Positions 1-64,000 of a stretch of DNA of 64,000 nt are shown one piece after another. The DNA lies in the NCBI RefSeq assembly GCF_010975035.1, contig NZ_JAAIUV010000007.1:62001-126000 (forward strand), given 5' to 3'. The stretch comes from Neobacillus thermocopriae. GTDB lineage: Bacteria > Bacillota > Bacilli > Bacillales > Cytobacillaceae. Position 1 is the stretch's first letter. Each line of letters begins with the position of its first letter. Both the position numbers and the translations under genes were made by a program. The notes beneath the pieces are model-generated. The model was not told the DNA's origin and searched no databases. It saw only the letters and a list, made by a program, of their open reading frames with translations.

Positions 1-542
1 TTTAAAGTAACACCAATTTCATCCCAGCCGTTTAAGAGCATTTCTTTCGGGTAGGGGGCGATGTCGAATGTGAATTTAAAGCCCTCAGAATCGTAAACAA
101 TTTGATCTTCGAGATTTATTGTTAAAGTATAGCCTTCGGTTTCAGCTTTTTTCATAATGGTTTGAACTTGTTCCTCGGTGGCTTGGATGGCAAGAATTCC
201 GTTTTTCACCGTGTTATTTTTAAAAATATCAGCAAAACTAGGGGCAATAATAACCCTAAAGCCGAAGTCTTGAACCGCCCATGGGGCATGCTCACGGGAA
301 GAGCCGCATCCAAAGTTTTCACCGGCCACCAAGATGGATGCACCTTTATATTGAGGCTGATTTAATGGGAAATCAGGATTTGGATTTCCTTCGTCATCAA
401 AACGCCAATTATAAAACAGGAATTGCCCGAAACCGCTTCGTTCAATCCTCTTTAAAAATTGTTTTGGTATGATTTGGTCTGTATCGATATTCGCTCTATT
501 TATTGGGCAGACAATTCCTTGATGAATTCGTAATGGTTCCAT
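1..542 (-). CDS. leuD: 3-isopropylmalate dehydratase small subunit (partial, runs off the window)
   Basis: LeuD pairs with LeuC to isomerise 2-isopropylmalate to 3-isopropylmalate in leucine synthesis (cytoplasm). The reading frame begins MEPLRIHQGIVCPINRANID and includes the family signatures DTDQIIPKQFLK and GCGSSREHAPWA, the substrate-binding swivel-domain motif. About 180 residues are visible and the reading frame is still open at base 1, so only the extreme C-terminus is missing. The ATG is preceded by GGAGG and lies 3 bp after the leuC stop, so the two subunits are co-translated as last genes of the ilv-leu operon. Confidence 0.95.
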   Translation of the reverse strand, partial: MEPLRIHQGIVCPINRANIDTDQIIPKQFLKRIERSGFGQFLFYNWRFDDEGNPNPDFPLNQPQYKGASILVAGENFGCGSSREHAPWAVQDFGFRVIIAPSFADIFKNNTVKNGILAIQATEEQVQTIMKKAETEGYTLTINLEDQIVYDSEGFKFTFDIAPYPKEMLLNGWDEIGVTL

Positions 543-545
543 GAT

Positions 546-1964
546 TTAACCGACCTCCTGTGCTGAGAATGTACGGACATCAACAAAATGACCGGCAATC
601 GCTGCAGCAGCTGCCATTTCTGGGCTCACTAGATGAGTGCGTGCACCTTTCCCTTGACGACCTTCAAAGTTGCGATTAGAAGTAGAAGCACAACGTTCTC
701 CAGAAGGAATGAGATCATCATTCATTCCAAGACACATACTGCAGCCGGCATTGCGCCATTCAAAGCCAGCATCCGTAAAGACCTTATCTAGGCCTTCTTT
801 TTCCGCTGCCATCTTTACACTGAAGGAACCTGGAACGACAATGGCTTTGACAGAAGGATGCACTTTCTTGCCGCGAATGATTTCGGCTGCCTTGCGCAAG
901 TCACTTAGGCGGGAATTCGTACAGGAGCCAATGAACACATGGTCAATTTTGACACTGGATATCGGCTGCCCAGCTTCAAGCCCCATATATTCAAGGGCAC
1001 GTTTGATTTCTTCCCGATCGTTGGCTTTATCCGCGTCTTCAGGATTTGGAACATTTGCCGAGATGGGGATGCACATACCAGGATTAGTTCCCCAGGTTAC
1101 TTGTGGTTCGACTTCCGTTGCATCAATCTCAACTACTGCATCATATTCTGCCCCTTCATCAGTGGCAAGAGATTTCCAGCGGGTAACGGCTTCTTCAAAT
1201 GCTTTTCCTTGGGGAACATGTTTTCTTCCACGCAAATATTCAAACGTTGTTTCATCAGGAGAGATCAGCCCAGCCCGCGCTCCTCCTTCAATGGACATAT
1301 TGCAGACGGTCATCCTCTCATCCATAGACATTTCACGGATCGCTTCTCCGGTATATTCGATGATATACCCTGTCCCAAATTTAACTCCAAATTTTCCAAT
1401 AATCGCAAGGATTAAATCTTTAGCAGTAACACCTTTTCCAAGTTTGCCTTTTACTTTTACATTCATTGTTTTTGGCGGTGCTTGCCAAAGAGTTTGGGTA
1501 GCCAAAACATGTTCCACTTCACTGGTTCCAATTCCGAATGCTAAAGCACCGAAGGCACCGTGCGTGGATGTATGACTGTCACCACAGACAATCGTTTTTC
1601 CTGGTTGGGTTAGACCAAGTTCCGGACCAATGACATGAACGATCCCGTTATCTGGGTGATGGATGTGAGCTAAAGGAATGCCAAATTCCTCGCAGTTTTG
1701 CTGTAATGTATCGATTTGCTTTTTTGAAATAGGATCTTCAATCACTAGTCTTTGTCGAGTTGGAACATTATGGTCCATAGTGGCAAAAGTGAGATCCGGC
1801 CGGCGCACTTTACGTCCATTCATTCGCAGCCCTTCAAAAGCTTGAGGGGAGGTGACTTCATGAACAAGGTGTAAATCAATATAAAGTAAATCCGGTTTTC
1901 CTTCTTCTCGATGGACTACATGTTGTTCCCAAATTTTTTGGATAATATTTTTTGGTCTTTCCAT
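546..1964 (-). CDS. leuC: 3-isopropylmalate dehydratase large subunit
   Basis: Aconitase-family subunit that carries the 4Fe-4S cluster of isopropylmalate isomerase. The three cluster ligands are visible: Cys348 in GSCTNSR, and Cys408 and Cys411 in [23 protein letters not shown] and the N-terminal MDHNVPT active-site segment are also present. An upstream in-frame GTG exists at 1979, but the Shine-Dalgarno GAGGAAG lies between that GTG and the ATG at 1964, so the ATG is chosen, giving 472 residues, the usual length. It is separated from leuB by a hairpin-bearing 108 bp gap and is tightly coupled to leuD. Confidence 0.96.
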
Positions 1965-2028
1965 AGCTTTCTTCCTCACGTTATTAGATTAAAAGTTTGT
2001 TAAAAATAGAATAAATTTAATAGGTTAA

Positions 2029-2060
2029 GGGGAAAACCGCCGATTTCAAGGCGGTTTCCC
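2029..2060 (-). repeat. intercistronic hairpin between leuB and leuC
   Basis: An 11-13 bp GC-rich inverted repeat (GGGAAACCGCC paired with GGCGGTTTTCCC, 8-nt loop) lies just after the leuB stop on the coding strand. No U-run follows it on the minus strand, so it does not look like an intrinsic terminator. It could protect the 3' end of an upstream mRNA fragment. Confidence 0.6.
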
Positions 2061-2072
2061 AATGATTTTTTA

Positions 2073-3179
2073 TTAAAAGTAACAACTTGCGATACATTTT
2101 GAGGCGCTCACAGTTCGGATATAATCAACGATTAACTTTGTCATTTCTGCTGTACCGACTTGGAATCCTCCGGCAATCCGAAGATCAGCCGTATGATATC
2201 CTGCATCTAATACCGACTGAACGGCATCTTCGATAATCTTCGCTTCATCTTCTAATCCAAATGAATAACGAAGCATTAACGCAGCTGATAGAATCATTGC
2301 AGTTGGATTAGCAATACCTTTTCCGGCAATGTCTGGTGCTGAACCGTGAACTGGTTCGTATAGGCCAACTCCAGCTTCGTTCAAGCTAGCTGAAGGGAGC
2401 ATGCCAAGTGATCCAGTTAATACGGAAGCCTCGTCACTTAAGATGTCGCCGAACATGTTCTCCGTTACAATGACATCAAAATGAGAAGGATTTGTGATCA
2501 GTTTCATTGCTGCTGCATCGACTAATAGATGTTCCACAGCGACATCAGGGTACTGGGCTTTTTTCTCTTCAACGATTTCACGCCACATTTTGCTGGACTC
2601 AAGGACATTGGCTTTGTCAACGGAAGTTAGGCGTCCTCGGCGGCCTTGTGCTGCTTGGAATGCTTTGTCTATAATTCTTTCAATTTCTTGACGTGTATAG
2701 CTGAGAGTATCAACCACCACTTGACCATTTTCGCGACGTTCGCTAGGAGATCCGAAGTAAATGCCTCCTGTCAGTTCACGTACAATAAGGAGGTCGCTTC
2801 CACTAACGACTTCTTCCTTTAATGGGGAAGCAGGCAGTAAGTTTTTGAAACCTTTGATTGGTCTTAAGTTTGCATATAAATCAAGGGCCTTACGGATACC
2901 TAGTAGTCCGCGCTCAGGGCGAAGGTGGGAAGGATTATTATCCCATTTTGGTCCGCCAACTGCTCCAAGTAATACCGCATCTGCCTGTTTGCAAGCATCA
3001 ACTGTTGTTTCTGGAAGGGGGGTGCCGTATTGGTCAATGGCTGCTCCTCCAATTTCATGGGTCTCAAAGCTGAAAGAGTGGTTATACTCTTCAGCAATTG
3101 CAGTTAATACTTCCTTGGCAGAATTCATGACTTCCTTGCCAATCCCATCACCGGGTAGTAGAACAATTCGCTTTTTCAT
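2073..3179 (-). CDS. leuB: 3-isopropylmalate dehydrogenase
   Basis: NAD-dependent oxidative decarboxylation of 3-isopropylmalate to 2-oxoisocaproate, the third leucine-specific step. The N-terminus MKKRIVLLPGDGIGKEVM is the nucleotide-fold signature. ELTGGIYFG, the substrate-binding segment around VEHLLVDAAAMKL, the metal-binding region NMFGDILSDEASVL and the NAD-binding GSAPDIAGKGIANP are all present. An earlier in-frame TTG at 3188 overlaps the spacer after the Shine-Dalgarno AAGGAGG, so the ATG at 3179 (9 nt after GGAGG) is the start, giving 368 residues. The C-terminal tail ending SKCIASCYF is slightly longer and more Cys-rich than usual. It sits between leuA and leuC, each intergenic gap carrying a hairpin. 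Confidence 0.96.
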   Translation of the reverse strand: MKKRIVLLPGDGIGKEVMNSAKEVLTAIAEEYNHSFSFETHEIGGAAIDQYGTPLPETTVDACKQADAVLLGAVGGPKWDNNPSHLRPERGLLGIRKALDLYANLRPIKGFKNLLPASPLKEEVVSGSDLLIVRELTGGIYFGSPSERRENGQVVVDTLSYTRQEIERIIDKAFQAAQGRRGRLTSVDKANVLESSKMWREIVEEKKAQYPDVAVEHLLVDAAAMKLITNPSHFDVIVTENMFGDILSDEASVLTGSLGMLPSASLNEAGVGLYEPVHGSAPDIAGKGIANPTAMILSAALMLRYSFGLEDEAKIIEDAVQSVLDAGYHTADLRIAGGFQVGTAEMTKLIVDYIRTVSASKCIASCYF

Positions 3180-3238
3180 TAGAAGCAACCTCCTTATTTT
3201 TAAAAATTCTGATTTTATAAAATGGTAATTGTAGATAT

Positions 3239-3259
3239 GACACCTTTGAAAAAGGTGCC
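3239..3259 (-). repeat. intercistronic hairpin between leuA and leuB
   Basis: GACACCTTT-gaa-AAAGGTGCC forms a compact 8-9 bp hairpin just downstream of the leuA stop. No U-run follows on the coding strand, so it resembles the leuB/leuC intergenic hairpin and is more likely an mRNA processing or stability element than a terminator. Confidence 0.5.
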
Positions 3260-3266
3260 TAGGTTC

Positions 3267-5847
<2,581 letters not shown>

Positions 5848-5855
5848 TTAGTGAT

Positions 5856-6377
5856 TTATTTTAATAGAAAACTAGCTGATAATTCAGTTGTTTGTGGTTG
5901 ATGCCCGCGAAGGAAAGCAGTCAACCCGGTTCTAGCAATTTCTTTAATGCCATAAGGGCGAAGTAAATCTATCAAAGCGTCGATTTTATCTGGTCGACCA
6001 GTAATTTGAATCGCCAAGCTATCCTTGCTTACATCAATAATCAGAGCACGGAATGGATCAATAATACCGTTAATTTCGCTTCGAAGCTGAGGGCTACTTG
6101 CCACCTTGATTAGGGCAAGCTCTCTGGCGACAATGGCTTTATCGGTAATATCGGAAACTTTTAATACATCAATTTGCTTGTTTAATTGTTTTGTAACCTG
6201 TTCAAGTCGCTGGTCATCCTCGACATCTACAACAAGTGTCATTTTGGATACCCCTTCAGTTTCCGCTGCTCCTACTGAGATGCTGGTGATATTAAATTGC
6301 CTTCTTTGTAAAAGACCGGTAACTCGGTTCAAGACACCACTACGATCTTGAACGGTTAAGGAGATGATTCGTTTCAT
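5856..6377 (-). CDS. ilvH: acetolactate synthase regulatory (small) subunit
   Basis: The N-terminal ACT domain ([19 protein letters not shown], residues 1-75) binds valine in characterised IlvH proteins and confers feedback inhibition and activation on the large subunit. The C-terminal ALS_ss domain includes [20 protein letters not shown] and [20 protein letters not shown]. At 173 residues it is the usual long small-subunit type. The ATG overlaps the ilvB stop (ATGA), consistent with one-to-one expression of the two subunits. Confidence 0.96.
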
Positions 6378-8101
6378 TGTGGTTTCACCCCAATCATTTC
6401 ATGAAGCCCTTTTCCCGGAGCAATCATTGGAAAGACTTTTTCCTGTTGAAGGACTCGACAGTCGATAAGAACCGGACCATCATGTGCCATCAGCTCAGGA
6501 AGAGAAGTGATCAACTCTTCTTGATTATCAATTTTTGCCCCTCGGATTCCATAGCTTTCAGCCAGTTTCACGAAATCAGGCTGCGTATGGAGTAGAGACT
6601 CGGAAATACGATTATCGTATAAAAGCTCTTGCCACTGACGAACCATTCCAAGTGCACCATTATTGACGATAATAATCTTGACTGGCAGATTCCTTTCATA
6701 AATGACAGACAGTTCTTGGAGTGTCATTTGGAAACCAGCGTCTCCGACAATAGCTACGACCGTGCTTTCCGGTGAGGCCATTTGCGCTCCAATGGCTGCA
6801 GGGAAGCCGAATCCCATCGTTCCAAGTCCACCTGATGTAATCCAGCGATGCGGTTTATTAAAAGTGTAATATTGAGCGGCCCACATTTGATGCTGACCAA
6901 CATCAGTTGCAACAATGGCATCACCATTGGTCACTTTATGAATAGCTTGAATGAGCCATTGTGGGCTTATGCCACTTGGGTCAAGCTCATACCAAAGAGG
7001 GTAATCATTTTTGTACTGATTTAATTTTTCTCGCCATTTTTCACAATCTGGAGACTTCTCTGCTTCTTTTAAAAGCTCCATTAAGGCTACCTTCGCATCA
7101 GCGACAATTGGAATTTGAGTTGGTACATTTTTTCCAATTTCAGCCGGATCGATATCAATATGTGCTACTTTTGCGAATGGGGCAAAGTGTTTCAAGTTTC
7201 CGGTTAATCGGTCATCGAAACGAGCTCCGAAATTAATTAATAAATCACATTCATATAGAGCCATGTTTGCTGCATACGTTCCATGCATGCCGCCCATTCC
7301 TAAAGAGAGAGGGCTGTCTGCCGGGAAGGATCCTAGTCCGAGTAATGTCGTTACAACTGGTATTTGATGCTTTTCAGCAAAAGCTGTAAGTTCTTTAGAG
7401 GCGTGGCTGTGTAAGACGCCGGCACCAGCTAGAATAACTGGCTTTTTTGCTTTCGGAATAGATTCCGAGAGCTTCTTAATCTGCATCGGATTTGGCTTAT
7501 AAGTTGGCTGATAGCCAGGTAAGTGGATGTTAACATCTTTGACAACTTCTGTAAGGATTTCAGATGAAATATCTTTCGGCACATCGACAACGACTGGACC
7601 TGGTCGTCCCGTGGTAGCAATATGAAAAGCTTCTTTGACGATTCTTGGTAAGTCGGCAACAGATTGTACTTGATAATTATGTTTTGTGATCGGTGTAGTA
7701 ATTGCCATGATATCCGCTTCTTGAAAAGCATCGGTTCCGATTACTGTCCGTGCAACTTGGCCAGTGAATACCACGAGTGGAAGGGAATCCATCATGGCAT
7801 CTGTAATTCCGGTAACCAAGTTCGTTGCTCCAGGTCCTGAAGTTCCAATGACAACACCCGGTTTGCCGGTAATTCGAGCGTATCCTTCTGCAGCATGAAT
7901 CATTCCTTGTTCGTGGCGGAAGAGAACATGCTTGATAGAATTTTTTGCGCGATAGATCGCATCATAAATTGGAAGAACAGCTCCTCCCGGATAACCAAAT
8001 ATTGTATCAACGCCTTCTTCGAGCAACAGTTCAATCAGAAGGTCTGCACCAGTTTTTGGTGCGGTACTGGTTTGGAACTCCAGCTTTGCTTCTACTTTCA
8101 C
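6374..8101 (-). CDS. ilvB: acetolactate synthase catalytic (large) subunit
   Basis: Thiamin-diphosphate enzyme that makes acetolactate from pyruvate, or acetohydroxybutyrate with 2-oxobutyrate. It has the N-terminal PYR domain with Glu64 in [16 protein letters not shown] that activates ThDP, the FAD-binding middle domain, and the C-terminal PP domain with [13 protein letters not shown] followed by NN for the metal/diphosphate. The length is 575 residues. The start codon is GTG at 8101, 9 nt after an AAGGAGGG ribosome binding site. It is the first gene after the T-box leader, so charged isoleucine tRNA levels are expected to set expression of the whole ilvBHC-leuABCD unit. Confidence 0.96.
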
Positions 8102-8161
8102 GTTGTATTTCCCTCCTTGTGATATTTGAATATTTGAAAAATTTAATGTCTAAAGTCACAT

Positions 8162-8482
8162 TTAAAAAAGGCCACTTCTTCCCAATAAACTGCACTCAAT
8201 CCTCAAACAGCAGTATAATCGGGGAGAAAAGGCCTTTCATTTTCTCGGTACCACCCGGTTCACAGCACCCTCACGAATGCTGCCTCATGAAGCGAAAACA
8301 AAATATCGCTTCTTTTTGTAACAGGTGTTCGTATGTAAACACCCGGTTAAACCTAATAGGTAAACAACCGTTCAGATTAACACTCAGGGATGATGTCAGA
8401 ATAGGTTGTATTACTGGGCTTCCAGCAACCCCAGCTCTCTGTAAATACAAGCTCCTATTCCTTTATTCCCGTCATCGATTTA
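8162..8482 (-). promoter_or_regulatory. T-box riboswitch leader of ilvB, probable isoleucine specifier
   Basis: The T-box core GGGTGGTACCG (complement of 8246-8256) is followed by an intrinsic terminator built from AAAGGCC and GGCCTTTTTT arms (8164-8240). Upstream are the stem I landmarks GATGACGGGAATAAAG, ACAGAGAGC and GGTTGCTGGAAGCC. When GAATAGG pairs with CCTATTC and GGGA with TCCC, the specifier loop contains ATC followed by A (8394-8392), the isoleucine codon. A CTC leucine triplet is not in that position. Specifier assignment is by hand-folding. Confidence 0.9.
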
Positions 8483-8579
8483 TAATTATTTTTTTATCAA
8501 TTGAACTTTTATTGATTAGTACCTTGCTTCACTATATAGAAGGGGGGTGGGGTACTAATGGTTCCCAACATAAAATTTA

Positions 8580-10247
8580 TTAAATCTTCATAACCCCGCC
8601 AGTATTTGCGGAAGTGACCAATTTTGCATATTTAGCTAGGTAGCCGTTTTTAATTTTCGGCTCCGGTTTTACCCAGTTACGGCGCCTTTCGGCAAGTTCC
8701 TCGTCATCAACAAGGAGTTCAATGGAACGAGCCTCTAAATCGATTAAAATTTTGTCGCCATTTTGTACGAAAGCAATTGGTCCACCTTCAGCCGCTTCTG
8801 GTGAAATGTGGCCGATGGATATACCTCTACTTGCTCCTGAGAAACGGCCGTCCGTGATCAGGGCAACTTCTTTATCCAGACCGCGTCCGGCGATGGCCGA
8901 AGTTGGTGCAAGCATTTCTGGCATTCCCGGTCCGCCTTTTGGTCCTTCGTAGCGAATGACAACCACATGTCCTGCTTGAACGGTTCCGTTATTAATGCTT
9001 TCTAGTGCCTCATCTTGGGAATTGAATACAATTGCTTCACCCAAGAACGTTTTAATCGATGGGTCGACTGCACCTACTTTGATGACACTGCCGTCAGGTG
9101 CAATATTTCCATAAAGGATGGAAAGGCCGCCAACGGGACTATAAGGACGATCTTTTGGTCGTATCACGGTTTCATCAAGAATGGTTGCATCTTTTACATT
9201 TTCAGCTAACGTTTTTCCAGTAATGGTTATACAATCTTTATGAAGTGCGCCTTCCACTTTGCAAAGTTCGTTGAGAATCGCACTTACACCACCAGCACGA
9301 TGGACATCCTGCATGGAAATATCGGATGCTGGCATGATTTTGGCTAAATATGGAACCTTTTCAGCGATTTTATTGATATCTCGCAAATCATATTCAATTC
9401 CTGCTTCATGTGCGATAGCTAATGTATGAAGAACGGTATTGGTAGAACCACCCATTGCCATATCTAAGGCAAAGGCATTGTCGAATGCTTCTCTTGTTAA
9501 AATATCTCTAGGTCGAACATCGTTTTTAATTAATTCTATTAAATGTCTAGCCGCCTGACGGATGAGTTCATACCTCTCTTCAGAAGTGGCAACAATGGTT
9601 CCATTGCCTGGAACCGTCATTCCTAGTACTTCCAGTAGACAGTTCATTGAGTTAGCTGTAAACATACCTGAACAGGAGCCACATGTAGGGCATGCATTAC
9701 TTTCAATTTCAAGCAGCTGCTGCTGACTGATTGTACCTTTATGATAAGCACCGACCCCTTCAAAAACAGATGTAAGGGAAAGGGGTTTTCCTGTAGATGA
9801 TACACCAGCTTCCATTGGACCACCTGATACAAATACAGAAGGTACATTAGTTCTGGCTGCTGCCATTAACATTCCTGGTGTGATTTTGTCGCAGTTTGGG
9901 ATGTAAAAAACACCGTCAAACCAGTGAGCATTGATGACCGTTTCAGCACTGTCAGCAATAAGTTCCCGGCTAGGAAGGGAGTAACGCATGCCGATGTGTC
10001 CCATGGCAATTCCGTCATCTACACCAATCGTATTAAATTCAAATGGGACCCCACCAGCTTCACGTATTGCTTCTTTGACAATCTCACCAAAATGATTAAG
10101 GTGTTTATGACCGGGGATAATATCAATGTATGAGTTACAAACTCCGATAAACGGTTTATCCAAATCACTTGTTTTCACCCCGGTTGCGTATAACAAGCTG
10201 CGGTGGGGGGCCCGATCAATCCCCTTTTTAATCATATCGCTTCGCAT
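8580..10247 (-). CDS. ilvD: dihydroxy-acid dehydratase
   Basis: Dehydrates 2,3-dihydroxy acids to 2-oxo acids in valine and isoleucine synthesis, using an Fe-S cluster. Cluster-ligand and active-site segments are present: [18 protein letters not shown] near the N-terminus, [11 protein letters not shown], and [20 protein letters not shown] in the middle. The C-terminal [23 protein letters not shown] motif is intact. The length is 555 residues. The ATG is preceded by AGGAG that overlaps the ilvE stop codon, so ilvE and ilvD form one transcription unit upstream of the T-box leader. Confidence 0.96.
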
Positions 10248-10258
10248 GTTTCTATCTC

Positions 10259-11170
10259 CTAACTAACGATTGCATGGTTTACTTTTTCTGGGTAACAAGC
10301 TACACCATCTGTTGTGACTAACTTTCTAAATTCTTTTAAAAGCTCATTTGTAACTTTTCCTGGTTTGCCATTGCCGATTTGCCGTCCATCTACATCAATG
10401 ACCGCAATGACTTCAACCGCCGTTCCTGTTAAAAATACTTCATCAGCCACATAGACATCATGTCTTCCAAAAGGGGTTTCCTGTACTTCATAACCCTTCG
10501 CTCGAGCAACATCAATAATGGCGTTACGGGTAATTCCTTCTAATGCTCCCAAGTAAATAGGCGGTGTTTTAATTACTCCATTTTTTACAATAAAGATATT
10601 GTCTGCTGAACCCTCTGTTACATAGCCCTGGTCATTAAGCATTAAGGCTTCCTGTACCCCGGCTTGATTGGCTTCCAGTTTAACAAGAATATTGTTTAAG
10701 TAATTAAGAGATTTAATTTGTGGGCTCAGTACATCCGGGCGGTTTCTTCTGCTAGCCACGGAAGCAATCTTAATCCCATTTTCATAAAGTTCCTTCGGAT
10801 ACATGGTTAATTCCTCTGCGATAATGATTACGTTAGGATTGGAGCAGGAGGCAGGGTCCAGTCCGAGATTTCCTTTACCGCGGGAAACAACGACTCGAAT
10901 ATAGGCACTTTCGAGTTGATTTTTTCTAACCGTTTCGACGATTAATTGCGTCATTTCTTCCTGTGTGTATGGAATCTTCAACATAATAGATTGAGCTGAT
11001 TCATACAGCCGTTTCAGGTGAGCGTCAAGTCTGAATACGTTGCCGCTATAAACTCGTATGCCCTCAAATACCCCATCACCGTATAAAAATCCATGATCAT
11101 AAACTGAAACCACAGCATCTTCTTTCTTGACGAACTCTCCGCCAAGGAAAATCCATTGACATCCCAACAT
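10259..11170 (-). CDS. ilvE: branched-chain-amino-acid aminotransferase
   Basis: PLP class IV aminotransferase that makes leucine, isoleucine and valine from their oxo acids. [21 protein letters not shown] is the N-terminal family signature. The PLP lysine lies in [15 protein letters not shown], and the [13 protein letters not shown] and [15 protein letters not shown] segments follow. The start is the ATG at 11170 (AAAGGAG upstream), giving 303 residues. The longer frame to 11239 adds an unrelated hydrophobic stretch and has no ribosome binding site. It is the first gene of the ilvE-ilvD unit, under a sigma-A-like promoter with cre and CodY sites upstream. Confidence 0.93.
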
Positions 11171-11296
11171 AACCACTCCTTTTTTGATAAAACGCTTTAT
11201 ATGAATAAACTTAACTATGAAAAGAAAAGCCTTGCCCATCTCATCAAAATGGTGATATACAAAGGCGTTTTTGAAGTGAATTTCTTATTTTCGATA

Positions 11297-11325
11297 ATCT
11301 TACACCCATTTAGAGACAGGGTCAA
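11297..11325 (-). promoter_or_regulatory. sigma-A-type promoter of ilvE-ilvD
   Basis: On the minus strand, TTGACC (11325-11320) and TAAGAT (11302-11297) are separated by exactly 17 bp. The predicted start is near 11290, about 120 nt upstream of the ilvE ATG. Confidence 0.7.
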
Positions 11326-11361
11326 TATAAAAATCTGATAATTCAAACTAGTTAAAAAAAT

Positions 11362-11375
11362 TGGGAGCGTTTACA
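11362..11375. promoter_or_regulatory. CcpA cre site upstream of ilvE
   Basis: TGGGAGCGTTTACA matches the cre consensus TGNAARCGNWWWCA with one mismatch. Its centre lies about 78 bp upstream of the predicted ilvE transcription start, the kind of position at which CcpA activates rather than represses. Confidence 0.6.
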
Positions 11376-11406
11376 ATATTGGTACAACAAGGAATGGAAG
11401 AAATAT

Positions 11407-11421
11407 ATTTTTTTGAAAATT
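11407..11421. promoter_or_regulatory. CodY-like box upstream of ilvE
   Basis: ATTTTTTTGAAAATT matches 13 of 15 positions of the CodY consensus AATTTTCWGAAAATT and lies between two cre-like sites. CodY control of ilv genes is established in Bacillus. The A/T-rich context raises the chance of a false match. Confidence 0.45.
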
Positions 11422-11438
11422 TTTTAAAAGGGGAAATT

Positions 11439-11452
11439 TGAAAGCGTTTTAA
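11439..11452. promoter_or_regulatory. second cre-like site between amtB and ilvE
   Basis: TGAAAGCGTTTTAA matches the cre consensus with one mismatch at position 13. It is about 64 bp further upstream than the first cre. Confidence 0.5.
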
Positions 11453-11544
11453 TAGAAGGGGTAAGAGAAATTTTTAATTCCAAAATGGTTATTAATGGAA
11501 ATTGGGAAGTGGTTGGAACAGATCTTCATTTATTGCTTATGTAG

Positions 11545-11585
11545 AAAAAATGGCGGCTCCAATAATGATGCCTTTTGGGCCGCCT
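11545..11585 (-). terminator. intrinsic terminator after amtB
   Basis: On the minus strand a GGCGGC...GCCGCC stem is followed by ATTTTTTC, just downstream of the amtB stop. Confidence 0.7.
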
Positions 11586-11600
11586 GAATAAAATGTGTGA

Positions 11601-12902
11601 TTACGCATTAAGCTTTGGTTCGACTTGGATGGCTGTTTTTTGTTTCTTTTCAATAATGGGTTTAGGCTTAACCATTTCAGGATAGCCGTAACTTCCATGT
11701 TCGCTAATATCAAGACCAATGATTTCTTCTTCTTCGGTTACACGTAATCCGTTCATTAATGCCTTCATGATGGATAAAAGAATAAACGAAACAATAAAAG
11801 CAAAAGCCCCACAAACAATCACTCCTAAAGCTTGAACACCAAGTTGGTGGAACCCGCCTCCATAAAACAGTCCCGCTTGGCCGACAGTGGCCAGTTCTGG
11901 AGTGGCAAAGAATCCAGTTGATAATGTTCCCCATATTCCAGCCGTCCCATGTACAGAAAGGGCAGCAATAGGGTCATCAATTCTTTTCTTCTCAAAGAAA
12001 CGAATGCTAAAGAATACAAGGATTCCAGCGATGAAACCGATCAAGACAGCAGCCCATGTATCAACAAATGCACAGGAAGCTGTAATGGCAACCAAACCTG
12101 CTAATGCTCCATTTAGCATCATTGGTACATCTGCTTTTCCTAGAACAATCCAGGAGATGGTCATCGCAGCAATTACCCCAGCACCAGCCGCCAAGTTAGT
12201 ATTGACAGCGACAAATCCGAAAAAGGCGTTGTCAACAGACAGAGTACTTCCCGCATTAAATCCAAACCATCCAACCCATAGGATTAAGACGCTAAGAGCA
12301 GTAAATACTTGATTATGCCCTGCAAGATTATTGGCTGAACCATCTTTATTGTATTTTCCAATACGTGGTTTTAGGATTATTGTCGCTGCAAAAGCTGCCA
12401 TTGCACCTGTCAAGTGAACGACAGTGGAACCGGCGAAGTCTTGCTTCCCATGCTCTGCTAACCAACCGCCACCCCAGATCCAATGGGCAATCGGAGGATA
12501 AACGATAATGGAAAATAGGACAGCAAAGATTAGATATGCACTAAGTTTAGCTCTTTCAGCAAATCCACCAAACGCAATAGTTAAGGAAATGCCAGCAAAC
12601 GCTAATTGAAATAAAAAGAATACTGGTCCTGATAGTCCTAAGCCTTCCACTTCATATCCAGAATAAAAGAAATCCGAAAGACCGATTAAAGAATTTCCTT
12701 CTCCAAAAATGAATCCATAACCGACTGCCCAAAACATGATGGAACCTATACCAAATGTTAAGATTGTTTTTCCAGCGATATGTCCGGCATTTTTCATACG
12801 GGTAGATCCTGTCTCAAGAAGGATAAACCCCCCAATCATTAGGATGACAAGAACGGCACCAATCATCACCCACATGCTGTTCATTAAAAATGTCGTATCC
12901 AT
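11601..12902 (-). CDS. amtB: ammonium transporter (Amt/NrgA family)
   Basis: Trimeric membrane channel for ammonium/ammonia. The protein has 433 residues with about 11 membrane segments. Family features visible are FILLETGSTRMKNAGHIAGK near the N-terminus, the DFAGSTVVHLTGAMAAF signature with the first pore histidine region, and VHGTAGIWGTLSTGFFA with the second. The ribosome binding site AAAGGAGGAG precedes the ATG. In B. subtilis the homologue (nrgA) is followed by a PII gene. No glnK/nrgB follows here, so the gene stands alone with its own terminator. tnrA lies directly upstream, and a TnrA box in the promoter region suggests activation under nitrogen limitation. Confidence 0.95.
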   Translation of the reverse strand: MDTTFLMNSMWVMIGAVLVILMIGGFILLETGSTRMKNAGHIAGKTILTFGIGSIMFWAVGYGFIFGEGNSLIGLSDFFYSGYEVEGLGLSGPVFFLFQLAFAGISLTIAFGGFAERAKLSAYLIFAVLFSIIVYPPIAHWIWGGGWLAEHGKQDFAGSTVVHLTGAMAAFAATIILKPRIGKYNKDGSANNLAGHNQVFTALSVLILWVGWFGFNAGSTLSVDNAFFGFVAVNTNLAAGAGVIAAMTISWIVLGKADVPMMLNGALAGLVAITASCAFVDTWAAVLIGFIAGILVFFSIRFFEKKRIDDPIAALSVHGTAGIWGTLSTGFFATPELATVGQAGLFYGGGFHQLGVQALGVIVCGAFAFIVSFILLSIMKALMNGLRVTEEEEIIGLDISEHGSYGYPEMVKPKPIIEKKQKTAIQVEPKLNA

Positions 12903-12992
12903 TTTTTCTCCTCCTTTATTTTATGTTCATCTTTCTAACAATTTGGATATATTTGAATTTTCTTACATATGTAAGATTTTTTTCTACAATTA

Positions 12993-13009
12993 TGTAAGGA
13001 AATATAACA
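12993..13009 (-). promoter_or_regulatory. TnrA box upstream of amtB
   Basis: TGTTATATTTCCTTACA (minus strand) matches the TnrA consensus TGTNANAWWWTNTNACA with one mismatch. A TTGTAG-18 bp-TAAGAA promoter downstream places the box centre at about -48, the usual activation position. Confidence 0.7.
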
Positions 13010-13082
13010 AATATTTTTTTGAACTGGTTTTTTATTGAACTGGTGGAGTGAGCGGAGGAAAAGGACACAAAAAAAAAAGCCA

Positions 13083-13418
13083 TTAAGAATAAGGGCCTTT
13101 ACGTATACCAAAATGGGCATTCAATTGTCCTTGAATCATTTTTCTTTTCATTTCATCTGGATTCTGTTTCTTTTGAGCACGAAGCATTTCTTTTCTTATT
13201 TCATGTGTTTGCACACCATCTTCAATTTTGTTGGCGATTTCTACTAATAATTCAACATCCTCGAAAGAGTATTTTCGGTTTCCTCCCGGAGTACGCTCAG
13301 GAAAAATAAGCTTGCGTTCTTCATAGTAGCGAATTTGCCGTTCGGAAAGTCCTGTCAGCTCTTTGACAATCCCAATGGTAATCACTTTTTTATATTTATA
13401 AGACGAATCACTTCCCAT
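13083..13418 (-). CDS. tnrA: MerR-family nitrogen regulator TnrA
   Basis: Global nitrogen-limitation regulator. The N-terminal winged-helix MerR DNA-binding domain covers roughly residues 13-80 and has [20 protein letters not shown] and [17 protein letters not shown]. The C-terminal tail [12 protein letters not shown] corresponds to the segment through which TnrA contacts feedback-inhibited glutamine synthetase. The length is 111 residues, and it lacks the longer C-terminus of GlnR. ATG at 13418 is preferred over the GTG at 13427 because GGTGAG is 9 nt from the ATG. It lies upstream of amtB, a likely target, and carries its own perfect TnrA box, implying autoregulation. Confidence 0.93.
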
Positions 13419-13486
13419 TTTAGTCACTCACCACACTTATTTATTTCTTACATTTTATACAATTTTAATCCAGTTAGCACCAATCA

Positions 13487-13503
13487 TGTTAGAAATTCTT
13501 ACA
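13487..13503 (-). promoter_or_regulatory. TnrA box upstream of tnrA
   Basis: TGTTAGAAATTCTTACA is a perfect match to TGTNANAWWWTNTNACA. A TTGGTG-18 bp-TATAAA promoter follows on the minus strand, putting the box centre near -48, consistent with positive autoregulation. Confidence 0.8.
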
Positions 13504-13519
13504 TTGATTTCGTTATGTA

Positions 13520-13549
13520 AAAAACCAGGGAAGGACTCCCTGGTTTTTT
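13520..13549. terminator. terminator after the 99-residue coiled-coil gene
   Basis: AAACCAGGGA-AGGAC-TCCCTGGTTT forms a strong hairpin flanked by A and T runs on both sides, overlapping the stop codon of the minus-strand gene. It works in either direction by sequence. Confidence 0.85.
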
Positions 13550-13847
13550 AATACTCCCCATCAAATGGTGTGAATGGGAAGTTAAATCGTCTTTCTACTG
13601 CCCGCAGACGTTGATTTACCCGTTGTAAACGGCGCTCCAATCGGGTAACTCTCCTTTCTAATTGTTCGATTTCTCTCTGTTGGCGATTATTTTCTCTTTC
13701 TAACTGGCTAACTCTGCGCTCCAACTGTGGTTGGCGATCTGGATCATAGGATTCTGTCGGTACATAAGGATTGATTTGTTCTGGCGTGGCATAAGAATTG
13801 TAATCATAAGGGTACTGTGGAAATTGGTAGTATCCATATGGGTTCAT
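13548..13847 (-). CDS. small coiled-coil protein with a Tyr/Pro-rich N-terminus, unknown function
   Basis: No function is recognised. The 99-residue product has two parts. Residues 1-40 are rich in Tyr, Pro and Asn (MNPYGYYQFPQYPYDYNSY), a composition seen in spore-surface proteins. Residues 41-88 form a continuous Arg/Glu/Leu heptad region (QLERRVSQLERENNRQQREI onward), a predicted coiled coil. The AAAGGAGAG ribosome binding site and the terminator at the stop codon support a real monocistronic gene. A spore coat or exosporium-associated role is only a composition-based guess. Confidence 0.75.
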   Translation of the reverse strand: MNPYGYYQFPQYPYDYNSYATPEQINPYVPTESYDPDRQPQLERRVSQLERENNRQQREIEQLERRVTRLERRLQRVNQRLRAVERRFNFPFTPFDGEY

Positions 13848-14203
13848 TAGGCAACTCTCCTTTTGTTTATGAATGCCCTATACATTATGTAGGCAATCAT
13901 GGAGAAGTAACGGCGAATGCCTAGATGATTTTTTGGAAGAAATAATACCTTAAATTAAGGAGAGGTCCTTATGCATGGGAGTAGTTATTTTTTACCATTA
14001 AAAGATATATTCACAAAACTATTTTACCGTATTAAAATAATAATCAACTATTGAATGTATATTTACAAATTTAATAGTATAAAAATGTAATTTTAGAATA
14101 TTATCTATTTTTGTAAAAAACCACTTTAAAAATAGTAGGGAATGATGTATATTCTAAACATTAAAAAAATTATAAAGATAGTAAATTAGAGGAGGTTAAA
14201 CAT

Positions 14204-15010
14204 ATGAAAAAATTTAAATGGTGGGCAACATTGATAGTTTCAGCGTTCCTTTTAGTACTTTCTGCCTGTGGAGCAAGTGAAACGAGCGGCGGAGGAGAGA
14301 AGAAGAAGAAGTTAAGGGTTGTTACAGATGCGGCTTATGCCCCATTCGAATATCAAGATAAGGGAGAAGTAGTCGGATTTGATGTTGATTTCATAAAAGC
14401 AGTTGCCAAGCAGGCAGGGTATGAGTTAAAAGTGGAGCATGTTGGTTGGGACCCATTATTTGTAGAAATTAAAGGGAAAACGGCAGATCTAGCAGTTTCT
14501 GCTATTACGATTAATGATGATCGAAAACAAACTTATGATTTCTCCGTACCTTACTTTTTGTCAACGAATAAAATTCTAATTCCAAAAGATAGCGATATTA
14601 AGAGTGCTGCAGATTTAAAAGATAAAGTTGTTGCTGTTCAAAACGGAACTACTGGACAAGAAGCAGTTGAAACTCTATTAGGTAAAGAAAATAAAAATGT
14701 GAAAAAATTTAAAGATAATAATCTGGCAATCATGGAATTAAAGAACGGCGGTGCAGATGCGGTAGTAGCGGATAATACCGTCATTGAAGAATATGTAAAA
14801 AATAATCCAAATGAGAATTTTATTGTCATTGAAGATGATGGAGCTTTTGAAAAAGAGTTCTACGGCGTATTGTTCCCTAAGGAAAGCAAGTTGAAGGTCG
14901 AATTCGATAAAGCGATTAAAGAAATGATGGAAAATGGCGAATATGCGAAAATCTACAAAAAGTGGTTTAAAGTAGATCCGGATTTAACGGAACTCAAAAC
15001 GCAGCAATAA
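14204..15010 (+). CDS. polar amino acid ABC transporter, substrate-binding lipoprotein
   Basis: Extracellular lipid-anchored solute-binding protein of the SBP_bac_3 family. A lipoprotein signal peptide (residues 1-22) ends in the lipobox LSAC. The mature domain begins LRVVTDAAYAPFEYQ and has the family features VGFDVDFIKAVAKQAGYEL, WDPLFVEIKGKTADLAVSAI and DFSVPYF. At 268 residues it has the usual length. It is the first gene of a three-gene importer whose order (binding protein, one permease, ATPase) and sizes match B. subtilis artP-artQ-artR. The substrate could be arginine, glutamine or another polar amino acid. A hairpin terminator follows before the permease gene. Confidence 0.9.
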   Translation: MKKFKWWATLIVSAFLLVLSACGASETSGGGEKKKKLRVVTDAAYAPFEYQDKGEVVGFDVDFIKAVAKQAGYELKVEHVGWDPLFVEIKGKTADLAVSAITINDDRKQTYDFSVPYFLSTNKILIPKDSDIKSAADLKDKVVAVQNGTTGQEAVETLLGKENKNVKKFKDNNLAIMELKNGGADAVVADNTVIEEYVKNNPNENFIVIEDDGAFEKEFYGVLFPKESKLKVEFDKAIKEMMENGEYAKIYKKWFKVDPDLTELKTQQ

Positions 15011-15021
15011 TAATTGGTTAC

Positions 15022-15065
15022 AAAAATTGCGTAACTCGTACAGCCTGGCAGTTACGCAATTTTTC
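15022..15065 (+). terminator. hairpin terminator between binding-protein and permease genes
   Basis: AAAAATTGCGTAACT and AGTTACGCAATTTTT form a near-perfect 15 bp stem ending in a U-run. It lies inside the ABC operon, so it is probably partial and leaves the binding protein in excess. Confidence 0.8.
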
Positions 15066-15117
15066 TCTTAAATACATCGTGATGGTCTGTAGGTTTTTAT
15101 AGGGGGATTTTATAAAT

Positions 15118-15774
15118 ATGGATATTCGTTGGGATTTACTTGCTGAATATGCTCCTTTTTTTGTAAAAGGGACGCTTTTAACGATTGGACTTTCTGTTTG
15201 TAGTATTTTATTAGGAACGATTTTTGGTTTATTCATCGGACTGGGAAAAATGGCACAGAATAAGCTGATTTCGCTGCCATTTAATATTTATATTACTTTT
15301 TTTCGCGGGACGCCACTATTAGTGCAAATTCTATTAGTTCATTTTGGTTTGGTGCCTCTAATATGGGGAGAAACCAATGGCATTCTAGCCGCAATTATTG
15401 CTCTTTCACTAAACTCAGCCGCCTATGTAGCCGAGATTTTTCGCGCTGGAATCCAGTCGATTGATAAAGGGCAAATGGAAGCAGCTCGTTCACTTGGGAT
15501 GAATCATGTACAGGCTATGCGTTATGTCATATTGCCTCAGGCATTTAAACGTATGATACCTCCACTTGGAAATGAATTTATTGTCCTAATTAAAGATTCG
15601 TCCTTAGCGGCAATTATTGCCGCCAAAGAACTCATGTATTGGGGACAGGCTATGCAGGGGCAGTATTATCGTGTATGGGAGCCATATCTGACAGCCGCAT
15701 TGATTTACCTTGTATTAACTTTTTCGTTAAGTCTATTGCTATCTCGACTTGAAAGAAGGTTGGCTGTACAATGA
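15118..15774 (+). CDS. polar amino acid ABC transporter permease (HisM/GlnP type)
   Basis: Inner-membrane subunit with about five membrane helices. The sequence opens [20 protein letters not shown], and the diagnostic permease segment [18 protein letters not shown] is present. The EAA loop that contacts the ATPase reads [20 protein letters not shown] followed by [19 protein letters not shown]. At 218 residues it matches ArtQ-like proteins and presumably acts as a homodimer, since only one permease gene is present. Its stop overlaps the ATPase start (ATGA). Confidence 0.92.
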
Positions 15775-16493
15775 TTGAAGTGAAAAATTTAAAAAAGACA
15801 TTTGGCAATAATGAAGTTCTGAAGGATATTAGTGTGACTATTAATCCTCAAGAAGTAGTAGTGGTGATTGGGCCGTCCGGTTCCGGCAAGTCAACCTTCC
15901 TGCGCTGCCTAAATTTGCTGGAAACAATTAATGGTGGTCATGTTTGGATTGAGGGGAAGGACATTACGGATAAAAATACGGATATTAACAAAATTAGAAC
16001 CGAAGTAGGCATGGTGTTTCAGCAATTTAACTTGTTTCCGCACAAAAAGGTAATTGAAAATATTATGCTGGCACCTGTAAAAGTTAGGAAAGTATCACCA
16101 GAAAAAGCAAGAGAAAAAGGATTAGAGCTTTTGAGGAAAGTAGGGTTGGCGGATAAAGCGGAAGCCTATCCAGATTCTTTATCAGGCGGACAAAAGCAGC
16201 GGGTGGCCATTGCCAGAGCCCTCGCGATGGAACCGAAAATTATGCTCTTTGATGAGCCTACTTCAGCACTTGACCCAGAAATGGTCGGTGAAGTTCTTGA
16301 AGTTATGAAACAGTTGGCCAAAGAAGGAATGACCATGGTCGTCGTCACCCATGAAATGGGGTTTGCTAAAGAAGTAGGGGATCGTGTCCTATTTATGGAT
16401 GGCGGTGTGATTGTAGAAGAAGGTAATCCTAAGGAAATTTTCGAAAATCCACAGGAAGAGCGGACAAAGGCATTTTTAAGTAAAGTATTGTAA
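15771..16493 (+). CDS. polar amino acid ABC transporter ATPase (GlnQ/ArtR type)
   Basis: Cytoplasmic ATPase of 240 residues. Walker A is GPSGSGKST, the Q-loop [20 protein letters not shown], the ABC signature [17 protein letters not shown], and Walker [20 protein letters not shown], with the switch histidine in [10 protein letters not shown]. All are typical of the polar amino acid (PAAT) subfamily. It is translationally coupled to the permease, and an intrinsic terminator follows immediately. Confidence 0.94.
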
Positions 16494-16494
16494 T

Positions 16495-16523
16495 AAAGGA
16501 GGCAGGTTAAGCCTCCTTTTTTG
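16495..16523 (+). terminator. terminator of the amino acid ABC operon
   Basis: AAAGGAGGC-aggttaa-GCCTCCTTT followed by TTTG, directly after the ATPase stop. Confidence 0.85.
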
Positions 16524-16621
16524 TATATATTAGACTTTAAGAAATGTCTAGAGATTTACGATATGTCAATATTTAATCGCTATCGCTTTTCTAATAGATA
16601 AGATCGTGTCTTTTCGACTTA

Positions 16622-16845
16622 GAGAACTGTCTAGCTTCAGTGCCCTAGCAATAGTATCCTTCGGTCTCCACCCTACGATAAGTCAACATCGAATCACCTT
16701 CGGCTTTTCGTGTTTCCTATATCTCGGTTGGAGGCCACCACAAAGAAGGGTTCGTCAGCATCTGCATCGCACGACCAAAAGCGATAGCTTTTGGGAGGAG
16801 GCCATACGCAGCTGTCCAGAGGGCTTCCGCTTTTCTGACTCTAAA
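16622..16845. repeat. intergenic Bacillus-type repeat element
   Basis: The stretch begins near CTGTCTAGCTTCAGTGCC and ends near GGCTTCCGCTTTTCTGAC. These end motifs recur in a non-coding repeat that I recognise from several Bacillus and Geobacillus genomes. It is richer in G+C than its A/T-rich surroundings. Six-frame reading gives only short frames of odd composition, so no gene is called. No transposase is present. Confidence 0.55.
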
Positions 16846-17000
16846 CTGAAATACATATGTTACAATTTTAATAAATAGATTTGTTAGAATCGTATAATTG
16901 GGACTTATAATCATCAATAGCGTCGAATAGTATAAGGAATAGTTATGTCTCTTTTTTACATATTAATGAAAATTGAATGTTTGTAATTGGAGGGAAAGAA

Positions 17001-19754
17001 ATGGCGATAGAACAGCAGTTAAAAGATAAAACCTATTATCAAATGTTCATCAATGAACATGAAAATATTCATCCCATCCTCGCCCTTGGAGAGGCTTTTC
17101 AGGAAGAGGCTCAAAAAGATTTGCCTGATTTAGCCGATATACGGTTTGCGCAAGGGGAAGTGTATTTTCACCATAAGGATTATGAAGCTGCTATTTTTAA
17201 ATGGGAAAATATTACAAATGAACTTGAACCTTGGGCGAGAAAAAATATAGCCGATGCTTACTATGAGCTGGGAATGTTATCTCAAGCCGAAGATATTTAT
17301 ACAGCATTGGAAGTAGACGATCCTACACTTAGAGCAGAAGTAGCATTAAAGTTGTTTTCACTTTACATTCATCGTGAAAAAGTCAATGAGGCAGTGACAA
17401 CGATTAAAAAAGCCGTTCAAACCAATCCTGATTATCCAAATGTTACGAGTATTGCTCGTGATTTTTTTGAGAAGGAAGAAGACTGGTCTAATGCGGTGGA
17501 ACTAGCAGTCAATGAAGCAAAGCGAACAGGATCACTAGAATGGTTTGATATATTGCTATCTTATATTGAAATGGGTGTAACAAAAGCTTTTGCACCAAAC
17601 TATTTTACGCAAGCATTAGTGAACCTGTATAACATCGATGTGAAGAAGTTTGAGCAACTTGTTTCCGCGTTTTGGAATAGTTGGCGTAATGAAAATACCT
17701 ATCTCACATGGATGAATGAAGTAAATCATCTCTTATTAAACCTTGATTTGAATCGAGATGATAATTGGTCAGAGCTTTCTAAACTCCATAAGGAAACATA
17801 TATAAGTTTGATTGCCGGAGGGTATTTTATTAAGGAACTTCAAGATTATGTTCCTGTATTGCTGACAAACTGGATGCGTTTGGCTGATAACAAAAACATT
17901 GTTCCGGCTGCTGCATCTGTTTTAGCGTGGAATGAACTATTTCCTGCTAGTTTGGCTGTCAATATAGTGGAGGAGGCTGAACAACTTATTAGCGTGACCT
18001 CGTTTGACATGGATGAATTGGAGGAATGTCTGAAACTATTTGAAGCCATTATGACTTGGGCTGAATCCAATGAAATGGGTAACAACAATCGGGTTCGGTG
18101 GATTGTGGAGAAAATAGTAGATTTTGATACACAACATTTACTTGTTACAGGTATTTGTGATAGTGGGAAATCTACTTTTATTAATACCATTCTCGGGGAA
18201 GATCTGCAGGATAGTCCAACTTCATCTGTAGTCATGTTCAGTCATGGGCAGGAGGAAGAAATTTTTGAAATTAATGATGAGGAATGTAGGAAGCTTTCTG
18301 GATTCTCGGATTTCCGGGAACGAATGGGACGCCTCCGCAATGCATTGAATTCTATTATTGAATTTAACTATCCTAACAACTTTTTAAAGGAACAAAAGTT
18401 TGCATTGATGGATACACCTGGACTGAATGGAAATCAACAGGATCACTATGAGGTTTTTAAATATTTACAGGTGGCAGATTCCATTTTATTTGTTCTAGAT
18501 GCCAATGAACCACTAACGAATAAGGAGCGCGCAATTATTAATCAAATACAGGAGCAGGCGCCGGATTTACCGATTCATTTTATTATTAGTAAAATGGATG
18601 TATTTGAGGATGAACAAGATGCATTACGAATTTTTGAAGAGACGAAAGAGGCAATCCATTCATCTTGGCCAGATGCTCAAGTGATGCCGTTTTCTTCGCA
18701 GTATGACCGAAATCAGCAGATTGGTGACCTTAAAGAGTTTTTGAAATTATGTAAGAATACGAGAAACATAGAAGATAAGCGCCTAGCCAAATTGCTTTAT
18801 TATATTAGAACGACGATTGCCGGACTCCTGCAGAAACGGATTGATATAGAAAATCAATTAATAGAAACGGTCCGTTGGAACGAAGAAATGCACATGAAAT
18901 TGAATGGTGGGCTTAATCAATTGAAAGATACGGAGCTCCATAAATCGCGCATGATTACAAAAATGTTTGCGGAAATAAAGGAATCCGTTGAAGTTGAATT
19001 GATAGAAAATGTCCCTAAAATACTAAAAGCGTGTGCGGAATTAATTAAGGAAGACAGTAATTTTAGCACCATTCATTTAGACCTTAACAAAGAAATGAAT
19101 AAACGCCTTCAGGATTACCTGGAAGAGCAGGTTATGCCAAAATTTTATCGTACTATGCAAGAATGGATTGAGAATTGCCAAGAAGAGCTTGGACAGAGCC
19201 AAGAATTTTTATATGAACTTGGTGATGGATTCAACCAAATGTATGGAGAGGAATATGTAAAGCTTGATTGTGATTTTAAAGTGTTGGATGACTGGCGCCG
19301 TGATATTGACCGAATGACAAGTCACTTCCAATTGGAAACTGTGAATATATTACTGCGCCGCACTCCTTCACAAATTTTACTTAAGAGTGCTGGTAAGCTA
19401 TTTGGTGCGCTTTCGCAAAATAAGTCGATGTTATTTAACAAGTATAAATCCTTTGTAGAAAATGAAGATTATTATGAAATAGCCAAAACGGTTTCCCGGC
19501 AATTTTTCCAGCCGTTTGAGCTGTTTGAAAAATCATTTGAGCGGGATGTTCACTTATTTTATAAAAATCCATTGAATCAATTGAATCGCTGTCTAGAAGA
19601 GGCACAATCAGAAATCGAATTGAATCAGGAAAAATTAAAAGAGTTAAACGCCAATCCGGAATTGTTCCGTGATCCGTTGACATTGTTTGAAGTGCGCCTC
19701 CGACAGTTTGAGTGGATGACAGTAGCTGGGAAAGGAATGCAAACCGTCTATTAA
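17001..19754 (+). CDS. TPR-containing dynamin-like GTPase
   Basis: A 917-residue protein with two parts. The N-terminal third (about residues 45-200) is made of TPR-like helical repeats (IRFAQGEVYFHHKDYEAAIF, ADAYYELGMLSQAEDIYTAL). A GTPase domain follows with G1 GICDSGKST near residue 384, G3 DTPGLNG near 470 and G4 SKMD near 529. The C-terminal 300 residues are helical and resemble the stalk of bacterial dynamin-like proteins. G1 has Ser-Thr after the Lys as expected. The start at 17001 is set by GGAGGGAAAG. The frame to 16977 lacks a ribosome binding site. It is monocistronic. Dynamin relatives remodel membranes, but the role of this TPR fusion is unknown. Confidence 0.8.
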   Translation: MAIEQQLKDKTYYQMFINEHENIHPILALGEAFQEEAQKDLPDLADIRFAQGEVYFHHKDYEAAIFKWENITNELEPWARKNIADAYYELGMLSQAEDIYTALEVDDPTLRAEVALKLFSLYIHREKVNEAVTTIKKAVQTNPDYPNVTSIARDFFEKEEDWSNAVELAVNEAKRTGSLEWFDILLSYIEMGVTKAFAPNYFTQALVNLYNIDVKKFEQLVSAFWNSWRNENTYLTWMNEVNHLLLNLDLNRDDNWSELSKLHKETYISLIAGGYFIKELQDYVPVLLTNWMRLADNKNIVPAAASVLAWNELFPASLAVNIVEEAEQLISVTSFDMDELEECLKLFEAIMTWAESNEMGNNNRVRWIVEKIVDFDTQHLLVTGICDSGKSTFINTILGEDLQDSPTSSVVMFSHGQEEEIFEINDEECRKLSGFSDFRERMGRLRNALNSIIEFNYPNNFLKEQKFALMDTPGLNGNQQDHYEVFKYLQVADSILFVLDANEPLTNKERAIINQIQEQAPDLPIHFIISKMDVFEDEQDALRIFEETKEAIHSSWPDAQVMPFSSQYDRNQQIGDLKEFLKLCKNTRNIEDKRLAKLLYYIRTTIAGLLQKRIDIENQLIETVRWNEEMHMKLNGGLNQLKDTELHKSRMITKMFAEIKESVEVELIENVPKILKACAELIKEDSNFSTIHLDLNKEMNKRLQDYLEEQVMPKFYRTMQEWIENCQEELGQSQEFLYELGDGFNQMYGEEYVKLDCDFKVLDDWRRDIDRMTSHFQLETVNILLRRTPSQILLKSAGKLFGALSQNKSMLFNKYKSFVENEDYYEIAKTVSRQFFQPFELFEKSFERDVHLFYKNPLNQLNRCLEEAQSEIELNQEKLKELNANPELFRDPLTLFEVRLRQFEWMTVAGKGMQTVY

Positions 19755-19765
19755 ATGTTTTTAGG

Positions 19766-19801
19766 AGATGTCGACAGTTTGATGCGACATCTTCTTTTTT
19801 T
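19766..19801 (+). terminator. terminator after the TPR-GTPase gene
   Basis: GATGTCG-acagtttgatg-CGACATC hairpin followed by TTCTTTTTTT. Confidence 0.8.
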
Positions 19802-19856
19802 ATAAAAACTAGTTTGTTACCGAATTTTGAATTGGACTGGTTGTTTTCTTAGTTTA

Positions 19857-19871
19857 AATTTTCTGAATTTT
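19857..19871. promoter_or_regulatory. weak CodY-like box upstream of the acyl-CoA operon
   Basis: AATTTTCTGAATTTT matches 13 of 15 positions of AATTTTCWGAAAATT. It is 125 bp before the SDR start, in an A/T-rich region, so chance is a real alternative. Confidence 0.3.
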
Positions 19872-19995
19872 ATGCTAATATTTAAGGGGTGAGAATATAT
19901 AAAGCGAATGTCTACAGGGTAAACATCTTATCTCAAAAACTTGTTTACATAAACTTCTATAAAGAAAATATATTTTCTTGCAGGAGGAATTTTTT

Positions 19996-20763
19996 ATGAA
20001 AATGGAAGAATGCCGTGCGATTGTTACCGGTGGAGCATCGGGATTGGGGGAAGCAACCGTTCGAAACATCGTACAAAAAGGTGGAAAAGCGGTCATATTT
20101 GACCTATCGGAGGAAAATGGTCAACGTCTCCAAAAAGAATTGGGTGAATCTGTTTTATTTTTAAAAGCCGATGTTACGAAGGAAGCAAACATTCAGGAAT
20201 TAGTACGGAAAGCGTCAGAATTTATGGGAGGAATTAATAGTTTAGTAAATTGTGCCGGCATTGCGATTGCAGAAAAAGTGATAGGGAGAAAAGGAATTCA
20301 TGATCTATCACTATTTTCCAGAGTAATCAGTGTTAATTTAATAGGATCCTTTAATGTCCTTCGCATTGTAGCCGAAAACATGATTAGGAATGAGCCAAAT
20401 GACCAAGGGGAAAGAGGCGTTATTATTAATACTGCATCTGTTGCAGCATTTGAAGGTCAAATTGGCCAAGCTGCCTACAGTGCATCTAAAGGTGGCATTG
20501 TTGGAATGACCCTTCCGATTGCTAGAGAGCTAGCCCGATACGGAATTCGTGTCATGGCCATAGCTCCGGGACTTTTCCATACTCCAATGTTTAATACGCT
20601 TCCTCAAGAAGCAAAGGAATCACTTGGAAAAATGGTTCCTTTTCCATCGCGGCTTGGTAATCCAAGTGAATATGCCCAACTAGTCCAAAGCATTATTGAA
20701 AACCCAATGCTGAATGGTGAAACGATACGCCTCGATGGTGCCATTCGGATGCAACCAAAATAA
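19996..20763 (+). CDS. short-chain dehydrogenase, 3-hydroxyacyl-CoA dehydrogenase type 2-like
   Basis: Classical SDR of 255 residues. The NAD-binding motif is [14 protein letters not shown] near the N-terminus, NCAGIA stabilises the fold, the catalytic serine lies in [12 protein letters not shown], and Tyr161/Lys165 in YSASK. The insert before the active site ([20 protein letters not shown]) and the APGLFHTPM segment resemble the 3-hydroxyacyl-CoA/2-methyl-3-hydroxybutyryl-CoA dehydrogenase subgroup (HSD17B10-like). The ATG at 19996 follows AGGAGG by 8 nt. It heads a four-gene unit of acyl-CoA metabolism, which supports a hydroxyacyl-CoA substrate. Confidence 0.85.
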
Positions 20764-20878
20764 TAGAGTAATTTTATAATCTTAGTGCTCTCCAATTGAG
20801 AGAAAGGAATCACGGAAGTTAGAGGTGATTCGATATAAATGATCGTACGGTGGATGATAGAAAGTGAGGAAAAATATA

Positions 20879-22036
20879 ATGCGTGAAGTGGTAATTGTTG
20901 AGGGTGTCCGTACCCCTATTGGAAGAAAAAATGGAGTGTTAAAAGATATTCGTCCAGATGACTTAGCGGCGTTAACACTAAAAGAACTTGTTAACCGTGC
21001 AGGAATTGAACCTGCAATGGTGGATGACGTGATATTAGGATGTGTATCTCAGGTTGGCGAGCAGGCCGGAGATATTGCTAGAGTTGCCGCTTTAATTGCT
21101 GATTTCCCTATTGAAGTGCCAGGAACAACAATAGATCGCCAGTGCGGATCAAGCCAGCAGGCCATTCACTTTGCTGCCCAAGCAATCCTTGCAGGTGACA
21201 TGGATATTGTTATCGCAGGCGGTGTAGAAAGCATGTCACGTGTTCCTATTGGTTCTAATTACCAAGGGGCTAAGGACCCTTACAGCCCCAACTTGCGAAA
21301 GAAGTATGAAATGATTCATCAGGGAATATCTGCTGAAAGGATTGCTGAAAAATATGGGTTTTCACGTGAACAGCTTGATCAATTTTCTCTAGAAAGTCAT
21401 AAAAAAGCCATTAAGGCCCAGGAAGAAGGTCGGTTTGACAAGGAAATCATACCAATTGAAGTGAAACTTGAGGATGGTACGACAGTAGTGGTAAAAGAAG
21501 ATTCCGGTCCCCGAAAAGATACATCCTTAGAAAAACTAGCCAGCCTAAAGCCGGCTTTTAAAGAACAAGGAGTGATTCATGCCGGTAACTCCAGCCAGAT
21601 TAGCGATGGTGCTGCCGCCGTATTGCTTATGTCCCGTAAAAAAGCGGTAGAACTGGGTTTGAAGCCACGCTTTCGTGTCCATACCCGTGTTGTCGTCGGT
21701 TCTGATCCAACCTTAATGCTAACAGGACCAATTCCAGCCACACAAAAAGCATTGGAGAAAGCCGGCTTGTCCATTCATGATATTGATATATTTGAAGTGA
21801 ACGAAGCCTTTGCATCTGTGCCACTTGCATGGCTGAAGGAGGTGAGGGCAGACCCGGCTAAGCTCAATCCAAATGGCGGAGCAATTGCACTGGGCCATCC
21901 GCTTGGAGGCAGTGGTGCGCGATTGATGGTTACTATGATGCACGAACTGGAACGTACCGGTGGGCGCTATGGTCTGCAAACAATGTGTGAAGGCCATGGC
22001 ATGGCAAATGCGACGATCATCGAGAGATTGGACTAA
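20879..22036 (+). CDS. acetyl-CoA C-acyltransferase (thiolase)
   Basis: Thiolase of 385 residues that cleaves 3-oxoacyl-CoA, or condenses acyl-CoAs in reverse. The acyl-accepting nucleophile is Cys89 (DRQCGSSQQA). His340 lies in GGAIALGHPLGGSGAR and the second catalytic cysteine is Cys370 in MCEGHGMANA. The last motif is less usual than the common CxGxG arrangement with Gly-Gly and reads CEGHG. The start is ATG at 20879 after GTGAGG. The in-frame ATG 15 bp upstream is less well placed. It sits between the SDR and the acyl-CoA ligase, suggesting the final step of a beta-oxidation-like route. Confidence 0.93.
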   Translation: MREVVIVEGVRTPIGRKNGVLKDIRPDDLAALTLKELVNRAGIEPAMVDDVILGCVSQVGEQAGDIARVAALIADFPIEVPGTTIDRQCGSSQQAIHFAAQAILAGDMDIVIAGGVESMSRVPIGSNYQGAKDPYSPNLRKKYEMIHQGISAERIAEKYGFSREQLDQFSLESHKKAIKAQEEGRFDKEIIPIEVKLEDGTTVVVKEDSGPRKDTSLEKLASLKPAFKEQGVIHAGNSSQISDGAAAVLLMSRKKAVELGLKPRFRVHTRVVVGSDPTLMLTGPIPATQKALEKAGLSIHDIDIFEVNEAFASVPLAWLKEVRADPAKLNPNGGAIALGHPLGGSGARLMVTMMHELERTGGRYGLQTMCEGHGMANATIIERLD

Positions 22037-22156
22037 CCATTCTCAATCATATGAGAATACTTGTTCGTTAACTATGTGCACAAAATTTGTTCAAATGTAA
22101 AAAGGGCAATCGGATTTAGCAGCCGATTGCTCTCTAAATAAAAAGGAGGCGATAAA

Positions 22157-23716
22157 ATGAGCCAAATAACAATTGGGAAAATTTTTGATTTAACAGTAAA
22201 AAAGTACCCAAACAAAGAGGCACTCTACGATGTTCGAAAAAATGTCCGCTATACGTACGCACAGTGGAGCGAGCGAGTAAACCGCCTAGCCAATGCTCTA
22301 CTAAATGAAGGGATCAAAAAGGGAGACCGTGTTTCTACGTTCATGTTTAATACGGAAGAATTAGGTACAGCCTTTTTTGCTTGTGCAAAAATTGGCGCCA
22401 TTTTTAACCCGATTAACTTCCGTCTCACTTCAGAAGAAGTAGCATACATTCTTTCAGATGCTGCCCCGAAAGTAGTAATTTTTGAAAAAGCTCTAGAATC
22501 TGTCATTACTTCTATCGCCAACCGATTTGAACAAACCTCTTTCTGGTTTATCGATGAAGAAAAACCACCTTATGCAGTAAGCTTCCATGAAAAACTTGCC
22601 TCAGCCCCAACAGAAGATGTCCACATTGAAGTAAACGAAAATGATGTTTATGCCTTTATCTATACGAGCGGAACGACTGGAAGACCAAAAGGTGTCATGC
22701 ATATTCACCGCAGCATGGTCGACCAAAGCATTCTATGTATTGCCGCTCAAAAACTGGAAACAGAAGATGTTGGTTTAGTGACAGCGCCAATGTTCCATTG
22801 TGCTGAACTACATTGTGCGTTCCTTCCAAGAGTCCATGTCGGAGCAAAGAATGTTATTTTGCATCAGTTTAATCCGAAAGTGATCTTGTCATTAATTGAA
22901 AAAGAAAAAGTTACAAAATTCTTTGCCGCCCCGACGATGTGGAACATGCTTTTGCAGGAAGACTTTAGCCAATATAATACAAAAAGCCTAAAATTAGGCT
23001 TATATGGAGCGGCTCCAATGGCACCTTCTCTTGTGACCAAACTACATGATCAATTTGGTATACGATTAGTGCAGGCTTATGGAATGACAGAAATGGGGCC
23101 GGCTATTACGTTTTTGTCGGAGCATGATCAATTACGGAAAGCAGGTTCTGCGGGACAAGCTGCATTAAACCATGAAATCCGAGTCGTACGTACAAAAGAG
23201 GATGGGCCATCTGATCCTGATGATATTATGCCTATAGGTGAAACAGGAGAAATTATCGTAAAAGGTCCAAGTATGATGATTGGATACTACAACCGCGAAG
23301 AAGCAACGGAAAAAGCGATGTATAAAGGTTGGTACCATTCAGGCGATATTGGGTATATGGATGAAGAGGGGTATCTTTATGTTAATGACCGGGTTGACGA
23401 TATGATTATCAGTGGAGGAGAAAATATTTATCCTCGTGAGGTGGAGGATGTTTTGCATGCCCATGAAGGAGTTCTCGATGTAGCTGTGGTCGGCCAGCCG
23501 GATGACCGTTGGGGGGAAACTGTAACGGCTTTTGTCGTGAAAAAAGATCCGAACCTCACTGAGCAACAGCTTGATGAGTATTGCAAGAATAGTAATAGCT
23601 TGGCGAATTATAAACGCCCACGCAAATACATTTTCTGTGAGGTATTGCCCCGAAATGCTAGCGGTAAAATTCAAAAATTTGTACTGCGTAAACAACTCCA
23701 AGAGTTATTGAAATAA
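22157..23716 (+). CDS. acyl-CoA synthetase (AMP-forming, fatty-acid type)
   Basis: ANL-superfamily ligase of 519 residues that activates a carboxylic acid to its CoA thioester through an acyl-adenylate. The P-loop is YTSGTTGRPKG (residues 169-179). Other motifs are YGMTEMGP, the hinge region YHSGDIGYMDEEGYLYVNDR and the C-terminal catalytic lysine in PRNASGKIQK. The ribosome binding site AAAGGAGGCG precedes the ATG. Its chain-length and branching preference cannot be read from the sequence. It is 36 bp ahead of the racemase-like gene, and its place in the operon suggests it supplies the CoA esters used by the neighbours. Confidence 0.92.
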   Translation: MSQITIGKIFDLTVKKYPNKEALYDVRKNVRYTYAQWSERVNRLANALLNEGIKKGDRVSTFMFNTEELGTAFFACAKIGAIFNPINFRLTSEEVAYILSDAAPKVVIFEKALESVITSIANRFEQTSFWFIDEEKPPYAVSFHEKLASAPTEDVHIEVNENDVYAFIYTSGTTGRPKGVMHIHRSMVDQSILCIAAQKLETEDVGLVTAPMFHCAELHCAFLPRVHVGAKNVILHQFNPKVILSLIEKEKVTKFFAAPTMWNMLLQEDFSQYNTKSLKLGLYGAAPMAPSLVTKLHDQFGIRLVQAYGMTEMGPAITFLSEHDQLRKAGSAGQAALNHEIRVVRTKEDGPSDPDDIMPIGETGEIIVKGPSMMIGYYNREEATEKAMYKGWYHSGDIGYMDEEGYLYVNDRVDDMIISGGENIYPREVEDVLHAHEGVLDVAVVGQPDDRWGETVTAFVVKKDPNLTEQQLDEYCKNSNSLANYKRPRKYIFCEVLPRNASGKIQKFVLRKQLQELLK

Positions 23717-23752
23717 AGGGGTAACCAATTTGCAAGAAAGGGTTCAAAAGAA

Positions 23753-24847
23753 ATGTTAAAGGGAATTAGAGTGATAGATTTTACCAACTATTTGCCGGGC
23801 CCCTTTGCTACTCTTAGATTAGCCGAATTAGGTGCTGAAATCATTAAGATTGAACCCCCTGGTGGAGATCCGGCCCGTCATACAGGAATAACTAAAAATG
23901 GAAACGGTATCATTTTTCAAGCGAATAATCGCCAAAAAAAGAGCATGACTCTAAATTTGAAACACAATGAAGAAGTAGAAATTGCGCTGAAATTAATCTC
24001 CAGTGCAGATGTTGTCATTGAAAGTTTTCGACCGGGAGTAATGGAAAAGCTGGGGTTAGGTTATGAGGATGCTAAAAAAGTGAAACCCGATATCGTCTAT
24101 TGTTCTATTACTGGATATGGGCAAGAGGGGCAATTAAGTACACTTGGTAATCATGACATCAATTATATGGCATTAAGCGGTATACTTTCACAGTTTAAAG
24201 ATAAAACAGGAAGACCTGTTCACCCTTCTATCACATTGGCTGACTATCTGGGAGGATTTGCCGCAAATGAACGGATTCTTGCTGGGCTAGTTTCACGTTC
24301 TTTGACTGGTAATGGAAGCTATCATTCTATTTCTATAACCGATCAATTAGTCTCACTTCTTGGTAATCATGTAATGGTAGAAAAAGAACTAAATCAAGCT
24401 AGAGGTATTCCCATTCTTAATGGCAGTATCATTTCATATGCCCTTTATGAAACTAGCGATGGCCGCTATATGAGTTTGGGCGCACTGGAACCAAAGTTTT
24501 GGCAAAATTTTTGCCAGGCACATGGCCGAGAAGACTGGATCACGGAACATTTTTCTAAAACAGAAGACACCAATCCTGTGTTTCAAGAAGTTACAGCGCT
24601 TTTTAAAAGTAAGACCTTCTATGAATGGATAGAGTTTGCCCAAAAGGTGGATTGTTGCCTAGCACCTGTTCTGGAAATTGGAGAGCTTCAAGATAACCCT
24701 TATTTTAAAGAAAAGCAACTTATTTTTAAATCGCCATGGGGAGACTATCAAGTGAAAATGCATAGTGACTTGCCACAAAAAACTTTAACACCTCCTCCGA
24801 AAAAAGACGAACATAAAGAAGAAATATTGGAAAACATTCTTATATAA
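23753..24847 (+). CDS. CaiB/BaiF family protein, alpha-methylacyl-CoA racemase-like
   Basis: Family III CoA-transferase fold, 364 residues. The N-terminus has GIRVIDFTNYLPGPFATLRL and IKIEPPGGDPAR, and NNRQKKSMTLNLK follows. The segment NHDINYMALSG and, 30 residues later, LADYLGG place His134 and Asp164 at the same spacing as the His-Asp pair of alpha-methylacyl-CoA racemase, whereas transferases use a different catalytic Asp. A racemase role on 2-methyl-branched acyl-CoA is therefore favoured over CoA transfer, but unproven. It is the last gene of the SDR-thiolase-ligase unit, and a hairpin follows. Confidence 0.82.
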   Translation: MLKGIRVIDFTNYLPGPFATLRLAELGAEIIKIEPPGGDPARHTGITKNGNGIIFQANNRQKKSMTLNLKHNEEVEIALKLISSADVVIESFRPGVMEKLGLGYEDAKKVKPDIVYCSITGYGQEGQLSTLGNHDINYMALSGILSQFKDKTGRPVHPSITLADYLGGFAANERILAGLVSRSLTGNGSYHSISITDQLVSLLGNHVMVEKELNQARGIPILNGSIISYALYETSDGRYMSLGALEPKFWQNFCQAHGREDWITEHFSKTEDTNPVFQEVTALFKSKTFYEWIEFAQKVDCCLAPVLEIGELQDNPYFKEKQLIFKSPWGDYQVKMHSDLPQKTLTPPPKKDEHKEEILENILI

Positions 24848-24852
24848 ATAAA

Positions 24853-24885
24853 GGAGACTGTCGAGGTAAGGCGACAGTCTCTTCT
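24853..24885 (+). terminator. hairpin terminator of the acyl-CoA operon
   Basis: GAGACTGTCG-aggtaagg-CGACAGTCTC is a perfect 10 bp stem. The following T-tract is short (TTCTAT). Confidence 0.65.
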
Positions 24886-25081
24886 ATAGATATCACTTGT
24901 AAATGTACTGACTACGTTTCTGAAATATATAATGATGGAGGATTTGATTTTCTATTAAAATCTTCATTTCTTTATAATAATCTCTTCATTTAGAGTATTA
25001 AACCATGGTCCTCACTATTTAACTGTTCGGTATAAACGGTATAATAGGATAGTAAACTCAGTTTAAGGGAGGACCTGTATC

Positions 25082-27205
25082 TTGTTTGAAAAAGCACTAC
25101 CCCTGCTAGAATCCTATTTCGGCTATCAATCTTTCCGCAAAGGTCAACAACAAGCGATCCAATCAGTTTTATCAGGAAAAAATACGATATGTGTGATGCC
25201 AACTGGCGGAGGTAAGTCCATCTGCTATCAAATACCCGCACTTATTTTTCCAGGGACTACAATCGTTATCTCTCCACTTATCTCGTTAATGAAAGACCAG
25301 GTAGACTCCCTTATTCAAATTGGAATCCCAGCAACATATATTAACAGTACGCTCAGTTATCAAGAAACAATGGAACGAATCCATGATGCAAAACAAGGAA
25401 GATACAAACTTTTGTACATAGCACCTGAGCGCTTGGAATCATATGAATTTATTGAAGACTTAAAATGGATGGACATCCCCCTGGTAGCAGTAGATGAAGC
25501 CCACTGTATATCCCAATGGGGACACGATTTCCGACCGAGCTATCGGCATATCCAGAAAATGATTCAAAGTCTTCCCCAAAACCCCATTGTAATGGCCTTG
25601 ACAGCAACGGCTACACCAAATGTACGTGAAGATATTTGCAGCCTGCTAAATATTGACATGAGAAATTCAGTTATTACTGGATTTGAACGTGAAAATCTCT
25701 TTTTCTCTGTGATTAAAGGGCAGGATCGGTTTCGATATTTACTAGATTATGTAAAAAAGAATAATAAGGAATCAGGTATCATTTATGCAGCCACTCGAAA
25801 AAATGTTGATATCCTCTATGAACGACTTAAAAAGGAAAACATAAATGTCGCTCGTTACCATGCGGGAATGGGGGATGCCGAACGGGCACAGGAGCAAGAA
25901 AAATTTTTAAAAGATCAAGCATCGGTGATGGTTGCCACATCTGCCTTCGGAATGGGGATCGATAAATCCAATATCAGGTATTGTATCCACCTACAGCTTC
26001 CGAAAAATATGGAGAGCTATTATCAGGAAGCCGGACGTGCCGGTCGTGACGGGCTAAAAAGTGAGTGTATTGTTTTATATTCACCGCAAGATGTCCATAT
26101 TCAACGCTTTTTAATTGAGCAATCTTGTGATATAAGTCGAGCTAATCAAGAACTAAAAAAGTTGCAAAGTATGGTTGACTATTGTCATACGGAATCCTGC
26201 CTTCATGAATTTATCTTGCACTATTTCGGGGAGACAGAAACGGAACCTTGCGGCAGATGTGGGAATTGTACGGACACTCGGACAAGCATCAATGTAACAA
26301 AAGAGGCCCAAATGGTTTTATCTTGCATCATTCGGATGGGGCAACGATATGGAAAAAGTTTTACGGCGCAAGTATTAACAGGATCTAAAAACAAAAAAGT
26401 GGTTGAACTGGGTTTTGATAAGTTATCGACCTACGGGATCATGCGGGATAAACGCGCCAAAGAGGTCAGTGATTTAATTGATTTTTTTATTTCGCAGGAA
26501 CTAATTGCGGTTGAACATGGAACATTTCCTACCTTGTATGTTTCTCCAAAAGGTAAAGAAGTTTTGTTAGGGAATCAACAAGTGTTTCGCAAAGAAACGG
26601 CCCAGGTTAACCAAGTATCCATAAAAGATCCTTTGTTTGAAGAACTTAGAGTGGTCCGAAAGCGCATTGCTGATACAGAGAAAGTGCCACCTTTTGTGAT
26701 TTTTTCTGATGCGTCACTTAAAGATATGTGTGTCAAACAGCCGAAAACACAAGAAGAGTTTTTAAATGTAAGTGGTGTCGGAGAACATAAGTTGCAAAAA
26801 TATGGCTTAGAGTTTATCCAAGCCATTCGATCGTTTTTACAAGAAAATAAAGATTATGAAAGTGAGCAGGAACCTGTTCAGACTGAAGACAAGTCAGTGA
26901 AAAAATCCGAAAAAGATTCTTACATGGAATCTTATCATCTTTTTCAGGAGCACTTGACTATCGAAGAAATAGCAAAAAGACGCGATTTAGCTATTAGTAC
27001 AATTGAAAACCATTTACTCCAATGTGCTGAACAAGGTTTGGATGTAGATTTTTTAAGACTGATTCCAAATGAATACATCCCCCTGCTTGAAAAAGCGGTT
27101 CAAGAGGCAGGCAGAGAACGATTAAAGGCTATTAAAGAGCTTCTTCCCGAGGAAATTAGTTATTTCATGATTAAGGCATACCTTCATTTATTAAATAAAA
27201 AATAG
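25082..27205 (+). CDS. recQ: ATP-dependent DNA helicase RecQ
   Basis: 3'-5' superfamily 2 helicase, 707 residues. Motif 0/Q (FRKGQQQAI), Walker A MPTGGGKS (39-46), the DEAH box VDEAHCISQWGHDF, motif III LTATATP, and motifs V-VI ATSAFGMGIDKSNIR and QEAGRAGRDG are all present. The Zn-binding RQC region has CHTESC and CGRCGNC. An HRDC domain follows (PPFVIFSDASLKDM, VSGVGEHKLQKYG), and an extra C-terminal helix-turn-helix (LTIEEIAKRRDLAISTIENH) makes it longer than many RecQ proteins. The start is TTG at 25082, 9 nt after GGGAGG. Confidence 0.93.
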   Translation: MFEKALPLLESYFGYQSFRKGQQQAIQSVLSGKNTICVMPTGGGKSICYQIPALIFPGTTIVISPLISLMKDQVDSLIQIGIPATYINSTLSYQETMERIHDAKQGRYKLLYIAPERLESYEFIEDLKWMDIPLVAVDEAHCISQWGHDFRPSYRHIQKMIQSLPQNPIVMALTATATPNVREDICSLLNIDMRNSVITGFERENLFFSVIKGQDRFRYLLDYVKKNNKESGIIYAATRKNVDILYERLKKENINVARYHAGMGDAERAQEQEKFLKDQASVMVATSAFGMGIDKSNIRYCIHLQLPKNMESYYQEAGRAGRDGLKSECIVLYSPQDVHIQRFLIEQSCDISRANQELKKLQSMVDYCHTESCLHEFILHYFGETETEPCGRCGNCTDTRTSINVTKEAQMVLSCIIRMGQRYGKSFTAQVLTGSKNKKVVELGFDKLSTYGIMRDKRAKEVSDLIDFFISQELIAVEHGTFPTLYVSPKGKEVLLGNQQVFRKETAQVNQVSIKDPLFEELRVVRKRIADTEKVPPFVIFSDASLKDMCVKQPKTQEEFLNVSGVGEHKLQKYGLEFIQAIRSFLQENKDYESEQEPVQTEDKSVKKSEKDSYMESYHLFQEHLTIEEIAKRRDLAISTIENHLLQCAEQGLDVDFLRLIPNEYIPLLEKAVQEAGRERLKAIKELLPEEISYFMIKAYLHLLNKK

Positions 27206-27279
27206 CGTTTTTTTATATGAGAAGGAAAATGCACTAACAAAACTTATGTGATACTTGTCGATTTTTCTCTACGCCTGTT

Positions 27280-27297
27280 AAATTTCCCGGGGAATTT
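27280..27297. repeat. 18 bp palindrome upstream of yfkAB
   Basis: AAATTTCCCGGGGAATTT is an imperfect dyad in the 224 bp gap between recQ and yfkAB. It could be an operator. No regulator is recognised from the motif. Confidence 0.35.
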
Positions 27298-27429
27298 GTC
27301 GATAAGTAATGGATATCTGAATGATAGTATAATGGTAATCAATCATTCATAAGCTTTTGTATAACAATAAACACAAAAAATAGGCTATAATAATTAAGTT
27401 TGTTAGTACCGATTTTAAAGGAGCAAGCT

Positions 27430-28548
27430 ATGAAAACATTGAAGAAAATTACCCCTTCTTATGATCCGTGGGAAGCCTATCTGGATATCGAACAGTATGG
27501 TAAACCTCAATTGACAAATATTGAGTTTACCACAACTACCTTATGCAATATGCGTTGTGAACATTGCGCAGTAGGATATACACTGCAGACAAAAGATCCG
27601 GAGGCACTTCCGCTAAAACTGATCTTATCGAGATTGGAAGAAATTCCAACACTAAGAGCCTTGAGCATTACTGGCGGAGAGCCGATGTTATCCATGACAT
27701 CTGTCAAGAACTATGTAGTTCCGATCTTGAAATATGCCCATGAACGCGGAGTACGGACTCAGATTAATTCAAATTTAACGCTCGACTTGTCCCGATATGA
27801 ACTCATCATTCCATATTTAGATGTCTTACATATTTCGCATAACTGGGGAACGGTTGATGATTTCGTTGAGGGTGGTTTTGCTCGTATGGATAAAAAGCCA
27901 GATTACTCTCAGCGAGCAAAATATTTTGAAAGAATGATTGAAAATAGCCGAGAATTGGTGAAAGCAGGAGTCATGGTATCTGCCGAGACGATGTTAAATA
28001 AACGGACATTGCCTTATTTGGAAAAAATCCACCGGCAAATTGTCGATGAAATGCTTTGCCAGCGGCATGAGGTCCATCCGATGTATCCAAGCGATTTTGC
28101 TGGAAATCTTGAAGTTTTGTCACTGGATGAATTACGTTCAGCGATCCATCATTTGCTGGACATCCGAAATGAGAATGTATGGATGCTGTTTGGCACTCTG
28201 CCATTCTATGCTTGCAGCAGCAAACAGGAAGATTTAGACTTATTAAAGCGGCTTCATTCAAGCAAAAATGTGACGGTCCGAAATGACCCGGATGGGCGTT
28301 CTCGTCTTAATGTTAATATTTTTAATGGTGATATTATTGTGACCGATTTTGGAGACGCTCCTCCGCTTGGAAACATTCAAACAACTAGTCTTTTAGATGC
28401 TTATGAAACCTGGCAATCTTCAAAATTAGCGAAAGAATTAAGCTGTCATTGTCCGGCTGTTAAATGTCTAGGACCTAATATTCTAGTAAAAAACAGTTAT
28501 TATCAAAATGTAGATTTCACAAAGCGGAAAGCGAATGTGGCATTCTAA
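27430..28548 (+). CDS. yfkAB: radical SAM/CxCxxxxC motif protein YfkAB
   Basis: Radical SAM protein of 372 residues. The [4Fe-4S] cysteines are in LCNMRCEHC (CX3CX2C), followed by the SAM-binding SITGGEPML. The C-terminal motif CHCPAVKC (CxCxxxxC) is the hallmark of the YfkAB family. The family's substrate is not known to me. ATG at 27430 follows AAAGGAG, whereas the frame extending to 27400 lacks a ribosome binding site. The gene converges with the MFS gene across a shared terminator. Confidence 0.88.
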   Translation: MKTLKKITPSYDPWEAYLDIEQYGKPQLTNIEFTTTTLCNMRCEHCAVGYTLQTKDPEALPLKLILSRLEEIPTLRALSITGGEPMLSMTSVKNYVVPILKYAHERGVRTQINSNLTLDLSRYELIIPYLDVLHISHNWGTVDDFVEGGFARMDKKPDYSQRAKYFERMIENSRELVKAGVMVSAETMLNKRTLPYLEKIHRQIVDEMLCQRHEVHPMYPSDFAGNLEVLSLDELRSAIHHLLDIRNENVWMLFGTLPFYACSSKQEDLDLLKRLHSSKNVTVRNDPDGRSRLNVNIFNGDIIVTDFGDAPPLGNIQTTSLLDAYETWQSSKLAKELSCHCPAVKCLGPNILVKNSYYQNVDFTKRKANVAF

Positions 28549-28582
28549 GCAGGATTTTCCTATGGTTATATAACTAACTAAA

Positions 28583-28616
28583 GATGCTCAGAGCGTAAAA
28601 GCCCTGAGCATTTTTA
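28583..28616. terminator. bidirectional terminator between yfkAB and the MFS gene
   Basis: ATGCTCAG-agcgtaaaagcc-CTGAGCAT followed by TTTTTA. The genes converge here. Confidence 0.8.
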
Positions 28617-28619
28617 CTA

Positions 28620-29834
28620 TTAAGCTGTATGTTTTGCCAGCTTTAAATGTTTATACATGGATATAAGTAAGATCACCCCGCTTATAAGAAGCAAGGCACT
28701 AGTGCTAATAAATACAGCCGAAAACCCTAGATAACCGGAAATAAAGCCGCCCATCATTGGACCAATGATATTTCCAAGAAACCTTAAACTATTGTTATAG
28801 CCAAGTACTTCTCCTTGCATAGCAATGGGAGCTTCTTGACGAATATAGGCAATACGGACAGGAATGATTCCTCCGATGGCTACTCCGAGGACAAAGCGGA
28901 TTACTACTAATTGCCAATATTCTGTAACAGCTGCTCCTGGCAAATAAACAATTCCTGAAAAAAATAATAGAATCACGAGTACTTTAATATATCCGTGTTT
29001 ATCCGCAATTTTTCCCCAGTTTCGAGACATTAAAAGATTCCCTAGACCTGCAGCGGAAAAGGCAATTCCCGAATAAAAGGCGATGTTCACTGGTCCATGT
29101 AGTTTAGCCACAAATAGGGATAGGATGGGTTGGATACTGAAGTGCGCGATCTGGACTAGAGTTGAGATGAGTAGGACAGTTAGCATGACAGGGTTTTTAA
29201 TAATATGTAAAATGACTTCTTTGCTCGAGTAATGGGATTGCTCCCCTTGTTTCATGTCAATTCTGAACTCTTTTGTAGCCATTACAAGCAGGGCAGAGAA
29301 GAAAATGAAAAACGAAGTCCATTTAAAGGTGGCAGAGTAGCCAAATGCATCTGCTAGAACGCCGCCGACCATAGGTCCTAATAAAGTTCCTGTTATACTT
29401 CCTGTTTGTATCGTGCCAAGAACTCGGCCAGCAATTTCTTTCGGTGTTTGTGTTGATATAAACGCTTGCGACATAGGTATAAATCCAGAAAAGAAACCCA
29501 TGAAAAAGCGAAACAGTAATAACTCCCAAACTGATTCAGCAAAACTGATAAACAATATAGATAATCCCATGCCAAGACCAGAGATAATTAAAATCTTTTT
29601 CCTTCCGTACCGATCACCAATTTTACCCCAAATCGGAGAAAACAAGAAGGCAGAGACAAAGGTAATTCCAAATGTAATGCCTGACCAATGCTGGACATAG
29701 GTTTCTGAAAAATTCCCCATCGATTCGATGTATAAAGAGATAAAAGGAAGCACCATCGTCATACTTCCAGCAACCAAGAAGTTAGCAAACCATAGAATCC
29801 ACAAATTATAGTTTGTACGTTCTTGCTGAGTCAC
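28620..29834 (-). CDS. MFS transporter, multidrug efflux type
   Basis: Twelve-helix major facilitator of 404 residues. The loop 2-3 signature GKIGDRYGRKKIL is intact, and the antiporter-type motif C is seen in GSITGTLLGPMVGGVLAD. A second-half copy of motif A reads NWGKIADKHGYIK. The product resembles the DHA1 drug-proton antiporters of Bacillus such as YfkF, whose gene lies in the yfk region of B. subtilis, matching the yfkAB neighbour here. The start is GTG, with a weak GAAGTG ribosome binding site. The substrate is unknown. Confidence 0.85.
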   Translation of the reverse strand: MTQQERTNYNLWILWFANFLVAGSMTMVLPFISLYIESMGNFSETYVQHWSGITFGITFVSAFLFSPIWGKIGDRYGRKKILIISGLGMGLSILFISFAESVWELLLFRFFMGFFSGFIPMSQAFISTQTPKEIAGRVLGTIQTGSITGTLLGPMVGGVLADAFGYSATFKWTSFFIFFSALLVMATKEFRIDMKQGEQSHYSSKEVILHIIKNPVMLTVLLISTLVQIAHFSIQPILSLFVAKLHGPVNIAFYSGIAFSAAGLGNLLMSRNWGKIADKHGYIKVLVILLFFSGIVYLPGAAVTEYWQLVVIRFVLGVAIGGIIPVRIAYIRQEAPIAMQGEVLGYNNSLRFLGNIIGPMMGGFISGYLGFSAVFISTSALLLISGVILLISMYKHLKLAKHTA

Positions 29835-29973
29835 AGCTTTAACACTTCTTTCTGCATAAATATTTCGACTCTCTAAATATTATTATAATGAAATTTCTGA
29901 AAAAGTGAAATAGGAAGTATATCCTTTAGGAAGGAAATACCATAGAAATTTTATTATAAAATTCAAAATACTA

Positions 29974-30000
29974 TTGACAACTTGCTAACAGGAGTATAAA
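29974..30000 (+). promoter_or_regulatory. promoter of the S-box transporter operon
   Basis: TTGACA at 29974 and TATAAA at 29995 (15 bp apart; TAAATT gives 17 bp) lie about 45 bp upstream of the SAM-I riboswitch. Confidence 0.55.
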
Positions 30001-30040
30001 TTTAGTGTATTACTTTTAGTTGAAAAAATGAAATGGAATT

Positions 30041-30147
30041 CTCTTATCAAGAGTGGCTGAGGGACAGGCCCAATGATGCCCGGCAACCGTTCCAAACGGA
30101 ATTGGTGCTAATTCCTGCAAAACAATTGTGTTTTGAGAGATAAGAGA
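30041..30147 (+). promoter_or_regulatory. SAM-I (S-box) riboswitch
   Basis: The conserved S-box core is present in order: CTTATCAAGAGTGGCTGAGG, GACAGGCCCAATGATGCCCG, GCAACC, then a variable P3/P4 region and the closing strand GAGATAAGAG that pairs with CTCTTATC to form P1. An intrinsic terminator follows. SAM binding is expected to stop transcription of the downstream ABC transporter. Confidence 0.95.
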
Positions 30148-30172
30148 GGAGTAGTCCAATTTGTTCGTGATG

Positions 30173-30200
30173 AAACCTCTCTTTTCTGGAGAGGTTTTTT
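30173..30200 (+). terminator. riboswitch-controlled terminator
   Basis: AACCTCTC-ttttctg-GAGAGGTT followed by TTTT. The 5' arm can alternatively pair with GAGAGGAG at the end of the aptamer as antiterminator. Confidence 0.88.
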
Positions 30201-30266
30201 ATTTTAGATAAATACATACTTTTCCGATAGGAAAACAAATAAAAGAGTAATAGGGGGAGTTTCAAA

Positions 30267-31382
30267 ATGAAAAGAAATTTTTTTAAAACAACGCTTGTTT
30301 CCGCATTAGCCGCATCATTTTTGTTAACAGGCTGTGCATCAGGAGGAGATTCGAAACAGGCAAGCGGGAATAAAAAGGTGTCTATTGAAGGAGTACCAGA
30401 ACGTTTTGCCAAAGGAGATCCAGTAAAGATTAAGGTTGTTCGGAAAATTGGTGGAGATGATCATACTGCTCAATTTTTAGCCGGAGCAAAAGAAGAAGGA
30501 GAGGCTTTAGGTTTTCAGGTTGATGTGTTTACGGCAAATGGAGATACAGCTAAGTTTCATGATGCGATTAATCAGGCGTTAAATCAGAATTATGATGGTT
30601 TTATCATTTCCCATGGTGATGATGATGCGACAGTGAATGATGTAAAGAAAATCGTAGAAAAAGGGAAAAGTGTTGTAGCTTTTGACTCTAATCCAAAGAT
30701 TGCCGAAGTAGAGGGGGTTACGTTAACTTCCCAAGATGATGAGGCATTAGCGACATTGGCACTTGAGCAGCTTGTTAAGGACACGAACGGAAAAGCCAAT
30801 ATCGCTTACCTATGGGTGGATGGATTCCCTCCAATGGTTCGAAGAAATAAGGTGTATCATGAAGTATTATCGAAAAATCCCGGCATAAAGGAAGTCGAAC
30901 GCTTTGGTGTAGCATCTGCTGACACTAGTGTCCAAACACAAAATGCTGTTGCTGCCATGTTAAATAAATATCCAAAAGGAAAACTGGATGCAATTTTTGC
31001 TACATGGGATGCCTTTGCCATTGGAGCAGCTCGAGCACTGAAAGAAGCAGGACGTGAAGAGGTAAAAATATATGGAATTGACGTTTCTAATGCCGATTTG
31101 CAAGAAATTCAAAGAGATAAAAGTGCGTGGAAGTATACAGCAGCAGTTGACCCTAAATTAATCGGTGCTGTTGATATGAGATTACTGGCGAAAAAACTTG
31201 CAGGTGAAGAAACTCCACAAACGTATGATTTGGAAGCATCACTCATTTCGCAAGAGGAAGTTCAGAAATCGAAGGAACCAGTTAATATGGTGAATCTAGC
31301 CACCATTGTTCCTGGATGGGGAAAATCAGATGCATTTGAAGAAGAGTGGATGAAGAAGTTAAAGGAACATTATCAGAAATAA
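30267..31382 (+). CDS. SAM-regulated ABC transporter, sugar-type substrate-binding lipoprotein
   Basis: Periplasmic-binding-protein-type 1/4 (RbsB-like) solute receptor, 371 residues. The signal peptide ends in lipobox LTGC. The mature protein has VVRKIGGDDHTAQFLAGAKE, DGFIISHGDDDATVNDVKKI and IFATWDAFAIGAARALKEAG, the alternating lobes of the pentose-binding fold. It is first in an operon with a two-domain ATPase and a RbsC-type permease, that is, a CUT2 importer. Because the operon sits behind a SAM-I riboswitch, the ligand is probably a sulfur-containing sugar such as 5-methylthioribose rather than ribose. This is inferred, not shown. Confidence 0.88.
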   Translation: MKRNFFKTTLVSALAASFLLTGCASGGDSKQASGNKKVSIEGVPERFAKGDPVKIKVVRKIGGDDHTAQFLAGAKEEGEALGFQVDVFTANGDTAKFHDAINQALNQNYDGFIISHGDDDATVNDVKKIVEKGKSVVAFDSNPKIAEVEGVTLTSQDDEALATLALEQLVKDTNGKANIAYLWVDGFPPMVRRNKVYHEVLSKNPGIKEVERFGVASADTSVQTQNAVAAMLNKYPKGKLDAIFATWDAFAIGAARALKEAGREEVKIYGIDVSNADLQEIQRDKSAWKYTAAVDPKLIGAVDMRLLAKKLAGEETPQTYDLEASLISQEEVQKSKEPVNMVNLATIVPGWGKSDAFEEEWMKKLKEHYQK

Positions 31383-31446
31383 TGGGAACAGGTACACTCT
31401 TTTCGAAAGGTGAAGAAAGTGTACTGATGAAGGAGGTGCCAACAGG

Positions 31447-32949
31447 ATGCAAACAAAGTTAGAGATGAAAAACATCTCCATTGAATTTTCCGGTGTTAAG
31501 GCGTTAAACGGCGTTCATTTTTCGATGGAATCTGGAACCATTCATGCCCTAATTGGTGCAAATGGAGCGGGGAAATCTACTTTAATGAAAGTTCTCTCTG
31601 GCGCCTATAATCATTACTCAGGTGAAATTAGGCTTGGAGGACAGACTGTAATGATCCGCACACCTAAGCATGCGCAAGATGCTGGGATTCAAATGGTTTA
31701 CCAGGAAGTCGATACGGCCTTAATTCCATACTTGACGGTGGCTGAGAATATTATGTTGCTTGATACCATACATAACATGGGGAAGAAGCAGTGGATAAAA
31801 TGGGGAGAAATTCACAAGAGAGCAACAGAAATTCTCAAGAGCATGAATATCAACCTTTCCACTCGAAAATTGGTAAGTGAGTTGACGCTAGCTGAAAAAC
31901 AGATGGTTTTGATTGCTCGTGCAATCTCAAATCAGTGTAAATTTCTCATTTTGGATGAGCCAACCGCACCATTAAGTCATATGGAGACGAAAGAACTTTT
32001 TCGAATTGTACGAGATTTAAAGGAAAAAGGAGTTGGGATCATTTTTATCTCTCACCGTCTTCCGGAAATCTTTGAAATATGCGAAGAAATAACGATTATG
32101 AGAAACGGAGAATTGGTTGTTAAAGAAAAAGTGCCTGACACCACACCAAATCAGGTAGTGGAACATATGCTTGGCCAAAAGCTTGAGGAGCAATTTCCAG
32201 CAAGGGAAACAGTAGTAGGAAATACCGTGCTCGAAGTAAAAGGTCTATCCGACTCTAATAAGTTAAAGGATTTACATATTTATGTTCGTGCCGGTGAGGT
32301 GGTTGGGATTGCTGGACTTGTCGGGGCTGGGAAAACAGAGCTTTGTAAAGCATTATTTGGTGTAGAAAAATGGTCTGCGGGGAAAGTACTACTGAAAGGG
32401 AATAAGATTAAAATCAAAAACCCTTTTGACGCTGTTAAGAAAGGAATTGCCTTAGTGCCGGAGGAGCGCCGGAAAGAGGGAATTCTAGTTAATGAATCCG
32501 TAGCAACTAATTTAACGACGGCTCATTTAAAGGAATTTACAAAAGGATTTAGTATTTTGGATCGTAGGAAAGAAAAAGCGGTGGCCAAGCAATGGATTCA
32601 TTCCCTTGGAATCAAAACACCATCGGAGGAAACAAAGGTAGAAAACCTCTCTGGTGGAAATCAACAGAAGGTCGCGATTGGGAAATGGCTAGTCGCAGAC
32701 GCTGATCTGTATATTTTTGATGAACCGACCAAAGGTGTCGATGTTGGGGCAAAAAGAGATATTTTTGAATTAATTGCTCAGCTTGTACGAAGTGGAAAGG
32801 CTGTCCTTTATGCTTCCTCCGAGCTTTCCGAAATAATGGGGATCACAGATAGAGTATATGTTTTATACGATGGAAAATCAGTAAAGGAACTAGAAACAAA
32901 AAATACGAATGAAGAAGAACTATTATATTATTCAACAGGGGGCAGGTAA
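31447..32949 (+). CDS. SAM-regulated CUT2 ABC transporter, tandem ATPase
   Basis: RbsA-like protein with two nucleotide-binding domains, 500 residues. Domain 1 has Walker A GANGAGKST, signature SELTLAEKQMVLIARAI and Walker B FLILDEPTAPL. Domain 2 has the degenerate GLVGAGKTE P-loop typical of CUT2 ATPases, PEERRKEGI, and signature LSGGNQQKVAIGKWL with LYIFDEPTKGVDVGAK. AAGGAGGTG precedes the ATG by 8 nt. The permease start follows one base after its stop. Confidence 0.93.
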   Translation: MQTKLEMKNISIEFSGVKALNGVHFSMESGTIHALIGANGAGKSTLMKVLSGAYNHYSGEIRLGGQTVMIRTPKHAQDAGIQMVYQEVDTALIPYLTVAENIMLLDTIHNMGKKQWIKWGEIHKRATEILKSMNINLSTRKLVSELTLAEKQMVLIARAISNQCKFLILDEPTAPLSHMETKELFRIVRDLKEKGVGIIFISHRLPEIFEICEEITIMRNGELVVKEKVPDTTPNQVVEHMLGQKLEEQFPARETVVGNTVLEVKGLSDSNKLKDLHIYVRAGEVVGIAGLVGAGKTELCKALFGVEKWSAGKVLLKGNKIKIKNPFDAVKKGIALVPEERRKEGILVNESVATNLTTAHLKEFTKGFSILDRRKEKAVAKQWIHSLGIKTPSEETKVENLSGGNQQKVAIGKWLVADADLYIFDEPTKGVDVGAKRDIFELIAQLVRSGKAVLYASSELSEIMGITDRVYVLYDGKSVKELETKNTNEEELLYYSTGGR

Positions 32950-32950
32950 A

Positions 32951-33952
32951 ATGGAGGCTAATATTATCGTAAACAATCAGACCCCAAAGAAAAAAAGTGT
33001 GGAGCTGTTTCAATTTTTTTATAAATACGGAACGATGATAACGATTGGTGTACTAATTTTGATTTTTTCATTCGTTAATCCTTCTTTCATTCAAAGTGAT
33101 AATGTTATTAATATTCTCCGTTCGATTTCGATTGTAACGATCATTGCCATTGGAATTACGATATCTTTGACGGTTGACGGTTTTGACCTGTCTGTCGGAT
33201 CGGTCGCATCTCTGTCAAATGCGATTGTAATTTCAATGTTTGTTTGGTTTTCACAAAATACGTTTATAGCGATAATTTCTGCTATTACAGCTTCTCTATT
33301 GGTCGGCACCTTTAATTCGTTCATGATTGTTAAGCTTAGGATTCCCGATATGCTAATGACATTGGCGACGATGTTCATCATTCAAGGGATTGCACTAACT
33401 TATACAAAGGGTGCGACCGTATCACAAAATATGGTCATGCCGGATGGCACGATGGCAACAGGTATGATTAGTCCGCATTTTGCAAAAATCGGTGCGGTTC
33501 CGTGGATTATTATCATTATGGCTGCTGCCGTCCTCCTTGTGCATATCTTTTTGACCTATACGAAGCATGGACGTTATATGTATGTGATTGGCGGAAATAA
33601 AGAGGCTGCCCGATTGTCAGGGATCCCTGTAAACAAATATAAGGTGGTTGCTTACCTTTTATCAGCATTATTTGCCTCGATTGGTGGAATTGTCCTCGCA
33701 TCAAGGGTGATGACAGCAGAAATTAATTCTGGAGCACCATACTTAATGGATGCAGTTGCTGCTGCATTTATTGGTTTATCTGTTCTTGGTGCCGGAAAAC
33801 CAAATGCCTTCGGAACGTTTATTGGTGCAGTTTTAATTGGAATTCTGCAAAATGGGCTTGTTATGATGTCTGTGCCATATTACGCAATGGACATTGTGAA
33901 AGGATCCGTTTTAGCCTTTGCACTGGCGATTACGTACTACAAGCAGAAATAA
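32951..33952 (+). CDS. SAM-regulated CUT2 ABC transporter permease
   Basis: RbsC-family membrane subunit of about 10 helices, 333 residues. Family motifs are VDGFDLSVGSVASLSNA, LRIPDMLMTLATMFIIQGIA and GGNKEAARLSGIPVNKYK (the ATPase-contact loop), followed by AAFIGLSVLGAGKPNAFGT. The start is ATG at 32951 because the ribosome binding site GGGGGCAGG overlaps the ATPase stop. The longer frame from 32909 lies inside the ATPase gene. It is the last gene before a terminator. Confidence 0.92.
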   Translation: MEANIIVNNQTPKKKSVELFQFFYKYGTMITIGVLILIFSFVNPSFIQSDNVINILRSISIVTIIAIGITISLTVDGFDLSVGSVASLSNAIVISMFVWFSQNTFIAIISAITASLLVGTFNSFMIVKLRIPDMLMTLATMFIIQGIALTYTKGATVSQNMVMPDGTMATGMISPHFAKIGAVPWIIIIMAAAVLLVHIFLTYTKHGRYMYVIGGNKEAARLSGIPVNKYKVVAYLLSALFASIGGIVLASRVMTAEINSGAPYLMDAVAAAFIGLSVLGAGKPNAFGTFIGAVLIGILQNGLVMMSVPYYAMDIVKGSVLAFALAITYYKQK

Positions 33953-33956
33953 TTTT

Positions 33957-33991
33957 TTTACCTATTCACATTGTGGATAGGTATTTTTTTA
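33957..33991 (+). terminator. terminator of the S-box transporter operon
   Basis: TACCTAT-tcacattgtgg-ATAGGTA followed by TTTTTTT. Confidence 0.82.
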
Positions 33992-34041
33992 GCAGCAATT
34001 TTTATACAGTGATTACAACTTATCCATTGAGTCGCTTCAGA

Positions 34042-34075
34042 TAAAAAAATCAGCCTGTATGAGAGACAGGCTGAT
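34042..34075 (-). terminator. terminator of the cstA-ybdD unit
   Basis: On the minus strand, ATCAGCCTGT-ctctcat-ACAGGCTGAT followed by TTTTTTA. Confidence 0.85.
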
Positions 34076-34092
34076 AGGGTTTTCTATTTTTA

Positions 34093-34296
34093 TTAACAGC
34101 ATCTCGATACTTTTCCACCCTTGGCATTGTACCTCGCGTCTTGAGCGTCGCAAAAAAATTCCTTCCGCGATTTGATTGGCTCACCTGGATGATGAGCCTT
34201 CATATGTGCCACATAAGTTTCGTAACATGGAACACCAACTAGCAAGCTGATAAACTGTTTTCTGTACAAATTAAATTTTTTAAATTGCTTAAGCAT
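34093..34296 (-). CDS. YbdD/YjiX family small protein
   Basis: About 67 residues. The C-terminal half, VGVPCYETYVAHMKAHHPGE then FFCDAQDARYNAKGG and a terminal CC pair, matches the YbdD/YjiX family, which in E. coli is encoded right after the CstA and BtsT transporters. Its start, ATG at 34296, overlaps the cstA stop. An ATG at 34317 is possible and would add seven residues. The family's role is not settled, but the constant pairing suggests a partner of the transporter. The second cstA in this window has no such companion. Confidence 0.85.
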   Translation of the reverse strand: MLKQFKKFNLYRKQFISLLVGVPCYETYVAHMKAHHPGEPIKSRKEFFCDAQDARYNAKGGKVSRCC

Positions 34297-36364
34297 ATTT
34301 CTTAAAATCCCCTTCATTACGTGGTACGTATGGTGTTTCATATAATGGTAGCTTTTTACCGGATAAAACCTGATACCAAATTCGAAGTGCGGAAAAGAGT
34401 ACAACAACTACAACAAGCATGAAAATCGCACAAAGGGCGGCATCCACGTAATCATTAATAAGCACTTGTTTCATTTCAGCAGCTGTTTTGGCAGGAGCAA
34501 GAATCTTACCATTATCATAGGCTTCTTTAAAAATTTTCGCATGGGATAAAAACCCGATTTTTGGATCCTCATGGAATAGTTTTTGCCAGCCTGCAGACAT
34601 CGTAACAATTAACAGCCATGTAGTCGGAACTAAGGTGACCCAAACATAAGCTTTTTTGCCCATTTTAAATAAAATGGTTGTTCCAAGAAGTAAGGCAAGT
34701 CCGGCTAACATTTGATTTGCAATGCCAAACAATGGCCACAACGTATTAATGCCGCCTAGCGGATCAATGACCCCTTGGTATAAGAAATAACCCCAGAAAG
34801 ATACACATAAAGTTGTCGCAATGATATTAGGAAGCAACGCATCAGTTTTTGCAAATGGTTTATAAGCTGTTCCAATGATATCTTGAATCATAAAACGTCC
34901 CACACGAGTACCAGCATCAATGGTTGTTAAAATAAACAATGCTTCAAATAGAATGGCAAAATGATACCAGAAAGCCATTAAAGCTTTTCCACCAATCACT
35001 TTAGAGAATATCACTGCCATCCCTATAGCTAAAGTGGGCGCTCCTCCAGTTCTTGATAGAATAGTCGATTCACCCACATCTTTAGCAAGGGTTTCTAAGT
35101 CTTGTGGAGTGACGGTAAAGCCCCAGCTGGAAACCGCGTTTGCCGCAGAGGTAACATCGATGCCAATTAATGCAGCAGGACTGTTAATGGCAAAATAGAC
35201 ACCAGGTGTTAGTACACACGCAGCGATCATCGCCATAACAGCAACAAACGATTCCATTAACATTGCTCCGTATCCGATCGGACGTGCATGAGATTCTGTC
35301 TCAATCATTTTCGGTGTCGTACCGGATGATACTAGGGCATGGAATCCAGAAACCGCACCGCAGGCGATTGTAATAAATAAGAATGGGAAAAGGTTTCCGG
35401 CAAATACTGGGCCTGTTCCATCAATGAATTTTGTCATTGCCGGCATTTCAAGATGAGGTGCGACAATCACTATTCCAAGAGCAAGACCCACAATTGTTCC
35501 TATTTTTAAGAAAGTACTTAAATAATCACGTGGTGCTAAGAGTAGCCAAACTGGTAAAACAGAAGCAATAAAGCCATAAATGATCATCATTATAGCAATT
35601 GCCTCTCCACTGAAAGTAAACATTTTGGCTAATGCAGGTGTTTCGGCAACGGTTTGGCCAAATATGAGAGAAAGAACTAATAATACAATTCCGATTAAGG
35701 AAGCTTCACCAACACGTCCTGGGCGGATATATCGCATATAAACCCCCATTAAAATGGCAATCGGAATGGTTGCCGCGATGGTGAACATTCCCCACGGGCT
35801 CCCTACGAGGGCTTTGACTACTACAAGGGCAAGTACAGCTAATAAAATAATCATAATTCCTAAAATACCGATCATAGCAATTAGGCCAGTTACTTTGCCC
35901 ATTTCGTCTTTAATCATTTCTCCTAGTGACTTTCCGTCGCGACGCATAGAACCGAAAAGGATGACAAAGTCTTGAACAGCACCAGCAAGAACAACCCCGA
36001 CAACAATCCAAATGGTTCCTGGTAAATATCCCATTTGTGCAGCTAAGATAGGGCCAACTAAAGGACCGGCACCAGCAATGGCTGCAAAGTGATGTCCAAA
36101 GAGCACCCATTTGTTTGTTGGAACATAATCTTTTCCGTCGTTATGTATTTCTGCTGGAGTTTTACGTTGGTCATCCAACTGAAAAACTTTTTGTGCGATA
36201 AATTTGCTGTAGAAGCGATAGCTAATGGCATAGACAGAGACAGCTGCCGTTAAAAGCCAAATAGCATTAATGCTTTCACCTCGATTTAAAGCGATGATGG
36301 CAAAACCTACAGCACCAAGTGTGGCAATTCCTCCCCATATTAATATAGATTTTAGTGCTTTCAA
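34289..36364 (-). CDS. cstA: CstA-type carbon starvation transporter (long form)
   Basis: Multispanning CstA/BtsT family transporter for pyruvate and/or peptides, 691 residues, about 17 helices. The signature segments are DGKDYVPTNKWVLFGHHFAA, IAGAGPLVGPILAAQMGYLP and GAVSGFHALVSSGTTPKMIE. The length resembles E. coli CstA/BtsT (about 700) more than the second, shorter copy at 41182-42975. The start is TTG at 36364, 7 nt after GGAG. It is coupled to a YbdD-like gene and followed by a terminator. A partial CodY-like box lies upstream. Confidence 0.92.
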   Translation of the reverse strand: MKALKSILIWGGIATLGAVGFAIIALNRGESINAIWLLTAAVSVYAISYRFYSKFIAQKVFQLDDQRKTPAEIHNDGKDYVPTNKWVLFGHHFAAIAGAGPLVGPILAAQMGYLPGTIWIVVGVVLAGAVQDFVILFGSMRRDGKSLGEMIKDEMGKVTGLIAMIGILGIMIILLAVLALVVVKALVGSPWGMFTIAATIPIAILMGVYMRYIRPGRVGEASLIGIVLLVLSLIFGQTVAETPALAKMFTFSGEAIAIMMIIYGFIASVLPVWLLLAPRDYLSTFLKIGTIVGLALGIVIVAPHLEMPAMTKFIDGTGPVFAGNLFPFLFITIACGAVSGFHALVSSGTTPKMIETESHARPIGYGAMLMESFVAVMAMIAACVLTPGVYFAINSPAALIGIDVTSAANAVSSWGFTVTPQDLETLAKDVGESTILSRTGGAPTLAIGMAVIFSKVIGGKALMAFWYHFAILFEALFILTTIDAGTRVGRFMIQDIIGTAYKPFAKTDALLPNIIATTLCVSFWGYFLYQGVIDPLGGINTLWPLFGIANQMLAGLALLLGTTILFKMGKKAYVWVTLVPTTWLLIVTMSAGWQKLFHEDPKIGFLSHAKIFKEAYDNGKILAPAKTAAEMKQVLINDYVDAALCAIFMLVVVVVLFSALRIWYQVLSGKKLPLYETPYVPRNEGDFKKYA

Positions 36365-36409
36365 AATATTTCTCCGCCTTTCTTTCAGTATTTAACAAAA
36401 TTATATTTT

Positions 36410-36424
36410 ATAATTCAGAAAATT
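36410..36424. promoter_or_regulatory. partial CodY-like box upstream of the long cstA
   Basis: ATAATTCAGAAAATT matches 12 of 15 positions of the CodY consensus, 46 bp before the TTG start. This is weak evidence. Confidence 0.3.
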
Positions 36425-36559
36425 CAAATGAATATATTTTCTTATTTTATAAAAATTCCTCCTATTTTAAAAAAACTTTTTAAAGTATTGCTCATTGCTT
36501 CAACTCTTTACTTTGTTTTAAACTAAGGAACAAATATGATCATTGTGGTGAGGATTGAG

Positions 36560-37321
36560 ATGGGAAACCAGGTAGAACAAGCAAATGAAATTATCGATGT
36601 ATGCTTGCTTGCGGGAAAAATCATGCTGCAAAGCGGTGGAGAAACGTATCGAGTGGAGGATACCATGATGCGGATGGCTGCCGCTTTTGGAATCAAACAT
36701 TCCCACAGCTATGTAACTCCTACGGGAATAATATTTTCCTCAGAAGGGCCGGATCCGTCCATAACGAAGATCGTAAGGATTCTGGAGCGGACAACGGATT
36801 TAAAAAAGGTCGCACTCGTTAATAGTATTTCTCGAAAAATTTGCAGCGGGGATCTGACCTTGGTAGAAGCAAAGAAGGAGTTAATGGAAATTGACTCTAG
36901 GGATTTAAGTTTTCCATTTCCAATACAAGTAGTAGCAGCATCCTTAGCCAGTGGATGTTTTATGATTATGTTCAATGGAGTCTGGAATGATTTTATCCCT
37001 TCGATGATCACAGGCGGAGCGGGATATCTAGGCTTTGTTTATTTTCATCGTTTTGTTTCAATCAGATTTTTTTCGGAATTTCTTGCCTCTTTTATTATTG
37101 GATTACTGGCATTTATTTTTGTCAAATTAGGAATGGGCCAGCAATTAGATAAAATTATTATTGGGTCTGTTATGTCCTTGGTGCCAGGTTTATTAGTAAC
37201 CAATGCGATTCGGGATTTAATGGCCGGTCACTTGGTATCCGGTTTATCCAAAGGAGCGGAAGCCTTTCTTACCGCTTTTGCCATTGGGGCAGGCATTGCC
37301 GTTATCCTAAGATTTTTCTGA
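36560..37321 (+). CDS. threonine/serine exporter family protein, ThrE N-terminal part (YjjP-like)
   Basis: 253 residues. The cytoplasmic N-terminal region contains IMLQSGGETYRVEDTMMRMA and a conserved SYVTPTGIIFS, followed by five predicted membrane helices ending GLSKGAEAFLTAFAIGAG. This is the PF06738 (formerly DUF1212) half of ThrE-type exporters. The start ATG at 36560 follows GTGAGG. The next gene encodes the second half, so exporter function probably needs both. The substrate is inferred only from the family. Confidence 0.87.
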   Translation: MGNQVEQANEIIDVCLLAGKIMLQSGGETYRVEDTMMRMAAAFGIKHSHSYVTPTGIIFSSEGPDPSITKIVRILERTTDLKKVALVNSISRKICSGDLTLVEAKKELMEIDSRDLSFPFPIQVVAASLASGCFMIMFNGVWNDFIPSMITGGAGYLGFVYFHRFVSIRFFSEFLASFIIGLLAFIFVKLGMGQQLDKIIIGSVMSLVPGLLVTNAIRDLMAGHLVSGLSKGAEAFLTAFAIGAGIAVILRFF

Positions 37322-37335
37322 GAGTAGGTTGATAA

Positions 37336-37782
37336 ATGGATATTTTAGGACAGTTAATTACCAGTTTTATTGCGACAGGTGCCTTTGGCATTCTTTTTAA
37401 TGTACCGAAAGAATCTTTAGTAAAGTGTGGCTTAATTGGAATGGGAGGCTGGCTGATTTATTACTTGCTTGAGGGATATACAAATGATGCAGTTTTGGGA
37501 ACGTTGGCAGCTACTATTTTTGTAGCGATCCTTAGTCAAGAGTTGGCGAAATTTTACAAAACACCTGTTATCATTTTTGTTGTGGCTGGGATTATTCCAT
37601 TAGTGCCAGGGGGCTTAGCATATGATGCGATGCGACATTTTGTTGAGAATGATTATAATACAGCTCTAGGTTCGGCTGCGAAGGTGCTGATGCTCGCTGG
37701 TTCTATCGCATTTGGACTTGTTTTTTCGGAAGTGGTTAACCAAATATTACGAAAAATGAGCGAGCGTAGATCAAAAGTATAA
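37336..37782 (+). CDS. threonine/serine exporter family protein, ThrE C-terminal part (YjjB-like)
   Basis: 148 residues with four to five membrane helices. The sequence FGILFNVPKESLVKCGLIGM near the N-terminus and GIIPLVPGGLAYDAMRH are characteristic of the ThrE_2 family. It starts 14 bp after the upstream half-gene with its own GAGAGTAGG-like ribosome binding site. Together the two genes reproduce a full-length ThrE split in two, as in YjjP/YjjB. A strong terminator follows. Confidence 0.87.
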   Translation: MDILGQLITSFIATGAFGILFNVPKESLVKCGLIGMGGWLIYYLLEGYTNDAVLGTLAATIFVAILSQELAKFYKTPVIIFVVAGIIPLVPGGLAYDAMRHFVENDYNTALGSAAKVLMLAGSIAFGLVFSEVVNQILRKMSERRSKV

Positions 37783-37791
37783 AAATTTGAC

Positions 37792-37829
37792 GAAGGCAGA
37801 GGATAATGTTCCTCTGCCTTCTATTTTTT
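37792..37829 (+). terminator. terminator after the split ThrE genes
   Basis: GAAGGCAGAGGA-taatgt-TCCTCTGCCTTC, a perfect 12 bp stem, then TATTTTTT. Confidence 0.88.
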
Positions 37830-37954
37830 AAATCAAACAAAAAACCTTTGGTTGATTGACCATTGTAAAATAGTCAAAGAGGTTTATTGCCTGTATTTAA
37901 AGATAAGAAAATTTGATTAATCTATATAGATGATTTTGGGCAGTATTGAAATCT

Positions 37955-37988
37955 TAAAAAACAGCGAAAGCCCTAACCTCTCTTTCGC
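37955..37988 (-). terminator. minus-strand terminator of the candidate small RNA
   Basis: GCGAAAG-agaggttaggg-CTTTCGC then TGTTTTTT on the minus strand. Confidence 0.65.
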
Positions 37989-38193
37989 CCTTGCAGCTCC
38001 GATGACTGCGCCAGTGTGAATTTTAGATATTAATAAAATGTGAGATGTTTTATTATCAACTACCTGTGATACCTAAATAGAACTGCCTCTCTTAAATCAT
38101 TGAGGCCTATGCCGCTCCAGTATGAATAAGAGGGTATAAAGGGAAAATTACCATATTAATGGAGCTAATAAGTTACCACAATGGAAGGCGCAA
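37955..38193 (-). ncRNA. candidate small RNA of about 240 nt, unknown family
   Basis: The 728 bp gap between the ThrE genes and lytS has no gene-like frame but holds a complete minus-strand transcription unit: a TTGACA-17 bp-TAAAAT promoter (38228-38200) and, about 240 nt downstream, a GCGAAAG...CTTTCGC hairpin followed by TGTTTTTT (37988-37955). The predicted RNA contains two related segments, ATTCATACTGGAGCGGCAT and ATTCACACTGGCGCAGTCAT, each followed by AAGAGAGG within about 25-30 nt. No long ORF or known riboswitch core was recognised. The RNA is inferred from signals only. Confidence 0.5.
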
Positions 38194-38199
38194 TAAATA

Positions 38200-38228
38200 A
38201 TTTTACTCTTTCTAATTTGTTTTGTCAA
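38200..38228 (-). promoter_or_regulatory. consensus sigma-A promoter of the candidate small RNA
   Basis: TTGACA, 17 bp spacer, TAAAAT on the minus strand. It matches the -35 consensus perfectly and faces away from lytS. Confidence 0.7.
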
Positions 38229-38510
38229 TGTTTTGTGAGTGGAACAATTAGGGCATAGGGGTAATTTTTGGATTGATAACTCCATATTAAGGTGTGGGAG
38301 ACAAGGAAAATAAAAGCTCATGAACTAGAATAATGGCGCAGGTGTGGCAACTTCCAATGTGTTGCAAGGGAAAGGAAAAAAAGGATAGAAGAAGTCATAG
38401 GTAAAGCCAGCAAACTGGTCTTTAGGCTGTATTGTTAATTTATTTGGTATACTATTAAAAAATAAGATCCTATTTAATAAAATGATAGATTCATGAAAAG
38501 AGGAATAGCC

Positions 38511-40289
38511 ATGCTGAAATTATTACCACTAATGCTTGAACGTGTAGGTATTCTTATCATTGCTGCGTTCATCCTCTCGAGAATGAAATCATTCCGGGAG
38601 ATTATTCATAATGAGCATGGGATTCGGACGAAGACAATCATGATTGCCATCTTTGGAGTGTTTGGCATAATTAGCAACTATACCGGAGTAACAATTAGTC
38701 ATGGTACGGTTTCTTCTCAGGAATGGTTAATGGAAATGGATGGTGAGAACGCGATTGCCAATACAAGAATTATGGGGGTCACCATTGGCGGATTGTTGGG
38801 TGGACCTATTGTAGGGATTGGAGTTGGGCTCATTGCTGGTCTTCATCGGTTAACCTTAGGAGGGTTTACAGCAGTTGCTTGTGCGCTTTCTACAATTTTA
38901 GCTGGAATTTTGACTGGATTTCTTAGTAAATACTTTAGTATTCATAAAGAGAATTCCCTGTGGAAAGCAGTGACTTTAGGTGTTGTTATGGAGTGCGGTC
39001 AGATGGGAATTATTCTCTTATTAGCGAAGCCCTTTCAAGATGCGCTGCACCTGGTATGGACAATAGCGTTTCCGATGATTGTGATCAATGGATTTGGAAC
39101 CATGCTGTTTTTGCTTATTATACAGGACATTTTTAAAGAACAGGAACGGACCCGTGCCCTCCAGACTCATAAAGCTTTATATATTGCGAATCAAACGCTT
39201 CCATTTTTCCGACAGGGGTTAAATGTAGATTCCTGTAAAAAAGCAGCTGAAATCATCTTAAAATTGACGAATGCAGATGCCATTTCTATCACGGACAATA
39301 CCCACGTCTTGACACACGTCGGGGTAGGTAGTGATCACCATTTACCATTAAAAAACATAGCAACAGAATTGACGAAAAAGGTTTTGGAGCAGGGGAGAAT
39401 TTTTGTGGCTAAATCCCCCGAGGAAATTCAATGCTCCCATCATACATGTGTATTGAAGGCCGCGATTGTATTGCCTTTACAAATCCATGAAAAAACAGTT
39501 GGTTCATTAAAGCTATATTTTACGGATCCTAGTAAACTTGATCAGGTTGAACAGGAACTTGCAGAAGGTTTGGGAAAACTTTTTTCCGGTCAATTAGAAA
39601 TGGCAGAACTTGAGATGCAGAGAAGACTTTTGAAGGATGCTGAGATTAAGGCATTGCAAGCTCAGATTCATCCACATTTCTTGTTTAATGCGATTAATAC
39701 GATTTCAAGTTTAATTCGAACAGATGCAGATAAGGCAAGAAGTTTACTAATTAAATTAAGTACCTTCTTTCGAAGCAATCTTCAGGGAGCAAGGCAAATG
39801 TTGATCCCGCTAAAGAAAGAACTTGAGCATGTCGATGCTTACTTAACCATTGAGCAAACTCGCTTCCCAGGTCGCTATCATGTCGAATTTGACATAGATC
39901 CAGCTTTACGTAAGGTGCTAATCCCTCCTTTTACATTACAGCCCCTTGTCGAAAACTCCATTCGTTATGCTTTTCCTAAATCCAAAAGTGGGACAGTAAA
40001 AGTAAAGGCATTTCAGAAGGAGGGGAATATGGTTTTAGTGACAGAAGATAATGGAATAGGCATCCCACAGGAGCTTCTTAGCTTGCTAGGGAACAAAACC
40101 ATCAATTCCACCCATGGAACGGGAACCGCTTTATGGAATATCAAAAAAAGAATGAAAGAAATTTACGGGCAATCCGCCTCCTTTCACATTGAAAGTACAG
40201 AAAAAAACGGAACAAAGATTTCTATTATTATACCGATAAATCAGCAAAAAGTGGGTGATCCAGGTGTTAAAGGCTTTAATTGTGGATGA
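38511..40289 (+). CDS. lytS: sensor histidine kinase LytS (5TMR-LYT type)
   Basis: 592 residues. The N-terminal five- to six-helix 5TM-5TMR_LYT domain (about 1-190) has GVTIGGLLGGPIVGIGVGL. A GAF-like region (about 220-355) and the His_kinase/HATPase module follow, with the phospho-acceptor in QIHPHFLFNAINTISSL (His389 region) and the ATP site EDNGIGIPQELL. LytS-type sensors in Bacillus and E. coli BtsS respond to pyruvate. ATG at 38511 follows GAGG. The upstream in-frame ATG at 38493 lacks a ribosome binding site. lytT overlaps its 3' end and a CstA gene follows, so pyruvate sensing is likely. Confidence 0.92.
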   Translation: MLKLLPLMLERVGILIIAAFILSRMKSFREIIHNEHGIRTKTIMIAIFGVFGIISNYTGVTISHGTVSSQEWLMEMDGENAIANTRIMGVTIGGLLGGPIVGIGVGLIAGLHRLTLGGFTAVACALSTILAGILTGFLSKYFSIHKENSLWKAVTLGVVMECGQMGIILLLAKPFQDALHLVWTIAFPMIVINGFGTMLFLLIIQDIFKEQERTRALQTHKALYIANQTLPFFRQGLNVDSCKKAAEIILKLTNADAISITDNTHVLTHVGVGSDHHLPLKNIATELTKKVLEQGRIFVAKSPEEIQCSHHTCVLKAAIVLPLQIHEKTVGSLKLYFTDPSKLDQVEQELAEGLGKLFSGQLEMAELEMQRRLLKDAEIKALQAQIHPHFLFNAINTISSLIRTDADKARSLLIKLSTFFRSNLQGARQMLIPLKKELEHVDAYLTIEQTRFPGRYHVEFDIDPALRKVLIPPFTLQPLVENSIRYAFPKSKSGTVKVKAFQKEGNMVLVTEDNGIGIPQELLSLLGNKTINSTHGTGTALWNIKKRMKEIYGQSASFHIESTEKNGTKISIIIPINQQKVGDPGVKGFNCG

Positions 40290-41010
40290 TGAACCATTAG
40301 CCAGAGATGAGCTTGCGTATTTATTGAAACGAACGAAACAAGTTGAAATGATCGGAGAGGCAGATAGTGTTGAATCAGCTTTAAAGATTGTTTCGCAACA
40401 AGAGATAGATGTCATTTTTTTAGATATTCAGCTTGCGGATGAAAGTGGACTGGAATTAGCTTCTAGCTTGAACAAGCTTGAGCGTGCCCCGTTGATTGTA
40501 TTTGCAACTGCATTTGATGAATATGCGTTAAAAGCGTTTGAACTGAATGCTATAGATTATTTGTTAAAACCATTTGAAGAAAAGAGAGTTCAGCAAACCA
40601 TTGAAAAAATTCTTCATAATCTTGGTAACAAGGTTTCAAAAGCCTCTATTGCAACAAAAAAACAAATATGGATGAATGGTCGTGCTGACCGACTGGCCCT
40701 TACAGTTGAGGAAAAAATTGTTCTTCTTGAAATGAAAGAGATTCTCTATCTCATGGCTAGTGAAGGGACAACTACGATTGCTACCGAGAAACAGTCATAC
40801 AAAGTGAACGAACCGCTTGTCCATTTCGAAAGAAAACTGGAGCATACTTCCATCATCCGAGTTCATCGATCGTATTTAGTGAACATTGAAGGAATTGTGG
40901 AGATCGAACCATGGTTTCATTCAACCTACAATTTAATTATGAGAGATGGAGAAAAGGTTCCAGTTAGCCGTACCTATGTGAAAGATTTAAAACAGCTGTT
41001 AGGATTTTAA
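40264..41010 (+). CDS. lytT: response regulator LytT (LytTR family)
   Basis: 248 residues. The receiver domain starts LKALIVDDEPLARDELAYL, with the phosphorylation site Asp54 in VIFLDIQLADESG and Lys107 region DYLLKPFEE. The C-terminal LytTR DNA-binding domain includes IVLLEMKEILYLMASEGTTT and IIRVHRSYLVNI. GTG at 40264 (after GGGTGATCC) gives the standard N-terminus. GTG at 40255 would add three residues. The gene overlaps lytS by 26 bp. LytTR proteins bind pairs of 9 bp repeats 21 bp apart, and such pairs occur just upstream of the next gene, cstA. Confidence 0.92.
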   Translation: MLKALIVDDEPLARDELAYLLKRTKQVEMIGEADSVESALKIVSQQEIDVIFLDIQLADESGLELASSLNKLERAPLIVFATAFDEYALKAFELNAIDYLLKPFEEKRVQQTIEKILHNLGNKVSKASIATKKQIWMNGRADRLALTVEEKIVLLEMKEILYLMASEGTTTIATEKQSYKVNEPLVHFERKLEHTSIIRVHRSYLVNIEGIVEIEPWFHSTYNLIMRDGEKVPVSRTYVKDLKQLLGF

Positions 41011-41025
41011 ACAGCTGTTTTTTTA
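40989..41025 (+). terminator. terminator at the end of lytT
   Basis: AAACAGCTGTT and AACAGCTGTTT flank a 9-10 nt loop and are followed by a T-run. The stem overlaps the last codons of lytT. Confidence 0.65.
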
Positions 41026-41046
41026 TTTATAGATGCATAGTGGAAC

Positions 41047-41109
41047 TTATTTTTGCTATTCAAACGATTATTTTTGTCTTTCATCCTTCATTTCCTGCGC
41101 TTCATCCTG
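41047..41109 (+). promoter_or_regulatory. putative LytT operator: two direct-repeat pairs of 21 bp period
   Basis: TTATTTTTG occurs at 41047-41055 and again at 41068-41076. TTCATCCTT occurs at 41080-41088 and TTCATCCTG at 41101-41109. Both pairs have a 12 bp gap, exactly the 9-12-9 layout of LytTR-family sites. They end about 30 bp before a -10 element TATGAT (41138-41143) that lacks a good -35, as expected of an activator-dependent promoter. Confidence 0.6.
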
Positions 41110-41118
41110 AAAACTAAA

Positions 41119-41132
41119 TGTGAACGTTTTCT
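41119..41132. promoter_or_regulatory. cre-like site in the cstA promoter
   Basis: TGTGAACGTTTTCT matches the cre consensus with two mismatches and overlaps the region between the -35 and -10 positions, where CcpA would repress. Confidence 0.4.
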
Positions 41133-41181
41133 TGAAGTATGATTAAGACAAGATAGCTAAGGAACAGGAGGCTGAATATTA

Positions 41182-42975
41182 ATGAATGCGGTTTCAATTG
41201 TCATAGGTTCGATTTGTCTTTTAATCATTGCCTATCGTTTATACGGAACATTCATGGCAGCCAAGGTATTAAAATTGGATGATTCTAAACCAACACCAGC
41301 CCATGAATTAAATGATGGAAAAGATTATGTCCCAACAAATAAATGGGTAACATTTGGGCATCATTTTGCGGCTATTGCAGCAGCTGGCCCGCTTGTAGGT
41401 CCGATCTTGGCAGCACAATTTGGATATTTGCCTGGCTTATTATGGCTTTTAATTGGGGCAGTGATCGGTGGTGCGGTTCATGATGCTGTTGTCCTTTTTG
41501 CATCTATGAGGAAAAAAGGAAAATCTTTGTCCGAGGTGGCAAAAGAAGAGCTCGGCCCGGTAGCAGGTTTTTGTACAGGACTTGCGATGCTTTTTATTAT
41601 TACCATTACGATGGCGGGTCTTTCAATGGTTGTACTTCACGCCTTAGAACATAATCCTTGGGGAACATTTTCAGTAGGAATTACCATTCCAATAGCCATG
41701 TTTGTTGGAATGACTTATAAGAAAACAGGAAATTTAAAACTAACATCGACAATTGGTTTTATTCTTGTTATGGTAGGGGTTTTCGTTGGACCTTCCATCC
41801 AAGGAACGGTGTTAGGGGATTGGCTGACTCTTGATGCAAAAACATTAGCACTTATTCTCCCAATTTACGCTTTCTTTGCAGCAGCACTTCCGGTTTGGTT
41901 GCTGTTAGCACCAAGGGATTACTTAAGTAGTTTTATGAAAATTGGTGTATTTATTGCTTTAATAGTCGGTGTGTTTATTATCAATCCAACAATTCAAATG
42001 CCTGCATTTACAAAATTCACTTCAGGTGGAGGCCCGGTTTTAGCAGGACCAGTTTGGCCGTTTATTTCCATTACCATTGCCTGTGGAGCGATTTCCGGGT
42101 TCCATGCCTTCGTCGGCTCCGGAACAACTCCAAAAATGCTTGATCGCTGGTCAGATATTAAGGTTGTAGGATTCGGAGCAATGCTTGTGGAGTGTGTTGT
42201 AGGAATCATGGCGTTAGTTGCCGCAACAGCTTTACAGCCGGCAGACTATTTTGCTATTAATTCAACCCCAGAAGTGTTTAAAACTCTAGGGATGCAAGTA
42301 GATCAGCTTCCAAAGCTAGCTGAGGAAATTGGGATTAACTTAGAAGGAAGAACTGGCGGAGCTGTAACCTTGGCCGTTGGGATGACTTATATTTTCACAT
42401 CCATTCCATGGTTTGCAAAGCTATCTTCTTACTTCTTCCAATTCGTTATTATGTTTGAAGCAGTATTTATTTTAACTGCAATTGATTCCGGTACACGTGT
42501 AGCACGCTATTTAATCCAAGATTTCTTCGGTGAATTCTATAAACCATTAAAAAGGACGGATTGGTTACCAGGTTCCATTATTGCCAGTGCCGCAGCCTGC
42601 TTTATGTGGGGGTATTTGCTCTATTCAGGAGACATCGGGTCAGTCTGGGCACTCTTTGGAGTATCTAATCAATTGATGGCGTCTATTGGACTTATTATTG
42701 GCGCAACAGTGATTTTAAAAATTGCCGATAAGCGTCGATATATTCTAACCTGTCTTGTACCGCTTCTATATCTATTTGTAACGGTCAACTATGCAGGATA
42801 CTGGATGGTAACTAACGTTTATCTTAATCCGGCAGCAGCAGGGTATAGTGTGTTAAATGGAGTTCTATCAATCATCATGCTCATACTTGGGGTAGTTATT
42901 CTTGTTTCAGCTATAAAAAAATGGATGGAAATATGGAATTCCCCAAGAACCCAACTTGAAACACATGTAGCATAA
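41182..42975 (+). CDS. cstA: CstA-type carbon starvation/pyruvate transporter (short form)
   Basis: 597 residues, the length of B. subtilis CstA. The signature DGKDYVPTNKWVTFGHHFAA is at residues 36-55, followed by AAGPLVGPILAAQFGYLPGL and GAISGFHAFVGSGTTPKMLD. It lacks the roughly 90 residues that distinguish the long copy at 34289-36364. The AGGAGGC ribosome binding site precedes the ATG. Its place directly after lytS-lytT, together with the LytT-type repeats in its promoter, suggests pyruvate-responsive transport. A cre-like site suggests glucose repression. Confidence 0.93.
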   Translation: MNAVSIVIGSICLLIIAYRLYGTFMAAKVLKLDDSKPTPAHELNDGKDYVPTNKWVTFGHHFAAIAAAGPLVGPILAAQFGYLPGLLWLLIGAVIGGAVHDAVVLFASMRKKGKSLSEVAKEELGPVAGFCTGLAMLFIITITMAGLSMVVLHALEHNPWGTFSVGITIPIAMFVGMTYKKTGNLKLTSTIGFILVMVGVFVGPSIQGTVLGDWLTLDAKTLALILPIYAFFAAALPVWLLLAPRDYLSSFMKIGVFIALIVGVFIINPTIQMPAFTKFTSGGGPVLAGPVWPFISITIACGAISGFHAFVGSGTTPKMLDRWSDIKVVGFGAMLVECVVGIMALVAATALQPADYFAINSTPEVFKTLGMQVDQLPKLAEEIGINLEGRTGGAVTLAVGMTYIFTSIPWFAKLSSYFFQFVIMFEAVFILTAIDSGTRVARYLIQDFFGEFYKPLKRTDWLPGSIIASAAACFMWGYLLYSGDIGSVWALFGVSNQLMASIGLIIGATVILKIADKRRYILTCLVPLLYLFVTVNYAGYWMVTNVYLNPAAAGYSVLNGVLSIIMLILGVVILVSAIKKWMEIWNSPRTQLETHVA

Positions 42976-42995
42976 TAATGAATAAACAAACGATG

Positions 42996-43026
42996 ACCCC
43001 AAAGGCTATAAGCCTTTGGGGTTTTC
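42996..43026 (+). terminator. terminator after the short cstA
   Basis: CCCCAAAGGCT-ata-AGCCTTTGGGG followed by TTTTC. Confidence 0.87.
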
Positions 43027-43148
43027 ATTTTCCAATTTATTTTTAATAAAATTAAATATTATATTGATATACATAATGACCTTTGTTAAAACTATGTAGT
43101 GTTCTTTTTTATGTGATTATGATTTGGTATGATTTACAAATTACTTAT

Positions 43149-43177
43149 TTCGACAAATATATTGATTTTTCGACAAA
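43149..43177 (-). promoter_or_regulatory. two Spo0A boxes upstream of the amino acid permease
   Basis: TTCGACAAA at 43149-43157 and 43169-43177 is the complement of TTTGTCGAA, a perfect Spo0A (0A) box containing TGTCGAA. The two copies are 20 bp apart in the same orientation, and the second lies in the spacer of the predicted promoter, where Spo0A-P would block RNA polymerase. Confidence 0.65.
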
Positions 43178-43190
43178 ATCATTATATGAT
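43162..43190 (+). promoter_or_regulatory. promoter of the amino acid permease gene
   Basis: TTGATT (43162-43167), 17 bp, TATGAT (43185-43190). The start is expected near 43197. Confidence 0.7.
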
Positions 43191-43216
43191 TTCGTTGTTA
43201 AATTCAGTAAAAATTA

Positions 43217-43231
43217 TATTTTCTGAAAATT
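43217..43231. promoter_or_regulatory. CodY box in the permease leader
   Basis: TATTTTCTGAAAATT matches 14 of 15 positions of AATTTTCWGAAAATT. It lies about 20 bp after the predicted transcription start, a position suited to repression by CodY when branched-chain amino acids and GTP are plentiful. Confidence 0.72.
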
Positions 43232-43258
43232 GAAAGAGATAAATCAAGGAGGTTCAAT

Positions 43259-44674
43259 ATGAACTTATTTAGAAAGAAGTCGATTCAGGCTTTGATTCAA
43301 GAGGCTGGAAATAAAGAGGTTACTCTCAAGAAGGATTTAGGTGCCTTTGATTTAACCATGCTTGGAATTGGAGCCATTGTAGGTACAGGAATTTTTGTTC
43401 TTACAGGAGTAGCGGCTGCTATACATGCTGGGCCAGCGTTGATTATATCTTTTATATTATCAGGTTTAGCTTGTATCTTTGCTGCACTTTGCTACGCAGA
43501 ATTCGCTTCTATCGTTCCAGTTTCCGGAAGTGCTTATACGTATAGCTATGCAATCTTTGGCGAAATCGTTGCCTGGTTATTGGGCTGGGTTTTAATACTC
43601 GAATATGGTCTCGCCGCATCTGCGGTAGCCAGCGGTTGGTCAGGCTATTTTCAAGGTTTACTATCAGGATTGGGAATCCATTTACCCAAAGCGATAACTA
43701 GTGCATACAATCCAACTGAAGGAACGTTTATTGATGTGCCAGCTATTTTCATACTGGTCCTCATCACATACTTATTAACACAAGGTGCGAAAAAATCTGC
43801 CCGTTTCAATACAGTGATGGTCATTATTAAAGTGGCTGTTGTCTTGCTCTTCCTTGGCGTTGGTGTTTGGTATGTGAAACCTGAAAATTGGACTCCATTT
43901 ATGCCATTTGGTTTCTCTGGTGTGGCGGCTGGAGCGGCAACTGTATTTTTTGCCTATATTGGTTTTGATGCAGTAGCCACTGCAGCAGAAGAGGTGAAAA
44001 GACCGCAGCGTGATTTACCGATTGGAATTATTGCTTCTCTGTTAATTTGTACACTTTTATATATTGTCGTATCTGCTGTTCTAACAGGGATCGTTCCTTA
44101 TACAGATTTAAATGTGAAAAACCCAGTTGCCTTTGCATTAAGTTATATTCATCAGGATTGGGTTGCTGGTTTCATTTCTATAGGGGCTATTGCAGGGATT
44201 ACAACGGTATTGCTCGTTATGCTATATGGTCAAACTCGTTTATTCTATGCGATTAGCCGTGATGGATTATTGCCAAAGTTTTTTACGAAAGTAAGCAAGA
44301 AAAAACAAACACCGGTTGTGAACTCCTGGATTACTTGTCTAATCGTATCGTTTTTCGCTGGAGTTGTGCCTTTAAATAAATTGGCGGAACTTGTCAATAT
44401 CGGAACGTTATCTGCCTTCATGACGGTTTCAATTGGTATTTTATATTTGAGAAAAAATAATCAAACATTAAATTCTGGATTTAGAGTGCCGCTTGTTCCA
44501 CTAATTCCAATTTTGGCATTTTTATTCTGTGGCTACTTGGCACTGCAACTCCCAGCACTGACTTGGATTAGCTTTGCTGTTTGGATAGTCATAGGTCTAT
44601 TGGTCTACTTTGTGTATGGCCGTAAACATTCATCATTAAACCAAATTGAAGAAAAAGTGAAAAAAGTAAGTTAA
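43259..44674 (+). CDS. APC-family amino acid permease (YfnA/CAT-like)
   Basis: 471 residues, 12 predicted helices. The N-terminal cytoplasmic lead is followed by LGAFDLTMLGIGAIVGTGIF, the helix 1 substrate-binding break of APC proteins, and VPVSGSAYTYSYAIFGEIVA. FFAYIGFDAVATAAEEVKRP is the helix 6 to loop region typical of the cationic amino acid (CAT) subfamily. It resembles B. subtilis YfnA. The substrate is not deducible. The ribosome binding site is AAGGAGG. The upstream Spo0A and CodY sites suggest nutrient-linked and sporulation-linked control. It is monocistronic with a terminator. Confidence 0.9.
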   Translation: MNLFRKKSIQALIQEAGNKEVTLKKDLGAFDLTMLGIGAIVGTGIFVLTGVAAAIHAGPALIISFILSGLACIFAALCYAEFASIVPVSGSAYTYSYAIFGEIVAWLLGWVLILEYGLAASAVASGWSGYFQGLLSGLGIHLPKAITSAYNPTEGTFIDVPAIFILVLITYLLTQGAKKSARFNTVMVIIKVAVVLLFLGVGVWYVKPENWTPFMPFGFSGVAAGAATVFFAYIGFDAVATAAEEVKRPQRDLPIGIIASLLICTLLYIVVSAVLTGIVPYTDLNVKNPVAFALSYIHQDWVAGFISIGAIAGITTVLLVMLYGQTRLFYAISRDGLLPKFFTKVSKKKQTPVVNSWITCLIVSFFAGVVPLNKLAELVNIGTLSAFMTVSIGILYLRKNNQTLNSGFRVPLVPLIPILAFLFCGYLALQLPALTWISFAVWIVIGLLVYFVYGRKHSSLNQIEEKVKKVS

Positions 44675-44684
44675 TCCAGAGTGA

Positions 44685-44714
44685 AAAAAGACCCTATTCT
44701 AGGGTCTTTTTTTG
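44685..44714 (+). terminator. terminator after the APC permease
   Basis: AAAGACCCTA-ttc-TAGGGTCTTT followed by TTTT. Confidence 0.88.
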
Positions 44715-44735
44715 TTATAGTACACAATATCAAAA

Positions 44736-44744
44736 TTTGTCGAA
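44736..44744 (+). promoter_or_regulatory. Spo0A box upstream of the KinB-like kinase
   Basis: TTTGTCGAA followed by AAAA is a perfect 0A box 130 bp before the kinase ATG. A -10-like TAGAAT lies downstream near 44800. Confidence 0.55.
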
Positions 44745-44865
44745 AAAACTCGCCTAAATGAAATTTTTTAGTAAAAATTATGATGAAATAATGGTAGAAT
44801 AGGGGAAGGGTCAGAATGTTAATTTTTTGAGGATAGTTAAGGAATAGGTCAAAGGAGTTATATAC

Positions 44866-46122
44866 ATGAAAACTGAAAGTATTATCGGAAAGCTAATATT
44901 CGAAGAAAGAAGAGCTAATACTCTTTTTTTATGGCTATTTTATATATTATTTTTAGTCTTTGACCTGCTTTGGTATATTGTTTTACCCCGTTTTTCGAGG
45001 TTTGGTGATAAAGAATTTCTTAAAACAGGACTTGGTTACTGTGTATTTGTATTTATGTTTATTTTGTTATTTTTCACTTATAAATTAAATAAAAATGGAA
45101 ATCCATATAAAGTAAAATATATTTTATTTATAAGTTATATTTTGATTGATGTGACTGATAATGTGTTAAGATATTTTGGAACAACTCTTCAGTTTGCTTC
45201 TGGAAATATTGTAGAGCTTTTATTTGTTTTTATGTCACCAATTTTTGTAAATAAAAGGTACTTTTGGACTGTGTCCTTAGGAGTTATTGGGAAATATATA
45301 TTATTAGGTATTATACTTCACACTGCTGATGTATTAGCACCTATTATTATTTTAAGTATATTAGCAGCAATTGCTTTTATTCTATTAAAGAGATTTAATT
45401 CATACGTAGAATCTTTAACATCTGTTCATGAAGAACTTCGTCAAAAAGAGAGGCTTGCAATTATTGGCCAAATGTCTGCTGCTATAGGACATGAGATAAG
45501 AAATCCTATGGCATCTTTAAAAGGTTTTATCCAGTTGCAGAGAGAACAGTATCCGAATACAAATGATTATTATTCTATTATGATACAGGAAATTGATCGT
45601 ATTGATTCAATTATTGATGATTTAATGTATATCGGTAAACCCCGAGTTATTCAATTTAATAAAGGGGATATAAAAGAAATTATTAACTATACTATATCCA
45701 TTGCAAAACAACAAGATGAAGAAAATAGGATTGTATTTGAAACTAAGATAGAGGATGCAATTCCTGAAATTGATTGTGTCGAAAAAAGGCTAAAGCAGGT
45801 ACTAATCAACTTAATAAAAAATGCAATAGAGGCAATGCCTGAAGGAGGCAGAATAACTATTTCTGCTGGGGTTTTAGATCGTACAAAAGTTTGGTTAACC
45901 ATTGAGGATGAAGGAGATGGAATAAAGGAAGAAAATATTGCTAATATTAGCCTTCCATTTTTTACAACAAAAAAAAATGGCACTGGCTTAGGACTGATGG
46001 TTTCTGAACAGATTATAAAAGACCATAATGGTAGTATAAAATTTGAGAGTACTGAAAAAAAAGGGACAAAAGTAATAGTTGAACTTCCAATTGTTCAGAT
46101 CAACAAAAAAATTAATCATTAA
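44866..46122 (+). CDS. membrane sensor histidine kinase, KinB-like
   Basis: 418 residues. Residues 1-180 form six predicted membrane helices with very short loops and no extracellular domain. A short linker leads to the HisKA domain with His209 in GHEIRNPMASLKGFIQLQ, and the ATPase domain has N-box LINLIKNAIEAM, G1 EDEGDGIKEEN and GTGLGLMVSEQI. The architecture and H-box match KinB and related orphan kinases that feed the sporulation phosphorelay. No response regulator is adjacent. The membrane domain is clearly related to that of the next gene. AAAGGAG precedes the ATG, and a Spo0A box lies upstream. Confidence 0.87.
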   Translation: MKTESIIGKLIFEERRANTLFLWLFYILFLVFDLLWYIVLPRFSRFGDKEFLKTGLGYCVFVFMFILLFFTYKLNKNGNPYKVKYILFISYILIDVTDNVLRYFGTTLQFASGNIVELLFVFMSPIFVNKRYFWTVSLGVIGKYILLGIILHTADVLAPIIILSILAAIAFILLKRFNSYVESLTSVHEELRQKERLAIIGQMSAAIGHEIRNPMASLKGFIQLQREQYPNTNDYYSIMIQEIDRIDSIIDDLMYIGKPRVIQFNKGDIKEIINYTISIAKQQDEENRIVFETKIEDAIPEIDCVEKRLKQVLINLIKNAIEAMPEGGRITISAGVLDRTKVWLTIEDEGDGIKEENIANISLPFFTTKKNGTGLGLMVSEQIIKDHNGSIKFESTEKKGTKVIVELPIVQINKKINH

Positions 46123-46284
46123 ATCATTGAAAATTTACAAAAACATTGTTACAAGGTTTATTTATTAATATATAATAAATGAAGGAATAGTTAAAATAAG
46201 ATAAATTTTATAAAAATAATTCAGGTAATTTTTCCTCTAGAATACCTACATTTAGGAAAAAGGATATGATATTTGGAGGATTTT

Positions 46285-47445
46285 ATGATATCTTATGAAG
46301 AGAAGCAAACTATAAAATGGTTTTTAATATTTTTCTATATAATATTTATTGCATATGATTATTTTTTTTATTACCTTCTGCCAGTACATATACTTCATAG
46401 GGAGAATGAAGTATCATATGATTATTGGTATATTAATTATATAGTACTAGCAATATTGATACCTATTTCCTATTATTTATATAGAATAGGAAAATACTCA
46501 TTAATCAAATTTGTTTTTTTTCTTGGATTTTTAACTGCTACCTTTATTACAGATTTAATCACTTACTATGGCAGAGGAGAATCTTATACGAGTGGTAATA
46601 TGGTCGAAGTGTTTTTGTTTTTATCATTGCCACTTTTTCTCAGTTTAAGTTACTACTGGTTAGTTAGCATAGGGATTGTTTTTAAGTATGTATTTCTCGG
46701 TATAATATTGGATAATTCCTATGTTGTAATGCCTGGCATATTAACAATAATATTATCGATTATGTCATTCTTTTTATTAAGCCGTTTTAAGAGATATGTT
46801 AAAGCAATTAGCTTATCATACGATAAACAATTAGAAGGAATAGTAAAGGGAGTTATTGCAACTTTAGAATTAAAAGATCCTTATACCAGGGGCCATAGTG
46901 AAAGAGTTGCTAATTATGCTTTATTACTTGCTAAGGAAATAGGCAAGCTTACAAAGAAAGAACAAAAATCATTTTATTATGCTTGTTTGCTTCATGATAT
47001 TGGGAAAATTCATATACCGGATACTATTTTAATGAAGCCTGGCAAACTTACTAAAGAAGAGTATGAAATAATAAAAACACATCCAGTTGTTGGTGAGGAA
47101 GCTGTTAAAGATGTTGAAGGTATAAAAAATTATATTAGTGTTATACGTTCACACCATGAACGTTGGGATGGTAAAGGTTATCCAGATCAATTAAAAGGAA
47201 CAGAGATTCCATTACTTGCAAGGGTAATAGCAATTGCAGATGCATTTGATGCCATGACTTCGTCAAGATCCTACAGAGCTGCATTGCCTGTAGATGAAGC
47301 ATATAATCGAATAATTGAAGGTAAGGGTTCACAGTTTGACCCATTGCTAGTTGAATCATTTAAAAAAGTATATCCAGCATGGGTTGACTATCATTATAAA
47401 TATCCTTGGAAAGAAAGGATTGTACTTAAGGAGGTGGAAGGATGA
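46285..47445 (+). CDS. membrane HD-GYP domain protein (probable c-di-GMP phosphodiesterase)
   Basis: 386 residues. An N-terminal six-helix membrane domain (1-180) shares SGNMVEVFLFLSLP and KYVFLGIIL with the preceding kinase. The C-terminal HD-GYP domain has the metal-binding dyad His237-Asp238 in CLLHDIGKIHIPD, HxxxxxHPxxG region KTHPVVGEEA, HHERWDGKGYP with the GYP triplet at 298-300, and IADAFDAMTSSRSYR. All catalytic motifs are intact, so hydrolysis of c-di-GMP or a related dinucleotide is plausible. ATG at 46285 follows GGAGG by 5 nt. Its stop codon overlaps the start of a 23-residue peptide gene. Confidence 0.88.
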   Translation: MISYEEKQTIKWFLIFFYIIFIAYDYFFYYLLPVHILHRENEVSYDYWYINYIVLAILIPISYYLYRIGKYSLIKFVFFLGFLTATFITDLITYYGRGESYTSGNMVEVFLFLSLPLFLSLSYYWLVSIGIVFKYVFLGIILDNSYVVMPGILTIILSIMSFFLLSRFKRYVKAISLSYDKQLEGIVKGVIATLELKDPYTRGHSERVANYALLLAKEIGKLTKKEQKSFYYACLLHDIGKIHIPDTILMKPGKLTKEEYEIIKTHPVVGEEAVKDVEGIKNYISVIRSHHERWDGKGYPDQLKGTEIPLLARVIAIADAFDAMTSSRSYRAALPVDEAYNRIIEGKGSQFDPLLVESFKKVYPAWVDYHYKYPWKERIVLKEVEG

Positions 47446-47513
47446 AAATCCGTAAGCTTAAAAAAGTTAAGACAACTTGCTGGTGGTGTGGCTATTTTGG
47501 AATCAGACCATGA
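47442..47513 (+). CDS. 23-residue Cys/Trp-rich peptide, translationally coupled to the HD-GYP gene
   Basis: A short frame too small for routine ORF calling. Its ATG overlaps the HD-GYP stop (ATGA), and a perfect Shine-Dalgarno AAGGAGGTG ends 5 nt upstream, so translation is very likely. The product starts MKIRKLKKVK (strongly basic, no hydrophobic signal peptide) and ends CWWCGYFGIRP. A terminator follows at once, so it is the last gene of its unit. It resembles a peptide pheromone or RiPP precursor in size and residue choice. The nearby PqqD-like/M50 protease fits with maturation. No family is recognised and the function is unknown. Confidence 0.7.
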   Translation: MKIRKLKKVKTTCWWCGYFGIRP

Positions 47514-47519
47514 TAAATT

Positions 47520-47556
47520 ATGGATGCTAGCATAAAGCTATGCATCCATGTTTTTT
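47520..47556 (+). terminator. terminator after the short peptide gene
   Basis: ATGGATGCTAGC-ataaa-GCTATGCATCCAT (one bulge) followed by GTTTTTT. Confidence 0.8.
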
Positions 47557-47574
47557 ATCTTCTGGCTGTAATAA

Positions 47575-47682
47575 ATGGAAATGGTTGATTATTTATGAGC
47601 TGATGGGAGTAAAGGGAACAAAGGATCTTTAAAATTCGGCACATATACTTTTGTTTGTGGTGGATTCAGAGAAGTTGATTAA
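47575..47682 (+). pseudogene. possible decayed second peptide gene with an in-frame TGA
   Basis: A 35-codon frame starts MEMVDYL, is interrupted by TGA at 47596-47598, and resumes for 27 codons ending FGTYTFVCGGFREVD and TAA. The second part has peptide-like residues but no start codon or ribosome binding site of its own. It lies between the Cys/Trp peptide and the M50 protease. It could equally be chance. Confidence 0.2.
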
Positions 47683-47812
47683 TATCTTTTAATAGTATGG
47701 GTTTTAGTATCTCTATTAATTAATAAGTGCTACGGACTATAATGAATAAGTCTGGAGTACAAACCAACACCTAGTAGCACAGTTGTATTTTTAATAGATA
47801 ATGGTGAAAAAA

Positions 47813-49000
47813 ATGAATCTTACTTTAAAATCTAATATTTCCATAGTCCCAATCAATATCCAAAAAGATAAAAAACATTATATAGTAGAGGACAAGAATT
47901 CCGGTGAGTTTTATGAAATGCCGGAGATATGTATTGAAGCTATTCATTTAATGAATGATGGAATGGCATTAGGTGAGATTGAGGAGTTTCTTAAAGGAAA
48001 GTACCCTAATGAAGAAGTTGATCTTCTTGATTTTGCAAAGCAATTGATGGAGCTACAATTAATTGCTGAAATTGATGGGGTTAAAATAGATATTCATGAA
48101 AAAGGGAAGGAAGAACAAGGATTTCAATGGGTGTCTCCAAAACTAGGAAAATTTTTCTTTAATCAAGTCTCATTGGTCGTGTATTCAATATTTTTCGTGG
48201 GTATTATTCTGATGTTCATTCTGGAACCATCCTTGTTTCCACATTATAAAGATTTGTTTATTTTTCATTTATTAGCACTTAATATTCCTGGATGGCTTAT
48301 TTTATCTTTCATTTTAGTAATGATTCATGAATTTGGACATATTTTAGCGGTTAGATCTTTTAACCTTCCAACGAAATTGGGGATTGGACACCGGTTATTC
48401 TTAGTTGTTCTTGAAACAGACATGTCGTCTGTTTGGAAACTACCATCAAAGGATCGGAATGTTTTATTTTTAGCAGGGTTATGTTTTGATACAACGATAC
48501 TTTTCTTTGTTCTACTTGCTCAGTTAATTTTTTCTGATGGACCATTCATTTTTCTTGGTTTTCTTAAGCTCGCTGCATTGGATATATTCATTCGAATGAT
48601 TTATCAATGCTGTTTTTATATGAAAACGGATATATATTATGTAATTGAAAATCTTACTGGCTGTTATAATTTGATGGAAAATGCAGAGCAGGTAATAAGA
48701 AACAAGCTATCATTTTTTAAGAGTGTCCGTCAAAATGAAGTTGTATTTGATGAAGAAAAAAGAACGGTTCATGTGTATGCCTTATTTTACTTTGTAGGAG
48801 TGGGTTTGACACTAACCCTATTCTTCGGATATTTCATCCCGCAAGTTGTGACAGCATTGACAACCATTGATCATTGTTTTTCCTATGGACCGTCATCCTA
48901 TCATTTTTGGAATGCCGTCTTTTCTACGCTGCAATTACTCATTGGATTACTATTGCTCTTATATTCATTAAGAAAAAAATATATTTTAAAAAGGTTATAG
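47813..49000 (+). CDS. PqqD-like/M50 family membrane zinc metalloprotease
   Basis: 395 residues. Residues 1-95 form a soluble domain with a winged-helix PqqD-like pattern (ISIVPINIQKDKKHYIVED, GEIEEFLKGKYPNEEVDLLD), the fold that binds leader peptides in RiPP systems. About six membrane helices follow. The first bundle carries HEFGH (172-176), the HExxH zinc site of site-2-type proteases, and a later MKTDIYYVIE supplies the likely third metal ligand. The layout is like YydH-type peptide peptidases/exporters. ATG at 47813 with GGTGA 5 nt upstream is preferred to ATG 47801. It follows the Cys/Trp peptide unit, its probable substrate by proximity. Confidence 0.78.
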   Translation: MNLTLKSNISIVPINIQKDKKHYIVEDKNSGEFYEMPEICIEAIHLMNDGMALGEIEEFLKGKYPNEEVDLLDFAKQLMELQLIAEIDGVKIDIHEKGKEEQGFQWVSPKLGKFFFNQVSLVVYSIFFVGIILMFILEPSLFPHYKDLFIFHLLALNIPGWLILSFILVMIHEFGHILAVRSFNLPTKLGIGHRLFLVVLETDMSSVWKLPSKDRNVLFLAGLCFDTTILFFVLLAQLIFSDGPFIFLGFLKLAALDIFIRMIYQCCFYMKTDIYYVIENLTGCYNLMENAEQVIRNKLSFFKSVRQNEVVFDEEKRTVHVYALFYFVGVGLTLTLFFGYFIPQVVTALTTIDHCFSYGPSSYHFWNAVFSTLQLLIGLLLLLYSLRKKYILKRL

Positions 49001-49117
49001 ACCTAGAGTGTCTAGTAAGAATGCCTGCTACTGATATGTAATTGTGACAAAACTATGTCAAAATAAGAAATTCTAAGGGTTTTTTCCCCTCAGGATGAGG
49101 GATTTCCCCGATATAGA

Positions 49118-49172
49118 TAACACTTCCGTTTTTCTTACAATAAGGGTAAGAAAATGGAAGTGTTATTTTTTT
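49118..49172 (+). terminator. long hairpin terminator or attenuator before the oxidoreductase operon
   Basis: TAACACTTCC and TTTTTCTTAC pair with GTAAGAAAA and GGAAGTGTTA (about 19 bp, one mismatch), then a T7 run. The ribosome binding site of the next gene begins immediately after it, so it either ends the M50 transcript or attenuates the operon. Confidence 0.75.
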
Positions 49173-49190
49173 AAGGAGGAAGAAGAGAAA

Positions 49191-50285
49191 ATGCAGGCAA
49201 CCAATAAAATGCAGATGAATTCTGCATCTACTAAAAAGAGCACCATCAACGATGCCTTTGCATCTAAGTTTGCCAAATCAATGTTTCTAACAGTCTTAGG
49301 AATTGCCGTTTTAATGTTTATTGGTACAAGAATGTTTACCCACATTGACTTGAATCTTTATGGATATATGGTGGGAACAATCGTCTTCCTTGGAGGTTTC
49401 TTTTATCGATTTATTGCTTGGGGAGAAAGGCCGCCAACGAAAATTATTCTAAAAAAAGGACTCAAGCTTGTTTTTAGTAAAAGAACAGCCAAAACAGCTG
49501 TCAGTCATTTAGCGATCTACGATTTCATTAAAAAACGTGGATTTTATCGATGGATGCAGCACGTACTGATTGGTTGGGGATGTATCCTTGCCTGTTTAGT
49601 TACTTTCCCGCTTGTGTTTAGCTGGATGTATTTTACGATGGATGACAATGGCTACTACACTGTCGTTGTGATGGGAATGGATTTATTGGAAATTAAGGCT
49701 GATGGAATCATTGCTTGGTTCTCATATAATGCCTTAAATATTTCCGCCATCATGGTCATTGCTGGTGTTTGTATGGCATTGTACCGCCGTGCGAAAAACA
49801 TGCAAGCTAGAGCTGAACAAAAATTTATTTACGATTTAATGCCACTATATTTATTACTTTTTATTTCTATAACTGGACTTTTACTAACGATTCAAAACGT
49901 ATTTTTACATGGCTGGATGCAGCCGCAAATGTCGCTAATCCACCAGTTTTCAGTCATCCTAACTTTAATCTATTTACCTTTTGGTAAACTGGCCCATATT
50001 CCGTTCCGTCCAATGAGCGTATTGGCCAGAAACTATCGTGAACATTATGGAGAGCAAAATATGAAGGCATGTAAAGTGTGCGGAGATCACTTTGTCTCTG
50101 TAGAACAATCAAACGATGTCATTCATGTACTTGGAGTCAACCATATCGAATTTAACATGGAAGACGGCTTCAATCTTGCTGAACTGTGCCTTCCATGCCG
50201 TAGAAAATACCGGATTTCCCGTTTCTCAGGAGTTCCTACACATCAAGTGAAGGTTAAGGAGGCAAACCAGAATGCAAGAGGTTAA
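49191..50285 (+). CDS. membrane cytochrome b-like subunit of a molybdo-oxidoreductase
   Basis: 364 residues with about six membrane helices. Histidines near helix ends (QHVLIGWGC, NVFLHGWM, LIHQFSVIL, KLAHIPF) could ligate heme b as in the NarI-type gamma subunits. The soluble C-terminus has CKVCGDHF and, later, LCLPCRRKY, two CxxC pairs that could bind zinc or an Fe-S centre. It probably takes electrons from quinol and passes them to the Fe-S subunits encoded downstream. ATG at 49191 has AAGGAGGA about 10 nt upstream. The longer frame from 49095 runs through the hairpin. It overlaps the next gene by 14 bp. Heme binding is inferred. Confidence 0.72.
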   Translation: MQATNKMQMNSASTKKSTINDAFASKFAKSMFLTVLGIAVLMFIGTRMFTHIDLNLYGYMVGTIVFLGGFFYRFIAWGERPPTKIILKKGLKLVFSKRTAKTAVSHLAIYDFIKKRGFYRWMQHVLIGWGCILACLVTFPLVFSWMYFTMDDNGYYTVVVMGMDLLEIKADGIIAWFSYNALNISAIMVIAGVCMALYRRAKNMQARAEQKFIYDLMPLYLLLFISITGLLLTIQNVFLHGWMQPQMSLIHQFSVILTLIYLPFGKLAHIPFRPMSVLARNYREHYGEQNMKACKVCGDHFVSVEQSNDVIHVLGVNHIEFNMEDGFNLAELCLPCRRKYRISRFSGVPTHQVKVKEANQNARG

Positions 50286-52461
50286 TGTAAAACCGAAGAG
50301 AGATCAATTTTTTAAAGAAATCGAAAATGTACATCATCCTAATGAAAAGCTTGTAAAAACACATTGTAGTTATTGTGGGATGCAGTGTGGGATGAATTTG
50401 CGGGTGGATACAAGAACAAACAAAATTATTGGGGTCGAACCTCGATATGATTGGCCAGTAACAGTTGGAAAAATGTGTCCAAAAGGGGTTACCGCCTATC
50501 AACAAACGAATCACCCAGACCGAATTTTACGACCATTAATCCGGGACGATGCATCATTAAAAGGAACAAAAGAAGGGTTCCGTGAAGCTTCCTGGGATGA
50601 AGCCTATGATCTAATCGTTAAAAGATTCACTGAGCTTCAAGAAAAGTACGGAAAAGATACACTCTCAGTATTCAGTGGTGTATCCATGACCAATGAAAAA
50701 TGTTATTTAACAGGAAAATTTGCTCGTGTGGCATTAGGAACGCGTTACATCGACTATAATGGACGTTTTTGTATGTCAAGTGCAGCTGGAGGGTTCCTCC
50801 GTTCATTCGGTATTGACCGAGGATCTACACTACCATGGACAGATATTCACGAAACGGATTGCTTATTTATCGCGGGGAGCAACACCGCAGAATGTCACCC
50901 AACCTCTATGTTCCGCGTGTGGAATGTCCAGGAACGTGGCGGCTACTTAATTGTTGCTGACCCTCGTGAAACCCCCATTGCTAGAAGAGCTGATATACAC
51001 TTAGATTTAAGGCCGGGAACAGACTTGGCGTTAGCGAACGGTATTTTAAATCTATTAATTCAAAATGGTTATGTAGACGAAGAATTTGTGAAAAACCATA
51101 CAAATGGATTTGAAGAAACAAAAGAATTGGTGAAAGAATTTACACCAGAATATACAAGTGAAATTACTGGAATTGCTCAAGAGAAAATTATTAGAGCAGC
51201 TGAAATTTACGGAAAAGCTCCGAATGCTGTTGTTATGTTTGCACGTGGGGTTGAGCAGCAGCACAAAGGTGTAGATAATGTTTCGGCTTATACAAATCTG
51301 GCATTAGTGACTGGTAAAATTGGCCGTCCGAAATCAGGTGTTGCTACATTCACTGGTCAAGGTAATGGTCAAGGAGGTCGTGAACATGGTCAAAAATCAG
51401 ACTTGCTACCAGGCTATCGAAAAATCACGAATCCGAAACATGTGGAAGAAGTTTGTAAAGTATGGGGGATAACTCCTGAAGAAATGCCACAGGCGGGTGT
51501 TTCAGCTTATGAAATGTTTGAATTAATGGAGCAAAAAACGATTCGTGGATTATACTTGCTTTGCTCGAACCCAGCCGTATCTGCTCCGAATCAGAATTTT
51601 GTCCGTAAGGCTTTAAAAAGCTTAGATTTCATGGTATGCGCTGATTTCTATTTATCCGAGTCAGCAGAATTTGCGGATGTAATCCTCCCATCTGTTACCT
51701 GGTCAGAAGATGAAGGAACCGTTACGAATCTGGAAGGACGTATTATCAAGATTAACAAAGCGCAGGAGCCACTTGGAGAATCAAAACCGGATTGGTTGAT
51801 GCAAGTGGAACTAGCTGAACGCCTCGGTAAAGGCAAATATTTCTCTCATTTAAAAACAGCTAAAGATGTAGCGGAGGAATTCCGTTTAGCTTCCAAAGGA
51901 GGATATGCAGATTATTACGGAGCCACTTGGGATAAGATTGAAAAGCAAGATGGTGTGTTCTGGCCGTGTCGTGATGAAAATGATCCCGGAACACCACATA
52001 TGTTCTTGGATAAAAAATTCTATCATCCGGATGGAAAAGCTAAAATTTGTGCCTTGCCATATCGTCCACCAGCAGAAGAGCCGGACGCTGAATATCCTTT
52101 GCGTTTAACAACAGGACGTGTAGTTTTCCACTATCTTTCAGGTAACCAAACTCGCCGAATTCAATTCCTTCGCGATATGTGTCCAGAACCATATGTAGAG
52201 GTTCACCCTGAAACAGCAGCGAAATATAACATTGAACATGAAGAAGTAGTCCGACTATATACGCGAAGAGGAGAAGCTAAATATAAAGTAAAAATTACTG
52301 AAGCGATTCGAAAAGATACCGTCTTTGTTCCGTACCATTTTGGACATGAGGAATCTATTAATCTATTAACTAACGCTGCATTGGATCCAATTTCACGGAT
52401 GCCGGAGTTTAAGGCATGTGCCGCACAGATCGAGAAATTATCAATGAAGAAGGTGCAATAA
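50272..52461 (+). CDS. molybdopterin oxidoreductase, nitrate reductase-like catalytic subunit
   Basis: 729 residues of the DMSO reductase superfamily. The N-terminal [4Fe-4S] ligands are Cys32, Cys35, Cys39 and Cys69 (HCSYCGMQCG, KMCPKG). FCMSSAAGG has Cys167 at the position of the Mo ligand of NasC/NapA-type nitrate reductases. GSNTAECHPTSMFRVWN and GQGNGQGGREHGQKSDLLPG bind the two molybdopterin guanine dinucleotides, and the C-terminal LTTGRVVFHYLSGNQTRR is typical. There is no Tat signal. Nitrate is the likeliest substrate, supported by the NreA-like regulator downstream. Other oxyanions or formate are not excluded. AAGGAGG precedes the ATG. Confidence 0.88.
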   Translation: MQEVNVKPKRDQFFKEIENVHHPNEKLVKTHCSYCGMQCGMNLRVDTRTNKIIGVEPRYDWPVTVGKMCPKGVTAYQQTNHPDRILRPLIRDDASLKGTKEGFREASWDEAYDLIVKRFTELQEKYGKDTLSVFSGVSMTNEKCYLTGKFARVALGTRYIDYNGRFCMSSAAGGFLRSFGIDRGSTLPWTDIHETDCLFIAGSNTAECHPTSMFRVWNVQERGGYLIVADPRETPIARRADIHLDLRPGTDLALANGILNLLIQNGYVDEEFVKNHTNGFEETKELVKEFTPEYTSEITGIAQEKIIRAAEIYGKAPNAVVMFARGVEQQHKGVDNVSAYTNLALVTGKIGRPKSGVATFTGQGNGQGGREHGQKSDLLPGYRKITNPKHVEEVCKVWGITPEEMPQAGVSAYEMFELMEQKTIRGLYLLCSNPAVSAPNQNFVRKALKSLDFMVCADFYLSESAEFADVILPSVTWSEDEGTVTNLEGRIIKINKAQEPLGESKPDWLMQVELAERLGKGKYFSHLKTAKDVAEEFRLASKGGYADYYGATWDKIEKQDGVFWPCRDENDPGTPHMFLDKKFYHPDGKAKICALPYRPPAEEPDAEYPLRLTTGRVVFHYLSGNQTRRIQFLRDMCPEPYVEVHPETAAKYNIEHEEVVRLYTRRGEAKYKVKITEAIRKDTVFVPYHFGHEESINLLTNAALDPISRMPEFKACAAQIEKLSMKKVQ

Positions 52462-52462
52462 A

Positions 52463-53026
52463 GTGGTAAAAAAGAGGTTATATCTTGAACTTGAAAACTG
52501 TATCGGATGCCGCTCTTGTTTGGCTGCCTGTACACAGTGTGGCGGGCATGAACAACGGAACCGCAATTATGTTTACGATGTAAATCCGCTTGTCAATCGT
52601 CAAACCATGCCGTTAATGTGCCTTCACTGTGTCAATCCGGCATGTGCAAGGAGTTGTCCAGCTCAGGCGATTCAAATACATGAAACAGGAGCCGTACTTT
52701 CCGCTCTCGTGGAAAAATGCATTGGATGCCAAAACTGTACCATTGCTTGTCCATACGGAATACCTAAGTTTGATACAGAACAGAATTTAATGTATAAGTG
52801 TGACCTATGTATTGACCGTACAAAAGATGGAATTCCGCCAATGTGTGCAAGTGTATGTCCATCTAATACACTTCAATGGCTAACTGATGAAGAAATTGAA
52901 GCGAAACAAAAGCAATTTAATCTTGATAACGGAAAATGGGTTACAAGCATGCCTTATTTAGAAGGCGAGACAAATGTCCGAGTGAATCTCCCTGGAATTC
53001 TGCAGGGCGTCACAAAATTGTTCTAG
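52463..53026 (+). CDS. four-cluster 4Fe-4S ferredoxin-type electron transfer subunit
   Basis: 187 residues of the DmsB/NrfC type. Four cysteine groups are visible: CIGCRSCLAAC, CLHCVNPACARSCP, CIGCQNCTIACP and CDLC...CASVCP, enough for four [4Fe-4S] clusters forming an electron wire. There is no signal peptide. The start is GTG at 52463 with AAGGTG 7 nt upstream and the preceding stop 2 nt away. It would link the membrane subunit or Rieske protein to the molybdenum subunit. Confidence 0.9.
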   Translation: MVKKRLYLELENCIGCRSCLAACTQCGGHEQRNRNYVYDVNPLVNRQTMPLMCLHCVNPACARSCPAQAIQIHETGAVLSALVEKCIGCQNCTIACPYGIPKFDTEQNLMYKCDLCIDRTKDGIPPMCASVCPSNTLQWLTDEEIEAKQKQFNLDNGKWVTSMPYLEGETNVRVNLPGILQGVTKLF

Positions 53027-53037
53027 GAGGGATTACC

Positions 53038-53562
53038 ATGAGCGATAAAAATAATAAAATCCCGTTTAACGAAAATAACTATACTCACAATATAAATAGA
53101 AATAATGAAAGAAAACTGGACCGCCGCGGCTTTATGAAAACATTGGTCGGAGCAGCGGGTGTGTTCGCCGTTTCTTCTCTCCCTTGGGGAGCCATTGCAG
53201 CAAAGGAACTCTCCGGTTTAAGTGACAAAAAGTATCCAAAGAAAAAAATCGCTGACCTAAAGTCAGTGGCAGTTGGGGATGCTGTTGACTTTCATTTCCC
53301 TGGAGAACATGACAGTGCGATTCTTATTAGGCTTTCAGAAAAGAAATTTGTTGCCTATCAAAACGCATGTACTCATTTACGCTGTCCAGTTTTCTGGGAA
53401 AAAGATAAAGGGGAAATGATATGCCCTTGCCATCACGGCAAATTCGATGTGGAAACAGGTGCTCCAACAGCGGGACCTCCAAGACGCCCGCTGCCGGAGA
53501 TTCATGTCAAAGTGGAAAATGGAGCTGTTTATGCCGTGGGGGTGAAACGTTATGAAGCGTAG
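53038..53562 (+). CDS. Rieske 2Fe-2S protein with Tat signal
   Basis: 174 residues. A long N-region leads to the twin-arginine motif LDRRGFMKTLVGAAGVFAV, so the protein is expected outside the membrane or anchored facing out. The Rieske ligands are in ACTHLRCPVFW (Cys-x-His) and ICPCHHGKFD (Cys-x-x-His), followed by GPPRRPLPEIHVK. The first box has CTHLRC rather than the common CTHLGC, and the second CPCHHG. ATG at 53038 has GGAGGG upstream. It is the only subunit of the complex with an export signal. Confidence 0.9.
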   Translation: MSDKNNKIPFNENNYTHNINRNNERKLDRRGFMKTLVGAAGVFAVSSLPWGAIAAKELSGLSDKKYPKKKIADLKSVAVGDAVDFHFPGEHDSAILIRLSEKKFVAYQNACTHLRCPVFWEKDKGEMICPCHHGKFDVETGAPTAGPPRRPLPEIHVKVENGAVYAVGVKRYEA

Positions 53563-53743
53563 CTATGTCCCTGTAGCTCTTCTTCTTGCTGTTTTAATGT
53601 TGAATATTATTTTTACTCAGTATATGGTCCATCAGTATTTTTATCAAAATTATATGAACACCATTATTGCAGCAGTGCTCAATGTCATTTTATTTCCTAT
53701 TGCCTTTCTCATCTATAAAAAAGGTGTGAATGTCAATGACTAG
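53552..53743 (+). CDS. small two-helix membrane protein of the oxidoreductase operon
   Basis: 63 residues, MKRSYVPVALLLAVLMLNII then a second hydrophobic stretch TIIAAVLNVILFPIAFLIY. Two predicted membrane helices, no recognised family. It overlaps the Rieske gene by 11 bp and the next gene by 14 bp, and GGGGGTGAAA precedes the ATG, so it is a real operon member, perhaps an assembly or anchoring factor. Confidence 0.7.
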   Translation: MKRSYVPVALLLAVLMLNIIFTQYMVHQYFYQNYMNTIIAAVLNVILFPIAFLIYKKGVNVND

Positions 53744-54047
53744 TGAAACCTATATTGACTTTTGTTTTGTACGGCAAGAGTCAGGTGGATTCGCTGCAGA
53801 AATAAATGAACTGTTAACCAATCTTTTCTCCAAAAAGCGCTTGAACTGGTATTTAGAAGAAAAGAAGATTGAAGGAGCGGAAATGGTGATTGCCGAAATT
53901 AAAGGGATGAGCGATTGGCAATCAGAAGAAGAAACGATTCAGTTTCTTGAAGAATGTGCAGGAGAGAAATTTTGGGAATATCTTCAAGGCTATAAAATGT
54001 TCATCTATCCAGTCAAGAGAGGATGTAATAGCTGTGGGGTTCATTAA
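53730..54047 (+). CDS. hypothetical protein of the oxidoreductase operon
   Basis: 105 residues, soluble, acidic, no family recognised. It contains a pair of cysteines at the C-terminus (RGCNSCGVH), which could bind a metal or form a redox pair. ATG at 53730 follows AAGGTGTGA closely. ATG at 53736 is an alternative that removes two residues. It overlaps its upstream neighbour. Cofactor insertion or maturation chaperone functions are usual for small proteins in such operons, but nothing in this sequence proves one. Confidence 0.65.
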   Translation: MSMTSETYIDFCFVRQESGGFAAEINELLTNLFSKKRLNWYLEEKKIEGAEMVIAEIKGMSDWQSEEETIQFLEECAGEKFWEYLQGYKMFIYPVKRGCNSCGVH

Positions 54048-54048
54048 T

Positions 54049-54318
54049 GTGGAAGAGTTGAAGGAACAATTTATTGGTGCCCCTGTAGAAATTCAGATTA
54101 CTGACCAAGAAGGTGGAGATCAAGCTCCGACTGTAAAGAAAATGGTCAAAAAAATTCATCCATGTCCGGATTATACCCATCTTCGTTTTTATTTCGATGA
54201 TAGAAATTTCCTAGCTGTTCCGCTTTCAAGTCATGTGAGTGAGTCTGATGGACAGTGGTCGGCGATTGATTCAAATAGTGGTTTAACTTATACATTTAAA
54301 AAGGTTCAGGTCTTTTAA
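54049..54318 (+). CDS. hypothetical protein at the end of the oxidoreductase operon
   Basis: 89 residues with GTG start at 54049, two bases after the preceding stop, with GGGG 9 nt upstream. The in-frame GTG at 54034 is an alternative, and the still longer frame from 53947 overlaps the preceding gene. Predicted beta-rich soluble protein (APVEIQITDQEGGDQAPTVK, LRFYFDDRNFLAVPLSSHV). No family recognised. A terminator follows, making it the last gene of the unit. Confidence 0.6.
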   Translation: MEELKEQFIGAPVEIQITDQEGGDQAPTVKKMVKKIHPCPDYTHLRFYFDDRNFLAVPLSSHVSESDGQWSAIDSNSGLTYTFKKVQVF

Positions 54319-54336
54319 GAACCTGCCTTTTTTTTA
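54300..54336 (+). terminator. terminator of the molybdo-oxidoreductase operon
   Basis: AGGTTC-aggtcttttaa-GAACCT followed by GCCTTTTTTTT, overlapping the last stop codon. Confidence 0.75.
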
Positions 54337-54482
54337 TATATATCTGTTAATTTGCTTCATTGATTTTTATAAGTGTTGATGGGATGAAGCTTAATTGAAA
54401 ATTCAATTCCATTTCCATTGAATTCACAGCCTAGTGAAATACAAGCATTTATAATAATATTAGTAAAGGGGGGAGATTAGAA

Positions 54483-55139
54483 ATGGATTTATTAAAAACG
54501 AAGCAGCAGATCAGCTCCTATATCATTGATTCACAGGAAGAAGAAATTAAACGAATCTCGTTAGAACTGCATGAAGGTGTCGGTCAAAATCTTTACAGTA
54601 TTCTAACAGGATTGCAGTTTGTAGAATCAAGTACGGCAGAGCCACATATGAAAAATTATTTGCGTGAAATGTCCTTGCTGATTAAAAAAACCATTCAAGA
54701 AATAAGGCTGCTTTCTGTTGAATTACATCCACCTGCTCTTACCACCCTTGGATTATTGCCTGCTATGAAAAGCTATATTAACTGTTATACTTCTACCTTT
54801 GGCATTATCGTTGAAATTGAATCTGAAGGCCCAGAAAGATTGATTCCTGAGAAAAACAGTATCGCCGTATTTAGGGTTTGCCAAGAAGCGTTGGTGAATA
54901 TTGCTAAATACGCGGACACCTCACATGTGAAAATGAATTTTATTTGGACCGAAAATGAATTAACGATTACCATTCATGATTTTGGAAAGGGATTTCAGCC
55001 TGAGGAACAAAATGATTCTATGCGATTATCAGGACTTGCAGCAATGAAGGAAAGAATGCTTCTAATTGGCGGGCAATGCAGAATATCTTCCAAACTAGGA
55101 GAAGGAACGTCTATAGAAATTTCTCTTCCATTAAAATAA
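54483..55139 (+). CDS. NarX/NreB-family histidine kinase lacking a sensor domain
   Basis: 218 residues, only the HisKA_3 dimerisation/phosphoacceptor region (His30 in ISLELHEGVGQNLYSIL) and a HATPase domain with CQEALVNIAKYAD and DFGKGF, ending ISLPLK. No input domain precedes it, so it must sense through a partner. The GAF protein at 55824 is the obvious candidate. The ribosome binding site AAAGGGGGGAG is strong. It is followed 18 bp later by the response regulator gene. Confidence 0.85.
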   Translation: MDLLKTKQQISSYIIDSQEEEIKRISLELHEGVGQNLYSILTGLQFVESSTAEPHMKNYLREMSLLIKKTIQEIRLLSVELHPPALTTLGLLPAMKSYINCYTSTFGIIVEIESEGPERLIPEKNSIAVFRVCQEALVNIAKYADTSHVKMNFIWTENELTITIHDFGKGFQPEEQNDSMRLSGLAAMKERMLLIGGQCRISSKLGEGTSIEISLPLK

Positions 55140-55157
55140 ATCAAAGGAGAGGTCATT

Positions 55158-55811
55158 TTGATTAAAATCCTTTTGGTTGATGATCATGCTGTTGTAAGAA
55201 GCGGCTTAAAAATGCTTTTAAACACAAACCCAGAAATGGAAGTTGTTGGGGAAGCATCAGAAGGAGAGGAAGGCATTAAAAAAGCAATGAAGCTGAAACC
55301 AGATGTGGTTGTCATGGATCTAAGCATGCCCCACGGTAAAGATGGACTTTCAGCAACAATGGAATTAAAAAAGCTAATGCCAGAGGTTAATATTCTCATT
55401 TTAACAATGCATGATGATGAAGAATATCTTTTTCGTGCGATACAAGGGGGAGCCTCCGGTTGTATATTAAAAAGCGCTCCGCATAATGAATTAATGTCAG
55501 CCATTGAATCGGTTGCTAAGGGAGATGCCTATTTGCATCCATCTGCTCAGAAGCGATTAATGGAAGAATATTTAGCCGGTATAAAGCAAGACGGAAATGA
55601 TACGTATAATCTTTTGTCTGAACGTGAAAAAGAAGTATTAACCCTTATTGCAAAAGGGTATTCAAACAAGGAAATTGCGGAACAACTCGTCATTAGTGTA
55701 AAAACGGTAGAGACCCATAAAAGTAAGGTAATGGAGAAACTTCAGTTAAAGACTCGCCCAGAGCTAGTAGAGTATGCTGTCAAAAAGGGATTACTAGGAT
55801 ATAGTATTTGA
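55158..55811 (+). CDS. NarL/NreC-family response regulator
   Basis: 217 residues. The receiver domain begins IKILLVDDHAVVRSGLKML, phosphoacceptor Asp54 in VVVMDLSMPHGKDGLSA, with Lys-containing GCILKSAPHNELMSAI. The LuxR-type helix-turn-helix reads LSEREKEVLTLIAKGYSNKE followed by KTVETHKSKVMEKLQL. The start codon is TTG (AGGAGAGG upstream). It is the only regulator for two flanking kinases and probably controls the adjacent oxidoreductase operon. Confidence 0.9.
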   Translation: MIKILLVDDHAVVRSGLKMLLNTNPEMEVVGEASEGEEGIKKAMKLKPDVVVMDLSMPHGKDGLSATMELKKLMPEVNILILTMHDDEEYLFRAIQGGASGCILKSAPHNELMSAIESVAKGDAYLHPSAQKRLMEEYLAGIKQDGNDTYNLLSEREKEVLTLIAKGYSNKEIAEQLVISVKTVETHKSKVMEKLQLKTRPELVEYAVKKGLLGYSI

Positions 55812-55823
55812 GGGGAAGGAATT

Positions 55824-56273
55824 ATGTCAGAGATAAAGGAACTGCAGGCAGTTAGGAAAGTATGTGATCAATTGAAAGAGACGCTCGCATGTGATTTTGT
55901 CGGACTTGCTATTCAAAACCAAGCGGGCCCGGATGTCAGGTGGCATTATGCCTCGGGTAACCTTAATGATAAATATAAAAGAATTACGGTTCGTTTCGGA
56001 AAAGGGGTTGCAGGAAAAATTATTTCTAGTGGCACCCCAATGATGATAACTCACTTTCCCCAAGGTATTGTAGGGAAGGTGACTGATTATCCGATTATGC
56101 TAGCTGAAAAACTTGTCTCTACTTATGCGGTTCCTTTATTTTTTAATGCGGTTCCCAAAGGGGTACTACTTGTCGGAAAAAGAGAAAAATACATTTTTTC
56201 GGCACAGGAGCAGGAAAAAGTCTTTAAATCCTCTTTAGAGTTGGAACAAATGCTAAAGGAGCATATTTTATGA
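55824..56273 (+). CDS. GAF-domain protein, NreA-like (probable nitrate sensor)
   Basis: 149 residues, a single GAF domain. CDFVGLAIQNQAGPDVRWHY, ITVRFGKGVAGKIISSGTPM and AVPLFFNAVPKGVLLVGKRE match the pattern of NreA, the nitrate-binding GAF protein of the staphylococcal NreABC system. Here it sits between a sensorless kinase with its regulator and a PAS kinase, and its stop overlaps the PAS kinase start. Nitrate binding is inferred from family resemblance and from the neighbouring oxidoreductase. Confidence 0.8.
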   Translation: MSEIKELQAVRKVCDQLKETLACDFVGLAIQNQAGPDVRWHYASGNLNDKYKRITVRFGKGVAGKIISSGTPMMITHFPQGIVGKVTDYPIMLAEKLVSTYAVPLFFNAVPKGVLLVGKREKYIFSAQEQEKVFKSSLELEQMLKEHIL

Positions 56274-57310
56274 TGCGGGAGTTAGAAAAGGACAAGGAAT
56301 TAAAGCAAGCAGTAAATGAACTAATAGACTATAAATTTGCGCTTGATGCTTCATCTATTGTAGCAATTACAAATGCTCGAGGAATTATTACTTATGTGAA
56401 TGATCAATTTTGTTTAATCTCCAAATATTCAAGGGAAGAACTGATTGGACAAGACCACCGAATTGTTAATTCGGGTTACCATTCGAAAGAATTCTTTCGT
56501 GAAATGTGGCGGACGATTGGATCTGGAAGTGTTTGGAAGGGGGAAATTCGTAATCAAGCGAAGGACGGAACCTATTATTGGGTAGATACCACAATTGTTC
56601 CATTTCTTGATCAGAACGGAAAACCTTATCAATATTTAGCCATTCGTTATGAAATTACTAAAAGAAAACGGGCCGAACAAGAGTTGCAAAAAATGATGAC
56701 ACGTATCATTGATGTTCAAGAGGAAGAGCGCAAACGTTTGTCACGAAACCTGCATGATGGAATTGGCCAGGATTTATATAGCCATTTGATCACGATTAAT
56801 CGGTTGCTTTCGGAAATGGACCACCCCTTGTTACACCAAATGCAAAAGGAAGCAATGGGACTCATTGAAGAAATTCGAAAAATCTCATGGGAGCTTCGGC
56901 CGTCTGTTCTCGATGATCTTGGATTGGTACCGGCCATTCGTTCGTATCTCACGAGGTACTCCGACCATTATAATATTGATGTTTATTTTGACTGTGTTTT
57001 AAATCAGCGTCTTGATATCAGTATAGAACTGACCATTTACAGAATTATCCAGGAAGCATTAACAAATATTTGGAAATATGCCGACGTAACCGAAGCCAGT
57101 GTAACGGTTAGGGAAATGGATGACGTGGTCCGAGTAATGATTGAGGATAAAGGAAAAGGATTTGATCCAGAATCACATACATCCGGTGTTGGTCTATTTA
57201 GCATGGATGAACGGGCTCGTTCAGTTGGCGGGAACTTGACGGTAAATAGTTCTCCGGGAGAAGGTACGAGGATTATTTTAGAGGTACCGATTAATAAACA
57301 ATTAGACTAA
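56270..57310 (+). CDS. PAS-domain sensor histidine kinase, NarX/NreB family
   Basis: 346 residues. The PAS domain covers about residues 20-130 (ASSIVAITNARGIITYVNDQ, GSVWKGEIRNQAKDGTYYW), followed by the HisKA_3 region with His162 in RLSRNLHDGIGQDLYSHL and a HATPase domain (IIQEALTNIWKYADV, DKGKGFDPES). It lacks the four clustered cysteines that hold the oxygen-labile Fe-S cluster of NreB, so it is not a simple NreB orthologue. There are no membrane helices. It overlaps the GAF gene (ATGA), and a terminator follows. Confidence 0.88.
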   Translation: MMRELEKDKELKQAVNELIDYKFALDASSIVAITNARGIITYVNDQFCLISKYSREELIGQDHRIVNSGYHSKEFFREMWRTIGSGSVWKGEIRNQAKDGTYYWVDTTIVPFLDQNGKPYQYLAIRYEITKRKRAEQELQKMMTRIIDVQEEERKRLSRNLHDGIGQDLYSHLITINRLLSEMDHPLLHQMQKEAMGLIEEIRKISWELRPSVLDDLGLVPAIRSYLTRYSDHYNIDVYFDCVLNQRLDISIELTIYRIIQEALTNIWKYADVTEASVTVREMDDVVRVMIEDKGKGFDPESHTSGVGLFSMDERARSVGGNLTVNSSPGEGTRIILEVPINKQLD

Positions 57311-57334
57311 AACCAGGCTTGCCTTGGTTTTTTT
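57309..57334 (+). terminator. terminator of the kinase-regulator operon
   Basis: AAACCAGGC-tt-GCCTTGGTTT (one bulge) followed by TTTTT. Confidence 0.75.
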
Positions 57335-57568
57335 TATTGGGTAAGAAAGCTATTTTCGAACTCGAGAACGGTTTGGCAACATAATACCTACTGGATATTA
57401 TCTAAACGATTCATCAAAATGATAAAGGATTTATTAAGAGGGGTGTGAGAAAAAATTTTTCAAAGGTGGGATAACGAATTAATTCAAGGAGTCAGGAGAG
57501 CCAAAAGATCTTTATAAACGAGATGAAAAACTTTTTCAAGTGAGCGTTAGCTAATCATTTTTTTAAGA

Positions 57569-57600
57569 TAGGCTCTGTTAATGTTTAATGTTGATTTTTT
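57569..57600 (+). repeat. left inverted repeat flanking the GNAT gene
   Basis: TAGGCTCTGTTAATGTTTAA followed by TGTTGATTTTTT. It matches the complement of 58281-58313 over the first 13 bases and the TGTTGAT block. Confidence 0.65.
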
Positions 57601-57682
57601 CAATAAAATGTTAGGGAACCATCTTTTGGTTCCCCAATTCTCAATAAACCAGTCTATTAGATATTCAATAAAGATGTTTGTT

Positions 57683-58120
57683 TTATATGTTCATACTCAT
57701 TGTAATAGTTCTATTTTTGAATCCTAATTTTTCGTACAGTTTAATCGCTTGATTTCCTGCATATACACTTAAGCGAACCTCTGAATATCCATCTTGTTTA
57801 AGATGTTCGATACCAGTTTCCATCAATTGTTTTGAAATTCCATTTCCCCTAAATTCCTCTAACACAAACAATTCATAAATAAATCCATATACCTTTTCAG
57901 TAAATGGGTCTTTACTTGTTCCTATAAGAATCCAACCTATTAGATTATCGCCTTCAGTTGCTATCAAATAATAGCTTCCTTCCTGTAATAATAGTTCAAT
58001 AAGTTGTTTGACTTTTTCATCTGACAGTTTTGCTTCGCCTAATGTACCTTCGAATAATGCTTGTGGTGAAAGTGATAAAACCTTTTTATATTCCGAATCG
58101 TTTGGTTTTCTAATTTCCAT
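57683..58120 (-). CDS. GNAT family N-acetyltransferase
   Basis: 145 residues. The acetyl-CoA-binding motif A is VLEEFRGNGISKQLMETGIE (Arg-Gly-Asn-Gly-Ile variant of Q/RxxGxG/A), followed by the C-terminal NQAIKLYEKLGFKNRTITM signature. ATG at 58120 has GGAGGGGAG about 10 nt upstream. The frame to 58210 has no ribosome binding site. The substrate is unknown. The gene stands alone between inverted repeats, with an unlinked flanking context (nitrate regulators on one side, glnS on the other), which suggests acquisition as a cassette. Confidence 0.88.
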   Translation of the reverse strand: MEIRKPNDSEYKKVLSLSPQALFEGTLGEAKLSDEKVKQLIELLLQEGSYYLIATEGDNLIGWILIGTSKDPFTEKVYGFIYELFVLEEFRGNGISKQLMETGIEHLKQDGYSEVRLSVYAGNQAIKLYEKLGFKNRTITMSMNI

Positions 58121-58280
58121 AAATTGAGTTCTCCCCTCCCAGTATTTATAAGCCGATTGCCCGTTAACGACCTTTTTAAGTACTGAACTTAGATAGATGG
58201 AGACTTTCAAAAGTTTCTGTCATTTCAAATACAAATTCCTTTGTTCTAATTGTAATTTATAGCAAGAACTTGGTTGGGTT

Positions 58281-58313
58281 TCAAATATCAACAATGTTCT
58301 TTAACAGAGCCTA
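58281..58313 (-). repeat. right inverted repeat flanking the GNAT gene
   Basis: Read on the minus strand it is TTAGGCTCTGTTAAAGAACA then TTGTTGATATTTGA, an inverted copy of the repeat at 57569-57600. Confidence 0.65.
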
Positions 58314-58317
58314 AAGA

Positions 58318-58346
58318 TAAAAAAACGGACCTAATAGGCCCGTTTG
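58318..58346 (-). terminator. terminator of glnS
   Basis: Minus strand AACGGGCC-tatta-GGTCCGTT followed by TTTTTA. Confidence 0.8.
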
Positions 58347-58371
58347 CAACAGATATATGTTTCGATAGTAA

Positions 58372-60027
58372 TTATAATTTAAACGAACTCTTTAATGAAA
58401 CAATCCGATTAAAGACTAGCTTATCGACCGTCGTATGTTTTGGGTCGACGTTGAAATAGCCGTGACGGAAGAATTGGAATTTATCATGTGGCATACTTTC
58501 TTTCATATTCGGTTCAACAAATCCTTGCAGCACTTCGAGTGAATGAGGGTTGATCATATCAAGGAAGGATTTTTCCTCATCCTGATCATCTGCGGATTCA
58601 TCAAGAATTAATGGCTCATAGAGTCGGAATTCAGCCGGTACGGCATGAGTAGCTTCCACCCAATGGATTGTTCCTTTTACTTTTCTTCCGGTAAAACCAG
58701 TGCCGCTCTTGGTTTCTGGATCATACGTACAACGGAGCTCGATAACATTGCCATCTGCATCCTTAATGACTTCTTCACATTTAATAAAATAAGCATGCTT
58801 CAAGCGGACTTCGTTACCAGGGAAGAGACGGAAATATTTTTTCGGAGGATTTTCCATAAAGTCATCCCGTTCAATATAAATTTCACGGGAAAATGGAATT
58901 TTCCGTACCCCCATTTCCGGATTTTCCGGGTTATTTTCAGCATCTAGCAATTCGATCTGACCTTCTGGGTAATTCGTAATGACGACTTTTAATGGATTAA
59001 TAACTCCCATTGTTCGAGGTGCTTTTAGTTTTAAATCCTCACGGACAAAATGTTCGAGCATTTGAACATCAACCGTCGCATTGTGCTTGGTAACAGCCGT
59101 TTCTTGAATAAAATTACGAATGGATTCTGGGGTAAATCCTCTGCGTCTCATACCGGAAATAGTCGGCATCCGCGGATCATCCCAACCATCAACAATCTTC
59201 TCATCGACTAATTGTTTAAGCTTTCGTTTGCTTGTTACCGTATTGGTTAAATTCAAACGGCCAAATTCAATTTGCTGTGGTTTATTTTCCATTTCACAAT
59301 GTTCAATTACCCAATTATAGAAAGGACGTTGGTCCTCAAATTCAATCGTACAAATGGAGTGAGTAACTCCTTCGATCGCATCCTCGAGCGGATGGGCAAA
59401 AGTATACATTGGATAAATGCACCATTTATCTCCAGTGTTATGATGAGTAGTATGTGAAATTCGGTAAATAACAGGGTCGCGTAGATTAATATTTGGTGAA
59501 GCCATATCAATTTTGGCTCGAAGTACTTTTTCACCATTGCCGAACTCTCCAGCTCTCATCCGTTCAAATAAATCAAGATTCTCTTCAACGGTCCGGTCAC
59601 GGTAAGGGCTATTTTTACCAGGCTCAGTTAATGTACCGCGGTATTCACGGATTTCATCAGCACTTAAATCATCTACATAAGCAAGGCCTTTTTTAATTAA
59701 CAATACCGCTCTCCTGTACATTTCCTCGAAATAATCAGAGGCAAAGCACAGATTGTCCCATTCATAGCCAAGCCATTTTACATCTTCTTTAATCGAATTT
59801 ACATATTCGATATCTTCTTTTAATGGATTCGTGTCATCAAAGCGAAGATTCGTCTCTCCATTAAATTCATCCGCTAAACTAAAATTAAGAACGATGGATT
59901 TGGCATGGCCGATATGTAAATAACCGTTTGGTTCCGGAGGGAAGCGAGTAATAATTTTATTATGCTTACCCGACTCTAAATCTTTTATCATAATATCTTT
60001 AATAAAATTAGATGTATGATTCTCCAC
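58372..60027 (-). CDS. glnS: glutaminyl-tRNA synthetase
   Basis: Class I aminoacyl-tRNA synthetase of 551 residues. The HIGH motif lies in [20 protein letters not shown] (residues 28-47), the KMSKS-type loop is [15 protein letters not shown], and LRFDDTNP and GYEWDN are GlnRS-typical. The two C-terminal anticodon-binding barrels are complete ([20 protein letters not shown] near the end). The start is GTG with AGAGG 9 nt upstream. Model Bacillus species make Gln-tRNA by transamidation and lack this enzyme, so the gene marks a subset of Bacillaceae or a transfer. No T-box leader precedes it. Confidence 0.95.
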
Positions 60028-60121
60028 CTATTTCAACCTCTTTCATCTTAGCTACTACTTATTCATAACATAAATATTAATATTTTTCCATGCTTGTCAG
60101 CATTTCATTCGAAAAATCAAG

Positions 60122-60154
60122 TAAAAAACCAGTGGATTCTATTGTCCACTGGCA
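60122..60154 (-). terminator. terminator of brnQ
   Basis: Minus strand CCAGTGGA-caatagaa-TCCACTGG followed by TTTTTTAC. Confidence 0.85.
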
Positions 60155-60162
60155 GTAAATAA

Positions 60163-61494
60163 TTACGAGACTTTTTCCAACCCACCTTCATTAAGTGCTG
60201 CAGGTGTTTGAGTCACTCTGTCCCAAATAAATCCTGCCAAAGCACCAGCAACCGCAGGGACTACCCAGCCAAGGCCGAGATCAGCAAATGGCAGATTGTC
60301 CATCCATGATTCTAAGAAGCCAAACTGAAGGCCGAACATTTTTAATCCATCATAAAGGCTGACAATTCCTGTTAGGAGCATAGCTCCAGCATATACCTTT
60401 TGCGAGAATCGCTGAAACATAGCTAGTGAAACAAGAACGATCGTTAATGGATAAGCCATGACAAGGAATGGCACAGAAATGGTGATAATTTGGTTTAATC
60501 CGAGATTAGCAATCAAAAAGCTAGCTAAAGTGACAATGGTGACAACCGTGTGATAATTGAATTTTGGGTGCATTTTTGAAAAATATTGGCCACAGGCGAT
60601 GGTCAGCCCGACACAGGTTGTAAAGCAAGCTAATGTAAAGATAAAACCTAATAACATTTTTCCTCCATTTCCTAATAAAATCATGGCTGCAGAAGCAAGT
60701 AGATCCGTTCCATTTTCAAATTGGCCATAGGCACCCATTTGTGCTCCTACCAAGCCAATTCCTGCATATACAAGGGCAAGGGCTGCACCTGCCACAAAAG
60801 CGGCTTTTACGGTATATGCAGTCAATTGTTTTTGATCAGTTACCCCTTTTTGTTGAATTGTTGTTAAAATAACAATGCCAAATGCTAGTGCGGCTAAGGC
60901 ATCCATAGTGGAATACCCATCAATAAAACCTTTAAAGAAAGAAGCCGTTTGATACGTTTCATTTGGTGCCTGTAAAGGTTTGTCCAATTTGAAAAAGGCA
61001 ACGACACAAACAGTAACAATGGATAGTAATAAGGCTGGGGTAATGATGTGCCCCATATAATTAACCACTTTTGAAGGGTTTAAGCTTAACAATAATACTA
61101 ACAAGAAAAATACAGCTGAGAAACCAAGCAATAATAAAGGCTGATGGATTGTATCGTTTTCTAAAAACGGTCGAACTCCCATTTCAAAAGCCACGTTTGC
61201 ATTTCGCGGAATCCCAAAGAATGGTCCAATGGATAAATAGACCATAATGGTAAAAGCTGCTCCAAACCAAGGATGAACTTTATTTCCAAGGGCATTGCCC
61301 CCATCTTTTACGATGGCAATTGCTGAAATAACTAATAGAGGCAGTCCCACGCCTGTTATAATAAATCCAATGATCGCTGGCCAAAACGACGTCCCAGCTC
61401 CCATTCCTAAAAATGGTGGAAAAATTAAGTTTCCGGCACCAAAAAACATGGAAAATAGCATTAATCCAACAAAAAATGTGTCTTTTTTAGTCAT
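60163..61494 (-). CDS. brnQ: branched-chain amino acid transport protein BrnQ
   Basis: LIVCS-family cation symporter for leucine, isoleucine and valine, 443 residues and about 12 helices. The N-terminus MTKKDTFFVGLMLFSMFFGA and GNLIFPPFLG is the family signature. GYSTMDALAALAFGIVILT and GLTIACGQYFSK follow. ATG at 61494 has AAAGGAGAG upstream. The longer frame to 61548 enters the leader terminator. The gene is preceded by a T-box leader with an AUC-type specifier, so uptake should rise when isoleucyl-tRNA is uncharged, in parallel with the ilvB operon. Confidence 0.95.
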   Translation of the reverse strand: MTKKDTFFVGLMLFSMFFGAGNLIFPPFLGMGAGTSFWPAIIGFIITGVGLPLLVISAIAIVKDGGNALGNKVHPWFGAAFTIMVYLSIGPFFGIPRNANVAFEMGVRPFLENDTIHQPLLLLGFSAVFFLLVLLLSLNPSKVVNYMGHIITPALLLSIVTVCVVAFFKLDKPLQAPNETYQTASFFKGFIDGYSTMDALAALAFGIVILTTIQQKGVTDQKQLTAYTVKAAFVAGAALALVYAGIGLVGAQMGAYGQFENGTDLLASAAMILLGNGGKMLLGFIFTLACFTTCVGLTIACGQYFSKMHPKFNYHTVVTIVTLASFLIANLGLNQIITISVPFLVMAYPLTIVLVSLAMFQRFSQKVYAGAMLLTGIVSLYDGLKMFGLQFGFLESWMDNLPFADLGLGWVVPAVAGALAGFIWDRVTQTPAALNEGGLEKVS

Positions 61495-61530
61495 TGTTCT
61501 CTCTCCTTTTCTCACCCTTTTTAGAAATAC

Positions 61531-61795
61531 AAAAAAGCTCGTCCCCATATAGGGACGAGCTTGCTCGCGTTACCACCCTACTTCCGCAAATTAATAATGA
61601 ATTGCGGCTCTCATCAACGTACCATCATACGCGTCCTAGATTAACGGCAGGCAGTCCGGCTAAGGCTTACTGAGTGAGTTCAGCCTAGCATCTCAGAGAT
61701 GATTTTCACTTGTGTCCTGACACCGGCTTTCACCAACCGCCGGCTCTCTGTAGTGCAAGAATAACAAGCTACTCTTCTCGTCATCGATTTTTGTT
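61531..61795 (-). promoter_or_regulatory. T-box riboswitch leader of brnQ, probable isoleucine specifier
   Basis: On the minus strand, stem I starts ATCGATGACGAGAAGAGTAG and contains ACAGAGAGCCGG and CGGTTGG. The specifier loop reads AAAATCA before TCTC, giving ATC (61703-61701). The T-box AGGGTGGTAACGCG (complement of 61566-61579) leads to the terminator AGCTCGTCCC-tatat-GGGGACGAGCT plus T-run (61562-61531). Confidence 0.92.
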
Positions 61796-61941
61796 TTTTC
61801 TAAAAAATTGGAATTTAAAAATTTATAATAATTATACTATACTATAATTGTTTTTCAAGTGTTTTTTTTTAAAAGGCTCTAATTTATTTAAATGAGTACA
61901 AGTATTTGGTAAAGTGGTATTGTAATGTTGGGAGTTAGATT

Positions 61942-62256
61942 ATGATTGTTAAGGTCAGATTTGAATATGAAGAGGATATAGATTATATGGTTTGTCCTGC
62001 AAAAGTAGGAAGAAATATTAATCAATTACAAAAGGATTTTTTTAAATGGTTATATAACAGAGAAAACAATCATCCTTATTGGGAAGTTGTTGAAGAAGAT
62101 GAAGAAGGAAATATTATCTATGGTGTTTGTTATGGTACAGATGCTTTTATTTATTGGCTAAATAAAGTGAGATTTACTAAAGGCAAAAGTGTTGCAAGGG
62201 TAATAGAAGTTCCAAAGGTTCCACCTAAAAAAAACAATTACGTTCTAATAAATTAG
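61942..62256 (+). CDS. hypothetical protein
   Basis: 104 residues, no family recognised. The sequence is soluble and acidic in the middle (EVVEEDEEGNIIYGV) with a basic, Pro-rich tail (VPKVPPKKNNY) and many aromatic residues (FFKWLYNRENNHPYWEV). GGGAG lies 7 nt before the ATG. A GGGAAACTT...AAGTTTCCC hairpin lies directly after the stop. It is flanked by the brnQ leader and a MITE-like element, so it may belong to a variable region. Confidence 0.6.
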   Translation: MIVKVRFEYEEDIDYMVCPAKVGRNINQLQKDFFKWLYNRENNHPYWEVVEEDEEGNIIYGVCYGTDAFIYWLNKVRFTKGKSVARVIEVPKVPPKKNNYVLIN

Positions 62257-62284
62257 GGAAACTTTCAATTAGTCGAAGTTTCCC
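62256..62284 (+). terminator. hairpin after the hypothetical gene
   Basis: GGGAAACTT-tcaattagtcg-AAGTTTCCC. Only a weak T-rich tail follows. Confidence 0.5.
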
Positions 62285-62432
62285 CATATTATTTATATAA
62301 AATCAACAATAAAGATGAACAGAGACTAAATAAAATAATGTAATCATTTATGAATTTGTCATGACATAAGTTAGCTAACATTGGTATTTGCTCATATCTC
62401 CAATGAACGGTGCATATTCCAGAAAACTCAAG

Positions 62433-62577
62433 AAAAAAGGGGCTGTCTAAAAAGTCCATTTAAGAGAAAAATGAACCCAAATTAAAAACCCAAGAATGTT
62501 GATTTAACAGCATTCTTGGGTTTTGCTTTTATAAAGATTTCGGCTGAATTACCACTTTCCGGACAGCCCCTTTTTAT
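62433..62577. mobile_element. MITE-like element with 14-15 bp terminal inverted repeats
   Basis: The left end AAAAAGGGGCTGTCTAAAAAG and the right end (complement) AAAAAGGGGCTGTCCGGAAAG are inverted copies about 145 bp apart with no coding capacity. An internal AAACCCAAGAATG/CATTCTTGGGTTT hairpin (62485-62525) can terminate transcription both ways. GGGGCTGTC ends are common among IS1182-type elements. The stop codon of the neighbouring copD remnant lies inside the right end. Confidence 0.65.
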
Positions 62578-63533
62578 ATACTTGACATTAACGCTAAATA
62601 ACTGGCAATGATCGAAAGGATCCCCATAGTGAAGGCGAGGAATTTTGGTGCCTTTTTTATATAACTAAAAAAGATAAAAAGCAAGCAAATGATGGCACAA
62701 AAGAATAAAGCATAGGATGGAAGGCTTGGGGTAAGTTGGATCGGAAAGTCCATTTCCCCTCCATGAAAATATTGAAACAATGGTGAAATGCCTTCTTCTT
62801 TAATCGTTGTTTCAATATTATGGGGAGGTGCTTGTTGTCCGAGCGTCCCCGTTATGGCAAAAATCAATAAAATAAACACACTTTCCAGCCTTGCCCAAGG
62901 AAGTGGATTAAAGCCCGGGTCTTTTTTGAATCTATTTCTCGTTAAAATGCTATTAATAAAAGCAAAAACTAAAAGAGGGACAATCGCTAAATGTTTGATC
63001 AATAATGTTTGTCCGAAAGATAAAGACCAACTGTTAACATAATCTCCTTCTCTTATCATAAATGACATTAAATGAAATCCTGTAAAGGCAACGATCACAA
63101 AACATATAATAGCAAGGGGTGTAAACCACTTTAAAAACTTCTCCCAGTTAGTAGAGTTCTTTGCAAACCAGCTAACAACGGCCAGAATACCTACCCAAAT
63201 ACAAACGGCTAATAAATGAGTGGAGTGGGTTAATGAACCTTCCCATTTTGAAAGAGAGCTCGCATGGCTGGCCCAGCCTGTTAAGCCAATTAGGATCAAA
63301 GTAAACAGAAGTCCCTGAAGGGCAAAAATTGGCTTGCGATCAAGTTTGACAGGGATTAGAAAGATGAACAAGAGAACCGAAACAATTCCTATGCGAACCC
63401 ACGATTTTCCGACTTCAAATTGGAATAGAACGGATTGGATGGTTGAGCCCCATCCTAAATCTTTGTATAAATAAAGAATAATTTTTAAGACTGGAACAAA
63501 TGAAAGAAAAGCAACTCCAAGAGTTGCTGCAGA
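62574..63533 (-). pseudogene. CopD-domain copper transport protein, 5' end cut by an insertion sequence
   Basis: About 310 residues remain, with roughly eight membrane helices. GLTGWASHASSLSKWEGSLT, HSTHLLAVCIWVGILAVVSW and FTGFHLMSFM match the CopD domain of YcnJ-type copper proteins, and NIETTIKEEGISPLFQYFHG is near the C-terminus. The open frame continues upstream to 63650, but residues before about 63530 are encoded by the end of the insertion sequence (hairpin 63535-63571) and are not CopD-like. The N-terminal part, probably including a CopC domain, is missing. The 3' end falls in the MITE-like repeat. Confidence 0.75.
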
Positions 63534-63534
63534 C

Positions 63535-63571
63535 TGTCGACAAAATCCTTTTTTAAAGGATTTTGTCGACA
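63535..63571. repeat. perfect hairpin at the insertion sequence end
   Basis: TGTCGACAAAATCCTTT-ttt-AAAGGATTTTGTCGACA. It is followed by TTTTTTG, so it can block read-through transcription into the transposase. Confidence 0.75.
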
Positions 63572-63614
63572 TTTTTTGTATAATTATGTCATAGAATATC
63601 GAGGTGATATTGAA

Positions 63615-64000
63615 ATGCTTACTAAAAATACACAAGTAAATCGAGATCAATTAGAAATGATTACTTTAGACCAGCTGGTTCCTGAAAATCACTTGGTTCG
63701 TAAGATAGAAGCTGCTATTGATTTTTCATTTATATATAAATTAGTTGAGAATATGTATTCATCTGAACGTGGTCGTCCAAGTATTGACCCTGTTGTATTA
63801 ATTAAGATGGCTTTTATTCAATATACCTTCGGTATTCGCTCTATGCGCAAAACTATTGAAGAAATTGAAACAAACCTTGCTTATCGTTGGTTCTTAGGTT
63901 TTGGGTTTCATGATAAAGTCCCCCACTTCTCAACCTTCGGAAAAAACTATGAAAGACGTTTCAAGGATACAGATCTATTTCAAAAAATCTTCTACCGCAT
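63615..64000 (+). CDS. IS1182-family transposase (partial, 3' end outside the window)
   Basis: 128 codons are visible with no stop. The N-terminus MLTKNTQVNRDQLEMITLDQ is followed by LVPENHLVRKIEAAIDFSFI, RGRPSIDPVVLIKMAFIQY, FGIRSMRKTIEEIETNLAY and RWFLGFG, the standard N-terminal domain of IS1182/IS5-like DDE transposases. GAGGTGAT precedes the ATG. The DDE catalytic residues lie beyond the window edge, so activity cannot be judged. Confidence 0.88.
   Translation, partial: MLTKNTQVNRDQLEMITLDQLVPENHLVRKIEAAIDFSFIYKLVENMYSSERGRPSIDPVVLIKMAFIQYTFGIRSMRKTIEEIETNLAYRWFLGFGFHDKVPHFSTFGKNYERRFKDTDLFQKIFYR

What the first reader, a model, noticed from the sequence alone, without database searches (positions are those of the whole stretch)
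44866..49000. Possible new peptide signalling or RiPP-like system: KinB-like kinase, HD-GYP, 23-residue Cys/Trp peptide, PqqD-M50 protease
A 23-residue basic peptide ending CWWCGYFGIRP is translationally coupled (ATGA overlap, perfect AAGGAGGTG) to an HD-GYP gene that follows a six-helix sensor kinase. The next gene on the same strand encodes a membrane protease with a PqqD-like leader-binding domain and HEFGH. Sensor, second-messenger enzyme, peptide and maturation protease together look like a self-contained circuit. No AgrB, radical SAM or LanC-like partner is present, so it matches no scheme that I can name. The peptide sequence, start signals and motifs are seen directly. The circuit is inferred.
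Basis: partly seen in the sequence, partly recalled or inferred. Interest (0 to 1): 0.82.

Follow-up and report, generated by a model that had tools for sequence, protein, structure and literature searches.

The report
Conserved mini-peptide with matched HD-GYP receptor
A tiny gene of 19-26 codons, shared by many Bacillus relatives, sits between a membrane sensor that degrades a second messenger and a membrane protease, and looks like the precursor of a new kind of bacterial peptide signal.

Summary
The 23-codon peptide is real. All 38 of 38 loci found through the neighbouring HD-GYP and M50 genes carry it. A scan by peptide pattern gave 67 in-frame peptides in 80 loci, 57 of them new. Of 95 non-duplicate loci, 93 show HD-GYP before it and PqqD-M50 after it; two are cut by the locus end. 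The peptide has a near-fixed basic leader, CWxC, and a 3-10-residue tail with 91 variants in 95. The MASE12 sensor domain occurs in 38 of 60 and 9 of 398 genomes, the peptide-bearing ones. Tail type follows the HD-GYP gene, best its MASE12 half, not M50 or kinase. M50 combines leader-binding and site-2-protease folds. I read it as a pheromone system: M50 matures the precursor; a receptor that is itself a cyclic-dinucleotide phosphodiesterase senses the tail. The kinase is an optional companion. Processing, export and sensing are inferred.

The parts
44737..44744 (+). Spo0A-box-like TTGTCGAA upstream of the kinase gene
   Evidence: Exact 8-mer (either strand) within 250 bp upstream of 21 of 48 kinase starts, 19 of them at -106 to -142 and two at -76; background 0.018 per 250 bp. 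The name of the box is recalled.
44866..46122 (+). MASE12-HisKA-HATPase sensor kinase; accessory, not core
   Evidence: Pfam MASE12 2.8e-32, HATPase_c 7.2e-26, HisKA 7.8e-12; found in 49 of 69 loci with at least 3 kb upstream
46148..46176 (+). promoter-like GTTACA-17-TATAAT upstream of HD-GYP
   Evidence: 10 of 12 consensus matches, but the region has no excess of such sites (22 found, 25.5 expected by shuffling). Some relatives show a similar site (e.g. L084, L086, L091, no control).
46285..47445 (+). MASE12-HD-GYP protein: proposed receptor and cyclic-dinucleotide phosphodiesterase
47429..47437 (+). ribosome-binding site AAGGAGGTG of the peptide
   Evidence: read from sequence; SD-like motif before 95 of 95 peptides
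47442..47513 (+). peptide gene MKIRKLKKVKTTCWWCGYFGIRP: conserved leader, CWxC, variable tail
   Evidence: 38 of 38 loci found without using the peptide; 95 non-duplicate members
47522..47547 (+). hairpin GGATGC-loop-GCATCC followed by a T-rich stretch (terminator-like), between peptide and M50
   Evidence: 82 of 94 loci by a pattern for this stem; 60 of 93 by a stricter search for hairpin energy plus T run; only match to GGATGCTN{6,18}GCATCC in this genome
47816..49000 (+). PqqD(RRE)-M50 membrane metalloprotease, proposed maturation protease

Best explanation
This is a peptide-signalling module. The 19-26-residue precursor is made together with its HD-GYP receptor. The PqqD-like domain of the M50 protein binds the near-invariant basic leader, and its site-2-protease part cleaves the peptide in or at the membrane and releases a short product that begins near CWxC and ends in the variable tail. 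The product is sensed through the MASE12 membrane domain of the HD-GYP protein, which changes its phosphodiesterase activity and hence the cyclic-dinucleotide level. The tail is a private specificity code that changes together with the HD-GYP gene. A hairpin after the peptide gene probably limits transcription into M50. A second MASE12 protein, a histidine kinase with a Spo0A-box-like promoter element in part of the loci, joins the module in some genomes. Shown here: conservation, gene order, shared distribution with MASE12, domain folds and catalytic residues, and the tail following HD-GYP rather than M50 or the kinase. Inferred: cleavage, export, sensing, direction of the effect, the nucleotide used.
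For: Frame conserved in 38 of 38 loci found without it, with synonymous change. HD-GYP before and M50 after in 93 of 95, the other two cut. 91 distinct tails in 95 on a near-fixed leader. In 60 relatives MASE12 is in 38 genomes, the same 38 that carry the peptide locus, and in none of the other 22; the peptide pattern finds 36 of the 38 and none of the 22. In 398 genomes of the class MASE12 is in 9; all 9 have the peptide (7 by pattern, 2 by reading) and the pattern has no match outside them. Tail distance follows MASE12 after controlling for HD domain and M50: partial r 0.31, p 0.001, n=74; 0.41, p 0.0005 in 30 close relatives. As stand-ins for the tail, 0 of 98 M50 windows (in each of three sets) and 0 of 103 kinase windows reach its value. 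Seven tail groups need 9 changes on the MASE12 tree, 11 on HD, 15 on M50, 16 on the kinase, although M50 is the tail's immediate neighbour downstream. M50 protein: leader-binding fold plus S2P fold. Five GGDEF matches in the same genome. A review passage says the M50 protease EpeP suffices for epipeptide production and is thought to cleave and export (PMC10885120, passages; the same passage adds that epeP deletion did not fully abolish production).
Confidence: 0.58

Rival explanations
1. The peptide never leaves the cell. It is a small regulatory subunit of the HD-GYP protein, bound to MASE12 in the membrane (perhaps as a CxxC metal site), and M50 destroys it to end its action.
For: Overlap with the HD-GYP gene in 52 of 93, presence together with MASE12, leader and tail following HD-GYP; no shared exporter family; weak zinc-finger profile matches to a few members through the CxxC (3 members, best E 0.037, and 1 member, E 0.02).
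Against: An internal partner should keep its contact surface; here the leader is near-fixed but the tail has 91 variants in 95. A leader-binding domain on the protease is typical of maturation enzymes (fold match; typicality recalled).
Confidence: 0.2
2. The peptide is the precursor of an antimicrobial or sibling-killing peptide of the epipeptide type; HD-GYP and the kinase regulate it or give protection.
For: Members of the M50 family match the NCBIfam models of the epipeptide (3 of 47) and daptide (29 of 47) proteases at E<=0.5; aromatic tail; the order precursor, hairpin, maturation gene resembles epeX with its terminator (PMC12871923, passages).
Against: No immunity transporter or modifying-enzyme family is shared by the loci; the constant partner is a sensor-phosphodiesterase whose type matches the tail.
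Confidence: 0.12
3. The frame is a regulatory leader peptide: ribosome stalling at CWWC or tryptophan shortage controls the hairpin and so expression of M50.
For: Tandem Trp codons in most members; hairpin with T-rich stretch close behind the stop codon; a ribosome stall ahead of a terminator is reported for epeX (PMC12871923, passages).
Against: Seven peptides have one Trp in CW[ILV]C; the consensus fold of 28 chosen loci shows one hairpin and no other pairing (alternative folds were not searched); a stalling frame need not keep MKIRKL at protein level or vary its tail with HD-GYP.
Confidence: 0.05
4. A chance small frame behind HD-GYP, kept only by translational coupling.
For: Short, and overlapping in about half of the loci.
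Against: Protein sequence conserved with synonymous change, beyond the overlap and also in the 41 of 93 loci with a gap.
Confidence: 0.01

Closest known systems
Epipeptide system epeXEPAB (yydFGHIJ) of Bacillus subtilis
   Same: Small precursor peptide, terminator behind it, M50 membrane protease that matures and possibly exports (PMC10885120 and PMC12871923, passages)
   Different: No epimerase or ABC transporter family shared by the loci; precursor shorter and without resemblance seen; constant partner is a MASE12-HD-GYP protein
ComQXPA quorum sensing
   Same: Variable peptide and a polytopic membrane receptor whose N-terminal half is variable (PMC4008528, passages)
   Different: Neighbours are HD-GYP and M50, not a prenyltransferase and ComA; the proposed receptor is a phosphodiesterase, and the kinase does not follow the tail
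Agr (AgrBDCA)
   Same: Alike in outline: leader plus variable end, membrane protease, membrane receptor (recalled; AgrB and MroQ passage in PMC10885120)
   Different: The adjacent protease is M50; no AgrC/AgrA-like pair among families shared by the loci; CWxC in place of a single ring-forming residue (recalled)
Daptide biosynthesis metalloprotease (NCBIfam NF041824)
   Same: 29 of 47 M50 members match the model at E<=0.5, best 1.4e-8
   Different: The window protein itself does not match at E<=0.5; no other biosynthesis family shared by the loci
Pheromones processed by Eep (M50) in streptococci and enterococci
   Same: M50 protease matures a short signal (recalled, no call)
   Different: Those have signal-sequence precursors, cytoplasmic receptors and PptAB export (recalled); here an RRE-fused protease and a membrane HD-GYP protein

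Membership tests
M50 / site-2 protease | HExxH zinc motif and a distal Asp ligand in a membrane fold | tested here: met
PqqD-like RiPP recognition element | winged-helix leader-binding fold | tested here: met
PqqD-like RiPP recognition element | binds this leader peptide | not testable with these tools
HD-GYP phosphodiesterase | HD, HHE and GYP motifs and fold | tested here: met
HD-GYP phosphodiesterase | hydrolyses c-di-GMP | not testable with these tools
   the best profile match in the PDB by E-value is a 3'3'-cGAMP phosphodiesterase, so the substrate is open
Agr / cyclic autoinducer system | AgrB-type cysteine protease next to the precursor | tested here: not met
   the adjacent protease is M50 by motif and fold
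ComQXPA | prenyltransferase ComQ next to the precursor | tested here: not met
   neighbours are HD-GYP and M50 in 93 of 95 loci, the other two cut
Epipeptide system | radical SAM epimerase and immunity ABC transporter in the locus | tested here: not met
   besides MASE12 proteins and M50, no family of frames >=90 aa occurs in more than 39 of 95 loci; families were clustered, not each named by profile, and loci are 1.7-16 kb
Epipeptide system | YydH/LiaK-type protease | tested here: inconclusive
   NF058609 matched by 3 of 47 at E<=0.5, best 4.5e-6; window protein none
Daptide system | daptide-type M50 protease | tested here: inconclusive
   29 of 47 members match NF041824 at E<=0.5, window protein none
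Peptide pheromone system | secreted mature peptide | not testable with these tools
   needs mass spectrometry
Peptide pheromone system | variable signal end matched to receptor sensor domain | tested here: inconclusive
   tail follows HD-GYP and best its MASE12, but linkage within the HD-GYP gene is not excluded
Trp attenuation leader | tandem Trp codons and mutually exclusive RNA hairpins | tested here: inconclusive
   tandem Trp in most members, one Trp in seven; one hairpin in the consensus of 28 chosen loci, alternative folds not searched

The most novel reading that the evidence does not exclude
A class of Gram-positive peptide pheromone in which the membrane receptor is itself a cyclic-dinucleotide phosphodiesterase, so that a cell-to-cell peptide sets a second messenger directly without a histidine kinase; the precursor, 19-26 residues, is shorter than any leader-plus-core precursor that I recall, is matured by one RRE-fused intramembrane protease, and MASE12 is the receptor domain dedicated to this peptide family.
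Probability: 0.42. Interest if true: 0.92.

Novelty: new variant of a known kind. Interest (0 to 1): 0.8.

Why it matters
It would give Pfam's MASE12 domain a ligand, connect peptide communication directly to cyclic-dinucleotide signalling (and perhaps to sporulation through the kinase) in Bacillaceae and Paenibacillaceae, and add a peptide family that the Pfam and NCBIfam scans did not name. The three-gene unit is small enough to move into Bacillus subtilis, one of the 14 control genomes without a MASE12 match, so it can be tested directly.

Tried and rejected
Literature: eight searches for PqqD/M50/HD-GYP/peptide combinations, MASE12 and peptide strings. No listed paper is on this system by title or abstract start; two searches listed only 10 of 29 and 10 of 129. 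The single hit for a peptide string (PMC2759079, listing only) is a powdery mildew effector paper; the hit (PMC4979651, listing only) is a review of RiPP cyclisation. In PMC7190382 the three MASE12 passages are locus tags; the other MASE12 hit is an image-processing paper (listing).

Rows dropped. 13 of 80 loci are chance matches without an in-frame peptide. 10 of 105 peptide loci were dropped as duplicates. Covariation used 76 loci with complete HD-GYP and M50, less 2 with a short HD-GYP, = 74; kinase comparisons 42; close relatives 30. The hairpin alignment holds 28 of 95 loci, all chosen from those that had shown the motif, so its invariance is partly by choice. M50 relatives without a peptide: L105 (28% identity; no such frame within 325 bp upstream) and the fragment match in G059; neither genome has MASE12.
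Full report
Observation. The window reads as the finder said: a kinase (44866-46122), an HD-GYP gene (ATG 46285, stop ending 47445), a 23-codon frame that overlaps it by ATGA (47442-47513) behind AAGGAGGTG, and a PqqD-M50 gene ending at 49000. Pfam finds a MASE12 membrane sensor domain (PF20971) at the N-terminus of both the kinase and the HD-GYP protein.

Is the peptide real? I fetched relatives through the M50 and HD-GYP proteins, not through the peptide. Of 40 regions, 38 hold both genes, and all 38 hold a peptide between them: 31 with CWWC and 7 with CW[ILV]C, six of these with TTG starts. The other two have a distant M50 relative (28% identity) and a fragment. 67 of the 80 are in-frame peptides and 13 are chance matches. 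The 67 carry 18 genus names; one, Chryseobacterium sp. ISL-80, is probably mislabelled, leaving 17, among them Neobacillus, Mesobacillus, Gracilibacillus, Oceanobacillus, Virgibacillus, Paenibacillus, Sporosarcina and Solibacillus. Of 38 + 67 = 105, 10 are duplicates, so 95 peptides remain. In 93 of these HD-GYP precedes and M50 follows; the other two (L119, L174) are cut by the locus end on one side. For loci found by pattern the conserved residues are partly a condition of the search, so conservation is judged on the 38: there Arg4 is invariant with 5 codons and Leu6 invariant with 5 codons.

Anatomy of the peptide. Length 19-26 residues. The leader is 12 residues in 85 of 95 and very basic (537 K/R and 6 D/E among 1157 leader residues). 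Then CWxC, then 3-10 residues, 91 distinct tails in 95, with F/Y/W at tail position 2 in 74 of 95 and two acidic residues in all. Pfam and NCBIfam scans of 40 CWWC-type peptides name no family; the few matches at E<=10 are one unrelated NCBIfam model and two zinc-finger families.

Distribution. In 60 relatives MASE12 occurs in 38 genomes, the same 38 that carry the peptide locus, and in none of the other 22, one of which is from the same genus. The peptide pattern alone finds 36 of the 38, missing two with a K-to-R change, and none of the 22. 35 of the 38 are one genus; by genus it is 4 of 25. In 398 genomes spread over the class, MASE12 occurs in 9, in 5 of 146 genera. Seven of these match the peptide pattern, the other two carry variants MNIRKL... 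and MKVKKL...HCWWCIFM, and the pattern has no match in the other 389. Since the pattern misses variants, absence there is by pattern and by MASE12. None of 14 well-known control genomes, B. subtilis included (names), has MASE12. In the window's own genome the two MASE12 matches are the two at this locus.

Which gene does the tail follow? Tail distances correlate with MASE12 distances after removing the HD-domain and M50 distances (partial r 0.31, p 0.001, 74 loci). In 30 close relatives the value is 0.41 (p 0.0005), against -0.05 for HD and 0.11 (p 0.042) for M50. In 30-residue windows the signal lies over all six MASE12 windows (0.12-0.23), is at most 0.10 in the HD domain, and is absent from M50 (-0.05 to 0.07) and, in 42 loci, from the kinase (-0.23 to 0.01). 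On trees, seven tail groups (30 labelled loci of 42) need 9 changes on MASE12, 11 on HD, 15 on M50 and 16 on the kinase; with a looser grouping 11, 14, 17 and 19 (no shuffled control). Five tails of the PGWK/PGYK type are adjacent in MASE12 order but at places 40, 47, 58, 66 and 69 in M50 order; a sixth with PGY (L152) is not among them. M50 begins about 70 bp beyond the peptide in most loci, so linkage to neighbours alone does not explain this. The limits: the leader also follows both halves of HD-GYP (0.28 and 0.29); and when other short windows stand in for the tail, no M50 window (0 of 98 in each set) and no kinase window (0 of 103) reach its value, but 4 of 49 HD-GYP windows do in the full set and 6 of 49 in the 42-locus set, 0 of 46 in close relatives. 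So the firm statement is that peptide and HD-GYP move as a matched cassette; that MASE12 is the contact is likely but not proven.

The kinase. Found in 49 of 69 loci with at least 3 kb upstream; in G039 a MASE12 protein that reads as a kinase lies elsewhere in the genome. An exact TTGTCGAA, the core of the Spo0A box as I recall it, lies upstream of 21 of 48 kinase genes, against 0.018 expected per 250 bp. So the kinase is probably a Spo0A-regulated partner and not the peptide's main receptor.

The hairpin. Between peptide and M50 lies a stem GGATGC-loop-GCATCC with a T-rich stretch: 82 of 94 loci match a pattern for it, with 5' arm GGATGC in 57 and 3' arm GCATCC in 72 of these 82; the 12 others include loci with different hairpins. 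A stricter search by energy and T run found 60 of 93. In 28 loci chosen among those with the motif the stem hardly varies, so there is no covariation to test. The stem pattern occurs once in the genome. Partial termination after the precursor gene is the likely role; why the sequence is kept is unexplained. epeX has a terminator and a reported ribosome stall ahead of its maturation genes (PMC12871923, passages).

Neighbourhood. Besides the MASE12 proteins (93 loci) and M50 (88), no family of frames of 90 aa or more is found in more than 39 of 95 loci; the next ones lie downstream in 28-39 loci each, probably the gene order of the window's genus (loci of 1.7-16 kb, members not listed one by one). 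Hence no modifying enzyme or exporter appears to belong to the core.

Verdict. Observation confirmed and extended; interpretation partly supported. Most likely a peptide pheromone with a phosphodiesterase receptor. Shown: conservation, co-occurrence, matched variation of peptide and HD-GYP, folds. Inferred: processing, export, sensing and output.

Noticed in passing
window 47522-47547 and relatives: Hairpin whose stem sequence, not just its pairing, is kept in most loci (82 of 94 match one pattern) and whose pattern is unique in the genome; the reason is unknown.
   Followed up: partly
window 47514-47800: The gap from peptide stop to M50 (start at 47801) is 287 nt here, against 41-130 nt in all but three of 93 loci; an extra stretch of about 200 nt of unknown origin.
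   Followed up: no
window 44737-44744: Spo0A-box-like TTGTCGAA upstream of the kinase; the same 8-mer is upstream of 21 of 48 kinase genes.
   Followed up: partly
L074 and L082: Two MASE12 kinases in tandem upstream of the HD-GYP gene.
   Followed up: no
L236 5210-6439 (-): A MASE12 protein that reads as a kinase, far from the peptide locus of the same genome, next to what look by eye like a TetR-like regulator and an ABC transporter.
   Followed up: partly
window 47380-47442: The last about 20 residues of the HD-GYP protein, just before the peptide, are hypervariable (mean distance 0.70).
   Followed up: no
whole genome G000: 3.2 Mb at 99.97% completeness, while the 35 congeners listed have 4.6-7.1 Mb: a reduced genome that keeps this module; one congener (G006) shows none of M50, MASE12 or peptide pattern.
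   Followed up: no
L183: Contig named Chryseobacterium sp. ISL-80 carries a peptide with the same tail (PFSKQ) as the Mesobacillus locus L168; probably a mislabelled or contaminated record.
   Followed up: no
plasmid records, 28 with a match: Streptomyces 21, Priestia koreensis 1 and others: Distant relatives of the PqqD-M50 protein at 25-28% identity in the 10 rows listed, mostly annotated hypothetical.
   Followed up: no
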